Shown one piece after another: positions 1 to 64,000 of a DNA stretch of 64,000 bases. Positions within the stretch are counted from its first letter, which is position 1. Each line of letters begins with the position of its first letter. Origin of the DNA: Myxococcales bacterium 68-20 (GTDB lineage: Bacteria > Myxococcota_A > Polyangia > Polyangiales > Polyangiaceae); NCBI GenBank assembly GCA_001899635.1, contig MKVQ01000044.1:1-64000 (forward strand), read 5' to 3'. Made by a program: the position numbers and the translations under genes. The notes beneath the pieces were generated by a model. The model worked only from the letters and a program-made list of their open reading frames with translations, ran no database searches and was not told the origin of the DNA.

Positions 1-25
1 TGGGAGAGTAGGACGCCGCCGGGAT
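1..25 (+). rRNA. rrf: 5S ribosomal RNA, 3' end only
   Basis: The first 25 bases match the conserved 3' end of bacterial 5S rRNA (GAGAGTAGG followed by the closing-stem half CGCCGCCGGG). A strong terminator follows 11 bases later. The rest of the gene, and presumably the 16S-23S operon, lies left of the window. The exact mature 3' end is inferred. Confidence 0.85.
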
Positions 26-35
26 TTTTCCCACG

Positions 36-75
36 AAGCCCAGAAGACCGCGCTCAGCGCGACTTCTGGGCTTTC
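36..75 (+). terminator. rho-independent terminator of the rRNA operon
   Basis: A perfect 11-bp stem (AAGCCCAGAAG with CTTCTGGGCTT) encloses a 16-base loop that can itself pair as GCGCTCAGCGC. The descending arm runs into CTTTCG. Its place directly after the 5S end fits the end of an rrn transcript. Confidence 0.85.
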
Positions 76-785
76 GCCATTTTGTTTCTCGCCTTCCGGG
101 CTCGGCCAGCGCCGCGCGGTCGCCCGGTCGTTTCCGTTGGCTCGGCCTGCCGGGGTTCGTCCTCGCCGCGTCCGGCCCACGGGACCCCTTGCGGGGGTTG
201 GTTTCGTCCTTTCCGCCGGGCGTGGCGGTGCCGCATATCGGCTTGCGCGTACGCGGTCCCTCGGCTCGTTGCCTCTCCGAACGGCTTCTGGGCTCGGCGT
301 CGCCGTCGATGCCGCTGGCGCGTCGCCTCGTCTTCCGGGCGTGATGACTCGACCACGTTGGCGCGCTCTCGCCCGCTCGAACGATGGACCGATCTCACCT
401 CCCGGGTCTCCCGGTTGAAGCGGGGCGGCCGGTAGGACCCGAGCTCGGAACGATGGACCGGGGCCTAGATCGGGCTCACGTCCCGGGTCACCCGGCCGGA
501 GCGGGGCTCCTGCTGGGAAGGACGGTCGAAACGGCGGACCGGGGCCTGGATCGATCTCGTGTCCCGAGTCACGCAGTTGAAGCCGGGCACCCGGTAGGAC
601 GCGCGTTCGCGGAGGGGCGAATCGTGGTCTCGTCACCTGGTCGGCGCCCTCGCGGGGGACGCTCCCGGAGACCCGACGCTCGCTCCGGCGCTCCGTTCGA
701 TGGGCCGAAGACGCCGTAGAACGTGAGGATCCCGCGTCGTGGAGAACTGTCGCTCGGCCGGACCCGGCGGGGTATCCTGCCAGTC
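76..785 (+). other. non-coding stretch between rRNA operon and TerB gene
   Basis: About 700 bases without a convincing gene. Open frames on both strands are Arg/Pro/Gly-rich out-of-frame reads of GC-rich DNA. The only internal structure seen is the imperfect repeat at 379-605. No promoter could be assigned with confidence. Confidence 0.6.
379..605 (+). repeat. three imperfect direct repeats of about 70-80 bp
   Basis: Three units begin near 379, 449 and 529 with AACGATGGACCG, AACGATGGACCGG and AACGGCGGACCGG. Each continues through a TCCCGGGTC/TCCCGAGTC block and a GCGGGGC/GCCGGGC block; units 1 and 3 also share CCGGTAGGAC near their ends. Copies differ by small indels and substitutions, and no conserved reading frame runs through them. 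Function unknown. Confidence 0.55.
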
Positions 786-1277
786 ATGAAGCGGCTCACG
801 ATCAGTGGCGAAGCGTGTCTCGAGACCCTCGCGCTCCTCATCGCGATGGCGTGGGCGGATGGTCATCTCGACGATCAGGAGAAGGACGGTGTTCGCGCGG
901 CAGCGAGCGTGTTCAACCTCACGAAGGAGCTCCGCGAGCGTCTCGATCAGCTCCTCCAGACGCCGATGTCGCTCGACGAGCTCCTCGTCGACGAGCTGAG
1001 CGCGCGGGACAAGGCGTTTGCATTCGTCGCGGCGGCGTGGCTCGCCGGTGTCGATGACGACGTTCACGCAAAGGAAGAGGAGCTGCTCGGCAAGCTCGCC
1101 GGTCTGCTCGGCTTCACCGACGACCGTCGTAACGAGCTCAGCGCTGTGGCTCGTGACCTCGAGCCGCTCCGGAAGGACGGCAAGTCGTGGGCGAACGAGA
1201 TCGTCGCGCTCTTCAAGGCGATCCCGTCCCGTCTCGAGGGCGACGGGACCGAGACCTTCGAAGTCGCGTTCGAGTAA
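786..1277 (+). CDS. TerB-like helical protein
   Basis: A 163-residue soluble, almost wholly helical protein. Residues about 8-45 carry the TerB signature: a hydrophobic helix, an A-W-A-D-G turn with acidic metal-binding-type residues, and a further helix. A second helical repeat lies near residues 75-110. TerB domains occur in tellurite-resistance and stress proteins and often stand alone with unknown roles in myxobacteria. The ATG at 786 is preferred because the frame upstream has no hydrophobic or conserved sequence. The last codons belong to a 106-bp tandem duplication continuing downstream. No operon partner: the next gene starts about 480 bp away. The domain is fairly secure; a cellular role cannot be read from the sequence. 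Confidence 0.75.
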   Translation: MKRLTISGEACLETLALLIAMAWADGHLDDQEKDGVRAAASVFNLTKELRERLDQLLQTPMSLDELLVDELSARDKAFAFVAAAWLAGVDDDVHAKEEELLGKLAGLLGFTDDRRNELSAVARDLEPLRKDGKSWANEIVALFKAIPSRLEGDGTETFEVAFE

Positions 1278-1449
1278 CGCGAGCATCGCGCGATCGAGGC
1301 GGAGCGAGACCTTCGAGGTCGCGCTCGAGCAGCGCGATCGAAGGCCTGGGCGCTCAGGTTCGCCCGAGGTCGCGTTCGCGTAACGCGAGCATCGCGCGAT
1401 CGAGGCGGAGCGAGACCTTCGAGGTCGCGCTCGAGCAGCGCGATCGAAG
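1254..1449 (+). repeat. 106-bp tandem duplication including the TerB gene 3' end
   Basis: Bases 1274-1343 and 1380-1449 are identical over 70 bp, an offset of 106 bp. The similarity extends upstream into the TerB coding end (1254-1277 against 1360-1383). The second copy therefore repeats the last codons and stop in non-coding DNA. Within each unit a smaller motif, GACCTTCGAGGTCGCG, also recurs. Bases 1450-1763, up to the next gene, show no further feature. Confidence 0.85.
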
Positions 1450-1763
1450 ACTTGGGAGGTCAGCTTCGTGCCTCCGTGCTCGCCTGTGTGCGGCTCGAGG
1501 CGTCGCGGGGTTCGGAGCTCATCTGCCGCAGTCCGGCGAGCCGTCGGGCCTGGGCAGAAAGCGGCGGGCGCGCTCGTACGGAATGATTGGTCCCGGCGCC
1601 TCAAGCGTTACCATGGGGCCCGATGATGCGAGCCCCGCCTCGACCGCCGGAGCCTCCGTCGACGACGCGGGGCGACGCCGAGCTCAGAGGAGCCGGACCA
1701 GGACCTCATGGTCTTCGCCTCGCGGATCCTGCGGGGCCCCCGGCGCGGGCGGTCTCCATCTCG

Positions 1764-4181
1764 ATGGTCAGGAGGCTGACGCGACGCTTCGAGGGCCGTG
1801 CGTCGCGTGCACTCGCGGTCGGCGGCGGCGTCTTCGTCGTGCTCGTCGTCCTCGGCGCCCTGTCGTTCGGGCCGATCGTCCGGAGCCGCATCGCGAGCGA
1901 AGGCGAGCGGCGCAAGCTCGACATCGAGGTCGGCAGTGTGCGGCCGGGCTTCTTCGCGGTCTCGCTCCGCGAGGTTCGCGTTCGACCGCGAGGGGGTCCC
2001 GGTCTCGAGGCCCGTCTCGACAACGTGCGTGTCGAGCTCAGTGCCGGCTTCTCGGTGCGCGAGGTTCAGGCGAGGGGAGGCGGGATCGTCGTCGAAGGAG
2101 AGCCCGAAGAAGTCGCCGAGCGGCTGCGTGAGCTCCGCCGATCGACGGACGGAAAGGATCCCGCGACGCCTGCGGCCGGTGGCTCGAAGACGGCGCTGAG
2201 CGTGGAGGAGCTCTCGTTGTCGTGGAAGCTCCCGTCCGGCGGCGAGCTCACCGGCTCCGGGATCCGGGCCTCGCGCGACACGAACGCGATCAAGCTCGGC
2301 TGTGGGAAATGCGCCGCGAGCCATCGTCACTCCACGCTCGAGGTGACTGGAGCCGCTGTCGAGCTCGCGCCCGACGGCGGGCCTCGTCGAGCCACCGCCA
2401 GCACGCTGGCGATCACGCACGAGGCGCCACGCACTGTCGCCGCGCCCCAGGCGACGACGCCGGCCTCGGCCGACCCCGCGCCGCCGCCGCTGCCCGCGCT
2501 CACGAAGCGCGGGACGAAGCCGGCCGCGAAGCTCGCGAAGGCCGTCGTCCCGGCGATGCCCGCTCCGCCCGACGAGCCCGTGCTCCCGCTGCCCGATCTG
2601 CATGCGCTTCGTGCACGGATCGCCGCGGCGGTTGCTGCGTTCGCCCCGCGCATTCCCGACGGCGGAGCGGTGGAGATCGGAGGCCTCTCCGCGAAGGTCG
2701 ACGTCGGCGGCGAGCCGATGGCGTTCGGCCCCGGCGCGTTCACGCTCACCCGGCGCGGGGAGCGGATTCATCTCGGGTTCGAGAGCGCGCAGCCCGCCGA
2801 AGGCGCCGCGCCCGGGGGGACGCCGCTCTCGATCGACGCCGATCTGCCTGTCGCGGGCGGTGAGATGACGGCGCGCCTCGCCGGCGGCCCGGTCTCGCTC
2901 GCCGTGCTGGGCGTGAAGGAGGGGATGAAGGGCCTCACCGACGTCACGCGCGGCACCGTCTCGGGCAAGGGGCAGCTCGTGCTCTCGGAGGCTGCGGACG
3001 CGCTCACGTTCGACGGTAGCGTCAGCCTTCGCTCGATCTCCATGAAGCAGCCGCGGATCTCTCCCGAGCCGCTTCGCGGGATCGACTTCTCCCTGTCGGC
3101 GCGCGGAGTCCTCGACGATCGGGGCAAGCTCCGGGTCGACGATGCGCAGCTCGACATGGGCGCACTCCACCTCCGAACCCACGGGACGGTGGAAGAGTCA
3201 CCGGAGCACTTCGCGGTATCCCTCTCGATCGACGTCGCTCCCGCGGCATGCCAGGCGCTGCTCGACAGCGCTCCGCAGGGCCTGCTTCCCGTCGTCCGAG
3301 CCGCCCGGATGGGAGGGACGTTCGGCGCGAGCGTCGATCTGTCCTTCGATACGCGCACGATCGAGAAGCTCGCGCTCGACTATCGCATCAGCGATCAGTG
3401 CCGCATGCTCGAGGTGCCTCGCGATCTCTCTCGCGACCGCTTCGAAGGCGCGTTCACCTACCGGACCTACAAGCCCGACGGGACGATCGGGGAGACGGTC
3501 ACCGGGCCGGGCAGCACGAGCTGGACGGCGCTCGACGACATCAGCCCGTTCATGGTCGCCGCGGTCCTCACGACCGAGGACGGGGCCTTCTACCGGCACA
3601 AGGGCTTCAACCACGCGGCGATTCGCTCGAGCGTTCAGGCGAACCTGAAGGCTCGGCGGTTCGTACGCGGGGCGAGCACCATCACGATGCAGCTCGCGAA
3701 GAACCTCTTCCTCGCGCGCGACAAGGCGCTCTCGCGAAAGATCGAGGAGGTGATTCTCACCGACTACCTCGAGCAGGTCTTCCGCAAGGAGGACATGATG
3801 GAGCTCTACCTCAACATCGTCGAGTTCGGGCCCGACGTGTACGGGATCACTCAGGCCGCGGAGTACTACTTCGGCCGCAAGCCGGAGGAGCTCCATCTCG
3901 CCGAGTGTTTCTTCCTCGCGTCGCTCCTCCCGTCGCCGATCCGCTACGGGAAGCTGCGCGACAAGGGCGAGGTCTCGGAGACGTGGATGCGCCATCTGAA
4001 GGCGTTGATGGAGATCTCCGCGAAGAACGGGAAGATCACGCAGGCCGAGCTCGAGGAAGGACTGAAGGAGCCGGTCGTGTTCGTACGTCCCGGCGACCCG
4101 AGGCCAGAGCCGCGCAAGCCGGTGACGTCCACGCGCCACGATCCGAGCGACGACGACGCGGTCTGGCGTCCGCTCGACTGA
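1764..4181 (+). CDS. membrane-anchored GT51 peptidoglycan glycosyltransferase with AsmA-like N-terminal region
   Basis: 805 residues. A membrane segment (about 17-35) is followed by some 530 residues of periplasmic, beta-rich sequence resembling AsmA/TamB-type repeats, including a Pro/Ala-rich linker around 230-280. A C-terminal GT51 domain follows (about 590-760). The GT51 motifs are intact: TEDGAFYRHKG with the catalytic Glu, RGASTITMQLAKN, RKIEE and NIVEFGPDVYG. GT51 enzymes polymerise lipid II glycan strands on the outer face of the inner membrane. There is no transpeptidase domain, yet the protein is about three times the length of monofunctional MtgA. ATG 1764 places the membrane helix near the N-terminus; an in-frame ATG at 1623 would add a Pro/Arg-rich stretch. 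The family is secure from the motifs; the role of the long middle region is inference. Confidence 0.85.
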   Translation: MVRRLTRRFEGRASRALAVGGGVFVVLVVLGALSFGPIVRSRIASEGERRKLDIEVGSVRPGFFAVSLREVRVRPRGGPGLEARLDNVRVELSAGFSVREVQARGGGIVVEGEPEEVAERLRELRRSTDGKDPATPAAGGSKTALSVEELSLSWKLPSGGELTGSGIRASRDTNAIKLGCGKCAASHRHSTLEVTGAAVELAPDGGPRRATASTLAITHEAPRTVAAPQATTPASADPAPPPLPALTKRGTKPAAKLAKAVVPAMPAPPDEPVLPLPDLHALRARIAAAVAAFAPRIPDGGAVEIGGLSAKVDVGGEPMAFGPGAFTLTRRGERIHLGFESAQPAEGAAPGGTPLSIDADLPVAGGEMTARLAGGPVSLAVLGVKEGMKGLTDVTRGTVSGKGQLVLSEAADALTFDGSVSLRSISMKQPRISPEPLRGIDFSLSARGVLDDRGKLRVDDAQLDMGALHLRTHGTVEESPEHFAVSLSIDVAPAACQALLDSAPQGLLPVVRAARMGGTFGASVDLSFDTRTIEKLALDYRISDQCRMLEVPRDLSRDRFEGAFTYRTYKPDGTIGETVTGPGSTSWTALDDISPFMVAAVLTTEDGAFYRHKGFNHAAIRSSVQANLKARRFVRGASTITMQLAKNLFLARDKALSRKIEEVILTDYLEQVFRKEDMMELYLNIVEFGPDVYGITQAAEYYFGRKPEELHLAECFFLASLLPSPIRYGKLRDKGEVSETWMRHLKALMEISAKNGKITQAELEEGLKEPVVFVRPGDPRPEPRKPVTSTRHDPSDDDAVWRPLD

Positions 4182-4211
4182 GCGCCGCCGACTAGGGGCC
4201 CGCGCTGGTGG

Positions 4212-4676
4212 TCACTTCTTTCCCAGCGCGCGCAGCGAAGCGAAGAAGCGCTTGAGGCGCTCGGCGCATTCGGTCTCGAGCACGCCGCGCGTCATCGCAA
4301 AGCGATGGTTGAGCCGGGTGTCCTGACCGACCGTGAAGAGCGTCGTGCATGCGCCCGCCTTCGGATCGTCGCAGCCCCACACCACGCGTGCGATGCGAGC
4401 GTTCACGAGGGCGCCGGCGCACATCACGCACGGCTCGAGCGTGACGAAGAGCGTGTGCCCCTCGAGACGCCACTTGCCGCGCGCTTTTGCGGCCGCGCGA
4501 ATGGCGACGACCTCGGCATGCGCCGTGGGGTCGGCATCCGTTTCGCGGAGGTTGTGGCTCGAGGCCACCTTGACGCCATCCGCATCGACGAGCACGCAGC
4601 CGACCGGGACCTCACCGAGGGAAGCGGCGCGGTCCGCTTCGGCGAGCGCTTCTCGCATCCACTCGTCGTCGGTCAC
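4212..4676 (-). CDS. tadA: tRNA-specific adenosine deaminase TadA
   Basis: 154 residues. TadA deaminates A34 of tRNA-Arg(ACG) to inosine so that one tRNA reads CGU, CGC and CGA. The zinc and catalytic motifs are clear: HAEV with the proton-shuttling Glu, and PCVMCAGAL with the two zinc Cys. The start chosen is GTG 4676, with AAGGG about 7 bases upstream and the usual TadA N-terminus next. A longer frame from GTG 4724 would begin inside a hairpin. The gene lies 71 bases downstream of tRNA-Arg(ACG) on the same strand, so the enzyme may share a transcript with its own substrate. Length and motifs are standard. Confidence 0.93.
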   Translation of the reverse strand: MTDDEWMREALAEADRAASLGEVPVGCVLVDADGVKVASSHNLRETDADPTAHAEVVAIRAAAKARGKWRLEGHTLFVTLEPCVMCAGALVNARIARVVWGCDDPKAGACTTLFTVGQDTRLNHRFAMTRGVLETECAERLKRFFASLRALGKK

Positions 4677-4705
4677 TCGGTTGCCCTTCAGCTCTCGGGC
4701 TTTTG

Positions 4706-4731
4706 ATCCGTCGTGCGTGAACACGACGGAT
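4706..4731 (-). other. perfect hairpin between tRNA-Arg and tadA
   Basis: Ten-base arms ATCCGTCGTG and CACGACGGAT enclose a six-base loop. On the minus strand it lies 16 bases after the tRNA and 29 bases before the tadA start. No U-tract follows on that strand, so a processing or attenuation structure is as likely as a terminator. Confidence 0.5.
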
Positions 4732-4747
4732 GACTCGGTCTTCGTTG

Positions 4748-4821
4748 CGCGCCCGGGAAGATTCGAACTTCCGACACCTGGTTCCGTAGACCAGTGCTCT
4801 ATCCAGCTGAGCTACGGGCGC
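4748..4821 (-). tRNA. tRNA-Arg(ACG)
   Basis: A full cloverleaf on the minus strand. The acceptor stem is GCGCCCG/CGGGCGC, the D-arm begins AGCTCAGCTGG, the anticodon stem is CTGGT/ACCAG and the T-arm is GGAAG-TTCGAAT-CTTCC. The anticodon loop CTACGGA gives ACG (4785-4787), read as Arg. The discriminator base is G and CCA is not encoded. A34 is the TadA target and tadA is the next gene downstream. Confidence 0.97.
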
Positions 4822-5476
4822 TCTCGCCATCGCCGCAGCGATGATCGAAGGAGGCGCACCATACTTCCAGCGCAGGCCATGTCAACGGGAGTGTTTGCTC
4901 GACCCCAAAAATTCTCGTTGGGCCGCACGCCGAGCACCGCGGGCATCGGCGCGAGGCCCCATTTTCAGCGCGGGCCGCAGGCCAACCACCGCGGGCCATC
5001 GGGGCGCGAGCGCAACCTTGAACACGTGCCGCGGGGGCGTCGCGAGCGTCACGCGAGCGCCAAGCTCGGTGAAGACGTGGTTCCGCTCCACCCCGCCGCA
5101 CCCACGGCGCGCGCTGTCTGCGGCCCGGATCTCAAGGCTCAGCTCGCTGTCGGGCGGAAGAATGATGCCAACTACGCAAAGAGTACAGACCGACGGGGTC
5201 ACGCTGACTGTGCTGGCAGGCGGCGGAGGCGCGTGCGGTCCTGGTGGAGGTTCTATCTGCTCAGGATCGCTAATGTTACGAAAGTGGCATGCCCAGTGCT
5301 CTATCGCTCTGTACTGTCCCGACCGTGACTTCTCTCACTTTTGCTTGGCTTGCTGGGACAGAGCTTTGATTCCTTAGAAGACCTTCGAAGACAGAAACGG
5401 CGCGAGGTGCTGGGCTGCTCGTCGCGTCGCGCAGGACTCGATCCTCCCTTTTCGAGACCTGCCTCGTCCGAGAGAC

Positions 5477-5499
5477 GCTCACTCCGTTCTGGAGTGAGC
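5477..5499 (+). terminator. hairpin followed by pyrimidine/T-rich tract
   Basis: A perfect 9-bp stem (GCTCACTCC/GGAGTGAGC) with a 5-base loop is followed by TGCCTTTCTTCC. It resembles a weak intrinsic terminator or an internal stem of a structured RNA. No protein gene ends just upstream on the plus strand. Confidence 0.4.
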
Positions 5500-5591
5500 T
5501 GCCTTTCTTCCTTCTGCGCCGTTCTTGTCGAGCTTTCTTCCCTCGCTTGAGTTCCGGCGACTGTTCTCGCTCTGAGATGGTGCTGGCTTTC

Positions 5592-5631
5592 CGTGGCGCT
5601 CCCCCTCGCGGGGGTAGCGCCACGTCGCTTT
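5592..5631 (+). terminator. strong intrinsic-terminator-like hairpin
   Basis: Arms CGTGGCGCTCCCCC and GGGGG-T-AGCGCCACG (one bulged T) enclose a four-base loop. TCGCTTTT follows. It ends 20 bases before the start of the PDZ-thioredoxin gene, so it would end an upstream plus-strand transcript or act as a leader attenuator. Confidence 0.55.
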
Positions 5632-5650
5632 TGTGCGTCAGACTTCATTG

Positions 5651-6550
5651 ATGCGACTCGCCCGTTTCGTCATCGGCCCCGTGCTCGCTCTCGGGGTGCT
5701 CGTTTCGGGCGCGGTCGCTCGGGCCGAGACGCCGAAGGCCCTGGCGCCTCCGGCTGCGGCGGTCCCATTCGGCGGGCTTCCGTGGCTCGGCGTCTCGATG
5801 GACAACGGCGGCGACCTCGGCGTGCGCGTCGACAGCGTCGTGCGCGGCTCGCCCGCCGAGCGCGGAGGCGTTCGTGCGGGCGACCGAATCGTCGCGATCG
5901 ACGGCGCTCGCGTGACGATCCCCGGACAGGTTTCGCGCTCCGTCGCGGCACACAAGGTCGGCGACACCATCACGCTCGGTCTGGAGCGGACCGGCAACGC
6001 GATCAGTGCGTCCATCGTCCTCGGCACCCGTCCGTCGAGCGACGAGCTCCTCCGGATGCACCTCGTCGGCGCCCCCGCCCCGGCTTGGAGCAACGTCACG
6101 CCGCTGTCCGGCGCGCCGGCCTCGGTCGCGGCCCTCAAGGGCAAGGTCGCGCTGATCGACTTCTGGGCCTCGTGGTGCGGCCCCTGCCGCATGATCGCGC
6201 CGCGCCTCAGCGCGCTGAAGGACCGCCTTGGCGCGCAGGGGCTCGTCGTCGTCGGCATCACGACCGACGAGGCCGAGCAGGCGGCCGTCTTCGCGGAGCG
6301 CCATCAGATGCGCTACCCGGTCGTGGTCGACAAGGATGGCGACACGAGTCGCGCCTACAGCATCACCGGGCTGCCGACGATGATCCTCGTCGACAAGAAG
6401 GGCGTGGTCCGCGACGTCTTCGTCGGGTTCGATCCCGGCGGCGACGCACGGCTCGAGGCGGCCGTTCGAAAGCTCCTCGCCGAGCCGGCTCAGCCGAGCG
6501 CGGCGCCTGTCGTGCCCGCGCCCTCCGTCCCGCGGCCCGACGGCCGCTGA
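5651..6550 (+). CDS. exported PDZ-thioredoxin fusion protein
   Basis: 299 residues. A signal peptide (1-25, cleavage after ARA) leads to a PDZ domain (about 45-125; GVRVDSVVRGSPAERGGVRAGD is its core) and then a TlpA/ResA-type thioredoxin domain (about 140-275). The redox motif is WCGPC at about 175-179, with the cis-Pro in GLPTMI near 242. The expected role is an envelope thiol-disulfide reductase or isomerase whose PDZ domain binds client C-termini; that client role is inferred. ATG 5651 is chosen over GTG 5633 because it gives a canonical signal peptide. The C-terminal 25 residues are Pro/Ala-rich and probably disordered. It stands alone, preceded by a strong hairpin. Confidence 0.85.
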   Translation: MRLARFVIGPVLALGVLVSGAVARAETPKALAPPAAAVPFGGLPWLGVSMDNGGDLGVRVDSVVRGSPAERGGVRAGDRIVAIDGARVTIPGQVSRSVAAHKVGDTITLGLERTGNAISASIVLGTRPSSDELLRMHLVGAPAPAWSNVTPLSGAPASVAALKGKVALIDFWASWCGPCRMIAPRLSALKDRLGAQGLVVVGITTDEAEQAAVFAERHQMRYPVVVDKDGDTSRAYSITGLPTMILVDKKGVVRDVFVGFDPGGDARLEAAVRKLLAEPAQPSAAPVVPAPSVPRPDGR

Positions 6551-6621
6551 GCGCGCGGCCTCGGCGCCTGCCGGTCGACCGCGCTGGTCGCAGTCGTCGC
6601 TCGTACTAGAGTGCTCTTCCG

Positions 6622-8034
6622 ATGATGGATCGCCGTGCCGTGCTCCGGCTCACCGACGAGCTCCTGTGGGTGCTCCGTCGTGAAGGCCTCGCGATCGCGA
6701 CGTCGCAGGCGATCGACGCCGTTCGTGCGCTCCGTCTCGTGGGCTTCGAGTCACGCGAGGATGTCCGTGAAGCGCTCGCGGCCGTGATCGTTCAGCGGCC
6801 AGGCGATCGCGTGCGCTTCGAGCGCGGGTTCGATGGCTTCTTCTCGCGCTCCGGCCACCGGCGAACGCTCTGGGAGCGGCTCGAAGGCAAGGGGTTCTCC
6901 GCGAGCGAGCTCGCCGCGCTTCGCGAGCTACTCGATCAGCTCGCTGCATCGGCGCCCGACGGCGCGTTGAACACGCTCCTTGGCCGGGGCGCCGATCTCG
7001 ATCGACTCCTCCACCTCGCCGGCACCTCGCGTGTCCTCGAGGCGATGCAGAGCCCACTCCAGGCAGGCTTCTACACGCACCGCCTCCTCGATCGGATCGG
7101 CGCGCGCGAGGCTCGCGATGCGCTCGGAGCGCTTCGGGTTCGTCTCGTCGATGCGCTCGGAGACGAGCGAGCCTCCGCGCTCGCATCGGAGCTCGAAGCG
7201 GAGCTTGCAAAAGCCTCGGACGACGTCCGGGCGTTCGTGAGGAAGTCGCTCGACGAGCGCGAGCGTGAGCGAGAGCGCGAGGATGGGCCGCGCGATCTCC
7301 TCTCGACACCGTTCAGCTCGCTCGATGACGGGGAGGTCGAGGAGGTTCGCCGCGCCGTGCGCCGCTTCGTCCAGCGGCTCCGTGGCGGCGAGCGCGTCCG
7401 GCGCAGGCGCGCGCGCAGGGGCCGCGTCGACGCACATCGAACGTTGAGGCTCGCGCTGCGCACCGATGGCGTCCCCATCATGCTCGCGCGTCGAGCGCGA
7501 CGTCGGGACAAGCCGCGACTCGTGATCCTCTGCGACGTGAGCGAGTCGGTGCGGTTCGTGGCGCGCTTTCTCCTCGAGCTCGCCTACGCGGCGCAGGAGC
7601 TCTTCTCGGGGACGCGCACGTTCGTCTTCGTGAGCGAGCTCGGCGAGACGACGCGTCTCTTCGAGGAGAGTCCTGTCGAGACGGCGCTCGCGCACGCGTA
7701 TTCGGGCGCGGTCGTCCCCGTGACTCACAACTCGAACTACGGGCGCGCGCTGCGCACCTTCGAGCAGCGCGTCGTGCCCGAGCTCGATCGACGTACGACC
7801 GTCGTCGTGCTCGGTGACGGGCGCACGAACTACCTCGATCCCGCGGCCGAGGTCCTCGACGCCATCCGCGCCCGGGCGCGTGCGCTCGTGTGGCTCTGCC
7901 CCGAGCCCCGAGCCGCATGGGCGACGGGCGACAGCGCGATGCCGCGCTACGCGCCCAGGTGCACGAACGTCCTCGAGGTGCGTTCGGCGCGCGATCTCGA
8001 GGACGCCGCGCGGCTCCTCGTCTCGCTCCGCTGA
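6622..8034 (+). CDS. CoxE-like VWA domain protein
   Basis: 470 residues. The N-terminal 250 residues are helical with a run of Arg/Glu (about 214-222). Residues about 290-465 form a von Willebrand A domain of the CoxE type, with the MIDAS D-x-S-x-S in CDVSES (first Asp about residue 306), NSNYGRAL and VVLGDGRTN. CoxE proteins usually pair with MoxR AAA+ ATPases in metal-centre or protein maturation, but no MoxR gene is adjacent. ATG pairs at 6622 and 6625 are equally possible starts. It is separated by 71 bases from the PDZ-thioredoxin gene on the same strand, so co-transcription is possible. Confidence 0.82.
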   Translation: MMDRRAVLRLTDELLWVLRREGLAIATSQAIDAVRALRLVGFESREDVREALAAVIVQRPGDRVRFERGFDGFFSRSGHRRTLWERLEGKGFSASELAALRELLDQLAASAPDGALNTLLGRGADLDRLLHLAGTSRVLEAMQSPLQAGFYTHRLLDRIGAREARDALGALRVRLVDALGDERASALASELEAELAKASDDVRAFVRKSLDEREREREREDGPRDLLSTPFSSLDDGEVEEVRRAVRRFVQRLRGGERVRRRRARRGRVDAHRTLRLALRTDGVPIMLARRARRRDKPRLVILCDVSESVRFVARFLLELAYAAQELFSGTRTFVFVSELGETTRLFEESPVETALAHAYSGAVVPVTHNSNYGRALRTFEQRVVPELDRRTTVVVLGDGRTNYLDPAAEVLDAIRARARALVWLCPEPRAAWATGDSAMPRYAPRCTNVLEVRSARDLEDAARLLVSLR

Positions 8035-8161
8035 GCGGGCCGCCTCCTCCGTTCGGTGAAGTCGAGCATGCATCGAATGCAGTGCCGGCAAGCCGAGCTT
8101 GGAAGCCGTTCGTTCCGGTGCGCGCTTGACGCGGGGCGTGCCGGTGAGAATCAACCTGGAT

Positions 8162-9334
8162 ATGGGTGCCTCCGAGGCCGCCACGTTCTCGGGCGTCGTC
8201 CAGCTGAGGCGGAGCCTGCACCGGATCCCCGAGCTCGCCTTCGAGGAGGAGCGCACGGCCGAGTGCGTCCTCGCGGCTCTTGCGCCGTTGGGGCTCACGA
8301 CGACGTATGGTGGACGTGGCACGGGGATCGTCGCCCGACTCCGCGGGCGTGTGTCGAGCTCGCCGGTGGTCGCTCTCCGCGCCGAAATGGATGCGCTCCC
8401 CGGTCAGGAGTCGACCGGGCTGCCGTTCGCGTCGGAGCATCCCGGGCGAGTGCATTCGTGCGGGCACGACGCGCACATGGCCGTGCTCGTCGAGGCGGCG
8501 CGGCTCCTCGCTGCCGATCCACCCGAAGGAGATGTGGTCTTCATCTTCCAGCCGGCGGAGGAGCGAGGCCGCGGAGCGCGGGTCATGATCGCTGCGGGCG
8601 CCCTCGACGGGGTCCGCGCCGTCTTCGCCGGCCACGTCACTCGCCACTACAAGGTCGGCCACATCATGGTCACGGAGGGCGCCGTCACGGCGCGGTCCGA
8701 TCGCTTCGTCCTGCACGTTCACGGCCGGGGTGGTCACGGTGCACGTCCACACGAGGCCGTCGACGCGGTCGTCGTCGCCGGACTGCTCATCTCGGCGCTC
8801 CAGACGCTCGTGTCGCGCGAGACGGATCCGCTCGAGCCGACCGTGGTCACGATCGGGCGCATCGTTGCCGGTATCGCGGCGAACGTGATCGCGGAAGAGG
8901 CGTTGCTCGAAGGGACGATCCGCACCACCACGCCGGCCGTCCGTGACAGCGTGCATCGTGGCATCCGGCGCATGGCCGAGGCCGCCGGCACGCTCCACAA
9001 CGCAACGGTCCGCGTCGACATCATCGAGGGCAATCCGCCCGTCATCAACACCTCGCGCGAGGCGGAGATCTGCCGGCGAGCGGCCGAAGCCGTGCTCGGG
9101 CCGCGCGGCGTCGTCCCTCAGGAGCATCCGAGCATGGGCGCGGAGGACTTCTCTTTCTACCTGAACCAAGTGCCCGGTTGTTACGTGCGCTTTGGCGCGT
9201 GCGGGGAGGGGCAGAGCTACGTCCCGTTGCACAGTCCGGCGTTCACGATCGACGAGAGCGTCCTCGACATCGGCGCACGCTTCTTCGAACGCGTGGTGCG
9301 GGAAGCCCAGCAGACCTTGGGCCGAAGCCCATGA
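8162..9334 (+). CDS. M20 family amidohydrolase
   Basis: 390 residues. Metal-dependent amidohydrolase of the M20D group (hippurate / N-acyl-amino-acid / indoleacetyl-amino-acid hydrolase type). Visible features are HSCGHDAHM (C100, H102, H105), the PAEERGRGA segment with catalytic Glu, the lid-domain GGHGARPH and the C-terminal MGAEDFSFY metal motif. No signal peptide, so cytoplasmic. ATG 8162 gives a usual M20D N-terminus; GTG at 8138 or 8144 is possible. The stop overlaps the start of the next gene (ATGA, 9331-9334), implying translational coupling with a carboxylate-amine ligase. The true substrate cannot be told from sequence. Confidence 0.87.
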   Translation: MGASEAATFSGVVQLRRSLHRIPELAFEEERTAECVLAALAPLGLTTTYGGRGTGIVARLRGRVSSSPVVALRAEMDALPGQESTGLPFASEHPGRVHSCGHDAHMAVLVEAARLLAADPPEGDVVFIFQPAEERGRGARVMIAAGALDGVRAVFAGHVTRHYKVGHIMVTEGAVTARSDRFVLHVHGRGGHGARPHEAVDAVVVAGLLISALQTLVSRETDPLEPTVVTIGRIVAGIAANVIAEEALLEGTIRTTTPAVRDSVHRGIRRMAEAAGTLHNATVRVDIIEGNPPVINTSREAEICRRAAEAVLGPRGVVPQEHPSMGAEDFSFYLNQVPGCYVRFGACGEGQSYVPLHSPAFTIDESVLDIGARFFERVVREAQQTLGRSP

Positions 9335-10500
9335 TTCGCTCGTTTCATCCCTCGCCACCCACGGTCGGCGTCGAGCTCGAATGGCAGCTCGTCGATCGGT
9401 CGACCCTCGATCTGCGCGACGGGATCCTGCCGCTCGCCGAGCTGCTACCGGACGAGCGCTCGATCAAGCCGGAGATGCTCCAGACGGCGGTGGAGACCAT
9501 CACACCTCCTTGTGAGAGCACGGCCATCCTCCGGCCCGGCCTCGGCGACCTCGTGACCCGGCTCGTGGACGCCGCCGCCCGCCTGGACATCGCTCTCGTC
9601 GGCGCGGGCACGCATCCATTCTGCGAGCGCCTCGTCCCCGTCACGCCCCTACCTCGCTATCTCGCCGTCGAGCGCCGCTGTGGATACCTCGCCCATACCC
9701 AGGTCGCCTACTCCCTCCAGACGCACGTGGGGATGCCATCGGCGGAGGCGGCGGTCCGCGTCATGCGCGAGGTGCGAGGCTACTTGCCCGTCCTGCTCGC
9801 GCTCTCGGCGTCGTCGCCCTTCTTCCACGGCCATCAGACCCCCTTCGGCTCGTACCGGCAGCGCATCCTCGCGGCGACCCGCAGCTGTGGAATGCCGCCC
9901 GCGTTCGAAGACTGGGGAGCGTTCCTCCAGTTCCTCGAGACGGCCGAGCGCGCGAGCGTGTTCGGCTCGTTCCGGGACATGCACTGGGACGTTCGGCTGC
10001 GCCCCGACTTCGGAACGATCGAGGTGCGCATCATGGATGCTCAGCCGACGATCGCTCGCTCCCTCGCTCTGGCCGCGCTCGTTCATGCGCTCCTCGCGTA
10101 CCTCGCGGCGGCCGAGCCGTCCCATTCGAGCGCTCGGCAATTGCCGTCCTGGATCGAGGATGAAAATGCCTATCGCGCGTCGCAGGACGGAATCGAAGCG
10201 TCCCTCATCTCCGACGCCGACGGCACCGTGAAACCCGTGCGCCAGCTCGCTGAAGAGCTCTTCGAGCTCGTTGCCCCGACCGCGCGCTCGCTCGGCGAGG
10301 AGGAGGACTTCACTCGAGCGCGCGCACTGCTGACCGAGGGCCCGTCCTATCTGGAGCAGCTCGCGGTCTTTCGCCGGACCGGCTCGACGAGGGACGTGGT
10401 TCGAGAGCTCGCGAACGAGCTACTCGAGGAAGTCGGGAGAGCGCGCCTCGGCATGGAGGCCGGCTCCGAGGCGCGACGTTCGTCGCGCTACGGCTTGTAG
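9331..10500 (+). CDS. YbdK-type carboxylate-amine ligase (GCS2 family)
   Basis: 389 residues. Glutamate-cysteine ligase family 2: N-terminal TVGVELEWQLVD, the H-V-G-M segment (LQTHVGMPS), GSYRQRILA and the DFGTIEVRIMDAQPT block, which line the ATP/substrate site in YbdK-like enzymes. These form an amide between a carboxylate (often glutamate) and an amine with ATP. Translation is probably coupled to the preceding M20 amidohydrolase through ATGA, which pairs an amide-forming enzyme with an amide-cleaving one. The C-terminal 20 residues are Arg/Ser-rich. Substrates unknown. Confidence 0.85.
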   Translation: MIRSFHPSPPTVGVELEWQLVDRSTLDLRDGILPLAELLPDERSIKPEMLQTAVETITPPCESTAILRPGLGDLVTRLVDAAARLDIALVGAGTHPFCERLVPVTPLPRYLAVERRCGYLAHTQVAYSLQTHVGMPSAEAAVRVMREVRGYLPVLLALSASSPFFHGHQTPFGSYRQRILAATRSCGMPPAFEDWGAFLQFLETAERASVFGSFRDMHWDVRLRPDFGTIEVRIMDAQPTIARSLALAALVHALLAYLAAAEPSHSSARQLPSWIEDENAYRASQDGIEASLISDADGTVKPVRQLAEELFELVAPTARSLGEEEDFTRARALLTEGPSYLEQLAVFRRTGSTRDVVRELANELLEEVGRARLGMEAGSEARRSSRYGL

Positions 10501-10603
10501 CTCCAAGCAGGGACGAGCACGAGGTGCTCGCGCTCGGAGTCTCGCATGTCGCGGCACGATGCTCGCTAGTCGTGAAGCGAACGACATCGCGGAGGATGCA
10601 CCG

Positions 10604-10873
10604 ATGGCTCACGAGAGCGCAGAACGACCCAAGAAGAAGCCGCACCCGAAAGAGGTTCACAGCGACCTCAAAGAGGTGACCCCCGAGCGAGTGGAAGCGG
10701 TCTTCCCGCACGACCTCGACCAGACCCCACCGAGCCGAAAGGACCGGCATCCCTTGCCCGAGGGCGCGCGATCCGACCATGTCCCGCATGCGGTGCCGAG
10801 GGGCGAGAACGAGCTGAGGGGCGGAACCGATCGCGCGGAGCGACGACGCCACCGAGGAGCGGGCGGCGGGTGA
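10604..10873 (+). CDS. small charged hypothetical protein
   Basis: 89 residues, very rich in Glu, Arg, Lys, Pro and His, with no hydrophobic core: likely disordered. GGAGG ends 8 bases before ATG 10604, a good ribosome-binding site that fixes the start and is the main evidence for a real gene. It contains short basic (PKKKPHPK) and acidic (VFPHDLDQ) patches. I do not recognise the family. The next gene is convergent. Confidence 0.55.
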   Translation: MAHESAERPKKKPHPKEVHSDLKEVTPERVEAVFPHDLDQTPPSRKDRHPLPEGARSDHVPHAVPRGENELRGGTDRAERRRHRGAGGG

Positions 10874-10958
10874 CTCGTCGCGGTCGCGGCGCCGGCCTGG
10901 AGCCGCGCCGCGCGCAGGACGAGAACGGGCACGAGCTCGGGCCGTGCGGCCCTGCCGG

Positions 10959-12116
10959 CTAGATGCCGTCGCTCGGGACGCCGACGAGCTGGAGCTTGCC
11001 CTGAAGGCGCTTGCTGATGCCGACGTTGTTCTTCGCGTCGACGATCACCGCACCCACGCCCTCGAGCGACTCGACGAGCTTCATCCCCTTCTCCGGACCG
11101 AGGATGAACACGGCGTCGTCGATCTCGTCGGCGAGCAGTGCCGTCGGAGCCCAGATCGTCACGCTCCGACAGGCCATCGCGGGTTGGCCGGTGCGCGGGT
11201 CGATGATGTGGTGATAGCGCTTGCCAGAGGCGACGTAGGCGCGCTCGTAGTCACCGGCGGTGCTGAAGGCGTGATCGGAGAGGGGGAGCGTCGCGAAGAA
11301 CTTCCCCTCGGGGCCGCGCGGATCGCGGATGCCCGCTTGCCACTCCGTTCCATCGGGCTTGCGCCCTCGCGCCAGGAGATCGCCGCCTGCCTGGACGAAG
11401 AACGATGCGAGCCCCGCCTTCTCGAGCACCTTCGCCGCCATGTCGACGGCGTAGCCCTTCGCGATGCCCCCGAGGCCGATCTGCGTCTTCTCCTTGGCGA
11501 GCATCACCGTCTGCTCGTTGGCGTCGAGCTTGATGTGCCGGTAGCCGACGAAGGGGAGACGCGCCTTCACGTCCTTGTCCGAAGGCGGATGTGGATCGAG
11601 ATCCTCGTCGAACTTCCAGAGCCCGTGGAGGGTGTGGAACGTGATGTCGAAGGTGCCCTCCGAGATCTCGCTCGTGTGCACCGCTTCCCGGATGACGTCG
11701 AAGGTCTCGGGGCTGACCTTCACCGCCGACTTGCCGGCGGCCGCGTTGATCCGCGTGACCTCGCTGTCACGCCAGGTCGTCATCAGCGCTTCGATGCGCT
11801 TGATCTCCTCGAGCGCGGCGTCGAAGGCCGCGCGCGTCTTCCGCGCGTCGGTCTTCGGCGTCGTGTACGCGGCGAACGCGACGTGCGTTCCCATCGCGGT
11901 GCCTTGCCCGTGAACGCGCTCGGGGACAAATGCGTGTGCCTGTGCCTTCTGGTCGGGTAGCGGCTCCTCTGCGCTGGCGAGGACGGCCTTGGCGGGATCC
12001 TCGCTTGGCACCGGCGGCGCGTTCGGCAGCGGTGGCACGCCTGCCACCGGTTGATCGCGACACGCCGCTGCCATCAGCGCGAGCAGTCCCACGAGCCAGG
12101 CCGAGCGAGTCCGCAC
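10959..12116 (-). CDS. apbE: lipoprotein FAD:protein FMN transferase ApbE
   Basis: 385 residues. ApbE moves FMN from FAD onto a Thr of partner flavoproteins (NqrC/RnfG, NosR types) outside the inner membrane. A lipoprotein signal with Cys about 19 (LLALMAAAC) is followed by a Pro/Ala linker and the ApbE domain (about 70-380). Motifs: TAMGTHV, GLGGIAKGYAVD, FVQAGGDLLARG and STAGDYER. GTG 12116 is the start that puts the signal at the N-terminus; upstream in-frame codons read unrelated sequence. It is divergent from the second M20 gene. No FMN acceptor is encoded in the window. Confidence 0.92.
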   Translation of the reverse strand: MRTRSAWLVGLLALMAAACRDQPVAGVPPLPNAPPVPSEDPAKAVLASAEEPLPDQKAQAHAFVPERVHGQGTAMGTHVAFAAYTTPKTDARKTRAAFDAALEEIKRIEALMTTWRDSEVTRINAAAGKSAVKVSPETFDVIREAVHTSEISEGTFDITFHTLHGLWKFDEDLDPHPPSDKDVKARLPFVGYRHIKLDANEQTVMLAKEKTQIGLGGIAKGYAVDMAAKVLEKAGLASFFVQAGGDLLARGRKPDGTEWQAGIRDPRGPEGKFFATLPLSDHAFSTAGDYERAYVASGKRYHHIIDPRTGQPAMACRSVTIWAPTALLADEIDDAVFILGPEKGMKLVESLEGVGAVIVDAKNNVGISKRLQGKLQLVGVPSDGI

Positions 12117-12207
12117 GCGACTTTCATAGCACCAACCCGGCTCGGCTTCGTCGAATCCTGCCGGTTCCTTGCAGCGGTCCGGACGTGCTGGTAGCGGCTG
12201 GAGGGAG

Positions 12208-13386
12208 ATGCTTTCTCCCGAGCTGTCCAAGGTCATCGACGACACGGTCGATCAGGAGCGTGTGGCCCTCGCCAAGCTCTCCAGCGACATCCACGCGAAT
12301 CCCGAGCTCCGCTTCGAGGAGCACAAGGCGGCGGGCTGGATCGCGGAGCTCCTCCGGGCACGGGGCTACGAGGTCGAGCAGGGCATCGCCGGGTTGCCGA
12401 CGGCGCTACGGGCAAGGAAGGGAAACGCCGACGGGCCGAAGGTCGCGATCCTCGGCGAGTACGACGCGCTGCCGGAGATCGGCCATGCGTGCGGACACAA
12501 CCTCATCGCGGCGAGCGCGGTCGGCGCCTTCCTCGCGGCGGCAGCCGTCGCCCATCACACGCAAGGCGAGATCGTCTTCCTCGGCACCCCGGCGGAAGAG
12601 GGCGGGGGCGGTAAGATCAAGATGATCCAGGCCGGCGTCTTCGAGGGTCTCGATGCCGCGATGATGTTCCACCCGTTCGATCGCGACATGCTCGCCCACA
12701 CCGCGCTGGCCAGCATGTGGCTCGCGATGACGTTCAAGGGCGCGCCGGCGCACGCCGCCGCGGCTCCGCACGACGGCAAGAGCGCGCTCCAGGCGTGCAT
12801 GGACACGTTCCGCCTCATCGACGGCCAGCAGGTTCGGTTCCGGGACGGCGTGCGCGTGCACGGCTACGTCACGAACGGCGGCCAGGCCGTCAACATCATC
12901 CCGGAGCTCGCCGCATGCGAGTTCAGCGTGCGCGCACGCGACACCGTGGAGCTCGCGCGCGTCCGCGGGATCGTCGAGCGATGTGCGCAGGCCGCTGCGC
13001 TCGCGAGCGAGGTCACCGTCGAGATCGTCGTGCGTGAGGGGTACCGCGACATGCGGAACAACATGACGATGGCCCGAGCGTTCGGCGAGCACCTCGGATC
13101 GCTCGGCCGGAAGGCACGCGAAACCGACGACCGCGTCGGCGCCGGCAGCACGGACATGGGCGACGTCTCGCACGTCGTGCCGTCGATTCACCCGTACCTC
13201 GCCATCGTCGACGAGAACGTCGCGCTCTGTCACCAGCATGCCTTCGCCGGAGCAGCCGCGAGCGATCGCGGCTTCGACACGACGGTGCACGCCGCCAAGG
13301 CGCTCGCGCGCACCGCGGTCGAGCTCCTCGTCGACGATCAGCTGCGCTCGTCGGTGAGGGCCGAGTGGAGCGCCGAGAAGACGTGA
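12208..13386 (+). CDS. M20 family amidohydrolase, AbgB/M20D-like
   Basis: 392 residues. Aminoacylase/carboxypeptidase-like amidohydrolase. The motif GEYDALPEIGHACGHNL carries the metal ligands; PAEEGGGGKI has the catalytic Glu; APAHAAAAPHDGKSAL is the lid-domain His region and GSTDMGDVSH the last metal motif. The pattern is closest to AbgB-like amidohydrolases, which cleave p-aminobenzoyl-glutamate or related amides. Start ATG 12208 lies directly after GGAGGGAG. Cytoplasmic. The two M20 genes in this region are not close copies of each other. Confidence 0.87.
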   Translation: MLSPELSKVIDDTVDQERVALAKLSSDIHANPELRFEEHKAAGWIAELLRARGYEVEQGIAGLPTALRARKGNADGPKVAILGEYDALPEIGHACGHNLIAASAVGAFLAAAAVAHHTQGEIVFLGTPAEEGGGGKIKMIQAGVFEGLDAAMMFHPFDRDMLAHTALASMWLAMTFKGAPAHAAAAPHDGKSALQACMDTFRLIDGQQVRFRDGVRVHGYVTNGGQAVNIIPELAACEFSVRARDTVELARVRGIVERCAQAAALASEVTVEIVVREGYRDMRNNMTMARAFGEHLGSLGRKARETDDRVGAGSTDMGDVSHVVPSIHPYLAIVDENVALCHQHAFAGAAASDRGFDTTVHAAKALARTAVELLVDDQLRSSVRAEWSAEKT

Positions 13387-13400
13387 CCCCGTCGCGGCGC

Positions 13401-13422
13401 GAGGGACGCCGGAGCGTCCCTC
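13401..13422. terminator. bidirectional hairpin between convergent genes
   Basis: A perfect 9-bp stem (GAGGGACGC/GCGTCCCTC) with loop CGGA. It begins 15 bases after the M20 stop and overlaps the stop codon of the opposing membrane-protein gene. AGCGCTTT follows on the plus strand. Confidence 0.65.
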
Positions 13423-14014
13423 AGCGCTTTCGGTCGAGCCGCGTGACCTGACGGCCGCGTCCGATGGCGACGCGTTCGAGGAGGTCGGTGAGCTTCTCGC
13501 CCTCACGCACCTTCGGCAGTCGCTCGTACGTCCCGTTCCAGAGCTCGAAGAGCACGTCTTCCTTGTCGAGGATGATCCGGTCGATCTGGGGCCAGCTGAA
13601 CTTCTTCACGCGCGGGAAGCCCATCGAGAGCGAGCGCGTCTCGACGCCGTCGCGCGTCACGACGACTCCGCGCAGGCCCGAGCGGATGAACGTCGCGATC
13701 GCCGCGAGGACGATGACGAAGACGAGCGGCGTGCGGTTCTCCGCGACGATGAAGCGGTAGAGGGCCGTGTTGCTCGAGCCCGTGTGCGCGAGAAGCGCGG
13801 CACCACCGACGGCAGCGCCGAACCCGAGGAACAGAAGCGACGGGAGCCGCTGCCAGATCGGCGGCCCGAACACGAACCGCTCGTCGGGGTTCGGGTTGTA
13901 GGCCATCTCGAAGCGCGCGACGGTTCCGTTGACCTCCGTGATGGAGGGGCGGTCGCCGTCGTCGGCGCTCTCGATCATTCCGGGGAGCTCGGGCTGCGAA
14001 TGCGACTGGGCCAT
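13421..14014 (-). CDS. membrane protein with PH-like domain
   Basis: 197 residues. An acidic N-terminus, two membrane segments (about 62-82 and 94-112; LPSLLFLGFGAAVGGAALLA is the first) and a cytoplasmic C-terminal domain (VVVTRDGVETRS through the SWPQIDRIIL strand) of bacterial PH type. ATG 14014 is chosen; in-frame starts at 14026 and 14041 exist and none has a clear ribosome-binding site. Role unknown. Confidence 0.65.
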   Translation of the reverse strand: MAQSHSQPELPGMIESADDGDRPSITEVNGTVARFEMAYNPNPDERFVFGPPIWQRLPSLLFLGFGAAVGGAALLAHTGSSNTALYRFIVAENRTPLVFVIVLAAIATFIRSGLRGVVVTRDGVETRSLSMGFPRVKKFSWPQIDRIILDKEDVLFELWNGTYERLPKVREGEKLTDLLERVAIGRGRQVTRLDRKR

Positions 14015-14110
14015 GGGAGCGAGCATCACAGCCATCGACACGCGGCGAGGGCCGAGCTTGGTAGATTTTCGTGACGTCCGGCGCGGAGGGCCGAGGGCCC
14101 TACCGCGTCG

Positions 14111-15514
14111 TCATTCTAGCGTGTCTTTCCCCTTCGCGCGCTTGTACTCGCGGAGCGCGGCGACCTCGGAACGGGAGGGGTTGATCACGAGCAGGCCGTG
14201 ATCGGCATCGAGCAGTGCGACGTCGCCGTCGGCTGCCCACTTGAACAGGCCCTCGACCCCGACCATTGCGGGGACGCCGAGGAGGCGGAGGAGCGAGCGC
14301 GTCCGCGGCCCGGTCGCGCGGTCGGTGAGGGCGACGCCCACCGGGTGCGCACGCGCCGAGATGAGGAGATCGAACACGCTGAGCCCATCGCCGACGAGGA
14401 TCCCCTTCTGCGGGAGCTCGGCGCGCTTGTCTGCCTGTGCGAGCATCACCAGCGCATCGCAGAGGTCTTCGATGTCGCGAGCGCGCTCCTCGAGGAAGGC
14501 GTCGCGCGTGATCGAGGCGGCGGTGCGGGTGACTTCGCGCGCGACCCGACCGAGCGCGACCGCGATGCCCTGGCCCTCGGCGACGAGCTCGTCCGCACGC
14601 TCGCGGAAGCGCGCATCGCCGAGGATGTCGACATAGGTGGCGAGGAAACCGGCCTGATCGCCCAGGCGCATCGCCCGCGCGCGCTCCGACAAGCCACGCA
14701 TGGCCTTGTCGGCGACGTCGAACGCGCCGCGGAGGAGCTTCTGCTCTTCCTTCACGTCACGCGTCTGCGTCGAATCGTTCGGGCGGCCGCTGGACGGGCG
14801 CCGGAGCGCGGCGATCGCGCCGATCGCGCGCCCGGCGATGAACGGCCGGCCGGTGAGCGTGACCTTGCGCGTGCCCCCGCCGGCCTTGCGCGGGGAAGGA
14901 GCGTGTTTCTCGCGCTCGGCGTCGATGAGCTCGGCGTGGCGTATGCCCGCGGCGATGATCGCGCCGAGCGCGGCGAGGAGCTCGAGGTCACGCTCCTCGA
15001 ACTGACCGCGTCCAGGGACGTCCTTGCGCTGGATCACGAGCGCGCCGAGCGGCCCCACCTTCCCGCGAATGGGTACGGACAGGAAGATCGGGAACCGCTC
15101 CTCTCCGAGATCCGCGAAGTGCTTGTAGGCTCGATGCGAGCCCGCGTTGTCGCTCGTGACCGGGCGCAGGTATTCGACCGCCTCGCCCGTCATGCCTTCG
15201 CCGATCGCGAGACGGACCTGCCCCAGCGCCTCGGGCGTGAAGCCGACGTTTCCGCGCATGACGAGCTCGTTGCCGCAGCCCTCGACGAGGTAGAGCGAGC
15301 AGACGTCGGCGTCGAAGATGGCGGCAATCCGCGCCGGAGCTTCGTCGAGCAGGGAGACGAGAGGCATCGGCTTCGCCGCAAACGCGACGAAGTCGAGGAC
15401 GCCGTCGAGGCGCTTGTTGCCTCGATCGTGGACCGTCGCACGGCCGCCGCGGATCGTAGCGGCTACGGTGGCAGCGCTCGACTCGGAGACGGTGCGGGAG
15501 TTGGGCGGTGACAT
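14111..15514 (-). CDS. PtsP-like protein: GAF domain plus degenerate EI region, no TIM barrel
   Basis: 467 residues. A GAF domain (about 45-190) is followed by the helical and swivelling part of PTS enzyme I (about 220-460). In active EI/PtsP the phospho-histidine sits in G-G-R-T-S-H-T; here the matching stretch is DRATGPRTRSLL, with no His. The C-terminal PEP-binding TIM barrel (about 300 residues) is missing, and the frame ends at a normal stop soon after the swivelling domain. The protein therefore cannot accept phosphate from PEP in the usual way. It could sense a ligand through GAF and act as a non-catalytic regulator. A clean frame throughout argues against a recent pseudogene. Other PTS genes are not in the window. 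Confidence 0.75.
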   Translation of the reverse strand: MSPPNSRTVSESSAATVAATIRGGRATVHDRGNKRLDGVLDFVAFAAKPMPLVSLLDEAPARIAAIFDADVCSLYLVEGCGNELVMRGNVGFTPEALGQVRLAIGEGMTGEAVEYLRPVTSDNAGSHRAYKHFADLGEERFPIFLSVPIRGKVGPLGALVIQRKDVPGRGQFEERDLELLAALGAIIAAGIRHAELIDAEREKHAPSPRKAGGGTRKVTLTGRPFIAGRAIGAIAALRRPSSGRPNDSTQTRDVKEEQKLLRGAFDVADKAMRGLSERARAMRLGDQAGFLATYVDILGDARFRERADELVAEGQGIAVALGRVAREVTRTAASITRDAFLEERARDIEDLCDALVMLAQADKRAELPQKGILVGDGLSVFDLLISARAHPVGVALTDRATGPRTRSLLRLLGVPAMVGVEGLFKWAADGDVALLDADHGLLVINPSRSEVAALREYKRAKGKDTLE

Positions 15515-15686
15515 GGGCTCGTGGGCGAACAGGGAAACGCTGGACCTTCATCCCGCGTCGGAGGCCGCCGGCTGCCGACCCCAGGAGGTCAGCCGGCGGG
15601 GGGCACGTGTCGAGGTCATCACGATCCTCGCCGAACGTCTCCGCGTTGTCGAGCGACGCTGCCTCGGAGTATAGGTCTCCACCAGC

Positions 15687-16127
15687 ATGTCAGCAGCAGC
15701 CGAGCTCGACTTTCCCTCCGAAGCATGGGTTCTTGCATACAGGGACGCCATCAACGCAAACCCCGAGTATGCGAAGGCCGGCAAGGACTGGACGCACGGC
15801 GTCGTCGCGATGGTCGTGAAGGCGGAGCCCTCGCTCGGGATCGACGAGGACCTCGCGATGTGGCTGGACGTCCACGAGGGGCGCTGCCGTGATTGCAAGC
15901 TCCTCCCCGCCAAAGAAGCGGAGAGCGCGGCACCCTTCGTCGTGGTCGCCAGCTACGCGCAGTGGCAGCAGGTCATCAAGAAGGAAATCGATCCGACCAA
16001 GGCGCTGATGCAGGGGAAGTTGAAGCTGACCAAGGGCCACATGCCCACGATGGTGAAGCACGTCAACGCCTCGAAGCAGCTCGTCGAGTCGACCTCGCGC
16101 GTCCCGACGAAGTTCCGCGGGCAGTAG
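15687..16127 (+). CDS. SCP2 sterol-transfer-like protein
   Basis: 146 residues. The layout fits a lone SCP2 fold: an amphipathic N-terminus (SEAWVLAYRDAINANPEY), central beta strands (VVAMVVKAEP, LAMWLDVHEG), PFVVVASYAQW, and the typical GKLKLTKGHM turn before a C-terminal helix. SCP2 domains bind lipids or acyl-CoAs in a hydrophobic tunnel. Such lone proteins are common in myxobacteria near fatty-acid genes; an acyl-CoA dehydrogenase lies 3.4 kb away but is not co-transcribed. No signal peptide. Confidence 0.7.
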   Translation: MSAAAELDFPSEAWVLAYRDAINANPEYAKAGKDWTHGVVAMVVKAEPSLGIDEDLAMWLDVHEGRCRDCKLLPAKEAESAAPFVVVASYAQWQQVIKKEIDPTKALMQGKLKLTKGHMPTMVKHVNASKQLVESTSRVPTKFRGQ

Positions 16128-16262
16128 CCGAGCTGCTCGGAGCCCCGAGCACAGCGGCATTCACGATCTGGAGATGGTCGCTTCGGCGATTGGTCGTCGT
16201 GATCGCGCGGGCGGTGGACGTGCCCTCTTGACCCCACGAGTGCCCCCCTCGATAGTACGCGC

Positions 16263-17057
16263 ATGACCACTTCCGCCCCGCTCGTTCTCGTCGCGGATGA
16301 CGAGCCCTCGATGTTGGAGCTCGTTGCTCGTCACCTCCGTACGATGAGCGACCCGAAGCTCGAGGTCATCCAGGCCTCGGATGGCGAGGAGGCCTGGCGG
16401 CTCGCGCAGGAGCATCTGCCCGATCTCGTCGTGCTCGACGTGATGATGCCCGGCATGAGCGGCTGGGAAGTGTGCCGCAAGATCCGTGAGGACATCGCGC
16501 TCGCGCACACCGGCGTCGTCATGCTCACGGGGATCGGCGAGAACCTGAACCAGATGACGAGCCCGCTCTACGGCGCGGACGCGTACATCGACAAGCCGTT
16601 CGAGTTCGAAGATTTCGACGACAAGGTCCGCGACACGCTGAGGTCGCGTGAAGCCCAGCGCCTCGGGGTCGTTCGTCCGTCGATCAATGGCGCGGCCGGC
16701 GCGGCAAAGCCTGCCGAGGTCACGGGCGTCGCCGCCGAGGTGTCGAAGCCCGTCGCGAAGGTCGCGAAGGTCGCAAAGACGAAGGTCAAGGCGACGGCCA
16801 AGCCGGTCGCGAAGGCCGCGAAGAAGGTGGCAAAGAAGGTCGCGAAGAAGGTCGCGAAGAAGGTCGCGAAGGCAGCCACCAAGGTGGCGAAGGCCGCGAC
16901 CAAGGTCGCGAAGAAGCCCGCCGCGAAGAAGCCGACTGCGAAGAAGGCTGCGAAGAAGCCCGTCGCGAAGAAGGCTGCGAAGAAGCCCGTCGCGAAGAAG
17001 GCTGCGAAGAAGCCCGTCGCGAAGAAGGCCGCGAAGAAGGCCGCGAAGAAGCGCTGA
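16263..17057 (+). CDS. response regulator with histone-H1-like Lys/Ala tail
   Basis: 264 residues. Residues 1-130 are a complete receiver domain: acidic pair D12/D13, phospho-acceptor D59 in LDVMMPGMSGW, switch Thr in MLTGIG and K111 in YIDKPFEF. Residues about 141-264 are a Lys/Ala/Pro/Val tail of KVAKK and KKPVAKKAAK repeats, like eukaryotic histone H1 or bacterial Hc1 C-termini, expected to bind DNA or RNA without sequence specificity. There is no HTH, ATPase or GGDEF output domain. The tail gene segment contains a 27-bp unit repeated perfectly three times (16941-17021). No partner histidine kinase is adjacent. The function is inferred from domain content. Confidence 0.85.
   Translation: MTTSAPLVLVADDEPSMLELVARHLRTMSDPKLEVIQASDGEEAWRLAQEHLPDLVVLDVMMPGMSGWEVCRKIREDIALAHTGVVMLTGIGENLNQMTSPLYGADAYIDKPFEFEDFDDKVRDTLRSREAQRLGVVRPSINGAAGAAKPAEVTGVAAEVSKPVAKVAKVAKTKVKATAKPVAKAAKKVAKKVAKKVAKKVAKAATKVAKAATKVAKKPAAKKPTAKKAAKKPVAKKAAKKPVAKKAAKKPVAKKAAKKAAKKR
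16941..17021 (+). repeat. 27-bp in-frame tandem repeat, three perfect copies
   Basis: The unit encodes KKAAKKPVA and repeats exactly at 16941, 16968 and 16995 inside the Lys/Ala tail of the response regulator. The identity at DNA level suggests recent slippage expansion. Confidence 0.95.
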
Positions 17058-17429
17058 TCCGCCGGCCTCGGCGTTTCCACTGAGAACCGCGCCTACCTCG
17101 GAAGGAAACACGCCTCGTCACTGACGGGGCTCGCGGCGAACACGCGATCGACGCTCGCTCGAGTCGCGGCGGGCGGTTGGTGTGTCGGCGGACTCTTCGT
17201 CGGCCCGCCGTCATGCCTCGCGAGGTCGTTAGCCGAGGTTAACGACCTGCTGGGGGCAGCAACGGCGTCTCGGTAAACCGTCCGTTCGATGGCGGCGCTT
17301 TCGTTGAACGCGCCTGCCTCGAGAACGGCGTCTCGCTCGGCGGTGGGCGCGTGCTCGAAGATCGAAGATCGGGCACCCGCGAACGTTTGATTGACTCGTC
17401 GACCGGACTCGGGCTCCATGGATGGGCTC
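17058..17429. other. 372-bp intergenic region with one inverted repeat
   Basis: No gene seen. At 17223-17248 there is a perfect 9-bp inverted repeat (AGGTCGTTA/TAACGACCT, 8-base spacer), which could be an operator or a weak terminator. The rest is ordinary GC-rich sequence upstream of the cytochrome genes. Confidence 0.5.
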
Positions 17430-17780
17430 ATGCGAGCCGTCGCCTCGACGTCGATTTTCGTGTTCGCGATCGGGATGGCTGCGCTGGGCTGCAAGAAGTC
17501 CGAGGCGGCGACGATGCAGAGCCAGGAGCTGTTCAACGGCGCCTGCGCACGTTGTCACGGCCAGAACGGCGCCGGCGGTGAGCCGTCGTTCGAGGGCGGG
17601 ACGGCTCCACGCAACTTCCGCGATCACGACTTCCAGCTCTCACGTACCGACGAGCAGCTGAAGATGACGATCCGGAACGGCAAGGGCACCGGCATGCCCC
17701 CGTTCGGCCCCGCCTTCGACGACGCCCAGCTCGCTGCACTCGTCGCACAGATCCGAAGCTTCGACCCGGAAGGGAAGTGA
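17430..17780 (+). CDS. lipoprotein mono-heme cytochrome c
   Basis: 116 residues. A lipoprotein signal (lipobox MAALGC) is followed by a class I cytochrome c fold with a single heme site CARCH in residues ACARCHGQNG. A Met ligand lies in the GTGMPPFGP loop, and the C-terminal helix is AALVAQIRSF. It should carry electrons in the periplasm while anchored by lipid. ATG 17430 gives the better signal peptide; ATG 17418 is also in frame. It sits 3 bases upstream of the di-heme cytochrome gene, so the pair is an operon. Confidence 0.87.
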   Translation: MRAVASTSIFVFAIGMAALGCKKSEAATMQSQELFNGACARCHGQNGAGGEPSFEGGTAPRNFRDHDFQLSRTDEQLKMTIRNGKGTGMPPFGPAFDDAQLAALVAQIRSFDPEGK

Positions 17781-17783
17781 TCG

Positions 17784-18776
17784 ATGGACACGGCTCGCAT
17801 CAAGCGTCTCTTCGTGCGTGTGGTCGCCGGCATCGGCGCGACGGTCGTCTTGCTGATCACGGCAGTGATCGTGAAGTTCTACGTGCTGTCGCCGAAGTCC
17901 CGACCGGCGCCCGTGATGGCGGCGCCGACGACCGCGGAGGCGATCGAACGTGGGCGCTATCTGGCGACCCACGTCGCCGCGTGCGTCGCCTGCCACTCGG
18001 AGGTCGATGAGTCGATCCCCGGCGAGCCGATCGTGGCCGGCAAGCTCGGCGCGGGCCGTGACTTCGGCGATATCGGCGGCCCGGTCCACATCCGCGCAGG
18101 GAACATCTCCTCCGACAGCGCGACCGGCCTCGGCGGCTGGACCGACGGCGAGATCGCCCGCGCGATCCGGGAAGGCGTGAGCAAGGACGGACGCAACCTC
18201 TTCCCGCAGATGCCGTACGGGACCTATCGGGAGACGCTCAGCGACGGCGAGATCCTCGACATCATCGCGTACCTCCGCACGATCAAGCCGGTGTCGAACG
18301 ATCCCGGCAAGACCTCGGTCGGCTTCCCGGTCTCGATGTTCGTCCGCGCGGCGCCGCAGCCGCTCGAGACGCCTGCGCCGCCGGCGCCGTCTCCCTCGGA
18401 CAAGCTCGCGCGCGGAAAGTGGCTCCTGCGCACCGGCTCCTGCTTCGACTGCCACGACTCGGTCAACGAGAAGATGCAGAAGATCGAGGGCAAGGCGCTC
18501 GCGGGCGGCATGAAGTTCCCGCTCCCGAACGACAAGGGCTATGCGATCGCTCCGAACATCACGAGCGACAAGGCCACAGGCATCGGCGCCTACTCCGACG
18601 AGGACATCCGGCGCGCGCTCGAAGAGGGCAAGGGCAAGGACGGCCGCAACCTCTACGTGATGCCCTGGTCGTACTACAAGGGCATGACCAAAGAGGACAA
18701 GGACGCGCTGATCGCTGCGCTCCGCGAGGCTCCCCCGGTCACGAACATCGTCCCGTCGTCGAGCGTCAAGCAGTGA
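17784..18776 (+). CDS. membrane-anchored di-heme cytochrome c
   Basis: 330 residues. An N-terminal membrane anchor (about 12-34) precedes two cytochrome c domains. Heme 1 is CVACH (about residue 69) with MPYGTY as a possible Met ligand; heme 2 is CFDCH (about 219) with VMPWSYYKG. The two halves are similar (NISSDSATGLG and NITSDKATGIG), so the protein arose by internal duplication. The pattern resembles the cytochrome subunits of alcohol/gluconate dehydrogenases and other di-heme electron carriers. It follows the mono-heme cytochrome after 3 bases. The 3' end overlaps the convergent gene by 11 bases. Confidence 0.87.
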   Translation: MDTARIKRLFVRVVAGIGATVVLLITAVIVKFYVLSPKSRPAPVMAAPTTAEAIERGRYLATHVAACVACHSEVDESIPGEPIVAGKLGAGRDFGDIGGPVHIRAGNISSDSATGLGGWTDGEIARAIREGVSKDGRNLFPQMPYGTYRETLSDGEILDIIAYLRTIKPVSNDPGKTSVGFPVSMFVRAAPQPLETPAPPAPSPSDKLARGKWLLRTGSCFDCHDSVNEKMQKIEGKALAGGMKFPLPNDKGYAIAPNITSDKATGIGAYSDEDIRRALEEGKGKDGRNLYVMPWSYYKGMTKEDKDALIAALREAPPVTNIVPSSSVKQ

Positions 18777-19317
18777 GGTCCGGCGCCCGGTCGGGGGTCT
18801 GACGACCGAGGGCCTTCACAGCCTCGCCCAACTGCGCGATCCACACGTCGCGGGCGCCGACGACGAAGCGCTCGCGGCGCCCGTCGGCGAAGTGAACGAG
18901 CAGCCCGTTCGGGACGATCCCGAGCGTGCGTGAGGCCTCGACGTGTCGAACCCATCCCAGCGGATACGACTCGTCGTGTGTCTGCACGTTGAAGGCATGC
19001 GACCGGAACCGCAGCCTCCGATCGGTGAGGAACAGTTTACCTCCGACGCTCTCGAGACCTTTGAAATGGTTCGCGGGCCCGAAGTGGAGGATGGTCTCGC
19101 CGGCATCGAACCCCTCTGCGATCGGATCGAGCCGCGGCGCCGCGGGCAGCGCCGTCCTCAATCCGAGCAGGCGCTTCGTCGCGATGCCGAATGCGAACGC
19201 GGCAAAGAAGCCGCCGTGGAAGCCGTAGTAGCCGCTCTTCGTGCAGAGCCCGATCGCGATGCCGGCTGCGACGCCGAACGCGGCCGCTCCGAGCAGGATC
19301 CAGCGCAGTTTCTTCAT
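18766..19317 (-). CDS. membrane protein with GRAM/PH-like domain
   Basis: 183 residues. One or two N-terminal membrane segments (about 5-50, ILLGAAAFGVAAGIAIGL) precede a beta-rich domain with ESVGGKLFLTDRRLRFRSHA, the typical strand pattern of GRAM/bacterial PH domains (a G-x-L-x-L-T-x-x-R-L core). A role at the membrane surface is likely but undefined. ATG 19317 chosen. Convergent with, and overlapping by 11 bp, the di-heme cytochrome gene. Confidence 0.65.
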   Translation of the reverse strand: MKKLRWILLGAAAFGVAAGIAIGLCTKSGYYGFHGGFFAAFAFGIATKRLLGLRTALPAAPRLDPIAEGFDAGETILHFGPANHFKGLESVGGKLFLTDRRLRFRSHAFNVQTHDESYPLGWVRHVEASRTLGIVPNGLLVHFADGRRERFVVGARDVWIAQLGEAVKALGRQTPDRAPDLTA

Positions 19318-19504
19318 CTCGTTTCCGGGCAAGCTCGTCTCCACTCTCGATGGAGCCTCGAAGGTCGGCGCTGTCGCACGATTTCAGCCGGGGCGCGCGG
19401 CCCACGATCGGGCGCGGAGCGGAGCACTTTTCTGCGTTGCGCGCTAGAATAGTTCGTGTACGAAAGATTCTGCCTGCCGTTCACCGCTCACTGAGGAGCT
19501 CGAG

Positions 19505-20674
19505 ATGCCCAGCCCGTTCCGCGAAGAGCACGATCAGTTCAGGAACACCGTTCGTCAGTTCGCGCAGAAGGAGCTCGCGCCCTTCGCCGACGAATGGGAG
19601 AAGGCAGAGATCTTCCCGAACGAGGTCTTCAAGCGCGCTGGCGAGCTCGGTCTCTTCAGCGCCCACTACCCGGAGGAGCACGGGGGAGCGGGCGGCGACT
19701 ACTGGTTCAGCGTCGCGAAGGCCGAAGAGCTCCCGAAGGGGTACTCGGCGGGCGTGGCGATGGGCCTCCTCGTCCAGAGCGACATGGCGACACCGGTCAT
19801 CAGCGACCTCGGTACGAAGGAGCAGATCGAGGAGTTCCTCAAGCCCGCGCTCCGAGGCGAGAAGATCGTCGCGCTCGGCGTGAGCGAGCCGAACGCCGGC
19901 AGTGACGTCGCGGGCATCCAGACCATCGCGAAGCGGGACGGCGACGACTACGTCATCAACGGCGCGAAGACGTACATCACGAACGGCTGCCGCGCGGACT
20001 TCGTCACGCTCCTCGCGAAGACGAACCCGGAGGCCGGCGCGCACGGCTGCAGCTTCTTCCTCGTGCCGACGGAGACGAAGGGCTTCAGCGTCTCGAAGAA
20101 GCTGAAGAAGGTCGGGAACCACGCGAGCGACACCGCGGAGCTCGCGTTCGAGGACATGCGCATCCCGAAGCGCTACCTCCTCGGCGAAGAGAATCAGGGC
20201 TTCATGTACCTGATGCAGAACTTCCAGACGGAGCGTCTCATCGCCTGCATCAGCGGCTGCGCCGGGTTCGAGCTAGCGCTCGAGGAGTCGATCGCGTTCG
20301 GTCGCGAGCGAAAGGCGTTCGGCAAGCCGATCATCAAGCGCGAGTACTGGCAGCACAAGTTCGTCGACCTCTACGCGAAGCTCGAGGCGGCGAAGGCCCT
20401 CAGCTACAAGGCGTGCGACGCGTACAACGAAGAGCGGTACGTGAAGAAGACGCCGATCAGCTTCGAGACGGTGAAGCTGATCAGCATGGCGAAGATCTTC
20501 GTCGCCGAGGTGGGCTCCGAGATCATGGACCAGTGCCTCCAGTTCCACGGCGGCGCCGGCTACATCGAGGAGTACCGGATCGGCCGTGCATGGCGCGATC
20601 AGCGCCTCCTCCGCATCGGCGGCGGAACGACAGAGACGATGCGCTACTACGTCGCGAAGCTGATGGGGCTCTGA
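19505..20674 (+). CDS. acyl-CoA dehydrogenase
   Basis: 389 residues, the standard family length. A flavoenzyme that dehydrogenates acyl-CoAs at C2-C3. Visible: ALGVSEPNAGSDVAGIQT (signature 1), VINGAKTYITNG, the MGAQ-type helix region, QFHGGAGYIEEYRIGRAWRDQR (signature 2) and IGGGTTETMR near the C-terminus. The active-site Glu position cannot be fixed by eye; EEYRIGR is a candidate region. AGGAG lies about 8 bases before ATG 19505. Monocistronic by spacing. Fatty-acid or branched-chain catabolism is the likely pathway. Confidence 0.92.
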   Translation: MPSPFREEHDQFRNTVRQFAQKELAPFADEWEKAEIFPNEVFKRAGELGLFSAHYPEEHGGAGGDYWFSVAKAEELPKGYSAGVAMGLLVQSDMATPVISDLGTKEQIEEFLKPALRGEKIVALGVSEPNAGSDVAGIQTIAKRDGDDYVINGAKTYITNGCRADFVTLLAKTNPEAGAHGCSFFLVPTETKGFSVSKKLKKVGNHASDTAELAFEDMRIPKRYLLGEENQGFMYLMQNFQTERLIACISGCAGFELALEESIAFGRERKAFGKPIIKREYWQHKFVDLYAKLEAAKALSYKACDAYNEERYVKKTPISFETVKLISMAKIFVAEVGSEIMDQCLQFHGGAGYIEEYRIGRAWRDQRLLRIGGGTTETMRYYVAKLMGL

Positions 20675-20756
20675 CCGAGCGCCCGCGCGCAGGGGCTCTC
20701 CGTCGGCGCGACGCGAGCCGCTTCACCGAGCGAGGATGCCGCGATCGGTACGGGGC

Positions 20757-21386
20757 TCAGGCGGCGCGGAGCTTCTCGCTCTGGCTCATGTGAAAGAAGC
20801 GGCGCAGCTCGTCGCGGAGCTCCCCGTACCGCGCGCGAGCGATGAACTCGCGTTCGAGCCGCCCGGTGAAGCGGCGCGCACGATCGTTGGCGACGCGATA
20901 GCGTTCCCCTTCGATCGTGTCGGCGCCGTGGATGAAGGCGACGCTCTCGTAGAGTCGCCCTCGGAGTCGCCGGCTCGTCGTCTCGTCGAAGCCGTCGACC
21001 GAAGCCGCGAGCACGACATACTTGTCGACCTCTGCTTGCAGCTCGAGCTCGAGCTGCGTCGTCTCGCGCTCGCGAGAGGCGCGATCGGCGATGTAGACGA
21101 AGTGGCTGACGCCCTCGATGATCTGACAGATCGGATCGAGGTCTTCTCCGCTCTCGCCGAGCTTTGGCAGATGGAGGCGCAGCTCGAGGCCGTCCGACGT
21201 CTGGCGTACGAGCAGGCCCTCGCGCTCGCCTTCGCCCGCGTGCGCGACGAACTCGTCGACGCCGGCGGAGCGATCGAGCCGGTAGAGGTTCTCGAGGCCG
21301 CGCTGGATCCGACTGGCGAGCGCTATCTCACGCACGAGGAGTGCGCCGTTTCCCTCGAGCGCGCGCGTCGAGGTCTGCTTGGTCAC
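20757..21386 (-). CDS. hypothetical protein, second gene of a coupled pair
   Basis: 209 residues, soluble, mostly helical, with many charged pairs; residues about 75-125 (VYIADRASRERETTQLELELQ is typical) could form a coiled coil. No signal peptide or known motif recognised. GTG 21386 overlaps the stop of the upstream gene (GTGA), so the two are translationally coupled and probably act together. The frame stays open far upstream, but the sequence there is Arg-rich antisense of the partner gene and is not part of the protein. Confidence 0.65.
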   Translation of the reverse strand: MTKQTSTRALEGNGALLVREIALASRIQRGLENLYRLDRSAGVDEFVAHAGEGEREGLLVRQTSDGLELRLHLPKLGESGEDLDPICQIIEGVSHFVYIADRASRERETTQLELELQAEVDKYVVLAASVDGFDETTSRRLRGRLYESVAFIHGADTIEGERYRVANDRARRFTGRLEREFIARARYGELRDELRRFFHMSQSEKLRAA

Positions 21387-21994
21387 GAGAGGACGCGTCC
21401 GCCTCCTCGCGGCGCCACGAAGCCGTGCGAGCTGAGCGCATCGGCGAGCTTCTCGTTCCGCGTCTTCAGCCAGCGCTCGTAGAGCTTGAGGAGCCCACGG
21501 GAGGTGGCGACGCCGCCGGCGATCGTCGCGTTCGCGACCTCGCCGATGACTTCGACGAAGGAGGCGAACCCTGCGGAGAGCTCGGCGAAGATATCGAGCT
21601 TGCTCTCCTCGGTCGGGCGGCCGGGTGTGCGGATCATGGACCCCGCGTTCTCGTACGCGGTGCGGCCGATGCCGATCAGATAGGAGGTGTCGACCCCACG
21701 CGCCTCGAAGTGGTCGGCGAAGAACCCGGACGAATAGAGGACGCCGTCGCCGAGAGTGCGGAGCCGCTCGAAGCGCTCCCCGCGCTCGGGGGTGTGGAGC
21801 GCCTCGTCGAGGAGAAGGGTGAGCGGACGGTCGAGCGTCCGCTCGACGGGGCTGCCAGGCTTGGCGAGGTCGGCGAGGAGCGCGACGACGTACGAGCGCG
21901 CACCATCGGAAGCGCTGACGCCGCGAGCCTTCATCGCGTCGTCGACGGCCTCCTCGAAGAAGTCCGATACCGAAGCAGTGGCGACAATCGACAT
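21383..21994 (-). CDS. hypothetical protein, first gene of a coupled pair
   Basis: 203 residues, alpha-helical, no signal peptide. Recognisable only as a likely Myxococcota-restricted protein; segments such as SYLIGIGRTAYENAGSM and FVEVIGEVANATIAGG look like packed amphipathic helices. ATG 21994 is chosen because AGGAG lies 7 bases upstream; ATG-like codons at 22015 lack one. It overlaps the downstream unknown gene by GTGA. It is divergent from groES with about 450 bp between. Confidence 0.68.
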   Translation of the reverse strand: MSIVATASVSDFFEEAVDDAMKARGVSASDGARSYVVALLADLAKPGSPVERTLDRPLTLLLDEALHTPERGERFERLRTLGDGVLYSSGFFADHFEARGVDTSYLIGIGRTAYENAGSMIRTPGRPTEESKLDIFAELSAGFASFVEVIGEVANATIAGGVATSRGLLKLYERWLKTRNEKLADALSSHGFVAPRGGGRVLS

Positions 21995-22232
21995 CTTGCA
22001 GCTCCTGAACGACAAACGGTCGGTTCCGAGTCGCCTTCAGTCGAGCTTCGATCTCGGGACGAAGCTCCGGCGGCCTATCTCTAGGTCTATCCAACGGCGA
22101 GGCACCGGGCAATTAACGCTGGAAGCTCGCGCAGATAGGCGCGCCATTGAGGCAGCAGTCCACAGCGGTGAGTGCCAGCCTGCCGCGCGCTCGCGGGGGC
22201 GGCGCCCGGTCCGGGCATCAAGTGCGCGTAAT

Positions 22233-22242
22233 TTTGTACAAA
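22233..22242. promoter_or_regulatory. AT-rich palindrome in the groES divergent region
   Basis: TTTGTACAAA, a perfect 10-bp palindrome in otherwise GC-rich DNA, lies about 240 bp upstream of the unknown-pair start and 43 bp upstream of the groES -35 box. It may be an operator. Apart from this, the promoter and CIRCE, nothing was seen in 21995-22445. Confidence 0.3.
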
Positions 22243-22284
22243 TACGTCGAAGCGCGCGCGGCTGTCGAACTGCACCGCCGCCCC

Positions 22285-22312
22285 TTGACGCCCTGGGGGT
22301 CGCGGTTAGATT
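22285..22312 (+). promoter_or_regulatory. housekeeping-sigma promoter of groES-groEL
   Basis: TTGACG (22285-22290), a 16-bp spacer and TAGATT (22307-22312). The CIRCE operator begins 12 bases after the -10 box, where HrcA would block initiation. Confidence 0.75.
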
Positions 22313-22324
22313 GCGCGGCGCCCG

Positions 22325-22351
22325 TTAGCACTCGTCCCAGGTGAGTGCTAA
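22325..22351. promoter_or_regulatory. CIRCE operator (HrcA binding site)
   Basis: TTAGCACTC, nine bases, GAGTGCTAA: an exact match to the CIRCE consensus. HrcA repressor bound here keeps groESL low until heat shock titrates GroEL. hrcA itself is not in the window. Confidence 0.97.
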
Positions 22352-22445
22352 CAATCGGCCCGCGCACTGCGCGGAGCAGCCGACCGGCAGCGTCCCGCGC
22401 CCGCGAGACACCGCGGGTGCCATCCCACAAGCGAGGAAGAAGACC

Positions 22446-22736
22446 ATGAACATCCGTCCCCTGCAGGACCGCGTGATCCTCAAGCGTCTGAAGGAAGAGG
22501 AGAAGACCAAGGGCGGGATCATCATCCCCGACACGGCGAAGGAGAAGCCGATCGAGGGTGAGGTCGTCGCGGTCGGTAACGGCAAGGTCCTCGAGGACGG
22601 CACGGTCAAGAAGCTCGACGTGAAGGTCGGCGACCGCGTCCTCTTCGGCAAGTACAGCGGCACCGAGGTCAAGCTCGACGGCGAGGAGCGCCTCATCGTT
22701 CGCGAGGACGACATCCTCGCGGTCCTCGAGAAGTGA
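22446..22736 (+). CDS. groES: co-chaperonin GroES
   Basis: 96 residues. The heptameric lid of the GroEL folding chamber. It starts [15 protein letters not shown], has the mobile loop [19 protein letters not shown] and ends in the [13 protein letters not shown] roof strand. GAGGAAG precedes ATG 22446. First gene of the CIRCE-controlled operon, with a leader of about 95 bases after CIRCE; groEL follows after 101 bases. Confidence 0.98.
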
Positions 22737-22783
22737 TCGAGCGCTCGCCCGAGGAGCCAGCAGCTCCCTCGAGCGAGATGTGA

Positions 22784-24466
<1,683 letters not shown>

Positions 24467-24514
24467 TCCGACGGTCCAGTCGCTCGCCTACGCGTAGTAG
24501 GCGCTAGCAGCACC

Positions 24515-24557
24515 ACGGCCTCTCGCGTCGACAAGATGCGAGGGGCCGTCGTCTTTT
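24515..24557 (+). terminator. rho-independent terminator of groESL
   Basis: Arms ACGGCCTCTCGC and GCGAGGGGCCGT (12 bp with one G-U) around an 11-base loop, then CGTCTTTT. A smaller hairpin (GCCTAC/GTAGGC) precedes it near 24486-24502. Confidence 0.88.
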
Positions 24558-24692
24558 CAGCGTTGCGACTCACTCGCGCTCGAGCGCCCGGCGGATCCCG
24601 TGTCTGACTGCGCCGAGCGCGTTCGTGCGAGCGGAGGTCTTCCTCGAAGCAAGCGAGCTCGATGGATCGAGCGTGCCGTACGGATCAACGAT

Positions 24693-25289
24693 TCACTGAC
24701 AGAGCACGCGGCCTTTGGTGGCGAGACAAGCGTTCCGGCACGCTTCGCCGAACTGGTAGACGCCGTTCGTGCAGCGGAGGAGCGCCTTGCCGTCCTGCGC
24801 GCAGGCGATCTCCTTCGGTCCGTCGCAAGGATCTCCGACGAGCGCGACGGAGTGATCGCAATCCACCGCGTTTCCGACGGAACATCCACGCACGCCACGG
24901 CAGGTCGACGCGATCGCGGTCCGGCCGCCACGGCAGACGGTGAGGTTCTTCTGATCGGGCGTGCATCCGTAGCCGCCCTCGGGAGCGCATGGCGCGCCCG
25001 CTTGCGATTGGCTCGTGTCGCACTGGATGGCGCCGCCGGCGATCGTGCATCCGCGCGCTCCGGCGCATGGCTGGAGCACGACCCACATGCCTCGCTGGCA
25101 CTGGACCACCGATGCTTGGTCGGCGCCGCACATCGCCGGACCATCGGCGCACTGCGGTCCAGGGGCCGCCGGGCCCGGAGTCATCGTTGCCGGCGGTCGT
25201 GCAGGCGCCGGCTGGGGGCTCGACTCGCATCCCCCGGCTGCTGCAACGACCGAAAGCGTAACGAGGACGAAGACGAGCGCACGGCGCAT
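24693..25289 (-). CDS. cysteine-rich lipoprotein
   Basis: 198 residues. Lipobox AAGGC (Cys 21), a Pro/Ala linker, then a secreted domain with many evenly spaced Cys in pairs (CADGPAMC, CAGARGC, CRGVRGC, CRNACL) that would form disulfides. The repeating G-x-P-C / C-x-x-G-R-G-C pattern suggests three related modules of about 45 residues. Such Cys-rich lipoproteins are typical of Polyangia and unassigned. Start ATG 25289. Convergent with groEL. Confidence 0.75.
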   Translation of the reverse strand: MRRALVFVLVTLSVVAAAGGCESSPQPAPARPPATMTPGPAAPGPQCADGPAMCGADQASVVQCQRGMWVVLQPCAGARGCTIAGGAIQCDTSQSQAGAPCAPEGGYGCTPDQKNLTVCRGGRTAIASTCRGVRGCSVGNAVDCDHSVALVGDPCDGPKEIACAQDGKALLRCTNGVYQFGEACRNACLATKGRVLCQ

Positions 25290-25670
25290 GGGCGCGATCT
25301 TCGTCGATCTGCGCGGATCCGGTGATGACGAATGCGCGGGGGCCCAGGCCCAAACTCCGCACGTTGACGCGGGCTTGTTTGACCGTCCGAAACCCGTTCT
25401 ACGAAATCATTGATGATCTTCGAACGCCCTTTCTAGGCCTGTCCCTGAGACGTTCCAGAGACCCGATTGTCTCGGCCTGCTCCGCTCGGGGAGAAACGGC
25501 TCAGATTGTGACGTTCTTTCAACAAGTTGAGGTTTGTCAGGGGCTCCGTTGGAAGGAATTGGGGCTGCCTGTGCGACGAGGGGCGGGACTTGCACACCCC
25601 AATATGGAGCGCTAGAGCGCCCAATCCACTCGCCATGGGGATTTGGCGGGAGAAGGAGCGTCTTCGCCCA
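25290..25670. other. 381-bp divergent intergenic region
   Basis: Between two divergent Cys-rich lipoprotein genes. Bases about 25375-25570 are less GC-rich than the coding flanks, which fits promoters in both directions. An inverted pair GAGAC...GTCTC occurs near 25449-25475. No gene or certain promoter seen. Confidence 0.4.
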
Positions 25671-26792
25671 ATGCGTTCACTCAAGTCCGGTCTCCTCGGC
25701 TGCATCGTCGCTGGTCTCCTCGGCACCTTCGCGGTCGTGGGCTGTAGCGCCAGTGGTGACACTGGCGACTTCGGCGACCTCGCGACGGACACGGATCCGA
25801 CGGAGCAGGAGTCGACCGGGACGGCTCTTCCGCCCAGCAGCGGCGATGACGACGATGACGACACCCCCACGTCGAAGGCCGACGCCGGGAAGAAGGACGC
25901 GGGCAAGGACGCAGGAAAGGGGAAGGACGCGGGACCGCCGCCGCCGGAGCCGGGTGACACGTGCACGACGGTCGATCAGACCGTGTCGCGTTCGTGCGGA
26001 AAGTGCGGCAAGCAGCAGGCGCTTTGCCAGGAGGTCAACGGGAAGCTCGAGTGGAGCGACTACGGCCCGTGCTCCGGCGAGGTCGGCACCTGCACCCCCG
26101 GCTCCACCCAGGCATGCGGGAACTGCGGAACGCAGACGTGCTCGAACTCGTGCGGCTGGGGAACGTGCACGGGGCAGCCTGCAAACAGCTGCGCGCCGGG
26201 CTCCGTCCAGTACACGAACGCGAGCTGCTCGGGTGGCGGCTACAAGAACAAGACGTGCAGCGCCACGTGCACGTGGGGCAACTTCTCCTCCGCGTGCGAG
26301 ATTCCGATGACCCCGAACAAGATGACCATCCAGTCGACGGTTGGCGCGGTGCGCTCGCAGCAGTGGACGCTGTCTGCGGAGACGGTCGAGAAGCCGAGCA
26401 CCACGTGCTCGGGAACGCTCAGTGGGACCAGCGTTCGCTACGTGCCGGTGGAGATCTCGAACCCGACCGCGAAGGTGGCGGAGATCTCCGCGTATCAGAC
26501 GAAGTCCACGACCGGGAAGGATGCGGACCTGGTCATCTGGGTCTACAACGGCAACGGGCTTCCGATGACCGACAGCGAGCGCGGTCAGTGCGTCGGGAAG
26601 GTGAACGACTCGTGCATCAGCGGGACCCCGAGCCCGTGCGGCAGCACGAGCACGTACAACCTCGCGGGCATCGACAAGATTGCGATCCCGGCGGGCGGGA
26701 AGGTCCTCGTCTACAGCGGGGCTTTCGGTGCGAGCACCGACGTCGGCGACGGGACGTTCGTCCTGAACATCCGGACGGACAAGCTGCAGTGA
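25671..26792 (+). CDS. cysteine-rich lipoprotein with Asp/Ala/Gly/Lys linker
   Basis: 373 residues. Signal with lipobox VVGC (Cys 25). An acidic linker with a run of six Asp and KDAGKDAGK repeats is followed by a Cys-rich region (about 105-205) whose CGKCGKQQALC and CGNCGTQTC modules echo those of polyangial adhesin-like proteins. Residues about 210-373 form a Thr/Ser-rich beta domain of unknown type. AAGGAG lies 12 bases before ATG 25671. It is surface exposed by prediction and has no operon partner. Confidence 0.75.
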   Translation: MRSLKSGLLGCIVAGLLGTFAVVGCSASGDTGDFGDLATDTDPTEQESTGTALPPSSGDDDDDDTPTSKADAGKKDAGKDAGKGKDAGPPPPEPGDTCTTVDQTVSRSCGKCGKQQALCQEVNGKLEWSDYGPCSGEVGTCTPGSTQACGNCGTQTCSNSCGWGTCTGQPANSCAPGSVQYTNASCSGGGYKNKTCSATCTWGNFSSACEIPMTPNKMTIQSTVGAVRSQQWTLSAETVEKPSTTCSGTLSGTSVRYVPVEISNPTAKVAEISAYQTKSTTGKDADLVIWVYNGNGLPMTDSERGQCVGKVNDSCISGTPSPCGSTSTYNLAGIDKIAIPAGGKVLVYSGAFGASTDVGDGTFVLNIRTDKLQ

Positions 26793-26824
26793 GCTGACAG
26801 AGCTCGCGCAGGAAAGCTGCGATG

Positions 26825-26854
26825 CGGCGTGGATGGGAGCTCCCATCCGCGCCG
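26825..26854. terminator. GC-rich hairpin downstream of lipoprotein gene
   Basis: A 14-bp stem (CGGCGTGGATGGGA with TCCCATCCGCGCCG, one G-U) with almost no spacer, 33 bases after the stop. No T-run; GTTCTGCTTC follows. Likely a transcription end structure. Confidence 0.55.
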
Positions 26855-27040
26855 TTCTGCTTCGTGGGCCCGGCAGGCGCGCCGTCGAGATGGGGGCTGG
26901 CCCCGAACCTCACCGTCGTACCGAGCTCGTCCGAGAGCGACGCCGGCGATCGCATTCCGCGCTCATGGCTCGCTCTCGACCGACCGAGCACCGCGCGCGG
27001 CGAGGTCGCGTGCGGCGGTCAGACGAAGTAGGGTGGCGGC

Positions 27041-29296
27041 GTGGCGGACCGAGAGATCGCGATCGAGGGCGAGGTCGCGGTCGTCACGTACGAGAACCTC
27101 GAGTCCGGCTTCCGTGTCATCAAGCTCGACGTGCCCGATCGCCGCGATCGGCTCACGGTCGTCGGGCTCTTCCCTCGGGTCGCGCCCGGTTCGCGCGTGC
27201 GCGTGCGGGGGACGACCGAGGTCAATCGCGAGCATGGTGAGCAACTCCGTGCGACGAGCGTGACGGAGCTCGCTCCGACGACGCTGGCGGGGATCGAGAA
27301 GTACCTCGGCTCCGGGCTCATCAAGGGCGTCGGCGGGATCACCGCGAGGCGGATCGTGAAGCACTTCGGCCTCGACACGCTGAAGGTGCTCGAGGAGCAG
27401 CCGCATCGGCTCCGCGAGGTGCCGGGGCTCGGGCCGGCGCGAGCGGATCAGCTCATCGCGTCGTGGAACGACCAGCGCGCGATCCGCGACGTCATGGTCT
27501 TCCTCCAGGCGCACGGGGCGAGCGTCCATCTCGCTGCGCGCATCTTCAAGCGCTACGGGCCGAAGGCGGTCAGCATCGTGTCGGGCGATCCCTATCGCCT
27601 CGCGATCGACGTCTGGGGCATCGGCTTCCGCACCGCGGATCGCATCGCGTCCGAGCTCGGGATCGCGAAGGACTCGCCACAGCGGATGCAGGCGGCGCTC
27701 CTCCAGGTGCTGCGCGATGCGACGGAGGCCGGTCATTGCTATCTCGTCGCCGAAGACCTCACGACGCGGGCCGCGCGTCTCCTCGCTGGCGATACGAACC
27801 CGGCAGAGCCTCCGAGCATGGACCTGCTCGAGAGGCTCGAGCAGGCGCTCGCCGCCGTCGTCACGGGTGGGCACGTCGTCGCGGAGGCGGCGGACTCGCT
27901 CGAGCGCGTCCGCTCGGGAGCCTCGCTCCGATCGGCCGTGATCTACGACGCGCGCATGCACGAGACGGAGAGGCGCCTCGCCGCGCGGCTCGCGACGCTC
28001 GCGAGCGCCGAGGGCGACACGCTCTCGGGGTTCGCCGCTGCGATCGACGCGTTCGAGCGAGACACCGGGACGGTGCTCGCCGACGAGCAGCGTCTCGCGG
28101 TCGAGCGCGCGGCTCGCTGTCCGCTCCTCGTCGTCACCGGAGGTCCGGGCGTAGGCAAGACGACGATCGTGAAGGCGATCCTCAGCGTCTTCGAGCGTGC
28201 CGGTGTCATCGCACGGCTCGCCGCACCCACCGGCCGCGCGGCCAAGCGAATGAGCGAGGCGACTGGACGCGAAGCGGCGACGCTCCACCGCTTGCTCGAG
28301 TTCGATCCCAAGATCGGCACCTTCAAGCGCGACGCGAAGAGGCCGCTCGACGCTGGAGCGATCGTCGTCGACGAGAGCTCGATGGTCGATGTGTGGATGG
28401 CCGACGCGCTCACGCAGGCCGTCGCCGACGGGGCGCGTCTCGTTCTCGTCGGCGACGTCGATCAGCTCCCGAGCGTCGGGCCCGGGTCTGTCCTTCGCGA
28501 CGCGATCGCGTCGGGGGTCGTTCCGTGTGTCCGCCTCGTGAAGATCTTCCGCCAGGCGGAGAAGAGCCTGATCGTCCAGAACGCCCACCGCATCAACGCC
28601 GGCGAGTCGCCCGTCGTCCCGGAGAAGGGCGACCCGAGCGCGGACTTCTTCATGATGGATCGGCGTGACCCCGACGACACGCGCAGTGTCCTCGTCGATC
28701 TCGTCACGCGCCACATCCCGCGCAAGTTCGGCCTCGACCCCGTGCGGGACATCCAGGTCCTCACCCCGATGAACCGCGGCCCTGTCGGCACCATGGCGCT
28801 CAACGAGGCGCTGCAGGCTGCGCTCAATCCGTCCGCGCCCGGGCTCGTGCGCGGACGGGTCACCTTTCGCGTGGGCGACAAGGTGATGCAGCTCAGAAAC
28901 GACTACGACAAGAACGTCTACAACGGTGACGTCGGCGTCGTTGCGTCGATCGACGACGAGGACGGCACGCTCGTCGTTCGTTACGACGACGAGCGGGACG
29001 TCGCCTACGACGGCCGGGCCCTCGACGAGCTCGCGCTCGCCTATGCCTGTACCGTGCACAAGTCTCAGGGCAGCGAATATCCGGCGGTCGTCATCCCGCT
29101 GCTGACGGGCCACTTCATGATGCTCTCGAAAAACCTCGTCTACACGGCAGTGACGCGCGGCAAGCGCCTCGTCGTGCTCGTGGCGGATCCACGAGCGCTG
29201 CGGCTCGCGCTCGCAGAACAGCGGCGTGAGGAGCGGCAGACGCGGCTCGCATCGAGGATCGGGCACGCGCGCGAGGCTCTGCTGCCGACGGCCTGA
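27041..29296 (+). CDS. recD2: RecD2-type 5'-3' DNA helicase
   Basis: 751 residues. RecD-like SF1B helicase of the stand-alone RecD2/YrrC type, not the RecBCD subunit. The N-terminal OB-like region (1-90) and helix-hairpin-helix segments (KGVGGITARRIV, VPGLGPARADQL, about 90-200) are diagnostic. The helicase motor runs from about 330: Walker A GGPGVGKTT (K373), DESSMVD, GDVDQLPSVGPG and the UvrD-like C-terminal YACTVHKSQGSEYP. GTG 27041 with AGGGTGG just upstream. Expected role: DNA repair and replication-fork processing. No recB or recC nearby. Confidence 0.93.
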   Translation: MADREIAIEGEVAVVTYENLESGFRVIKLDVPDRRDRLTVVGLFPRVAPGSRVRVRGTTEVNREHGEQLRATSVTELAPTTLAGIEKYLGSGLIKGVGGITARRIVKHFGLDTLKVLEEQPHRLREVPGLGPARADQLIASWNDQRAIRDVMVFLQAHGASVHLAARIFKRYGPKAVSIVSGDPYRLAIDVWGIGFRTADRIASELGIAKDSPQRMQAALLQVLRDATEAGHCYLVAEDLTTRAARLLAGDTNPAEPPSMDLLERLEQALAAVVTGGHVVAEAADSLERVRSGASLRSAVIYDARMHETERRLAARLATLASAEGDTLSGFAAAIDAFERDTGTVLADEQRLAVERAARCPLLVVTGGPGVGKTTIVKAILSVFERAGVIARLAAPTGRAAKRMSEATGREAATLHRLLEFDPKIGTFKRDAKRPLDAGAIVVDESSMVDVWMADALTQAVADGARLVLVGDVDQLPSVGPGSVLRDAIASGVVPCVRLVKIFRQAEKSLIVQNAHRINAGESPVVPEKGDPSADFFMMDRRDPDDTRSVLVDLVTRHIPRKFGLDPVRDIQVLTPMNRGPVGTMALNEALQAALNPSAPGLVRGRVTFRVGDKVMQLRNDYDKNVYNGDVGVVASIDDEDGTLVVRYDDERDVAYDGRALDELALAYACTVHKSQGSEYPAVVIPLLTGHFMMLSKNLVYTAVTRGKRLVVLVADPRALRLALAEQRREERQTRLASRIGHAREALLPTA

Positions 29297-29523
29297 GATG
29301 GCCGCGCGCGAGGCGGCTCACCTCGTCGGGGCGCTCGCGGCGAGGCGGCGAGGCGGCGAGGCGGCGAGAGGGGCGGCGTGGGCGAGCTCGATCGTCGAAG
29401 GTGTGCACGGCGCTCGTTGCGAGGTGCAAGAGGTGCAAGGGGAGACGACCGATGGTCAGCGACGTGAGCGCGAGGCCGCGGCGCTTGCGGCGACGGGGTG
29501 GCTGGGTAGACTCCAGAGTCCGT

Positions 29524-30063
29524 ATGTTGAAGCGACTCTTCGTCGGCCTCTTCCTTGGAGCAGTGGTGGGGGCCATCCTCGCCGCGGTGCTCGTGCAGGG
29601 GCTTGGGGTGATGACCTTCGACAGCTCCGTCCTCGGAGCGGCCGGCGCGTACATCGCCGCCGCGCTCACCGGTGTGCTCACCGGGCTCATCGCGGGCAAG
29701 CCCATCTGGTCTGCCGACGGGAAGATCGAGGCTGGCCTGAAGGCGTTCTTCGGCGCGCTCATCGCGCTCGGAGGAATGTTCGTGCTCCGGCAGTGGGTTC
29801 ACGTGAGCATGGACCTCTCCGCGCTGAAGGCGAGCAGCGGGCCGGCCGAGATCGGGCAGCTTCCGGCCGTCTCGCTCCCCCTCATCGCTGCGGTCCTCGC
29901 CGGGTTCTTCGAGCTCGACAATACCGGCGACGGAGAGAAGAAGGACGACAAGCAGGCCAGCGCCTCCGCCGGCTCCGCCAAGAAGGTGCGCGTCGCCGGC
30001 GAGGACGAGGCCGATGACGCCGAGGACGAAGAAGAGGCGGCGCCCGCGAAGAAGCGTCGCTGA
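29524..30063 (+). CDS. inner-membrane protein with acidic C-terminal tail
   Basis: 179 residues. Three to four hydrophobic segments (about 5-27, 39-60, 74-93, 117-133), many Gly/Ala, then a cytoplasmic tail rich in Asp, Glu, Lys and Ala (EDEADDAEDEEEAAPAKKRR is its end). ATG 29524 is chosen because the frame upstream is Arg-rich and non-hydrophobic. Family not recognised. It lies between recD2 and a polysaccharide deacetylase on the same strand. Confidence 0.65.
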   Translation: MLKRLFVGLFLGAVVGAILAAVLVQGLGVMTFDSSVLGAAGAYIAAALTGVLTGLIAGKPIWSADGKIEAGLKAFFGALIALGGMFVLRQWVHVSMDLSALKASSGPAEIGQLPAVSLPLIAAVLAGFFELDNTGDGEKKDDKQASASAGSAKKVRVAGEDEADDAEDEEEAAPAKKRR

Positions 30064-30132
30064 TCGGCCAGTGGCAGCCAAACGCCTGAGCTCGCCACTT
30101 CGCGATCGGGCTCACGCCTGGAGGAGCGGCTG

Positions 30133-30927
30133 ATGCCGCCCGCGCGCATCCTCTTCTTGGCCGCAACGCTTGGCGGGATCGGGTTTGCCGCGTTTTCGGT
30201 GATGACGGTGCCGCCGCCGCTATGGGCGGCGCTCGTTGCCTCGGGCCTCTACGTCGGGCTCATCCTCACGGGCGTCTTCGTGCTTCGACTCCGGATGTTC
30301 GCCGATGCGATCATCCGCGGACCGGCCGACGCGCGCGGCGTCGTCATCACGTTCGACGACGGGCCCGATCCGGTCCACACCCGCAAGGTCCTCGAGATCC
30401 TCGACGAGCACGAGGCGAAGGCGACGTTCTTCGTCATCGGGCGGAAGGTCGAGCAGTACCCCGACGTGGTGAAGGAGATCCTCGATCGCGGTCACGAGGT
30501 CGGCGTGCACGGCTGGGCCCACGATCGCCTCTTCGCGCTTCGCGGACCGAGGCGCGTTCGTCGCGATCTCGAGCGCGCGATCCGTGCGCTGGAGAAGGTG
30601 ACCAAGCAGCGCCCGACCCTGTTCCGGCCGCCCGTCGGGCACACGAACCCGACGATCGCGCGGATCGCCGAACGGCTCGGGCTGACGGTCGTGGGCTGGT
30701 CGGCTTCCGGCTACGACGGGCTCGCCGGCGCCGAGCCCAGGAAGGTCGTCAGGCGCATCACGCGCCATCTCGACGACGGGGACATCGTCCTTCTCCACGA
30801 CGCTGCCGAGCGCGACGACCACGAGCCGACGACGTCGAAGACGCTGCCGGGCATCCTCGACGCGGTGAAGGACAAGAACCTCCGCATCGCGCGTCTCGGC
30901 GATTGGATCACGACGCTCGAGGAGTGA
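30133..30927 (+). CDS. membrane-anchored polysaccharide deacetylase (NodB/CE4)
   Basis: 264 residues. Two N-terminal membrane segments (about 5-25 and 33-55), then a CE4 domain with all catalytic motifs: TFDDGPD (D75/D76), the metal pair H126-x3-H130 in VHGWAHD, RPPVGHTN and the final LLHD. CE4 enzymes remove acetyl groups from N-acetylglucosamine in peptidoglycan or exopolysaccharide. GAGGAG precedes ATG 30133. Substrate unknown. Confidence 0.9.
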   Translation: MPPARILFLAATLGGIGFAAFSVMTVPPPLWAALVASGLYVGLILTGVFVLRLRMFADAIIRGPADARGVVITFDDGPDPVHTRKVLEILDEHEAKATFFVIGRKVEQYPDVVKEILDRGHEVGVHGWAHDRLFALRGPRRVRRDLERAIRALEKVTKQRPTLFRPPVGHTNPTIARIAERLGLTVVGWSASGYDGLAGAEPRKVVRRITRHLDDGDIVLLHDAAERDDHEPTTSKTLPGILDAVKDKNLRIARLGDWITTLEE

Positions 30928-30975
30928 TCGCGAGCGGCGGCGGTGCTTTCCAGTCCCGCGGCCCCGTCCGAGCCG

Positions 30976-30998
30976 GCGGCGAGCGATGCGCTCGCCGC
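30976..30998. terminator. hairpin between convergent genes
   Basis: A perfect 10-bp stem (GCGGCGAGCG/CGCTCGCCGC) with a 3-base loop, between the deacetylase stop and the histidine kinase stop. No T-run on either side. Confidence 0.5.
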
Positions 30999-31008
30999 AC
31001 GAGGCGTT

Positions 31009-32490
31009 TCAGCCCGGCAGCTCGACGATGAAGCGCGCACCGTCCGCGTAGTCCGCGTCGACGAAGATCCTCCCCTTCGCGCCCTCGACGATGCCGCGGC
31101 AAACCGCGAGGCCGAGACCCGTCCCGGCGCCCACGTCCTTCGTGGTCATGAACGGATCGAAGATCCTCGGGGCGATGTCCTTCGGAACGCCCGGGCCGTT
31201 GTCCTCCACCTCGATGCGGACGACTCCGTCCTCGAGCCGCTTCGCGCGTACGGTCACGGTGGGCGTCTTGTCGCTCGCGGCCACGCTGATGGCGGCGCCG
31301 GCATTGAGGAGGAGGTTGAGCAGCACCTGCGTGAGGCGCTGCGGTGAGAGCGCGACGGCGAGGTCAGGCTCCAGATCGACCTTGGTCTCGATCGCCTTGA
31401 ACTCCCTCTGCGGCCGGACGAGGTTGAGCGCGTCGTCGATCACCTCGGAGACCAGCGCCCTCGCAGGGCGGATGGCCGCGGGGCTCTCCTCGGGGCGGGC
31501 GTAGTCGAGGAGATCGCGCACGACGACGTGGATGCGCTCGGTCTCCTTGCGCATCCGCTTGAGGAAGTCGGCGCGGACGTCGTCGGTCGTCTCGGCGTCC
31601 TCGATGAGGTCGTGCATCCCCATGATCGCGGCGATCGGGTTGCCGATCTCGTGTGCGACGCCGGCGGCGAGCTTTCCGACGCTTGCCATGCGCTCGCTCC
31701 CCGCGAGCTGCTCGCGGGTCTCTCCGAGGCGCTTCGTCGTGGTGGTGAGCTCCTCGACCTTGCTTCGCAGCGCCTGCTCCTCCTTCAGCAGGCGTGCGGT
31801 CATCGCGCGAACACTGGAGCCGAGCTCGGCTATCTCGCGTGCTCCCTGCGAGGGCAGATCGAGATCGCGCCCTCCGCTCGCGACGCGATCTGCCGCGCGG
31901 GCGAGCTCTTCGATCGGCCGGACGATCGCGCGCGTGAGCACGATGTACGCGAAGGCGAGGATCGCGATCGCGAAGACGGTCATGTAGAGCGCGACACCTC
32001 GCACGAGCTGGGAGGTGCGTGCGGGATCGTCCTCGGCGCGGACACGGACGAGCACGGCGCCGTCTTCACCGCTCGGGATGACGACGTCCAGCGCGCGCCC
32101 CGAGGGCGACGTCACGCGGGTCGCCGCTTCGCCGTACGGACGGGCGGGAGCTCGGAGGAGCGAGACCTCCGCGGGGAGGCCGCGGGTCGCCACCGTCTCG
32201 CCGTCGGGGCCGTACACGCCGATCGCGAGCGCACCGCCTTCGCCGACGTGTGAAGCGATCGTGCGATCGAGCGCGGAGGGATCGGTCACCCGGACACCGG
32301 CGACGTGCGCGGCGACCGCGCGACCGAGGCTGCGCGCGGCGTCTTCTCGGTAGGCGAGGGAAGTGCCGCGCGTCACCTGCGCGATCGCGAAGAAGAGCGG
32401 CACGTAGGCGACGAGCATCACGCCCGCGAGGGCGAGGAGGATCTGGAGGCGCAGCCCCGGCCCGAAGCGTGTCGGTCGCCGATCGTTCAT
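31009..32490 (-). CDS. sensor histidine kinase
   Basis: 493 residues. Two membrane segments (about 14-36 and 168-188) bracket a periplasmic sensor region. A HAMP domain (about 190-240), a short coiled coil and HisKA with AHEIGNP (phospho-His about 280) follow. The HATPase has VLLNLLLNAGAA (N box), VEDNGPGVP (G1), FDPFMTTK (F box) and GTGLGLAV (G2). It resembles NtrB-class kinases that lack a fused receiver. The gene starts 41 bases after feoB on the same strand, so it may be co-transcribed with the iron transporter; no response regulator is adjacent. Confidence 0.9.
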   Translation of the reverse strand: MNDRRPTRFGPGLRLQILLALAGVMLVAYVPLFFAIAQVTRGTSLAYREDAARSLGRAVAAHVAGVRVTDPSALDRTIASHVGEGGALAIGVYGPDGETVATRGLPAEVSLLRAPARPYGEAATRVTSPSGRALDVVIPSGEDGAVLVRVRAEDDPARTSQLVRGVALYMTVFAIAILAFAYIVLTRAIVRPIEELARAADRVASGGRDLDLPSQGAREIAELGSSVRAMTARLLKEEQALRSKVEELTTTTKRLGETREQLAGSERMASVGKLAAGVAHEIGNPIAAIMGMHDLIEDAETTDDVRADFLKRMRKETERIHVVVRDLLDYARPEESPAAIRPARALVSEVIDDALNLVRPQREFKAIETKVDLEPDLAVALSPQRLTQVLLNLLLNAGAAISVAASDKTPTVTVRAKRLEDGVVRIEVEDNGPGVPKDIAPRIFDPFMTTKDVGAGTGLGLAVCRGIVEGAKGRIFVDADYADGARFIVELPG

Positions 32491-32530
32491 CCGGCGAGCC
32501 TCCTCATGACGCTCACGGGATGAGCCTCGT

Positions 32531-34441
32531 TCATGGGATCCCGAGGATACCGCCGACCTGGTAGACGAAGACAGCCGCCCCGTAGCCGAGCGCGTACGTG
32601 TAAGCGAGGACGAACGCAGGCCAGCGGATGCTCGAGGTCTCTCGCCGGATCGCCGCGACCGTGCTCATGCACTGGCAGGCGAGGACGAAGAAGGCGAGGA
32701 GCGCGAGGCCCGTGCGCGGGCCGTAGAGCGGCGAGCCGTCGGGCCGCTTGGCCTCGCGCAGCTTGGTCGCGAGCGGAGCGGGGTCGTCCTCGGCGTCCTC
32801 GACCCCGTAGACGACGCCCATCGTCGCGACCATGAGCTCGCGCGCGCCGAACGAGCCGATCAGCCCGACGTCGATTCGCCAGTCGAAGCCTGCGGGGCGC
32901 GTGATCGGCTCGATCGCGTGCCCGATCGTCGCCGCGACGCTCGACTCGATCGGAGGTGCGTCGGGCTCGCGGCTCACGCCGGGCATCGGGATCGACAGGA
33001 GCATCCACAGCGCCGCCGATGCGATCACGATCGTGGTGCCGACGTCTCGGAGGAAGCGCCGCGCGGCGTTGTAGCCCTTCCGAGCGACGACGCTCGCTTG
33101 CGGCATGCGGTAGGAGGGCATCTCGAGGACGAGCGGCAGGCTCTTGCCCTTCATCGTCGTGCGTCGGAGCACGAACGACGCGAGCAGCGCCGCGAAGATG
33201 CCGGAGAAGTAGAGTCCGACGAAGAGCGCCGCGCGGAACAGGGCCGAGCGCTCGGAGAAGAACGTCGACAGCACCAACGCGTAGGTCGGGAGCCGTGCCG
33301 AGCAGGTCATGAGCGGCAGCACGAGGATCGTCGTCAGACGCTCGCGCGGGTCGCGCACCACTCGGGTGGCCGAGATCGCGGGGACCGCGCAGGCGTGTCC
33401 CATGAGGAGCGGGAGGAAGCTCCGTCCGGAGAGCCCGAGGAGGCGAAGGAGTCGATCGACGAGGAAGGCGCCACGCGCGAGGTAGCCGCTCGCTTCGAGC
33501 AGCTCGAGGGCGACCGTGAGGATCACGATCTGCGGCATGAACGCGAGGACGGTGCCGGCGCCGGCGAGGATGCCGTCCGCGACGAACGACGCGAGCAGCC
33601 CCTTGCCGAGCAGGCGATCGAGTCCGCCATGCGCGAAGCCGATGAGCGTGTCGAACACGCCCGTCACCGGATCGGCCACGAGGAAGACCGCGGCGAAGAC
33701 GAGCGCCATCAGGCCGATGAAGAGGAACGGCCCGACCACCGGATGAAGGAGCACCGCATCGAGGCGCTCGGTGAGCTGGCGGCGGCGTTTCGTTTCCGCG
33801 CTCGACGACACGTCGCGCACGACCGCGCGCGCCACGGCGGCAGGGTCGAAGGTCGCGCGCGGCGAGGCGGGATCGCGATCTCGAAGCCGATCGTCCACTG
33901 CTGCGAGCAGCGTGGCCTTCGCATCGGCGTCACGTGCGCATACGAGGACGACCGGCGCACCGATCTCGCTCTCGAGGCGCGCGACGTCGACGTCACGACC
34001 TTCGGACGCGAGGATGTCCTTGTGCGTGAGCGCGATGATGAGCGGGAGGTTCGCCTTCGCGAGCTCGCGCGTCAGCCGAAGGCCGAGGGCGAGGCGGGTC
34101 GGGTCGATCACCTGGACGACGACGAAGCGCCCTTTCTCGGCGGTGCCTTCGCGCAGGCGATCGAGGAAGCTCCGCGCGACGCCTTCGTCGGTGTCGCGCT
34201 CGACGGCGCCCTCGACCGAGTAGAGCCCGGGCAGGTCCGCGACCACGGCGCGCGTTCCGGAGGGGAGCTCGAGCTCCGCCTCGAGCACGTCCACGGTGAT
34301 GCCGGGGTAGTTGCCGACGCGCGCGTTGCCACCGGTCATCCGGTTGTAGATCGACGACTTGCCCGAGTTGGGCCGACCGACGAGCGCGATCGTGCAGCGC
34401 TCGCTGGCCGTGCTCTCCTTCGTCACCGCGGCGGCGCTCAT
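32531..34441 (-). CDS. feoB: ferrous iron transporter FeoB
   Basis: 636 residues, shorter than the 770 of E. coli FeoB. An N-terminal G domain has GRPNSGKSS (G1), the NYPGITVD switch I, DLPGLYS (G3) and a G4 of the form THKD in place of the usual NxxD. Two Gate motif regions and about eight membrane helices follow (GHACAVPAI and LPLMTCSARLP carry the permeation-path Cys). It imports Fe(II) across the inner membrane. Start ATG 34441 overlaps the feoA stop (ATGA). The G4 variation could alter nucleotide preference. Confidence 0.95.
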   Translation of the reverse strand: MSAAAVTKESTASERCTIALVGRPNSGKSSIYNRMTGGNARVGNYPGITVDVLEAELELPSGTRAVVADLPGLYSVEGAVERDTDEGVARSFLDRLREGTAEKGRFVVVQVIDPTRLALGLRLTRELAKANLPLIIALTHKDILASEGRDVDVARLESEIGAPVVLVCARDADAKATLLAAVDDRLRDRDPASPRATFDPAAVARAVVRDVSSSAETKRRRQLTERLDAVLLHPVVGPFLFIGLMALVFAAVFLVADPVTGVFDTLIGFAHGGLDRLLGKGLLASFVADGILAGAGTVLAFMPQIVILTVALELLEASGYLARGAFLVDRLLRLLGLSGRSFLPLLMGHACAVPAISATRVVRDPRERLTTILVLPLMTCSARLPTYALVLSTFFSERSALFRAALFVGLYFSGIFAALLASFVLRRTTMKGKSLPLVLEMPSYRMPQASVVARKGYNAARRFLRDVGTTIVIASAALWMLLSIPMPGVSREPDAPPIESSVAATIGHAIEPITRPAGFDWRIDVGLIGSFGARELMVATMGVVYGVEDAEDDPAPLATKLREAKRPDGSPLYGPRTGLALLAFFVLACQCMSTVAAIRRETSSIRWPAFVLAYTYALGYGAAVFVYQVGGILGIP

Positions 34442-34731
34442 GCGTTCGCTCCACGAACGACGATGACGTCGAGGTGTGCGGCAAGCTCTCGTGCGATGGC
34501 GAATTCGCCGCCGGACGAGGTGCGGATGTGAAGCGGGCCGCCGAGCGCGGCGCGGCGGAGGACGGTTACCTCCTCACCTTCCTGAAGACCGACCGCCGCG
34601 AGCCATGCCGCGACGCTCGAGTCGAGAACGATCCCGACGATGCGCACGCTCGTGCCGATGGTCGCGCTCGCGAGGGAGCCACGGCCATTGGCCTCGTGCA
34701 CGTCGATCGAGCTACCGGCTCCGTCGACCAT
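34438..34731 (-). CDS. feoA: FeoA iron transport accessory protein
   Basis: 97 residues. The SH3-like FeoA fold is recognisable from L-x-x-x-G-L-Q-E-G-E-E-V-T-V and the GGPLHIRTSSGGEFAIAREL strand-turn. It begins with about 20 residues of extra, Gly/Ser-rich sequence. FeoA binds FeoB and is needed for its activity. Overlaps feoB by 4 bases and lies 32 bases after the HAD gene on the same strand. No Fur box could be identified in that short gap. Confidence 0.88.
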   Translation of the reverse strand: MVDGAGSSIDVHEANGRGSLASATIGTSVRIVGIVLDSSVAAWLAAVGLQEGEEVTVLRRAALGGPLHIRTSSGGEFAIARELAAHLDVIVVRGANA

Positions 34732-34763
34732 GCGGGCCAGTCTATACAGACGCCTACTCGCGC

Positions 34764-35705
34764 CTAGAGCTTCGTGCCGAATGCGCGTCCGATCGCTTCG
34801 GCGATGGCTCCGCCCGCGTCGATCGTCGTCTCGAGCACATCCGTAGCTGCGAGCTTCACCTCGGATGGGGCCTGGCCCATCGCGAAGGAGCGTCCAGCGC
34901 AGGTCATCATCGGCAGATCGTTGAGCCAGTCACCGACGCAGACGGTCTCGGAGATGTCGATGCCGTAGTGGCTCGACACCCACGCGAGCGCGGTGCCCTT
35001 GGTGCCGCCCGACGCGCGCGCGACCATTCCCCAGTGCTCCGTATCGCGCCGGAACGGGAACATCGCGACCTGCATCGACTCGCTCGCATCGCGCTGGATG
35101 TCGGCGACGATGCGGCCGATGTTGGCCTCCTTGCCGAGCGCGACCACGGCGGTCATGCCGTCGTCCGAGTCCCAGAGCGCGTGCTCGGTGATGCGGTGCG
35201 CGTAGCGGAGGTCGGTCGACCACGTGCGGACGAAGGGGAGGTAGTCCGCGCCTCGCTCGTCGTGCACGATCGCGTCCTCGGCGAAGAGGAAGGCGACGAG
35301 GTCGTTCCGCTCGAGGCTCGCTCGGAGCCGATCGGCAGCGCGCCCGCGGATGCCGTGATGGAGCAGCGTCTTGTCGTTCTTGACGTTGACGATGTGGCTG
35401 CCGTCGGCGCAGCCCACCGGGCCGTCGATGCCGAGCAGCTCGGCCGCCTCGCGCGTGCCGGAGTAGAGGCGACCGGTGAGGATCGTCACCTTCACGCCCT
35501 GGGCGCGGAGCTTGTGGACCGCCTCGACGTCCGCGTCGCTCGCGGCACCGGCGTGGTTGAGGAGGGTACCGTCGAGATCGAGCGCGAGGAGCTTGTACTG
35601 GCTGGCGGGGCGCGCGGCCTTCACGGAAACGGAACGCCCAGAAACGGAACGGGAGCTCCGCCGTACGTTCGTCGGCGTGCTCCCGCTCTTACGTTTCCCC
35701 GCCAT
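34764..35705 (-). CDS. Cof-type HAD-IIB phosphatase
   Basis: 313 residues. HAD motif I is LDLDGTLL, motif II TILTGR, and motif IV GDWLNDLPMM, with a large C2 cap between (about 90-215). It would dephosphorylate small phosphorylated metabolites in the cytoplasm. The first 33 residues are Arg/Ser/Lys-rich and may be an extra tail or indicate a later start. It lies 32 bases after rpmA and 32 bases before feoA, all on the minus strand, so read-through from the ribosomal-protein promoter is possible. Confidence 0.87.
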   Translation of the reverse strand: MAGKRKSGSTPTNVRRSSRSVSGRSVSVKAARPASQYKLLALDLDGTLLNHAGAASDADVEAVHKLRAQGVKVTILTGRLYSGTREAAELLGIDGPVGCADGSHIVNVKNDKTLLHHGIRGRAADRLRASLERNDLVAFLFAEDAIVHDERGADYLPFVRTWSTDLRYAHRITEHALWDSDDGMTAVVALGKEANIGRIVADIQRDASESMQVAMFPFRRDTEHWGMVARASGGTKGTALAWVSSHYGIDISETVCVGDWLNDLPMMTCAGRSFAMGQAPSEVKLAATDVLETTIDAGGAIAEAIGRAFGTKL

Positions 35706-35723
35706 TGCTTAGCTCGCGCCTCG

Positions 35724-35741
35724 CTGATCCGTTGGGATCAG
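35724..35741 (-). terminator. hairpin overlapping the rpmA stop codon
   Basis: Perfect arms CTGATCC/GGATCAG with a four-base loop. No T-run. It may attenuate transcription between rpmA and the HAD gene. Confidence 0.4.
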
Positions 35742-35998
35742 GACGCTGCGGCGTAAACGGAGACCTGCTTCTTGTCCTTCGTCTTCCACTCGTACTTCAC
35801 CACGCCGTCGATGAGGGCGAAGATGGTGAAGTCCTTGCCGCGGCCGACGTTCTTGCCGGCAGCGATCGTCTCGCCGACCTGGCGGATGATGATGTTGCCC
35901 GCGCGAACGGTCTCGCCGCCGTAAACCTTTACGCTACGGCGCTGCGAGTTGGAGTCGCGACCGTTGCGCGTGCTGCCTGCGCCTTTTTTGTGAGCCAT
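35738..35998 (-). CDS. rpmA: 50S ribosomal protein L27
   Basis: 86 residues, full length. Begins [16 protein letters not shown], the conserved N-terminus that reaches the peptidyl-transferase centre, followed by GVKVYGGE-type and IIIRQVG strands. No N-terminal extension of the Firmicute type needing cleavage. Second gene of rplU-rpmA, 15 bases after rplU. Confidence 0.98.
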
Positions 35999-36013
35999 GG
36001 TCCCTTCTCCTCT

Positions 36014-36325
36014 TCAGCCCGTGATGCCGGTGATCTCGAGCGCCGTGAACGGCTGACGATGACCGGACTTCCTGCGGTAGTTCTTGCGACGGCGGAACTT
36101 GAAGATGATGACCTTCGGCGAGCGGTCCTGGGCGACGATCTTCGCCTCGACCTTCGCACCGCCGACCAGGGGAGCGCCGACCTTCACGCCGTCGCCGGCG
36201 CCGACGAGGAGGACCTCGCCGAGGGTCACGGTGTCGCCGACGTTGCCGTTGAGCTTCTCGACACGGAGCCGATCGCCCTGAGCTACCCGATACTGCTTTC
36301 CGCCCGTTTTGATGACCGCGTACAT
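36014..36325 (-). CDS. rplU: 50S ribosomal protein L21
   Basis: 103 residues, the family length. Starts [14 protein letters not shown], with the [19 protein letters not shown] basic C-terminal block that binds 23S rRNA. ATG 36325 has GAGGG upstream; the frame continues further upstream through the leader but that part is not coding. A promoter is seen about 145 bp upstream. Confidence 0.98.
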
Positions 36326-36468
36326 GGATCGCCCTCTTCGTGAGCCGTGCCTGCGTTGGACTTGCGCCAAGGCCGCGACGGCGGGGTTTGCCAAGCCTCG
36401 GAGTGCTGCGAAGCGAGCTCTCGACAAAGCTCGAGTTCGCTGCCTCGCTCCAGGGCGTGGGACGCGGC

Positions 36469-36496
36469 ACTATACGCGCGCCCGAGCATTTGTAAA
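36469..36496 (-). promoter_or_regulatory. promoter of rplU-rpmA
   Basis: On the minus strand TTTACA (36491-36496), 16-bp spacer and TATAGT (36469-36474). It predicts a leader of about 135 bases before rplU. Bases 36497-36753, on to the next plus-strand gene, hold only a small hairpin (CCTTG/CAAGG near 36597-36611). Confidence 0.75.
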
Positions 36497-36753
36497 GCGC
36501 TGCGCGAAAGCCCCACCCCCGCGGCATTCGCCTCTACTTCTACCAGAACGGTCGGGAGTCGCGGGCTCCGGTCTGAGCCCAACCTCATCCCTCCTCCTTG
36601 TCGAACAAGGCCGAGAGTGATGAAGTTCTAGGGCGCACGGTTTGCAGCTCACCTGGGACGAGCCCATCGTCACCTCGGGTGGAGGATGGCCCGCGCGGCG
36701 CGCACGCCCGACCGATCGTCGTGTGATGTCGTCGCTTCCGCGGTGGAGGATCA

Positions 36754-37401
36754 ATGGATTGTCGCGGCGTTCTCCTCATTGGGGCGGTGGTTGGGGCGGG
36801 GGCGCTTGCCTCCTCGACTGCGTGCAGCGGCCCGGATCCCGGAGCCATCACCTTTGCGGAGCGCGAGTCTCAGGGGGGAGGTGAGCCGCAGAGCTCGAGC
36901 GGCACGAGCGGCACGAGTGGTACGCCCGCCGGCGACGATGGTGGCACGGTGGACCCCATCTTCGGGACGACACCGTTTGCCTACCAGGACCCCGGAGTGA
37001 AGGCGAACGAGGTCGCCTCCCACGGCGGATCGGTCGAAGGGCGCAACTGTGCCGACACGGGTTGCCACGTGACCGGCGGCGCGGCTGCCGGCAAGCTCTG
37101 GGTCTTCGCTGGCACGGTCTACTCGACAGCGCAGGGCGGGGCGGTCGTGCCCAAGGCCGAGGTTCGGGTCGTCGGACCGGACGGGACCGAGGTCGGCTCC
37201 GCTTACACGGACGAGAACGGCAACTTCTGGTTCGAGAAGGACGGTGCCACCATCCCGGCGAACAGCAAGGTCGGCGTGCGTCGCGAAGGCGGGAAGCCGA
37301 TGCAGATGGCGACGCTCCTTCAGCCGGACGACCGCGGGTGCAGCGCCAACCGGGCGAACTGTCACGGCACGGCGGCGACCGGAAGGGTCTACGCGCCTTG
37401 A
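36754..37401 (+). CDS. lipoprotein with C-x4-CH heme-like motif
   Basis: 215 residues. Lipobox ASSTAC (Cys about 24), then a Gly/Ser/Thr-rich linker. NCADTGCHVTG is a C-x4-C-H motif of the kind seen in Geobacter-type multiheme proteins; a second CSANRANCHG has six residues between the Cys. Between them is a carboxypeptidase-regulatory-like beta sandwich (AGTVYSTAQGG ... VRVVGPDGTEVGSAYTDENG). GGAGG precedes ATG 36754. The next gene is a paralog at its N-terminus. Heme binding is possible, not certain. Confidence 0.72.
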   Translation: MDCRGVLLIGAVVGAGALASSTACSGPDPGAITFAERESQGGGEPQSSSGTSGTSGTPAGDDGGTVDPIFGTTPFAYQDPGVKANEVASHGGSVEGRNCADTGCHVTGGAAAGKLWVFAGTVYSTAQGGAVVPKAEVRVVGPDGTEVGSAYTDENGNFWFEKDGATIPANSKVGVRREGGKPMQMATLLQPDDRGCSANRANCHGTAATGRVYAP

Positions 37402-37448
37402 GCTCTTTGCCCTGACTACGTCGGGGCGAGCCGCCACCCGGAGGATCG

Positions 37449-37886
37449 ATGGACCATCGTGGCGTTCTCCTTTTCTGCGGCGCGCTCCTCGCGGTGGCTG
37501 CGTGTAGCGGACCGGAGCCGGGAGTCATCACCTTCTCCGAGCGTTCCTCGCAGGGGACGGGGAAGAAGGGATCGGAGTCCAAGGACGACACCGCGCCGGC
37601 CCCGACGAGCAGCACCGGCACGAGCGGAGGGGTCAACCCGGTCTTTGCGAGCGAGACCTTCCCCGCGGTCAGCCCCGCATGCGGGAGCTGTCATCGCGCC
37701 GGGACGAGCGGAGCGCCGATCTTCTTCGGCGCGGACGCCGCGGCGACCTACCCGCTCTTCAAGACCAACGGCTACCACCTCCCGAACAGCAGCTTCGTCA
37801 CGAAGGGCGCTCACCTCGGGCCGGCGCTCACGACGGAGCAACGCGCGGCCGTCGACAAGTGGGTGGCGGCCGAGGGCGGCGGGTGA
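37449..37886 (+). CDS. lipoprotein with single CxxCH heme site
   Basis: 145 residues. The lipobox AVAAC and the following block CSGPEPGVITFSERSSQG repeat the N-terminus of the preceding protein almost exactly, so the pair arose by duplication. The mature domain has ACGSCHRAGTSG, a canonical heme c site, and a short helical cytochrome-like remainder without an obvious Met ligand. GGAGG lies before ATG 37449. It is 47 bases after the paralog and convergent with tamB. Confidence 0.75.
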   Translation: MDHRGVLLFCGALLAVAACSGPEPGVITFSERSSQGTGKKGSESKDDTAPAPTSSTGTSGGVNPVFASETFPAVSPACGSCHRAGTSGAPIFFGADAAATYPLFKTNGYHLPNSSFVTKGAHLGPALTTEQRAAVDKWVAAEGGG

Positions 37887-37921
37887 CTCGAGCGTGACGC
37901 GAGTCGCGCGGGACGCGTCGA

Positions 37922-40900
37922 TCAGTAGCGGTGCTGGAAGAGGACGTCGAAGATGGTCGTGCCTCGATCGCCGCGCGTCGCGACGAGCGCCCACTTCGGG
38001 ATGAACTGCCAGTTGAGGAAGAGGTACGTCGTGTCGGGCTCGCGGTACGTCGTACGCCCGGGCGCGTAACCGACCTGCACCTTGAGGCGGCGATCGAAGA
38101 AGCTGCGTCCGAGCTTCGTTCGGGTGCGGTTGCCGCTCAGCGTGTCGGTCTCGACGTCGAGGTTCTCGTCGATCTCGGAGAGCACGCGGTTGAGGTCGCC
38201 TGCGACGAAGCCGCTCCCGACCGCGGTCGCGCCGGACGTGTCGCCGGAGTTCCCGGGCGTGGCGCCAGCCGCCGCCATGTTCGGATCGGGGCGTCCGAAG
38301 AGGAGGACGCTGAGGATCTCGTTCTTCGAGAACGGAGGCTCGGAGCGCAGAGTCAGGTTGCCGGTCTTGAGCGGCCCGGTGAACTCGACCCAGACGCGCG
38401 TGCGATCGGGCGAGTCCCAGTAGGCTGCGGCCACGATCGTGGGGTTGCTCGGCTCGCCGCCTTCGGGGAACGTGACCGTGCCGTGGTCCACGGTGAAGCG
38501 ACGGCCGTGGACCTCGATCGTTCCGCCACGGAGATCGACCCGGCCCGTGACCTTCAGCTCGTCGGCGAGCTCGACGAGCGTGCGACCGCCGAGCGACACG
38601 GCGAGGCCTCGGCCGTCGAGCTGGACCGAATCGCCGAGGACGACGCTCATTCGAGTGACGAGCTGGTGCTCGTTCGTCTTCGTGCCGTCCGCTGCTTGCT
38701 TTCCGGTTCCGCCGCGATGCTTCCGGACGGCGGTCGTGTCGAGCTCGCCGCCCCGGCGGACGCCGATCGCCACCGTCGAATCCGGCTCGAGCGGCTGGAG
38801 CGATTGCGTGCCTCGGTCGGGGAGCTGGACCTCGGCGCGCGGCACGTCGACTGTCACGAGCAGTGCGTTTCGATCGTCGGACATCTTCGCCGACAGCTTC
38901 ACCTCGCCGGTCGCCGAGGCGAAGGTGGCGCCTTCGGAGCTGAGCGGGACGTTCTTCGTCGCGATGACGGTCGCGTCCGCGTCCATGAAGAGGAGCCCGT
39001 TCATCCGGCCGCTGGCGGAGGCGCGGAACTCGCCGGAGCCCATCTTCCCCGTCGCGTTGTCGATACGGAAGACTCCCGTCCTCTCGAACTTCGCGATCGC
39101 GTTGAGCGACGTGATCTCTTCGCCGAGCACGTTAACGTAGAAATTCGCGTCCTGGAGCGCGAGGCCGCCCTCGAAGACCTGCGAGGTCCGATCGATCGTC
39201 ACGCTTCCGGCGCCGTCGATGCGCCCGTCCATCTCGGAGATCGAGCTCTTCACGAGAGGCGCGAGCAGTGCGAGGCGTCCGTTCTGCACGGCGTAGTCGA
39301 GCCGCGTGGGCGCCGTCGCCTCCCATGAGACGTCGAGCCCCTTCATCCGGAGGCTCTGCGATGCGAGCTGGATGGTCGCCTTGCTCACGTCGTCGAGGAT
39401 CGACGCGTGGGCGAAGAGCGAGGCATCGCGACCGCCGGCGGTGAGGTCGAGGTTCTGAACGCGCGCTCCACCCGCACCGAAGTTGTCGACGTGGGCTTTC
39501 ACCTCGAACGAGGGATCGCCGTTCAGCTCCTTGAGCCGCGCTCGGCCGCTGAGCGAGCCGGTCACTCCCGTCGTCACCGGCAGCGCGCCGAGCGCGAGGT
39601 TCTCGACCTCGAGCTCCGCGGAGGCGCGCCACTGGAGCTCGGCCAGCGCCTTGCCCTGCAGCAGGTCCTTGACCCGAAGGTCGGTCATGAGCACGAGCCC
39701 GCGGAAATGTCCGGGGGCCTTCCTCGTCCGTTGCACCGGAACCAGGACGCTCTGGCCCTGTCGCCTGACCACTCGCGGACGCTGCCGCCTCTCCCTCTCG
39801 TCGAGGGTGAACGTGATCGCAGCGCGCTCGCCGTCCCAACGCGCTTCGAGCGAGCCGTCGAGTGGATCGAAGCTCGCCTGTGCGCCCGGGGTTGTCCGAC
39901 GATCTGCCCTCAGCCCCCGTGTGCGCGCGCTGAGGACGACCTCGGGCCGACCCACGGCTCCGGAGAGCTCGAAGTGGCTCTCGACCGTTCCGCGGAGCGC
40001 GGGGGCTTCGAGGAACGGGGGAAGCTCCGAGACCTCGCGCGCCGGGATGTCGGCGACCGCTCTGACATCGAGGAGCGCGAGCGCTTCACCATCGAGCTTC
40101 GCGGTGCCCGATGCCCACGCTGCAAGCGGCACCTTCGCCTTCGCTCCAGCGCTGCCAAGAAGCCCGTGTTCGTCCCACGAGAGGATCGAGATCTCGGCGT
40201 CCTCCGTGCGGCCGTCCCACGCGACGTGCGTGAGCATGTCGATGCCGGCGATCTCGGTCGTGGGGGATGGCGGCGCGCCCGAGAGCACGGCCTCGAGCCC
40301 CTGCGTCCGGAAGGTCGCTCGCACGGCGGGCAACGCCGTCGGATCGCCGCGCTCGATGCGTGCCTCGAACGAGCCGAGCCCGGCGATCCTCTCGACGTTC
40401 TCGCCCGCGAAGAGCGCGGCACCCTGAGCGAGGTCGATGGAGCCGCGTAGCTCGACGACGCCGGTCGTCCGCTGGAGCGAGCGACCATCGAGGCGGCCGG
40501 GCACGTCGAGCTCGGCGCGCGAGACCTCGACGTGACCGAAGCCCTCCGCCGCCACCTTGCCGGTGCCGACCAGCTTGCCGCGGGTGATCGTCGCGTGAGC
40601 CTCGGCGACGACCGATCCGTTCCCGACGACGCCGTTTTCGCTGCGGACGACGATGTCGAGGTGGCCGTCGGCGCCCTCCTTCCCCTGGCGTACGTCGACG
40701 TCGACCGCGGCGCTCGTCCCTTCGGGGAGGAGCTCGAGCTCCTGGATACCGGTCATGCGGGCGGCGCGATGGAGATCGATTCCGGCGCTCTTCGCCCGGA
40801 CGCTCCACTGGCTGTCGCCGATGTTCGCGTCGAGCTCGAGAGGCTCGCCGAGACCGGTCACGCGAAGGCCGCGCGCTTCGACGACGCCGTCGACGAGGTG

Positions 40901-42688
40901 GATGCTCTTCGCAGACGCGGTGATGCCCTCGGCGGAGCCCGGCTGGCTCAGATTGATCGACGCATCGAGCAGGCGCGGCGATGGTACGAGCGCGACCTTC
41001 GCGTGCCCCGTTGCGCTCGGGTAGACGAGCGGTGCCTTGTCCTTCGCCTGCACCCGGACGTCGAGGCCGGCGAACCCGACGTTGACGAGCGGCGCGTCGA
41101 GGGGGCCGGAGATCACGCCGTTCGCGCTCAGGTGCCTTGCCGCGAACATGTCCACCGCGATGCCGTCGGCGGACGCCGTGGTCGTCGCCTGGATCGTCTT
41201 CTTGTCGAGATCGATCTTGCCCTGGACCCGCGCCGAGGCCGCGCCGCCGACCAAGTTCGGCGCCCGCGCGAGCGCGCGGAGCGAGCTCGAACGCGCCTGG
41301 AGATCGAAGGTCAGGAGCGGCGGCGAGGCGGGCTCCGAGGGCGTCGCCGCGGCGAGGCGGGACTCGGGGACATCCAGTGTGATCTTGCCGTTCAGCTCGA
41401 CGCCCGGCTCACGCGCACGAACGATTGCCGTGACCTGCGTCGCGTCGAAGCGGCCCTCGATCGTCGCGGCCGGGACGTTCTGCGAGGCAACGACGCCGTC
41501 GGTCGTCGTGATGCGGAACTTGCCGAGCGGTCCCGCGGCGCCCGAGAGGGTGCCCTCGCCGGTGATCTTGCCGGACACGTCCGTCGCGATCCCGGCGCCG
41601 AAGGCCTCCGCGTTCACGTGGGAAGCATCGACGTCGAGCTTGAACGCATTGCCCTCGCGCAGATCGAGCTCGCCGTTCGCGACGACGGTCGTCTCGCCGA
41701 CCCGCGCGCGCCCCTCGAGGCCGAGCGTCGGGAGCTTTCCATATGCGCGGGCATGGAGCTCGACCGGCTTCGTCACCGGCACGTCCGAGAACGCGGTCGC
41801 GACCGCCGCGGGATCGGCCTGGGCGACGTCCACCGTCGCCTCGACGGTCTCGCCGGAGATCTTCGCCCGCGCGACCACGGGGATGCTGCCGCAGGAACCA
41901 TCGAGCTCGGCACTTCCGTCGAGCTCGGTCGTCTCGAGGTCGATCGCGAGCGCGCCGCTGAGCGTGCCGGTCAGCGGAGCGCGCTGGTTCGGCGCCTTCG
42001 GCGAACGAAGGACGAGGTGTCCCCCGTCGAGCGTCGCCGTCGCTCGCTTGTCCTCGAGGATGAACCTCGCCTCGAGAGTGGTGGCGTCGCCATCGAGCTC
42101 CGGCGGCACGAGGTCGCCGTGCACGTGGGCCTTTCCGACCCGTGCCTTCCGGATGTGGACACGCGGCTCGCGCGCCGGCGGAGACGACGGCGAGGTGGAT
42201 GATGATGAGGACGGCGTCGGCGTCTCTGCGAACGCGCGCTCGGCCGGCGTCCGGAATGCGCGGGCGATCCGCGGAGCTCGAACGGCATCGACGTCGAGCA
42301 CGACCTCCGCGCTGCCGACGCGCACCTCGTCGAGATCGACGTCGGGCGTGCCGTGCTTCATGACGGAAGAGAGGAGCCGCTCGAGGTCGATCGTCGCTTC
42401 GACGTCGTTCGCGCGAATCACGCGATGCCCCTCGGGATCGAGGACCTCTGCCTCGCGCACGCGGATCGTCGTCTTCGGGCCGAGCGACAACGACTGCACG
42501 TCCCCGATGACGATCTTCCCCTCGAACAGCGGGGTCGTGACCCGGTTGCCGACGTCGGCCGCCACGCGCCGGACCGCCGGCATGTTCGCATGCACGAGGA
42601 CGGCGGCCACGAGCGCGCCGGTGAACGTCGCGGCGAGGGCGACGCTCTGCGCGCCGTGCGCGAGGGCGAGGAGCGCGCGACGTCGCAC
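37922..42688 (-). CDS. tamB: TamB / AsmA-like envelope bridge protein
   Basis: 1588 residues. An N-terminal membrane anchor (about 15-36) is followed by over 1,200 residues of periplasmic beta-strand repeats and a C-terminal DUF490/TamB domain (about 1300-1588), with PPFSKNEILSVLLFGRPD and RRLKVQVGYAPGRTTY as clear landmarks. TamB spans the periplasm, works with TamA and is linked to lipid transport to, and protein assembly in, the outer membrane. GTG 42688 shares one base with the tamA stop (TAGTG), implying coupled translation. Long Arg/Ala-rich frames on the opposite strand are artefacts of codon bias. Confidence 0.92.
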   Translation of the reverse strand: MRRRALLALAHGAQSVALAATFTGALVAAVLVHANMPAVRRVAADVGNRVTTPLFEGKIVIGDVQSLSLGPKTTIRVREAEVLDPEGHRVIRANDVEATIDLERLLSSVMKHGTPDVDLDEVRVGSAEVVLDVDAVRAPRIARAFRTPAERAFAETPTPSSSSSTSPSSPPAREPRVHIRKARVGKAHVHGDLVPPELDGDATTLEARFILEDKRATATLDGGHLVLRSPKAPNQRAPLTGTLSGALAIDLETTELDGSAELDGSCGSIPVVARAKISGETVEATVDVAQADPAAVATAFSDVPVTKPVELHARAYGKLPTLGLEGRARVGETTVVANGELDLREGNAFKLDVDASHVNAEAFGAGIATDVSGKITGEGTLSGAAGPLGKFRITTTDGVVASQNVPAATIEGRFDATQVTAIVRAREPGVELNGKITLDVPESRLAAATPSEPASPPLLTFDLQARSSSLRALARAPNLVGGAASARVQGKIDLDKKTIQATTTASADGIAVDMFAARHLSANGVISGPLDAPLVNVGFAGLDVRVQAKDKAPLVYPSATGHAKVALVPSPRLLDASINLSQPGSAEGITASAKSIHLVDGVVEARGLRVTGLGEPLELDANIGDSQWSVRAKSAGIDLHRAARMTGIQELELLPEGTSAAVDVDVRQGKEGADGHLDIVVRSENGVVGNGSVVAEAHATITRGKLVGTGKVAAEGFGHVEVSRAELDVPGRLDGRSLQRTTGVVELRGSIDLAQGAALFAGENVERIAGLGSFEARIERGDPTALPAVRATFRTQGLEAVLSGAPPSPTTEIAGIDMLTHVAWDGRTEDAEISILSWDEHGLLGSAGAKAKVPLAAWASGTAKLDGEALALLDVRAVADIPAREVSELPPFLEAPALRGTVESHFELSGAVGRPEVVLSARTRGLRADRRTTPGAQASFDPLDGSLEARWDGERAAITFTLDERERRQRPRVVRRQGQSVLVPVQRTRKAPGHFRGLVLMTDLRVKDLLQGKALAELQWRASAELEVENLALGALPVTTGVTGSLSGRARLKELNGDPSFEVKAHVDNFGAGGARVQNLDLTAGGRDASLFAHASILDDVSKATIQLASQSLRMKGLDVSWEATAPTRLDYAVQNGRLALLAPLVKSSISEMDGRIDGAGSVTIDRTSQVFEGGLALQDANFYVNVLGEEITSLNAIAKFERTGVFRIDNATGKMGSGEFRASASGRMNGLLFMDADATVIATKNVPLSSEGATFASATGEVKLSAKMSDDRNALLVTVDVPRAEVQLPDRGTQSLQPLEPDSTVAIGVRRGGELDTTAVRKHRGGTGKQAADGTKTNEHQLVTRMSVVLGDSVQLDGRGLAVSLGGRTLVELADELKVTGRVDLRGGTIEVHGRRFTVDHGTVTFPEGGEPSNPTIVAAAYWDSPDRTRVWVEFTGPLKTGNLTLRSEPPFSKNEILSVLLFGRPDPNMAAAGATPGNSGDTSGATAVGSGFVAGDLNRVLSEIDENLDVETDTLSGNRTRTKLGRSFFDRRLKVQVGYAPGRTTYREPDTTYLFLNWQFIPKWALVATRGDRGTTIFDVLFQHRY

Positions 42689-44790
42689 TAGAATGCTTCT
42701 CCGATACCGAACGCGATGGCGATCGGCATTCCGAGGAGCGGGGCCGGATCGATCTCGAACGACGCGCCGGTCGGGTACTGCATCCCGGGGATGCGGTAGC
42801 CGACGTCGAGGCGGATCGGTCCCACCGGCGTGTCGTAGCGCGCTCCGCCTCCGCAGGACAGGTGCGGTCGGTCGAGGCGGATGCTCACCGCGAAGGGCGA
42901 GACGTCTCCGGCGTCGCAGAATATGGCTGTCGAGAATGGCCCGGACACGACGAACCGGACCTCGACGTTCGCCTCCCAGAGCGAGAGACCGCCGGTGGGC
43001 AGGTAGCAGGCCTGGTCGTTGGGGTTGCAGCCTCCGGCGGCGCCCGACTGTCCCGCTGGGCTGAGGTACGGGATGTAATCGTGAGGGCCGACGCCCCTGA
43101 GCGGGTAGCCGCGGTTGGAGGTCGGACCTCCGCCGAAGAAGCCTCGGAAGAAGAGGAGCTGGTAGTCGCGCGCGGACTCTTCGGCTCGGGATGTGCCGGG
43201 CTTCTCGAAGTTGATCTGGGAGAACTTGGAGTAGTTGAACGGGAAGAGGAAGCCGACCGATCCTCGAAGCGCCACGGTGATCTTCCGCGGCAAGGGGATG
43301 AAGCCCCGGATCTCCGGCTGCACACGGATGTCGTCGGCCACGCCCTGGAGCGGACCACCTGCGAGCTGGAGCTCGTTGCCGATGTAGATCCCACGGCGGG
43401 GCTTGATCGGATCGTCACGGAAGTCGAGGTGACTGGCGACCGCGAGGTACGAGATCGTCAGCGGCTCGACGCCCTCGACGCGCCCGACGTAGTCGAACGG
43501 GAAGTTCGCCTGGAGGTTGTACTCGGGGCTCACGAAGAGCTTGCCCCAGAAGGTTCGCTCGAGGCCGACCTCGCCGCGGAGCTCGTGGTAGCCGAGTACG
43601 TCCTCCGTCGCTCGCGGGAGGAGGACCGGATAGATGTTGTACTCTGCACGAGCAAAGCCGGTCGTGCGTTTCTCGAAGAACGCCGGCTGTCTGAGCGTTC
43701 CGGTGAGCCGGTGCTCGTAGAGTGGATCCGTCGGGGGCAACAGATCAGGGAACCGTGTGGGATAGAGGACGATTCCGGGCTTGTAACGAAGATCGAGCTT
43801 CCGGAGCCCGCCGAGGAAGTTGCCGTTCTGCCAGCCGACCTGGAGATGGGTGTCGGTCTTGAGAGAGTCGAGCTCGACGCCGCCTCCGAGGAGCAGGGCG
43901 CGGATCTTCGCGGGCTGAGCCTTCACGGTGATCGGCACCACCTGGGACCGCTGGAACTCCTCCATGTCCTGGACGATGTCGATCGACGCGAACACGCCGA
44001 GGTCCAGCAGCGCTTGCCGGCCTTCGGCGAGCACCTCGCTGGAGTAGCGTGCCCCTTCCTCCACACCGAAGATGCGCCGCACCGGCCCCTCCGGCAGATC
44101 GCCGAGCCCCTCGACCTTCACCGGGCCGAACTTCCCGAGCGGACCCGGCTCGACGGTGTAGATGAGGCGCGCCCGGCGTGTCGCGAGGTCGACCTCGGCG
44201 TGGCGCGTGAGCTTCGCCGCGGCATGGCCGGTCGAGGTGAGGCCCTTCAGGGCGGCGCTCTCCGACTCGGCGAACTTGTCCTCGTCGAGCGGCTTGCCGA
44301 TCGGGAGGACCGATTTGATCGCCTTGCGGATCGCCTCCCGGGTCTTCTCGTCGACGGGCGTCTTCTCGGCGATCGCGATGGAGTCGACGAGCACCGGCTC
44401 GCCTTGGTTCACGCCGACGGTGACGTAGACCTTGTTGCCCTTCGTCTCGACTCGGGCCGCGTAGACGTGGGCATCGTAGAAGCCCTGCGCGCGCAGGTAG
44501 CGCTCGATTCGCTGGAGGTCGCGGCGGAGCGCGTACGGGTCGAAGATTTCGTACTCGTAGACGACGCCGTCGAAGGCCCCGAGGAAGCGGGAGCTCTCGC
44601 GGGTGGCGAGGCGATCGAGGAGCTCCTCCTCGTCGATGCCGTGGACGCCCTCGATCCGGACGTCGGCGATCGCTTTCTTGCCGTCGGGCACGCGGTAACA
44701 TCCGTTGCCAGCGAGCGCGATGAGCGACGCCACGGAGACCAGGAACGGATGAGTACGGCTACCGCTCACCAGCGGCATTGCGCGCACCAT
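42688..44790 (-). CDS. tamA: TamA/BamA family outer-membrane assembly protein
   Basis: 700 residues. POTRA domains (about 35-330; YRVPDGKKAIADVRIEGVHG begins the first) are followed by a 16-strand barrel (about 345-700) of Omp85 type; the L6 region and strands such as RGFFGGGPTSNRGYPLRG are visible. The signal peptide ends ALAGNGC, so a lipobox-like Cys (about 32) precedes POTRA 1. Start ATG 44790 or 44778. It is directly coupled to tamB downstream, so TamA is the more likely role than BamA. Confidence 0.9.
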   Translation of the reverse strand: MVRAMPLVSGSRTHPFLVSVASLIALAGNGCYRVPDGKKAIADVRIEGVHGIDEEELLDRLATRESSRFLGAFDGVVYEYEIFDPYALRRDLQRIERYLRAQGFYDAHVYAARVETKGNKVYVTVGVNQGEPVLVDSIAIAEKTPVDEKTREAIRKAIKSVLPIGKPLDEDKFAESESAALKGLTSTGHAAAKLTRHAEVDLATRRARLIYTVEPGPLGKFGPVKVEGLGDLPEGPVRRIFGVEEGARYSSEVLAEGRQALLDLGVFASIDIVQDMEEFQRSQVVPITVKAQPAKIRALLLGGGVELDSLKTDTHLQVGWQNGNFLGGLRKLDLRYKPGIVLYPTRFPDLLPPTDPLYEHRLTGTLRQPAFFEKRTTGFARAEYNIYPVLLPRATEDVLGYHELRGEVGLERTFWGKLFVSPEYNLQANFPFDYVGRVEGVEPLTISYLAVASHLDFRDDPIKPRRGIYIGNELQLAGGPLQGVADDIRVQPEIRGFIPLPRKITVALRGSVGFLFPFNYSKFSQINFEKPGTSRAEESARDYQLLFFRGFFGGGPTSNRGYPLRGVGPHDYIPYLSPAGQSGAAGGCNPNDQACYLPTGGLSLWEANVEVRFVVSGPFSTAIFCDAGDVSPFAVSIRLDRPHLSCGGGARYDTPVGPIRLDVGYRIPGMQYPTGASFEIDPAPLLGMPIAIAFGIGEAF

Positions 44791-44819
44791 ATCAGGCCGG
44801 GCGGCCAGGACGAGGTCGG

Positions 44820-45347
44820 ATGAGCTCCGTTGGTGCCAGCGCCGTCCTCCGCCGTGTGGCCTGCCTCGGTGGCGTCCTCGGGATGGCGACGTTCGCGGCG
44901 GCCTGCGGCGGCTCGTTGCCTCGGCCGGCGGCCGCTCAGGTCGCCACCTCCGACTACGTCGCGGTGCCGTTTTCGCCACGAGCTCCGCCGGTAGAGTTCA
45001 TTCCCCCGTCGCCGGCGAAGGGCGCCGTCTGGGTGGACGGCTCCTGGGAATGGGTAGGGAGCCGCTACGCGTGGCGGTTCGGTTCGTGGGTCATCCCTCC
45101 GCCCGATGCCCGGCGTGCGCGCTGGGTCGTCGTCCGGCGCAAGAACGACGGCCAGCTCTTCTTTGCTCCCTCGCGCTGGAAGGATGCCGCAGGAAAGACG
45201 ATCGAGAACCCCGCCTTCGACAGCGCCCTCGGGCCGGCCGCCCGGGCACGTTCGCGCCTGGGGGGCCCGCCTCCGACGGGACAGCGCGATCGTCGAGACC
45301 GCACTGTCGACGAGACGGCCGTGGACGTCGGAGACACTGACGACTGA
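44820..45347 (+). CDS. lipoprotein with WxxGxW repeat
   Basis: 175 residues. Signal with lipobox FAAAC (Cys about 29). Residues about 75-105 read WVDGSWEWVGSRYAWRFG, the W-x-x-G-x-W pattern of a small family of secreted repeat proteins of unknown role. The C-terminal third is Arg/Asp-rich. GAGG precedes ATG 44820. Only 29 bases separate it from the divergent tamA. The stop shares one base with the next start (TGATG). Confidence 0.75.
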   Translation: MSSVGASAVLRRVACLGGVLGMATFAAACGGSLPRPAAAQVATSDYVAVPFSPRAPPVEFIPPSPAKGAVWVDGSWEWVGSRYAWRFGSWVIPPPDARRARWVVVRRKNDGQLFFAPSRWKDAAGKTIENPAFDSALGPAARARSRLGGPPPTGQRDRRDRTVDETAVDVGDTDD

Positions 45348-45958
45348 TGGTGCCCGGTAGTGGTAGCGTTGCTGCAATGGGCGCTGAGTCTCGTGACCTG
45401 AAGAGGCTGCTCGACCTCGACGAGCCGGAAGATGGAGTGGGCACGTTCGAGGAGGCCGGGGCCGACGCGGTCGAGTCCGGGACCGTTCCGCGCGAGACCG
45501 TGAGGCCTGCATTCGACGTCGAACGTTACGCCGAGGACACGATCGGGCGCGAGCGCCTGCCCACGATCACCGACGAGGCCGCGATCGAAGAGGCGCGCAT
45601 CGCCTCGGTCCTGATGGACTCCGTCCCGCCGCAAGGGCGCCTCGCCTCGGCGGCGGACGATGTCGAGGTCGCGGTTCGCTATGCGGAGGTCGAGGCGCTC
45701 GACGACGACCAGCAGCTCGCCTTCCTCCGTGCGAGGCTCGCCCCGATGACGCGTGTCCCGTCGCTCACCCGCAAGATCACGGAGCTCGGTCCGCTGATCG
45801 AGGATCCCAAGACGGCCTACATCCTCGGCTTCGTCGACGGTCTCCTCCCGCTCGAGACGATCGTGGAGGTCGCGGGGCTGCCGGAGATCGACACGCTGCG
45901 CATTCTCGATCGCGCCGTCGATCAGTACGTCCTCACGTTCCGTTCGAAGGGCCTGTAG
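45347..45958 (+). CDS. hypothetical acidic protein
   Basis: 203 residues, cytoplasmic. The N-terminal 95 residues are acidic and low in hydrophobics; the C-terminal half is helical (TAYILGFVDGLLPLETIV, LRILDRAVDQYVLTF) and looks folded. I do not recognise the family. ATG 45347 is coupled to the preceding lipoprotein stop (TGATG); ATG 45377 is an alternative giving a more usual N-terminus, MGAESRDLKRL. Confidence 0.6.
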   Translation: MVPGSGSVAAMGAESRDLKRLLDLDEPEDGVGTFEEAGADAVESGTVPRETVRPAFDVERYAEDTIGRERLPTITDEAAIEEARIASVLMDSVPPQGRLASAADDVEVAVRYAEVEALDDDQQLAFLRARLAPMTRVPSLTRKITELGPLIEDPKTAYILGFVDGLLPLETIVEVAGLPEIDTLRILDRAVDQYVLTFRSKGL

Positions 45959-45991
45959 GTCCGAGGCCGATCAGGAGCGCAGCGCGTTCGA

Positions 45992-46681
45992 TCACGCTCG
46001 CTCGCCGGCGACCTGCTCGAGGAGCCCGGACGTGACGTCGACGAGCGACGTCACGATCGCGTCCGCAAGCACGAACCGCGCGTCGCGGGGGCGCGCGGAC
46101 GGCCCCGCCGGTGGATCGGACGGGATGGCGATGCATCCCATCCGCGCGGCCTTCGCGGCGATCACGCCGGTCATCGAGTCCTCGAGCACGACGCACTCGA
46201 GCGGGGAGACGTCGAGGCGCGCCGCCGTTCGGAGGAAGATCGCCGGATGGGGCTTGCCGCACGGCTCGCCCTGCGCGGAGCTCACGATGTCGAACGTGCT
46301 CGTGAGACCGAGGCGCTCGAGGGCGGCTTCGATGATCGGCATCGGCGACGACGATGCGAGCGCGATCCGGCGATCGCTGGCCGAGCGCGCCGCCGCGAGC
46401 GCCGAGTCGATCCCGGGGAGCGCTCGCCCCTCGGCGCGGATCAGCTCGATCACGCGCGCGACCAGACGGGCCTCGACCTCCGCGGGCGATGCTCGGCCGA
46501 ACCCTCGGCGCGCGTGCCAGTACGCGACGACGTCGTCGACCCGCAGGCCCTTCGTGAGCGCGCAGTCCTCCTCCGTGAGGGCAACGCCGGCGTCACCGAA
46601 TACCTGGATCTCGGCGCGGACCCAGAGGGGCTCGGAGTCGATCAAGAGCCCATCCATGTCGAAGATGACCGCGCGCAGCAC
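45992..46681 (-). CDS. HAD phosphatase, HxpB/YniC-like
   Basis: 229 residues. Sugar-phosphate phosphatase of the beta-PGM-like HAD group: FDMDGLLIDSEPLW (motif I), LASSSP (motif II), GKPHPAIFL (motif III Lys) and LEDSMTGVIAAKAA (motif IV). The sequence matches E. coli HxpB (2-deoxyglucose-6-phosphatase) in spacing. GTG 46681 sets the start just before the first strand. Substrates are probably hexose phosphates; this is family-level inference. Confidence 0.85.
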   Translation of the reverse strand: MLRAVIFDMDGLLIDSEPLWVRAEIQVFGDAGVALTEEDCALTKGLRVDDVVAYWHARRGFGRASPAEVEARLVARVIELIRAEGRALPGIDSALAAARSASDRRIALASSSPMPIIEAALERLGLTSTFDIVSSAQGEPCGKPHPAIFLRTAARLDVSPLECVVLEDSMTGVIAAKAARMGCIAIPSDPPAGPSARPRDARFVLADAIVTSLVDVTSGLLEQVAGERA

Positions 46682-46786
46682 GCGCCTGGAGTAGCACGGC
46701 GGCGGGGCGCGCCTCATCTCCTTCGAGCGGATCCGCCGACCGTCAGCGGTGGAGCTCGGCGTGGAGACGCTCCTGCCGGAGGGCGG

Positions 46787-47593
46787 TCAGTCCGCGCCCG
46801 CGTCGGTGACGACCGGATCTTTGATGTAGATGCGCATGTACGAGAGCGCATCGCCCGGCTCTGCCTTCTGGAAGCCGGTGTACGTGACGTCGCCGACGTC
46901 GACCGGGAAGGGGACCTGGGCGCACTGCGGCGAGCTCACGGTGATCTTCAGCGGCACGCCCACGTCGACGTTGTAGATGGCCGCGGAGAACGTCGTCCCG
47001 GCCTGCACCGACGTCTGCTGGCTGTTCGGGAGCGAGCCGGAGAAATACGTCACCTTCGCCTCGCCCGGCGGATCGATCGTGAGGGTCGACCCTTCCTCGG
47101 ATGTGCACGGAGGCTGCGGGTTCACCTTCACGACGACGAGGCCCTTGTCGGACTTCCGTCCAGGGAGGAGGCCGGCGAGGAGATTCGCCGTATCCGTGAG
47201 GAGGAGGTTGGTCGTGCCGCGGTCGAGGGTCTCTTTCTTCAGGATCCACTCCTGCTCCAGGAGCTTGTAGAAGCCGTCGGCCGCGACCGTCATCTGGTAC
47301 GGCGTGTTCCGCGGCACGATGAGCTCGTAGTCGCCGGTTGCGTTCGTCGTCGCCGTCTTGCCCGCGATGGTGATCGTCGCACCCTCGACCGCCTCGTCCT
47401 CCGTCTGCGCGCGGATGATCTTCCCGGTCTGCTTGGACTCGGTGTCGTTCGTGACGACGGCCGCCGCGTCCGGCTGTCCGCCGGTGCCGCCGTCCGCCCG
47501 GTTGGCGGAGCTGCCCCCGTCGTCATCTCCGCAGGCTACGGCCGTAGTGACGAGCGCAAGAGCGAAAGCGAGGACGGAGCCGAGGCGCAGCAT
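46787..47593 (-). CDS. lipoprotein with carboxypeptidase-regulatory-like domain
   Basis: 268 residues. Lipobox TAVAC (Cys 21), acidic Gly/Ser linker, then a beta-sandwich of the CarboxypepD_reg type (VEGATITIAGKTATTNATG ... YELIVPRNTPYQMTV), and a second beta domain to the end. Such domains bind sugars or protein partners on the cell surface. Divergent from the Ser/Thr kinase with 57 bp between. Confidence 0.75.
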   Translation of the reverse strand: MLRLGSVLAFALALVTTAVACGDDDGGSSANRADGGTGGQPDAAAVVTNDTESKQTGKIIRAQTEDEAVEGATITIAGKTATTNATGDYELIVPRNTPYQMTVAADGFYKLLEQEWILKKETLDRGTTNLLLTDTANLLAGLLPGRKSDKGLVVVKVNPQPPCTSEEGSTLTIDPPGEAKVTYFSGSLPNSQQTSVQAGTTFSAAIYNVDVGVPLKITVSSPQCAQVPFPVDVGDVTYTGFQKAEPGDALSYMRIYIKDPVVTDAGAD

Positions 47594-47650
47594 GGGCTCA
47601 GCCTAACATCGCGCGCAGGCGGGGGCGAAGTTGGGCTACTCTGGGCCCGA

Positions 47651-48817
47651 ATGTCGACGACCGGATCCGAGGCGGCGCACGATCTCGTGCCCGAGGAGTC
47701 GTTCGAGGGCATGGTCGTGGGCGGCAAGTACCGCGTCGGTCCGCTCGTCGGTTCCGGCGGGATGGGTACGGTGTGGCTCGGAAGGCACGAGCAGCTCGGG
47801 ACCCGACTCGCGATCAAGTTCATCCGGCCGCAGTTCGCGGAGCGTCCGGATGCGCGGCGTCGGTTCGAGATCGAGGCGCGCGCCGCCGCGAGCGTCGACT
47901 CGAAGCACGCCGTGAAGGTCTACGACTACGGCGTCACCGACAAGGGGCTCCCGTTCATCGTGATGGAGTACCTCGAGGGCGAGTCGCTCTCGGAGGCGCT
48001 CATTCGACGAGGGCCGTTCCCGCCGAAGGAGGCCGCGCAGGTCATCGCGCACGCGAGCAAGGCGCTCACGAAGGCGCACGCCGCCGGCATCGTCCATCGC
48101 GACCTCAAGCCGGACAACATCTTCCTCGCCACCAACGTCGAGGGCGAAGGGGGAGAGCTCGGCTACGTCGTGAAGCTCGTCGACTTCGGCATCGCCAAGA
48201 TGCTCGACGTCGGCCCCGGCGGTAACGGCGGCCTCAAGGGGCCGACGCAGGAAGGCTCCGTCATCGGCACGCCGAACTTCATGAGCCCGGAGCAGCTCAC
48301 CGTCGGCGGCACCCCGAACGCGCTGACCGACATCTGGTCGCTCGGTGCCTGCGCCTTCGCTGCGTTCACCGCCCGGATCCCGTTCGAGGGCGAGGTGCTC
48401 GGAGACATCGTGCTCAAGGTCTGCGTCGAGCCGCTGCCCGTCCCGAGCAAGTTCGTCCAGGACGTCCCCGCGGGCCTCGATGCGTGGTTCCTTCGCGCGT
48501 GCCACCGCGAGCCGATGAAGCGCTTCCAGAGCGTCTCCGAGCTCTCGGAGCAGCTCGTGAAGGTATGCGGTCTCGGGGCCGTTCAGGTCGCGACGCTCGC
48601 CGAGGATCGCGTGCAATATGCACTCAAGCCGGCGAGCCAGGAGGCGCTCGACGAGCTCGAGAACCTCCCGAGCGGCGGCATGAACGCGAAGACGGCGTTC
48701 CTCGCGGGGATCATCGTCGCCGTCACGCTCGTGGTCGCGCTCCTCGGCTTCCTCGCGTGGCAGGCGAATCAGGACGAGGCGCCCGAGCCTGCGCCGAGCG
48801 CCGCACCGTCCCGCTGA
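47651..48817 (+). CDS. membrane Ser/Thr protein kinase
   Basis: 388 residues. Hanks-type kinase: GSGGMGTVW loop, K56 (AIKFIRP), HRDLKPDN with catalytic D151, DFG at 178, GTPNFMSPEQ activation segment and a complete C-lobe. A single membrane helix (about 347-370) leaves a tail of about 18 extracytoplasmic residues. All catalytic residues are intact. ATG 47651 is right for the fold; the frame is open far upstream but there only reads through the lipoprotein and HxpB genes backwards. Its last codons are repeated 8 kb away (56854 on), at the edge of a duplication. Confidence 0.92.
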   Translation: MSTTGSEAAHDLVPEESFEGMVVGGKYRVGPLVGSGGMGTVWLGRHEQLGTRLAIKFIRPQFAERPDARRRFEIEARAAASVDSKHAVKVYDYGVTDKGLPFIVMEYLEGESLSEALIRRGPFPPKEAAQVIAHASKALTKAHAAGIVHRDLKPDNIFLATNVEGEGGELGYVVKLVDFGIAKMLDVGPGGNGGLKGPTQEGSVIGTPNFMSPEQLTVGGTPNALTDIWSLGACAFAAFTARIPFEGEVLGDIVLKVCVEPLPVPSKFVQDVPAGLDAWFLRACHREPMKRFQSVSELSEQLVKVCGLGAVQVATLAEDRVQYALKPASQEALDELENLPSGGMNAKTAFLAGIIVAVTLVVALLGFLAWQANQDEAPEPAPSAAPSR

Positions 48818-49034
48818 GCGATATGGGTGACTAGCCCGCGTCCTGCGGAAGGCCTGCGCGCGACCAGCCGGGCTCGGTCACCTCGCCGAACGCGCCGCGG
48901 GCGGCGTCGAACCGGCGCGCTGGTCGAGCACGTTCGTGAACCCCGCGGCGCGTGCGCGTCGGCGGGAGAGATGCGAACGAGGGTGCTCTTCGCGAGCACC
49001 GCTATCAAGCGGCTCCGGATTCCGCCACCGGTCG
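48789..49034. repeat. left copy of an island-flanking direct repeat
   Basis: It contains the last codons of the kinase gene, a decayed rhodanese gene and about 36 bases equal to the 3' end of the MFS gene. It matches 56850-57297 nearly base for base except for an internal loss of about 202 bp. Same orientation as the right copy, about 8.06 kb apart. Confidence 0.9.
48831..48990 (-). pseudogene. rhodanese pseudogene
   Basis: Copy of the intact gene at 56892-57254. Three disabling changes are visible: the start ATG is AAG (48988-48990), about 202 bp including the active-site Cys loop are missing (junction near 48950), and the remaining parts (STLVRISPADAHA and FTNVLDQRAG) lie in different frames. 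A few further substitutions and single-base indels have accumulated. Confidence 0.9.
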
Positions 49035-49055
49035 GACCGGGCCCACGCCCGTCGA

Positions 49056-49745
49056 TCACGGCTTCGACGGGGCGGCGAGATTGGGGAAGATAAAGCCGAG
49101 GCCGGCGGTGACGGTATCGAGCCAAGCAGGGCCGTAGACATCATGCAGGATGCTCGCCTCGGGCATGAGCGCGAAGCCGGAGGTCACGCGGACCTGCACG
49201 CCCGCACCGGCGCGCAGCGCGTGCGTCAGCCGACCGGCGGCGTCGACGACGACCGTGTAGCCGGGCGACGCGACGAGGGTGAAGCGACCGAGGTTGAGCC
49301 CGAGCAGGATGGGAACGTAAAGGAGGAGGCCGCTGTGTGCCCTGGACGGCTCGTCCCGTCGATGCGTTGGAAGGGATGCCACCACATACGAGAGGCGTGC
49401 GAAGAGAGCGAGATCGAAGGTGGCTGTCCGTAGCGCGTTCCACTTTCCGTCAGCACCCCAGGCGTCGATCCCTCCGTGGACCCCGACCTCGCCGCGCTCG
49501 CCGATGGCCGTGCGGTACGCCGCATGAGGGACTGGAAACTGCGGGGGCTTCTCCGAGGTGTCGCTCCGCGCGCACCGATCCTCGGAGCAATCGGTCATGG
49601 GCGGCCGCTTCGGCCGGAAGGCGATCTGCGGTGCGATGATCACCTGCCCGCGATCCTCCGGGAGCGTGCGCGGCGTGGTGTAGAGGTTCTGGCCGGTGCA
49701 CGCGGCGCAGAAGAGGACGAGCGCGCACGCGAGGACCCGACGCAC
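49056..49745 (-). CDS. lipoprotein, possibly outer-membrane beta-barrel-like
   Basis: 229 residues. Lipobox FCAAC (Cys about 16). The mature part is beta-rich with alternating hydrophobic residues (LLLYVPILLGLNLG, FTLVASPGYTVVV, AGLGFIFPNL), like short barrel or MipA-type proteins. GTG 49745 gives the signal; it lies 8 bases after the stop of the upstream lipoprotein, so it is the last gene of a three-gene operon. It ends about 20 bases inside the island edge. Confidence 0.65.
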   Translation of the reverse strand: MRRVLACALVLFCAACTGQNLYTTPRTLPEDRGQVIIAPQIAFRPKRPPMTDCSEDRCARSDTSEKPPQFPVPHAAYRTAIGERGEVGVHGGIDAWGADGKWNALRTATFDLALFARLSYVVASLPTHRRDEPSRAHSGLLLYVPILLGLNLGRFTLVASPGYTVVVDAAGRLTHALRAGAGVQVRVTSGFALMPEASILHDVYGPAWLDTVTAGLGFIFPNLAAPSKP

Positions 49746-49753
49746 GAGCGCCC

Positions 49754-51223
49754 TTACAGCCCGGGCGGCACGGTCGGTGGCCCGAGCGTGCTCCGCGCGA
49801 TCCGGACGATCCCGTAGGTGTCCTCTTCGAACTTGCCGTCGGGATCCGGAGCGATCTGGAGGATCGCCTCGTCGTCGTCGACCCACACGGGCGCGGTGAA
49901 GCGCTCGCCCGGCTCGCCGGTGACCTTCCACCCCACGCCGTCTTCGAGTCGGACGATCGTGGCCTCGTTCCGGCCGCTGAGGCTGAGGAAGACGCCACGG
50001 TTCGCGACGCCGCCGCCGCCGCCGCGCGCGAGGCTGTCGTGAAGCTTCGCGACCTTGCGCCGCGCGAGCGCGCCCTCCGTCGTCGCGAAGGGGGCCGTCC
50101 ACAGGGTGGAGTTCGTGAACTCGATGTCGCGGTCGCTCTCGACCCAGACGAGCGCATTACCGTTCGAACGATCGAGCGCCTTCGCGCTGAGGACCTGTGG
50201 GGACGCGGGCGTCACCACGCGGGCGAAGGAGCCGTCGTCCTTGGCGAAGTTGATCGCGACCGCGGCGACGTCGTAGACGAGCGCTCCTCCGGGGACCGGC
50301 GTCGGGCTCTCGGAGTACAGCTTGTCCTGGAGCAAGCGCGGGGACTGCGGGCCGAGCTCGAAGATGCCGACGCTGCGCGGCGCGCGAGTGGAGAACCAAA
50401 TGCTCCGCTCGCCGAGGACGGGATCGAGGAAGTAGCCGACCTTCGAGCCGAGGCCGAAGTCGGTGACGTTGATCGTCCTCGTGGTGAACTCGCCGAGCGA
50501 GGCCCAGGGGGCCCAACCGAGGAGGGATTCGTCCAAACCGTTGTCCTGCGTCGCGGGCTTGGTGGGGGCCCGGAGGTCGGCCTGGTACGCGATCCCATAG
50601 TCGCCATAGCCGACCTCGAACTTGCAGTAGCGCGCAGAGTTGTTGATTAGGGCTACGGGACCGGTCGCGATCGCGACGACGGGGGCTCCGTCGAGCGGCT
50701 CGAGGACGTACATATGCCCGATCGGGAGGTTCATCGTGAGGAAGACCTCCGAGTGCCAGAAGCGCCGGATCAGGAAGTACGGCTTGCCGCCGATGAGCCG
50801 AGTGGGCTCGGGCCCCTTCGAGATATCGACCAGCCACCCAGGCCCGTTCGCCGGTGGGTACTTCGTCCAGCTCGTATCGAGCTTGCGGCAGCCCTGACGC
50901 CCGGACGGGCAAGGGAGCCACTTCGAGGCGAGCTTCTCCGGCTCCTCCGACCTGCGCAGGTCGCAGAAGCTCGGTGCGCCCGGCAGCGCCTTCCATTTCC
51001 CCTTGAACATGTCGTTCGCGAGAGGATCGATGCCGCCATCGGCATCCGCGCCGGAATCCGTCGTCTCGCCTCCGGGGCCGCCGGTGGAAGCACGCGCGTC
51101 GTCGCGCTCGCCGGCGTCGACCGCGCCGGACGCGGGGGCTGGCGAGCCTGAGCAGCTTGCGAGAATGAACGATACGGCGCCCGCGAGGGGGAGAGTGGCG
51201 AGCACCCAGCGCGCGAGCCTCAT
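49754..51223 (-). CDS. large lipoprotein, probable beta-propeller
   Basis: 489 residues. Lipobox ILASC (Cys about 24) and an Asp/Ala/Gly-rich linker (to about 68). The rest is beta-rich with repeated W/Y-x-D type turns (MYVLEPLDGAPVVAIA, GIFELGPQSPRLL, FSTRAPRSVGIF), which suggests a propeller of six or so blades; no named family recognised. Its start overlaps the protease stop by one base (TGATG). Middle gene of the island operon. Confidence 0.7.
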   Translation of the reverse strand: MRLARWVLATLPLAGAVSFILASCSGSPAPASGAVDAGERDDARASTGGPGGETTDSGADADGGIDPLANDMFKGKWKALPGAPSFCDLRRSEEPEKLASKWLPCPSGRQGCRKLDTSWTKYPPANGPGWLVDISKGPEPTRLIGGKPYFLIRRFWHSEVFLTMNLPIGHMYVLEPLDGAPVVAIATGPVALINNSARYCKFEVGYGDYGIAYQADLRAPTKPATQDNGLDESLLGWAPWASLGEFTTRTINVTDFGLGSKVGYFLDPVLGERSIWFSTRAPRSVGIFELGPQSPRLLQDKLYSESPTPVPGGALVYDVAAVAINFAKDDGSFARVVTPASPQVLSAKALDRSNGNALVWVESDRDIEFTNSTLWTAPFATTEGALARRKVAKLHDSLARGGGGGVANRGVFLSLSGRNEATIVRLEDGVGWKVTGEPGERFTAPVWVDDDEAILQIAPDPDGKFEEDTYGIVRIARSTLGPPTVPPGL

Positions 51224-54012
51224 CAGAACACGCGCTCGAGCACGACGGGCTTGCCGCCCTCGACGTCGAGCTCGGTCGGCAGGCCATCCGTATCGTGCGC
51301 CGTGAAGCGCAGCGCGACATCGGCGCCGCCTCGATGGAGCACGAGCGACGTGCCGTCGATTCCGCGATACGCGGGGACGACGACGGTGCCCTCACCAACG
51401 GCCATCGAGATCACCTGCATCGGATAGTCGCCGGCGCCGCTGACATCAAGGACGGCGAGCGCGAACACGTGCGAGTGATCGTTCCACGTCCTCACCACGA
51501 GCGCCCCATCGGCGCTCGTGGTGAGCGCGACGTTCGGGTAGTTGTCGTTGCGCGTCCACGTCCAGAGCGCGTCGAGGACGTTGCCGCGTCCGACGCGGTA
51601 CAAGGTCACGGTGGGCCCGGCGAGCTCGGTGCGGTCGAGCACGTAATAGGCGTCGTCCTCGGCGCCGTAGGTGACGGCCATCGGCTCCTTGAGACGCTGC
51701 TCGCCGAGGAAAGGACGAATCTGCTCGGTGAGCAGGTCGAAATCGAACACACGCAGCCCGTCGTGCTCCACAATTGCGAGCTCCTGGCGGTGGCCGCTGA
51801 AGGCCATCGGCCCGGGCGGCGCGGCGTTGAACGAGCCGTGAACTGCGAAGTCGACGTCGAGGACGCCGCCGGCGGTGCTCAGCCCGAAGACCTTGCCATC
51901 GGCGGGGTAGAGGGCGGCGCCTCGGACGGCGCCGGTCGTCCACGCGCGGACGTCGGACGCTATGACAAGGCTGGCCTTATCCGGATCACGCAGCGACTCC
52001 AGCACGTCGGGAGAGACGAACTCGCTCGCACGACGCCGAGGCCACCCCGGCACGACGAAAACCGGATCGGGATCGTCGAGTGGTCCCGTCCCGAGCTCGA
52101 TGAACGCCTCTTTCGGGCAGTACGGGCAGTCGATGTGAGCTCGAAGATCGGCGAGGTCGGGGAGGCGGAGCCATTTCGATGCGTCGAGGCATGGCATCCG
52201 CTGCAGCGTGGCCCGCCCCCGCTCGTGGAGCGTGAATCGGGTGACATGCTGGCGAACGCGCTGCTGCGCGTCGCCCCCCGTCGGCGGAGCGTTGATGGCG
52301 GGCGGCGGGGCCGATGCCTCCGAATACGCCTTCACCCAGCTCCACAAGAGCCCCGAGTAGGCTACCTGCGGCGACGCTGCGTATCCGAGCGGCGGGAGCG
52401 ACGCCGCAGGGAGATCGTTCCAGTATTGCCAGCCCCACTCCTGCGTGAGGACGTTGTGCGTGAACCCGACCAGCTCGGGATGCTTGAGGCGGATGTTCGC
52501 CGTCGGCAGCACGGTGTACCTCTGGCTGTCCAAGGTGCCGCTGGCGCGGCCCATCGTTGCCCTCTGCCAGGTCACGGGCGGATTCTGCACGTTCACGCGT
52601 GAGCAGCCCCGATCGAGCTCACAGTCTTTCTGCGTATCCCCCTCCTCGCACCTGCATCGCAGCACGCGCGTGATGCCGTTCTTGGTGCCGGCGCTGCCGA
52701 CCCACGCGGTCGCGTGGAAGGTGTTGTCGTCCGAGACGGGACACATCGTTTCGACCGGCTCGCCGCCGCAGCGGTGACCAGGGAGGATCCTGCACGCGAC
52801 CTTCCGCGGATTCTCGTTGGTGGAGTAGGAGCCGAGCCAGCTCACCTCGTCGAACGAGGCTGTGTTCTGCGTCGCCGTGGTGAGCGGCTCCGGATCGCAG
52901 GCGTTGCCGGGATAGCGCTCCGTGAGGTACGTGTCGCTCGTGGGGATGCCTTCCGGACCGTGGACCGCCCTCTCCCCGTCGATGTTGGCGTTCTCCTGAT
53001 CGGGGTTCTTCTTCTCGCGGCAGTTGTCGCAGCGATCGCCCTTTCCATCGCCGTCGGTGTCGCGCTGATCGGGGTTCGGGACGGTCGGACAATTGTCGTC
53101 CATGTCCGTGACGCCATCCTCGTCGGTGTCCGGCCCCGGTCGCTCGCCGACGATCGCGCCGAACTTGTCGACCAAGATGTTTTGGAGGAAGGCGTTGGCT
53201 CCCCACGAGTCGAGCGCTGCCGTCATCGACGTGATGAACACCGGCGATTCGCGCAACGCGCTTTGAATGCCGCAGACGACGTATTCGCCAAAGCCGCCGC
53301 GGAGCAGCGGACCTCCGGAATCGCCCTTCAAATTGCCACGATACGTGTCGGTGCGAAGGAACTCGTTCACGAAGAGGTCTCCAGGGCCCGGGCGTTCACG
53401 GTCCCAGTCGCTGGTCACCGAATAGTTTCGGGTTTGTGGGTTCGGGGCTCCATCTTCGCGGGGACCATATCCGACGAGCGTCCCGCGCGGAAACGTGTTC
53501 GCGCAGGCTGCGACGCTCACGCCGTTTAACGGTGCTATCAGGCCAGCAGGCCGGATCGGCGTGGCCACGCTCGGCGGCACGAGCGTATCGAGTCGAACGA
53601 CCGCGACATCCTGCGAGATCTGCCCATCGTCGGCGAAGTCGAACTGTGTCCGCAACGCTTGGATCGACCCCGATGCCGCCCTCCGGTGCGTCACGCGTCG
53701 AGGATCGCCCGCTGGAAGGGTCGACGGGTCATAGGCAAACGTAAGGTTTGTGTCGAGCTTCGTGTCCCCGTTCAAGCAGTGGCCGGCGGTGATGGCGAAT
53801 CTCTTCGTGGCGAGCACCGCCGTGCAGCCGACGTCGAGCTGACCGACACCCGGGAACGCGTCTGCCGTGTCGTCCGTGCCCGCGCCGACGGCGTGGACCG
53901 AGCGGCCCGTGTGCTCCGCTTTCGGGCTGTCCGCCCCGCATGCATTGCACAGGGCAAGGAGAAGCACGAGAACGGCTCCTGCGATGCCACGCCGCGCAGC
54001 TCCTCTGCACAC
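51223..54012 (-). CDS. secreted trypsin-like serine protease with thrombospondin-3 repeats
   Basis: 929 residues. Lipoprotein-type signal (lipobox CNAC, Cys 25). Residues about 45-290 are a chymotrypsin-fold protease with a full triad: H78 in ITAGHC, D135 in DVAVVRLD and S232 in GDSGGP. Two calcium-binding thrombospondin type-3 repeats follow (about 295-331; DTDEDGVTDMDDNCP, DTDGDGKGDRCDNC). The remaining 600 residues hold a Cys-rich stretch (CRCEEGDTQKDC) and a C-terminal propeller-like part (about 640-929). GTG 54012 is the only start near the signal. First gene of a coupled three-gene operon within the island. Probably cell-surface proteolysis; the target is unknown. Confidence 0.85.
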   Translation of the reverse strand: MCRGAARRGIAGAVLVLLLALCNACGADSPKAEHTGRSVHAVGAGTDDTADAFPGVGQLDVGCTAVLATKRFAITAGHCLNGDTKLDTNLTFAYDPSTLPAGDPRRVTHRRAASGSIQALRTQFDFADDGQISQDVAVVRLDTLVPPSVATPIRPAGLIAPLNGVSVAACANTFPRGTLVGYGPREDGAPNPQTRNYSVTSDWDRERPGPGDLFVNEFLRTDTYRGNLKGDSGGPLLRGGFGEYVVCGIQSALRESPVFITSMTAALDSWGANAFLQNILVDKFGAIVGERPGPDTDEDGVTDMDDNCPTVPNPDQRDTDGDGKGDRCDNCREKKNPDQENANIDGERAVHGPEGIPTSDTYLTERYPGNACDPEPLTTATQNTASFDEVSWLGSYSTNENPRKVACRILPGHRCGGEPVETMCPVSDDNTFHATAWVGSAGTKNGITRVLRCRCEEGDTQKDCELDRGCSRVNVQNPPVTWQRATMGRASGTLDSQRYTVLPTANIRLKHPELVGFTHNVLTQEWGWQYWNDLPAASLPPLGYAASPQVAYSGLLWSWVKAYSEASAPPPAINAPPTGGDAQQRVRQHVTRFTLHERGRATLQRMPCLDASKWLRLPDLADLRAHIDCPYCPKEAFIELGTGPLDDPDPVFVVPGWPRRRASEFVSPDVLESLRDPDKASLVIASDVRAWTTGAVRGAALYPADGKVFGLSTAGGVLDVDFAVHGSFNAAPPGPMAFSGHRQELAIVEHDGLRVFDFDLLTEQIRPFLGEQRLKEPMAVTYGAEDDAYYVLDRTELAGPTVTLYRVGRGNVLDALWTWTRNDNYPNVALTTSADGALVVRTWNDHSHVFALAVLDVSGAGDYPMQVISMAVGEGTVVVPAYRGIDGTSLVLHRGGADVALRFTAHDTDGLPTELDVEGGKPVVLERVF

Positions 54013-54309
54013 GGGACCGCGTCGTCAACGGCTCGGTCCAGGCTCGGGGCAATAACCCCCGATCGTATTCGACTTGCTCATCTCACCCTCCCCCTGAAAT
54101 GGCGTCTCAGCACGGGCCGTCGTCGTGACGGAGCTTTTGGGGCGCACGAACTTCGACGGATGCGCTCAATCAAGGATTACAACCAAAGACGACCAATGCA
54201 ACCCGCTTGTTCTCGGCCCTTGACGCTGCGCAAATGGTGAGGAGCGTGGAGCCCTGGGTGAGGTGACGGTGAGGCCGTAGCCCGCGCCCCGATCCTTCTC
54301 GTGTCGCGA
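54013..54309. other. intergenic DNA upstream of the protease operon
   Basis: No gene recognised. It includes the minus-strand promoter region of the protease operon (not identifiable by eye) and a phrase GCTCAATCAAGGATTACAA (54162-54180) that resembles GCGATTGAGGATTACAT at 56722-56738 on the far side of the IS element. Confidence 0.4.
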
Positions 54310-54447
54310 TGGTTCCAACCGCTTTCGAGCCGGTCGCGACCGCCTCCACGGTGGTTCCAACCGTCTTCGCGTGGGTCGCGCCCGCCTCCGCCGTCGTTCC
54401 AGTCGTCCTCGCGTGGGTCGCGACCGCCTATGCGGTGGTCCAACCGT
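54310..54447 (+). repeat. 42-bp tandem repeat, just over three copies
   Basis: Units begin at 54310, 54352, 54394 and (partial) 54436 with TGGTTCCAACCG or near variants, each with a TCGCGACCGCC or TCGCGCCCGCC block. Length 42 bp keeps one frame (V-P-T-x-F/L-x-W-V-A-x-A units) but no start site or plausible protein. It abuts the IS4 fragment. Confidence 0.85.
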
Positions 54448-54619
54448 CGACGAGCCCAAGATGGAGCTGTTCGATCGCGAAGAGGCCATCCGCAGCAAGG
54501 AGCGCGAAGGAGTCGAGCAGGAGCTCTGGGGGAACCTGCTCGCGTATAACCTCGTGCGACTCGAGATGGCCCGTGTCGCGAAGATCGTGCAGGTCGAGCC
54601 TGAGAGACCGGCTCTCTGG

Positions 54620-54622
<3 letters not shown>
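54446..54622 (+). pseudogene. IS4-family transposase, C-terminal fragment
   Basis: About 55 codons reading DEPKMELFDREEAIRSK, then EGVEQELWGNLLAYNLVR and LEMARVAKIVQVEP. This is the region just after the catalytic Glu in IS4 transposases (usual form ...RSKTPEGVRQE-W-G-LLAYNLVR). The N-terminal 80% and the last residues are missing. The reading frame is stopped by TGA at 54620, the first bases of the IS3-type element, which appears to have inserted into it. Confidence 0.8.
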
Positions 54623-56247
<1,625 letters not shown>

Positions 56248-56395
56248 GATCGCGCCTCTACTAAGGTACGAACCTCTCTCCTCCCCCACGCGATCCGGGT
56301 GCCTTGGTGACAGAGACCGGGGCCTCCGCATCGCAATCCCCCCACGGAGGAACGCAGACCGAGGAGTTGCCGTCGCAGACCCCAGCTCTGGACCC

Positions 56396-56599
56396 ATGTC
56401 CGAGGTCCACAAGACGCAGTCCTCCAGCGTCAGAGAATCGGCTCGACCCGGACACGAAGTCGGTCTCGAAGTGCTCGACGCGATGCGTGTCCGCGCGTGG
56501 TTTCGTGACGTCGACCTCGGCGTCCTCGAGACGCTCCCCGAGGTCGACGTCTCCTGCTTCGATCGTGTCGTCGCGAGCCGAAGGCGAGGTGCACACTGA
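56396..56599 (+). CDS. possible small hypothetical protein or gene fragment
   Basis: 67 residues (VLETLPEVDVSCFDRVVA is the best-looking part) with strong G/C third positions as in real genes here, but no ribosome-binding site and no recognised family. The minus strand is also open across it. It may be a fragment of a lost gene. Confidence 0.25.
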   Translation: MSEVHKTQSSSVRESARPGHEVGLEVLDAMRVRAWFRDVDLGVLETLPEVDVSCFDRVVASRRRGAH

Positions 56600-56803
56600 T
56601 CGCGGTTTGCTACCAACCCGCAACCTGCAGCGTGCCGCCTTCGGCGGGGGCTGCCGCTGCCATCTTCGATGGGCAAGCTTCAGCGTTCTCTCGCGCTCGT
56701 GCTGGTGACGGAGTGGAGAACGCGATTGAGGATTACATAGGGTGAGTGGACAGACCGCCTGTCAACGACCCCCACTGATCTGTCAACGATGTCCTGTTCC
56801 GTG

Positions 56804-56847
56804 CCCGGTGCCGGATCCCGGTACCGGTACCGGTATCGGGTATCGGA
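56804..56847. repeat. CCGGTA-type hexanucleotide microsatellite
   Basis: About seven degenerate copies of CCGGTA/TCGGGTA end exactly where the right flanking repeat begins. Simple repeats at a junction can come from repair or replication slippage. Confidence 0.75.
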
Positions 56848-56849
56848 GC

Positions 56850-57297
56850 CCGTGCCGAGCGCCGCACCGTCCCGCTGAGCGATATGGGTGACTAGCCCGC
56901 GTCCTGCGGAAGGCCTGCGCGCGACCAGCCGGGCTCGGTCACTTCGCCGAACGCGCCGCGGGCGGCGTCGAAGCCGGCCCGCTGGTCGAGCACGTTCGTG
57001 AACCCGGCGGCGATGAGCGCGTTCGCAGCGCGGAGGCTTCGTCCTCCGGCCTTGCAGCCGACGAGGATCGGCGCGTCCTTCGCGAACTTCGCTTCCATCG
57101 CGGGCACGAAGTCGTCGCCGAGCGGGACGTTGATCGAGCCGGCGGGCCGTCCTTCGGCGAACTCCTCGGGGGTGCGCACGTCGACGTAGGTGAAGCCCTC
57201 GGCGGTCATCTTGGCGTGCGCTTCGGCGGGAGAGATGCGAACGAGGGTGCTCATCGCGAGCACCCTATCAAGCGGCTCCGGACGCCGCCACCGGTCG
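56850..57297. repeat. right copy of the island-flanking direct repeat
   Basis: Starts with about 25 bases equal to the kinase 3' end (GCCGAGCGCCGCACCGTCCC then GCTGA), without the rest of that gene. It contains the intact rhodanese gene and ends in the last codons of the MFS gene. Partner of 48789-49034. Confidence 0.9.
56892..57254 (-). CDS. rhodanese-like sulfurtransferase
   Basis: 120 residues, single rhodanese domain. FTYVDVRTPEEFAEGRPAGSI and the active-site loop CKAGGRS (Cys about 67) are intact, so it can carry a persulfide. No signal peptide. ATG 57254, 13 bases after the MFS stop on the same strand: the two are an operon. A broken copy lies at 48831-48990. Confidence 0.92.
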   Translation of the reverse strand: MSTLVRISPAEAHAKMTAEGFTYVDVRTPEEFAEGRPAGSINVPLGDDFVPAMEAKFAKDAPILVGCKAGGRSLRAANALIAAGFTNVLDQRAGFDAARGAFGEVTEPGWSRAGLPQDAG

Positions 57298-58617
57298 AAC
57301 GATGCCGAGGAGCGCGCCGGCCAGACCGAGCCCGGCGGCTACGAAGAGGGCGCTGCGGAAGCCGATCGAATGCTCGAGCGAAGCGGCCACCGCGATGCCG
57401 AAGGTCATCCCCAGGTTGCGCGCGGTCGCGGCCATCGCCGCCGCCGTCGACTGGCGCTCGCGTGGCGCCGCGCCCATGATGAGCGCGCTGTTCGGGGCGA
57501 CGTAGAGGCCGGCGCCGAGGCCGACGAGCGCAAGCGACACGACGAGGCCGAGGCCGGGAGGCGGGGCGCTCGCGGTCCGGGCGACCGCCGCCATTCCACC
57601 GGCGATCGCGAGCATGCCCGCGGCGCTCGGGATGCGCGGCCCCCAGCGATCGGCGATGACGCCGCTGAGCGGCGCGACGATCGCCATCATCGCCGGCTGA
57701 GCCGTCATGAACGCGCCGGCCTGAGCTGGAGAGAGCCCGGCCTCGCGCTGGAGCTGGAACGGCAGGAGGTACGCGAGCATGAACGTGACGGTGTAGAGGA
57801 GCGTCGCGCCGAGCACGCCGAACGCGAACGGCGGCTTCCGGAAGAGCGCGAGCGGCAGCAGCGGCGACGTGTTCGTGCTCCTCGTCACGTGGCGCGCGAA
57901 GACCGCGAGCGCAGCGAGCGCGAACGCGCCGATCAGTAGCACCGGCCGTCCCGTCCAGCCGTCCTCCTGCGTCCGCTTCAGCGCGACGAGCAGCGTCGAG
58001 AGGCCAGCCGCGAACAGCACGGCCCCGGGGAGATCGAGGGAGGCGATTCCGGGCGACGAACGCGTCTCGTCATCGGGAGGAAGGAGCGCGAGCGAGACGG
58101 CGAGCCCGATCGCTCCTGCGCTCGCGATCGTCACGAAGACGGCGTGCCATCCGATCTTCGCAGCGAGCAGCCCGCCGAGGCTCGGTCCGAGCGTGAGCCC
58201 GACGTACGTCGCCGCGAGCTGGATCCCGAGTCCGCGCGCCCGTCGATTCGGCGGCACGGCGCGCGTGACGATCGCCGGCCCGACGGCCATCAGCAGCGCG
58301 CCCCCGGCGCCCTGCATCACGCGGGCGCCGACGAGCGCCCGCAGGTCGAGCGCAGCCGCGCACATCGCCGAGCCGGCCACGAAGAAGACGAAGCCTGTGA
58401 GGTACACACGCTTGCGTCCGAGGATGTCCGCGGCCTTTCCCGCCAGAGCGAGGAGAGAGCTCACGGCGAGCAGGTACGCGGTGAGCACCCAGCTCACGTC
58501 GGCAGGTGTCACCGCGAGGTCCCGTGCGATCACGGGCGCCGAGACCGCGACCAGGCTCGTGCTGAGCGCGGCCACGAATGCGCCTGCGGACGCGATCGCT
58601 ACGGGGGTCTTCTGCAT
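57268..58617 (-). CDS. MFS transporter, DHA2/EmrB-like
   Basis: 449 residues. Some 13-14 membrane segments. Motif A is GKAADILGRKRVYL, motif C-like GLTLGPSLGG, and the second-half loop ADRWGPR matches. The group exports drugs or other hydrophobic compounds by proton antiport. Followed after 13 bases by rhodanese. Its 3' end is part of the island-flanking repeat and is found again, as a scrap, at about 48999-49034. Confidence 0.88.
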   Translation of the reverse strand: MQKTPVAIASAGAFVAALSTSLVAVSAPVIARDLAVTPADVSWVLTAYLLAVSSLLALAGKAADILGRKRVYLTGFVFFVAGSAMCAAALDLRALVGARVMQGAGGALLMAVGPAIVTRAVPPNRRARGLGIQLAATYVGLTLGPSLGGLLAAKIGWHAVFVTIASAGAIGLAVSLALLPPDDETRSSPGIASLDLPGAVLFAAGLSTLLVALKRTQEDGWTGRPVLLIGAFALAALAVFARHVTRSTNTSPLLPLALFRKPPFAFGVLGATLLYTVTFMLAYLLPFQLQREAGLSPAQAGAFMTAQPAMMAIVAPLSGVIADRWGPRIPSAAGMLAIAGGMAAVARTASAPPPGLGLVVSLALVGLGAGLYVAPNSALIMGAAPRERQSTAAAMAATARNLGMTFGIAVAASLEHSIGFRSALFVAAGLGLAGALLGIVRPVAASGAA

Positions 58618-58936
58618 CGTCGTCGGCGCTCGGTGGCTCCGGGGAGAGTCACAGGAAGACGGGGAGGCGGGAAGGGATCATTTGTGTCGTTCCGCTTGCG
58701 GTCCAGGCGGTTGGGCTGCCGCGCATGGCCCTCACTGCCGCGGTAGAGGTAGCGGGGCGCGCCTGTCGTGCGCTTGGCCACTCTCGCGCTACTCGTTGCG
58801 CTGCCTCTCCCTACCCCGGGAGCGACAGGACTTCGTAGCGCTCGCAAAGGAGGTGCAGGAACCGCACGGAGGCATTAGACGAGTCGACCGCCGAGGGCAT
58901 GGATCCGTCGATCTGCCGTCTCCGAGTCTCCCCAAG
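58618..58936. other. 319-bp divergent intergenic region
   Basis: Between the MFS gene and the DMT transporter gene. No gene seen. It contains CGGTAGAGGTAGCGG (58741-58755), also present in the pqqE end at 62322-62336, probably by chance. Confidence 0.4.
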
Positions 58937-59851
58937 ATGTCCGCCTCCAGCTTTGCTCGCGCCGCCGATGCCGCCTCCCTCAAGGGCATGGCGCTTGGCG
59001 TTTTCGCCTATTCGTTGTTCGCTTTTCACGACGCACTGGTCAAAGGCGTGATCATGGCTCTGCCGGTTGCGCAGATCATGTTCGTGCGCAGCCTCGTCAT
59101 CGTGCTCGGATGCCTGATCGTCGGCCGGCGCCAGCTGCTGGCCGACCTCGCCGGCTCGACCAATCTGCCGATGATGCTGATGCGGGCGGTGCTGACGCTC
59201 TCGGCCTGGGCGATGTACTATTCGACCGGCCGCGAGCTGCAGCTGGCCGAGATGACGACGCTCTATTACGTGGCGCCGATCATCACGCTCCTGCTGGCTG
59301 TGGTGTTCCTGAAGGAGAGATTGACGCTGGCCCGCGCCGGCGCAGCGGCCATCGGTTTCTTCGGCGTCGTCGTGGCGTGCAATCCAGGTGGCATCAGTAT
59401 CGGCCTGCCGGCGCTGATGGTGCTGATGGCGGCCTTGTTTTGGTCCATCGCGATGATCCTGATGCGCACCATCTCCAAGTCCGAGAGCTCGCTGACCCAG
59501 ATCTTTTTCCTCAACCTCGTCCACCTCACCGCGATGGGACTGGTTTCGATCTGGCTGTGGCAGGCCATGGGCTGGCGCGAACTGGCGTTCGTCGTCGCCA
59601 CCGGCATCATCGGTGGGGTAGCCCAATTCGTGCTGGTCGAAGCAGCGCGGCAGGTTCAAGCCAGCGTGCTCGGGATCGTCGAGTACTCCGCATTGTTCTG
59701 GAGTTTTCTGCTCGGATATCTGTTCTGGAACGAACAGCCGGCAACTCTGGTCTATGTCGGTGCGGCGCTGGTCGTTGCCGCAGGCCTGGTACTGGCCTGG
59801 AGCGAACAGCGTGGCCGACGGGCAATCATGGCTGTCACGCCGGCCGATTGA
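58937..59851 (+). CDS. DMT (EamA) family transporter
   Basis: 304 residues, ten membrane segments in two EamA repeats (GVFAYSLFAFHDALVKG begins the first; LMAALFWSIAMILMRT the second). Possible substrates are amino acids or nucleosides. Codon use differs from the neighbours: Leu is mainly CTG and TTG occurs, Val is often GTG, and Tyr TAT is used, whereas surrounding genes favour CTC, GTC and TAC. The pattern looks like Alphaproteobacteria and suggests recent transfer. ATG 58937 is chosen from the EamA start; no clear ribosome-binding site. Confidence 0.85.
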   Translation: MSASSFARAADAASLKGMALGVFAYSLFAFHDALVKGVIMALPVAQIMFVRSLVIVLGCLIVGRRQLLADLAGSTNLPMMLMRAVLTLSAWAMYYSTGRELQLAEMTTLYYVAPIITLLLAVVFLKERLTLARAGAAAIGFFGVVVACNPGGISIGLPALMVLMAALFWSIAMILMRTISKSESSLTQIFFLNLVHLTAMGLVSIWLWQAMGWRELAFVVATGIIGGVAQFVLVEAARQVQASVLGIVEYSALFWSFLLGYLFWNEQPATLVYVGAALVVAAGLVLAWSEQRGRRAIMAVTPAD

Positions 59852-59929
59852 TGGGATTTGAATCGGATGGCGCTGCCCTCCCGGATGGGGTCGGGCTTGG
59901 CGAACGCGTCTTCTCAGGACGTCGCGTCC

Positions 59930-61276
59930 TCAGCGTTGCAGGGTCGCTCGGGCGCGGCGCCAGCTCTCGAGGTTGCACGGGCGTAGCTCGAGGAACGCTG
60001 GCGTCGCGATCTCGCACCTGCGCTTCTCGAAGGCGAGCGCGCGATCGAATGCACCGAGGGCTCCTGCCGACCTCGATGCTTGCAGGTACACGGCCTTCTC
60101 GTGAAACCACCATGCGGTGGTGAAGCAGCTCTCGGCCTGTCCCGAATGCACCGGGCCGCCTCCCGCGTTGCACGCACGTCCGGCCCGTTCGGCGTTGGCC
60201 TCGTCGGCCAATCGGAAGCCCTCGTCCGTGTAGTCGAGCGAGAGGGCAAGCAGCGCGCACGCCGTGAGGGCACCCATGTCGCATGCGCGCGCGTAGAGCG
60301 CCTGCGCCTTCGATCGATCCGTGAACCCCTTTCCACCGTTGTGCTCGGGGTCGTAGAGCATCCCGAGTGACGTGCACCCGTTCCCGCTGTTTCCGTCGCA
60401 CGCCATCCGTAGGAGGCGCTCGGCCTTTACCTCGTCCCCGCTCTCCATGTAGCTGGCGCCAGCGGCCGCGCAGGCGTCCATGTCACCCTGCGAGCAAATG
60501 GCGTTGCAGTCGTCGTCGCAGCTCCGCTGAGCCCAGTACGACCCTCGCGAAGTGAGCGCATTGGCACCGTCGAGCCTGATTGCCCGTAACGTCACCTTGA
60601 GGAGCGCGCCGCAGCTGCCGTCGCGCGCCGTCGTCGATGTTCGGCAGGCGTCGGGAGAACCGTCGCTCTTTGCTACCAAGTCGGAGCGCGATCTCGTGAC
60701 GCCTGCCGCCACTCCGAAGACCTCGGCAGCGATCGCCGCATCACTCTTGCTTCTCTTGGCGATCGCGAATGCGCCTCGGACGAGACCCGTCACGACGTGC
60801 GTTGCTGCAGCGCAGTCGCCTCGGAGATCGGCTTGGGAGAACGGGAGGGTCGGTGCACGCGCCACGCTGCGAGTAACCACCGCAACGTCGAGGACGTTGT
60901 CCTCGCTCCCATGCGCGCCGATGTTGTCGGCGACGGCCGGTGAGGCGAAGGGTAACGTGGCCTTCACTTCGTCGCGCGTGGTGAGTCGGACGAGATCATC
61001 CTTCGGGCTCACGTCTGTCGCGACGTAGCGTGCATCCACGGTGCAACTCGGAAGCACGCGCACCGCTCCGAGTGCATCGACCGCGACGACCGCGAGGCTG
61101 CTCTTTGCGTTCACTTCGAGGTCCGCGCGCATCGACGTCGGCCAGTCGACGGCGAAGAGCTCCTTGTCCTCGCCGAGAACGGACGCGACTTGTGGCGTCG
61201 ACGCAGGCCGCGACGTGCTGCAGGCAGACAGCACCGCGAAGGCAGCGACGGCAATTGGAGCGAGTCCGGACTTCAT
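59930..61276 (-). CDS. lipoprotein with Sel1-like repeats
   Basis: 448 residues. Lipobox VLSAC (Cys 19). An N-terminal beta-rich domain (to about 240) and a C-terminal region with Sel1/TPR-like repeats that carry paired Cys (ACAAAGASYMESGDEVKAE, GCTSLGMLYDPEHNGGKG, ACALLALSLDYTDEG). The Cys pairs resemble the Cys-rich Sel1 proteins (HcpA type) of other Proteobacteria. Protein-protein interaction in the periplasm is likely; role unknown. Confidence 0.78.
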   Translation of the reverse strand: MKSGLAPIAVAAFAVLSACSTSRPASTPQVASVLGEDKELFAVDWPTSMRADLEVNAKSSLAVVAVDALGAVRVLPSCTVDARYVATDVSPKDDLVRLTTRDEVKATLPFASPAVADNIGAHGSEDNVLDVAVVTRSVARAPTLPFSQADLRGDCAAATHVVTGLVRGAFAIAKRSKSDAAIAAEVFGVAAGVTRSRSDLVAKSDGSPDACRTSTTARDGSCGALLKVTLRAIRLDGANALTSRGSYWAQRSCDDDCNAICSQGDMDACAAAGASYMESGDEVKAERLLRMACDGNSGNGCTSLGMLYDPEHNGGKGFTDRSKAQALYARACDMGALTACALLALSLDYTDEGFRLADEANAERAGRACNAGGGPVHSGQAESCFTTAWWFHEKAVYLQASRSAGALGAFDRALAFEKRRCEIATPAFLELRPCNLESWRRARATLQR

Positions 61277-61306
61277 GGTCGTGAGACGGTCGAGCTTGTC
61301 AGAACT

Positions 61307-61507
61307 TCAGGAAATTGCCACCGCCCTGGCAGCGACGCCTTCCCCGGCTGCGCGAGGAGTGCTCACCGCGAGCAGGTCTCGACGCCGTGGGGGGCCGCGT
61401 GCCTTTGCGGAGGCGATCTCGTTCGCCCGGGCGGCAAGCTCTTCGTCCCGATCGCGGGTGACCCGACTGCGGGCGACGGTCCGGATTCGGGTTCGATCCG
61501 TCGCCAT
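61307..61507 (-). CDS. possible small basic protein
   Basis: 66 residues, Arg/Ala/Glu-rich (DRDEELAARANEIASAKARG is a plausible helix). ATG 61507, no clear ribosome-binding site. It occupies most of the 287-bp gap between the Sel1 lipoprotein and the next lipoprotein; otherwise nothing is seen there. Confidence 0.3.
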   Translation of the reverse strand: MATDRTRIRTVARSRVTRDRDEELAARANEIASAKARGPPRRRDLLAVSTPRAAGEGVAARAVAIS

Positions 61508-61563
61508 GATGTTCGTCGGAACCGACGTTGCGTTTGCGGCGAGGCGCGCTAACCAGGTGCACC

Positions 61564-62283
61564 ATGAAGCTGAGCTGTATCGTCCTCCTCCTCGTCGCCC
61601 CACTGGCTGCGATGCTCGTGTTCGCGTGCGCCGAGAGTGCGTCGGAGGACGCTGCCGGCGTCACGCCGGAAGCCGACAGCGGAGCGGGCTTGCGCGACAG
61701 CGGCCGGAGCAGCAGCAGCGACGACGACGACGACGACGACGGTGTCGACGACGCCGGAGAGCGTACGGGCGACGGTTCGACGAAGGAGGACGGCGGAGGA
61801 TGCGGGGACGCCTCGCTCGAGACGCCGGTCCTGAACGGCCCGCGGGCGTGCGGGGCGAGCGACTTCGGCAAGCCGGCGGCAGCGTTCTCTTCCATGAACG
61901 GCGGCGGCGGGGCGATGACCGGAGGCACGATCCCGCCAGGGACCTACGACGTCATCGTCGCCGAGCGGGCTACTGGGACCACCGGGGCTTGGCGGGAGAC
62001 GCTCGTCGTCGGAGCAGATGCGCGCTTCACGCGCACGCGCCAGATCGATCCCGGCACCGGGAACGCGGGGCCGGTGACCTACCGCTCGGGCACGCTGAGC
62101 GTGAACGGGAGCGACCTGACGTTGACCGAGGACTGCTACGTGAACGGTGCGACGCCGGGGACGCCGGGGACGCCGGCCACGGGCACCGTTCCGTACAAGG
62201 TGATCGAGGGCCCATGCGGAGAGGTCATGCTCCAGTACACGGAGCCGGGCTTCCGCTTCACGCTCGTCGCGCGCCCGAAGTAG
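61564..62283 (+). CDS. lipoprotein with acidic linker
   Basis: 239 residues. Lipobox VFAC (Cys 22), a linker with a run of seven Asp and many Gly/Ser (to about 80), then a beta domain with four Cys (GCGDAS, RACGAS, EDCYVNG, EGPCGEV). A TPGTPGTPATG turn repeat is inside. Family not recognised. Convergent with pqqE. Confidence 0.7.
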   Translation: MKLSCIVLLLVAPLAAMLVFACAESASEDAAGVTPEADSGAGLRDSGRSSSSDDDDDDDGVDDAGERTGDGSTKEDGGGCGDASLETPVLNGPRACGASDFGKPAAAFSSMNGGGGAMTGGTIPPGTYDVIVAERATGTTGAWRETLVVGADARFTRTRQIDPGTGNAGPVTYRSGTLSVNGSDLTLTEDCYVNGATPGTPGTPATGTVPYKVIEGPCGEVMLQYTEPGFRFTLVARPK

Positions 62284-62311
62284 GCGCCCTCCGGCCTCTG
62301 AGACTCCGAGC

Positions 62312-63388
62312 TCAGCGACCTCGGTAGAGGTAGCGGCGATCGTTCGGCCCGTCCGCGCTCTTTCGGGCAGCTTCGACGAGCGCGTGCTGCGGGGCGCGCT
62401 CGCATGCCGGATCGGTCGCCGAGGCGTCGCCGGTGAGCGCGAAGGCCTGACAGCGGCAGCCGCCGAAGTCGATCGAGCGCCGGTCGCAGCTCTTGCAGGG
62501 CTCCGGCATCCACGCCTCGCCGCGGTAGGCGAGGAGCGCGTCCGATGACGTCCAGATGTCGGCGAGCGGTCGGTCCTTCACGCTGTCGAAGCGGAGCGTC
62601 GTGATGCTCGTCGCGGCGTGGCAGGGCAGGACGCGCCCGTCGGGGACCATGTGGATGAAGCGGCGTGCCCAGCCGTCCATGCACGCCTTCGGCGTGGTCC
62701 CGAAGTAGTCGGGCTTGACGAAGAGGACGTCGATCTTCCCCTGGAGGCGAGCCTTGTGCTTCGACGCTGCCTCGGCGGCCATGTCGAGCTGCCCGCGCGT
62801 CGGCAGGAGCGCGTTGCGGTTCGAGAGTGCCCACGCCACGTATTGCGTGTTCGCGAGCTCGAGCCGGCTCGCGCCGACGTCTTCCGCGAGCGCGACGAGC
62901 TCGTCGATCTCGTCGAGGTTCGCGCGATGGAGGACGACGTTCATCGTGAGCGGGAGGCCGAGATCGGTGACCCAGCGCATCACCTGGATCTTCTGCGGGT
63001 GAGCGGCGTAGCCGGCGATCGCGTCCGCCCGTTCGGGCCGCGCCGACTGGATGCTCACCTGTACGTGATCGAGGCCCGCATTCGCGAGCGTCACGAGGCG
63101 CTCCTTCGTCAGCGGGACGCCGCTCGTGACGAGGTTCGAGTAGAGATCGAGCTCGCGTGCGCGCGCGACGAGCTGTTCGAGGTCCTTCCGTGCGAGCGGC
63201 TCACCGCCCGTGAAGTGCACCTGCACGACGCCGAGCGCCTCCGCCTCGCCGAGCACGCGCTTCCACTCCTCCGTGCCGAGCTCGCCGTCGTGATCGGCGA
63301 GGTTGGTCGGGTTGGAGCAATACGGGCACCGGAGCGGACAGCGATACGTCAACTCGGCGATGAGCGTGTAGGGCCGCGGCGCGCTCAC
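62312..63388 (-). CDS. pqqE: PqqE, radical SAM enzyme of PQQ synthesis
   Basis: 358 residues. PqqE links Glu and Tyr of the PqqA peptide, the first step in making pyrroloquinoline quinone. The radical SAM cluster motif is CPLRCPYC; HFTGGEP follows. The C-terminal SPASM region has C-rich clusters (CHAATS, CKSCDRRSIDFGGCRC) for auxiliary Fe-S clusters, and the protein ends RRYLYRGR. GTG 63388 overlaps the pqqD stop (GTGA). Length and motifs match the family. Confidence 0.95.
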   Translation of the reverse strand: MSAPRPYTLIAELTYRCPLRCPYCSNPTNLADHDGELGTEEWKRVLGEAEALGVVQVHFTGGEPLARKDLEQLVARARELDLYSNLVTSGVPLTKERLVTLANAGLDHVQVSIQSARPERADAIAGYAAHPQKIQVMRWVTDLGLPLTMNVVLHRANLDEIDELVALAEDVGASRLELANTQYVAWALSNRNALLPTRGQLDMAAEAASKHKARLQGKIDVLFVKPDYFGTTPKACMDGWARRFIHMVPDGRVLPCHAATSITTLRFDSVKDRPLADIWTSSDALLAYRGEAWMPEPCKSCDRRSIDFGGCRCQAFALTGDASATDPACERAPQHALVEAARKSADGPNDRRYLYRGR

Positions 63389-63651
63389 GGCTCGAGCAAG
63401 CCTTTCTGGGCGAGCAGCGCGACGAACTCCACGACGTCCTGTTCGAGGCTCGAGCGTTCGGCCGCGGGCACGCCGGCCTCGAGCGCGATCTCCTCTACGA
63501 TCTCGCTCACCGTGCGCGTCCCATCGCATCGCATCGCGATCGCCGCCGCGCTGTCGTTCAGCGCCAGGCCACGTTCGGGGTAGATGACCATGTGGCGGCC
63601 CGAGTGCCGATCGAAGCGCAGGCGAGCCTTCTTGGCGAGCTTGGGCGTCAT
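63385..63651 (-). CDS. pqqD: PqqD, PqqA-peptide chaperone
   Basis: 88 residues. Winged-helix RiPP-recognition protein that presents PqqA to PqqE. Visible blocks are MVIYPERGLALNDSAAAI and VSEIVEEIALE. ATG 63651 lies 8 bases after the pqqC stop, and the gene is translationally coupled to pqqE. Confidence 0.95.
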   Translation of the reverse strand: MTPKLAKKARLRFDRHSGRHMVIYPERGLALNDSAAAIAMRCDGTRTVSEIVEEIALEAGVPAAERSSLEQDVVEFVALLAQKGLLEP

Positions 63652-63659
63652 GACGAGAC

Positions 63660-64000
63660 TCAGCCGGCGTCGAGGTAGGCTCGGTCGACGGCGTCGAGGA
63701 GCGCCCACAGGATCTCGGTCTTCCGGATCAGCGCGTCGATGCAGCGCTCCTGAACCTCGCGTGTCGTCGCGTGCGCGAGGACATGGTCGATCGCCTCGTG
63801 CGAGTCCTCACGTGCACGCGTGACCCGGCCGCGGAAGTACGCAAGCGTCTCGCCGTCGACCCACGGGTAGTGCTGCTCCCACGCGACGATGCGCTTCGCC
63901 ATGATGTCGGGTGAGAAGAACTCGGTCAGTGACGAGGCAACGGCCTCGACCAGCGGGCGCTCGCGAACGAGCGTCACGTAGGCGTCGCACGCGAAGCGGA
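63660..64000 (-). CDS. pqqC: PqqC, C-terminal part (cut by window edge)
   Basis: Codes the last 113 residues or so of about 240; the gene enters from beyond 64000. PqqC (a cofactor-free oxidase) does the final oxidation and ring closure of PQQ. The RFACDAYVTLVRERPLVE, SSLTEFFSPDIM and EQHYPWVDGETL blocks are characteristic. First visible gene of the order pqqC-pqqD-pqqE; pqqA and pqqB would be farther right or elsewhere. Confidence 0.94.
   Translation of the reverse strand, partial: RFACDAYVTLVRERPLVEAVASSLTEFFSPDIMAKRIVAWEQHYPWVDGETLAYFRGRVTRAREDSHEAIDHVLAHATTREVQERCIDALIRKTEILWALLDAVDRAYLDAG

Follow-up and report, generated by a model that had tools for sequence, protein, structure and literature searches.

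A Myxococcota single-domain response regulator with a histone-H1-like tail that may tether it to the nucleoid

What does a histone-H1-like tail do at the end of a signaling receiver? The question is raised by an open reading frame of Myxococcales bacterium 68-20, which lies in a stretch of 64,000 nucleotides that we analyzed as a whole and refer to as the window. The original prediction was that the tail takes the place of an output domain and brings about global DNA compaction or phase behavior under the control of phosphorylation. The answer that we favor, tentatively and at slightly below an even chance, is that the tail, acquired a single time on the line leading to the window's family, tethers a partner-binding receiver to the nucleoid, most likely via chromosomal DNA.

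An intact receiver followed by a basic tail

The open reading frame (16263..17057, + strand; limits exact) starts with ATG and encodes 264 amino acids. Pfam, AlphaFold2 and fold matches agree on a receiver domain in residues 1–130 (16263..16652), the core of a single-domain response regulator; all features of the gene given below are likewise on the + strand. PF00072 (Response_reg) is the sole Pfam domain of the protein (residues 8–122; E 4.6e-23; score 82 bits, where 30.2 is required), and the residues that mark a receiver are all present: the acidic pair D12-D13 of the phosphorylation site (16296..16301, from receiver comparison), D59 (16437..16439), which by homology to receivers would be the phospho-acceptor and is kept in 71 of 71, the switch threonine T89 (16527..16529), and the conserved lysine K111 (16593..16595). 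AlphaFold2 gave pLDDT values above 90 in 11 of the 13 ten-residue blocks of this domain, and a structure search returned receivers as its nearest solved folds, RpaA and PhoP ranking first. The Pfam scan gave PF00072 alone, with no OmpR/PhoB-type DNA-binding output domain at the C-terminus and no HU domain of the kind that would mark a HupB; the TIGR02154 PhoB model scored 85.3 bits against a cut-off of 296.2, its match being confined to residues 7–132. An identity as EpsW was rejected, since NF041866 scores 56.8 bits against its equivalog cut-off of 200.

The receiver is followed by about 134 residues that are mostly Lys, Ala, Pro and Val, so that the predicted fusion of a receiver to a tail holds. 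These residues comprise a linker (131–154; 16653..16724), partly conserved in near relatives (identity 0.54–0.79 to nine of them), and the basic K/A/P/V tail proper (155–264; 16725..17054), as delimited by composition, AlphaFold2 and tail comparison. The tail is predicted to be mostly disordered (pLDDT mostly below 50), with a less certain helix at residues 180–215. From residue 131 on there are 43 Lys, every one encoded by AAG. Among 356 stop-to-stop frames of at least 100 codons, this was the only one in the window with at least 11 Lys per 50 residues; five neighboring window proteins contain 5.2% Lys and 7.0% Arg. Near 81 related loci, none of 1963 other ORFs of at least 120 amino acids ended in such a tail (in a mechanical listing that excluded the receiver cluster itself and any ORF interrupted by masked X). 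K/(K+R) is 0.85 in 62 tails, whereas it is 0.36 in the receivers of the same proteins, and Ala and Pro are kept, which bears out the predicted histone-H1-like composition. Over the last 60 residues of the tails, the median net charge is +0.40 per residue, with L067 as the sole negative case.

In L067 (Sorangium So ceGT47, from 5379), which we scored as long tailed despite its frame switch, the K/A-rich basic tail continues in the +1 frame from about its middle and the gene's own frame turns E/G/R-rich, through either mutation or sequencing error. Nearly neutral tails exist as well: those of G060 and L095 have a net charge of +7 over 115 residues, and that of L035, which is cut, has −0.04 per residue. 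L037, L038 and L041 carry a long D/E-rich block between the receiver and the basic tail.

When a tail of 60 residues or more is called long, the 55 complete long tails range from 76 to 489 residues (median 134), as expected from the earlier claim of repeat-driven change in tail length. The perfect 27-bp repeats on which that claim was based are also real. An exact period-27 run of 92 bp (16938..17029), detected by a repeat scan, contains three full copies of the unit GCGAAGAAGGCTGCGAAGAAGCCCGTC, beginning at 16938, 16965 and 16992. Synonymous recoding of the tail with the codon usage of five neighboring genes reached an exact run of 92 bases in only 1 of 5000 trials; thus, the amino acid sequence by itself does not account for the repeat in the DNA. 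Two other tandem repeats were seen in the window, one of 106 bp in two copies (1259–1468, 93% matches) and one of 42 bp in 3.5 copies (54305–54448, 78% matches).

Beyond the linker, identity of the tail to those of nine near relatives was 0.61–0.81, against means of 0.64–0.71 for shuffled tails (z from −0.6 to 3.1), while the receivers of the same relatives are 85–98% identical. Four of the nine keep tail similarity above that of the shuffles (z 2.1–3.1), and a fifth, L010, gave z 1.9; judged from these comparisons, turnover of the tail sequence is incomplete. Since the letters drift to near composition-level similarity and the excess of Lys over Arg, together with Ala and Pro, persists, the plain reading would be that selection acts on composition. 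The window tail matched no Pfam family at E ≤ 0.01, including HC2 (PF07382); in a profile comparison of 43 of the 62 long tails, made without a composition control, 16 of the 43 gave an HC2 match. A search of the tail against solved structures returned six matches at E ≤ 10 (best 0.063), which we took as chance.

Distribution of the receiver and history of the tail

A receiver match was found in 73 of 96 genomes of the order at E ≤ 1e-30 and in 116 of 282 genomes of the phylum at E ≤ 1e-28, with one match per genome at the respective cut-off. The source genome (11.9 Mb, 52 contigs) has 135 receiver-like matches among 150 scored, and its next-best receiver match is far weaker (E 3.5e-20). Within the best 80 of at least 419 named loci, a set biased to relatives close to the window, the closest are Labilithrix MAGs at 96% and 95% identity, and the tailed records include Labilithrix, Sorangium and Minicystis. 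Outside the order, receiver identity to the window drops to 46–54%, so that the relatives there are putative orthologs, assigned by the signatures that they have in common with it. By its sequence, the protein belongs to a single-domain response regulator that is widespread in Myxococcota.

Conservation within the receiver does not follow the tail. In a comparison of 62 tailed receivers with 61 others, D13, D59, T89 and K111 never vary, and D12 is present in 87% of the former and 98% of the latter. W68, N96, T99 and A105 are also invariant in both groups, and S100, P101 and L102 reach at least 97% in each. A signature on the beta4–alpha4 face, G90–D106 (16530..16580; consensus GIGExLNEMTSPLYGAD), within which AlphaFold2 places a helix at 93–103, is kept with and without a tail; G90 itself stands at just 75% in the 61 others. 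Because this face, with its unusual alpha4 motif, is the same in both groups, we infer that it may serve one old partner, either a kinase or a target.

These data bear on the mechanism first proposed for this protein, in which phosphorylation of the receiver would directly switch tail-driven compaction or condensation of the chromosome. The phospho-site is indeed kept in the sampled receivers and the tail has an H1-like composition, but receivers that lack the tail conserve their motifs just as well, which suggests that the job of the receiver predates the tail. In addition, the window protein has Ala in place of the second Asp of the RpaA ADDY segment, and the residue is mixed in other relatives (Ala in 17, Gly in 16, Asp in 16 and Glu in 9 of 61); we take this position to be part of the dimer interface of OmpR-type regulators. 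Nothing that we found favors direct control of compaction by phosphorylation over a plain tether, and we consider the direct switch quite unlikely. A related idea, that a two-component signal alters how the tail binds, bridges or condenses DNA in a protein that arose once from a bare CheY-like protein in the Polyangiaceae and their kin, also seems unlikely to us. If true, such a phosphorylation-switchable nucleoid protein would constitute a link from signaling to chromatin.

The occurrence of the tail was read from the gene ends, which we determined at 176 loci, with starts set mechanically, and collapsed to 125 by identical receiver start. The genes read cover 19 of 19 matching genomes of the window's family (f1), 37 of 54 other matching genomes of the order and 18 of 79 beyond the order. 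All 19 genes found in f1 have a tail, which is at least 72 residues long in 18 and cut by the contig end after 33 residues in one. In f8, the receiver is followed by 22–24 mostly basic residues in five of five genomes. The 54 loci outside f1 and f8, some of them genes fetched twice, have 0–14 residues past the receiver (36 loci of f2, f3, f5, f6, f9, f10 and f11, and 18 outside the order). Tail-less relatives, which would count against the original prediction if their function were unchanged, are thus abundant. Of the 27 f1 genomes, 8 yielded no such gene even at E ≤ 1e-18 (apart from two weaker matches in one of them), so that the cell can probably do without it.

On a tree built for 123 receivers, with 128 columns and a quick method that left many forks unresolved, the distinction between long and not-long tails corresponds to a single change, and the branch with all 59 bare or short-tailed rows has an SH-aLRT of 98 (L165 and L170 were left out for their short receivers, and the contig-cut L058 and L179 were unscored for tail class). 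Given that rows of the other classes extend past the receiver by 14 residues at most, a gain is simpler than a loss, and the long tail would have been gained once, on a bare receiver. The data do not support a tail that took the place of an output domain: the orthologs read outside f1 and f8 are bare receivers and the tail maps to one change, so that it appears to have been added to a protein without an output domain.

Could slippage at repeats in the G+C-rich end of the gene have produced a neutral tail that has no function? The exact 27-bp repeats and the difference of repeat units between species would fit this explanation, as would the AlgP repeats, which reportedly vary between clones as well. 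We regard it as highly improbable, however, because the long tail is one change on the tree, tail-less orthologs number 0 among the 19 f1 genes, and Lys is kept against Arg, with last 60 residues that are basic (median +0.40 per residue).

Neighboring genes and other proteins of the source genome

The preferred reading, a receiver tethered to the nucleoid together with a partner, can be set against the surrounding genes. Directly upstream, on the same strand, lies a gene for an SCP2-like protein (15687..16127, +; PF02036, E 1.1e-7), relatives of which flank 25 of 81 loci by blastp, all 25 being tailed. At tailed loci, the gene is often divergent to genes for a 650-residue protein, MoxR, DUF58 and a BatA-like protein; the 650-residue neighbor has no Pfam match, and its start looks membrane-like by eye. 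MoxR and DUF58 are present in 23 of 60 tailed loci, and a BatD gene is present in 13 of 20 bare loci, both being minimum counts, as flank lengths differ, over loci that are not independent within one clade. In 20 further regions, the Bat link was found in four of the eight inside the order (f1, f5 and f6), namely L211, L212, L214 and L220, and in none of the 12 outside it by tblastn at E ≤ 1e-6, a search that diverged copies may escape; a link to Bat genes across the phylum was not seen. L213 has SurA/PpiC neighbors only, and BatD in the source genome sits on a different contig. A single-domain receiver stands beside a MoxR/DUF58/BatA gene row in L032 (3–4489), and L061 (389–8186) has the row BatA-TPR-BatD-TPR/SH3-receiver-PpiC-SurA-ECH. 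The receiver may once have served a MoxR/Bat envelope system; such neighbors in relatives would fit a membrane-side partner, counter to a nucleoid tether.

The kinase partner implied by the original prediction did not emerge from the neighborhood; the nine window proteins scanned, a subset of the ORFs at 10.9–20.7 kb, include no kinase domain. They also include no RNA-linked domain, which argues against the possibility that the tail binds RNA or ribosomes instead of DNA. Basic disordered tails generally bind RNA, and this gives that possibility its rationale; we nevertheless deem it very unlikely. The product of the gene at 14111–15514 (−) joins a GAF domain to an N-terminal PTS enzyme I region (PEP-utilisers_N), and domain and profile scans found no PEP-binding part in it. 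Its segment TGPRTRSLLRLLGVPAMVG, which we take to be the site of the active-His motif of enzyme I, apparently lacks the His; the product is possibly a pseudo-enzyme.

The nine proteins contain no polyP gene product either, which counts against the rather unlikely case that the tail brings the receiver to a granule, of polyphosphate or another polyanion, in the manner of AlgP. With its H1-like tail of KPAA repeats, AlgP associates with polyP granules, and their spacing depends on it, but it starts with what is described as a helical domain and not with a receiver (PMC9239181). The Lys-rich, low-complexity tail here is of the same general make-up.

Within the source genome, no similar tail was found in 150 scored of 847 candidates. 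None of its four HU-like proteins has one, nor do its two topoisomerase-family frames end in one, the second having a short K/R/G/S-rich stretch that is internal and not terminal. Hence, among the known DNA-binding proteins looked at in this genome, none supports the tether by analogy. The best own-genome match to HC2 (L119) overlaps a gene whose EKAAA/EKAAQ repeats are long, and we attributed it to composition and not to an H1-like protein; the five others fall below the cut-off. The L119 frame with the long EKAAA/EKAAQ run (484–2928, −) has a masked N stretch inside.

Possible action of the tail and comparison with known systems

Our proposal starts from a single-domain response regulator that is old in Myxococcota and that, when phosphorylated, would act via the conserved protein-binding face of its receiver. 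On the line leading to the window's family (named members Labilithrix, Sorangium and Minicystis), it would have acquired, a single time, a long tail that is disordered and composed of Lys, Ala and Pro. The tail would bind polyanions without sequence specificity, chromosomal DNA being the most likely, and would thereby tether and concentrate the receiver and its bound partner on the nucleoid. Phosphorylation would work through the protein partner and not by directly switching compaction. Near-neutral tails, acidic D/E blocks and the f1 genomes in which the gene was not found count against a tether.

The combination is real and well delimited, and a receiver with an H1-like tail was not met in the literature titles and abstract starts searched, a set that mostly does not cover subscription papers. 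It offers a natural series on one conserved receiver, from bare, through a basic tail of 22–24 residues, to an H1-like tail of 70–490 residues, which lets one ask what a histone-like tail adds to a signaling protein. It is also a case for studying a disordered region whose composition is kept more than its sequence.

The bare relatives resemble EpsW and DifD of Myxococcus xanthus and CheY, in which the receiver stands alone. EpsW acts through a binding partner protein and, in the part of the report available, has no basic tail described (PMC12802240); its model score is below the cut-off here. The tail has its counterparts elsewhere. As far as the accessible parts of these reports go, mycobacterial HU, HupB, carries on its folded domain a long C-terminal tail of the PAKK/KAAK type that stabilizes DNA binding and is needed for stable binding in vivo (PMC5676037), and Streptomyces TopA has a lysine-repeat C-terminal tail, also on a folded domain, that stabilizes DNA binding (PMC7398561). 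In HupB and TopA the folded part itself acts on DNA, whereas here it is a signaling receiver. AlgP and PhaF of Pseudomonas combine a folded N-terminus with a K/P/A repeat tail thought to tie that folded part to the nucleoid, and DNA binding in vitro was seen for KPAA peptides and for a fragment of the AlgP tail (PMC9239181). Their N-terminus is not a receiver, and they have KPAA repeats in contrast to the mixed VAKKAAKKP-like units here. HC2 (PF07382) has the K/A-rich composition in common, but the present protein is a receiver and not an HC2. Such likeness in composition is not homology; because the tail resembles those of HupB, TopA, AlgP and PhaF in this respect, we think that it may play the same role on the receiver as theirs do on their own folded domains, keeping it at the nucleoid or at another polyanion.
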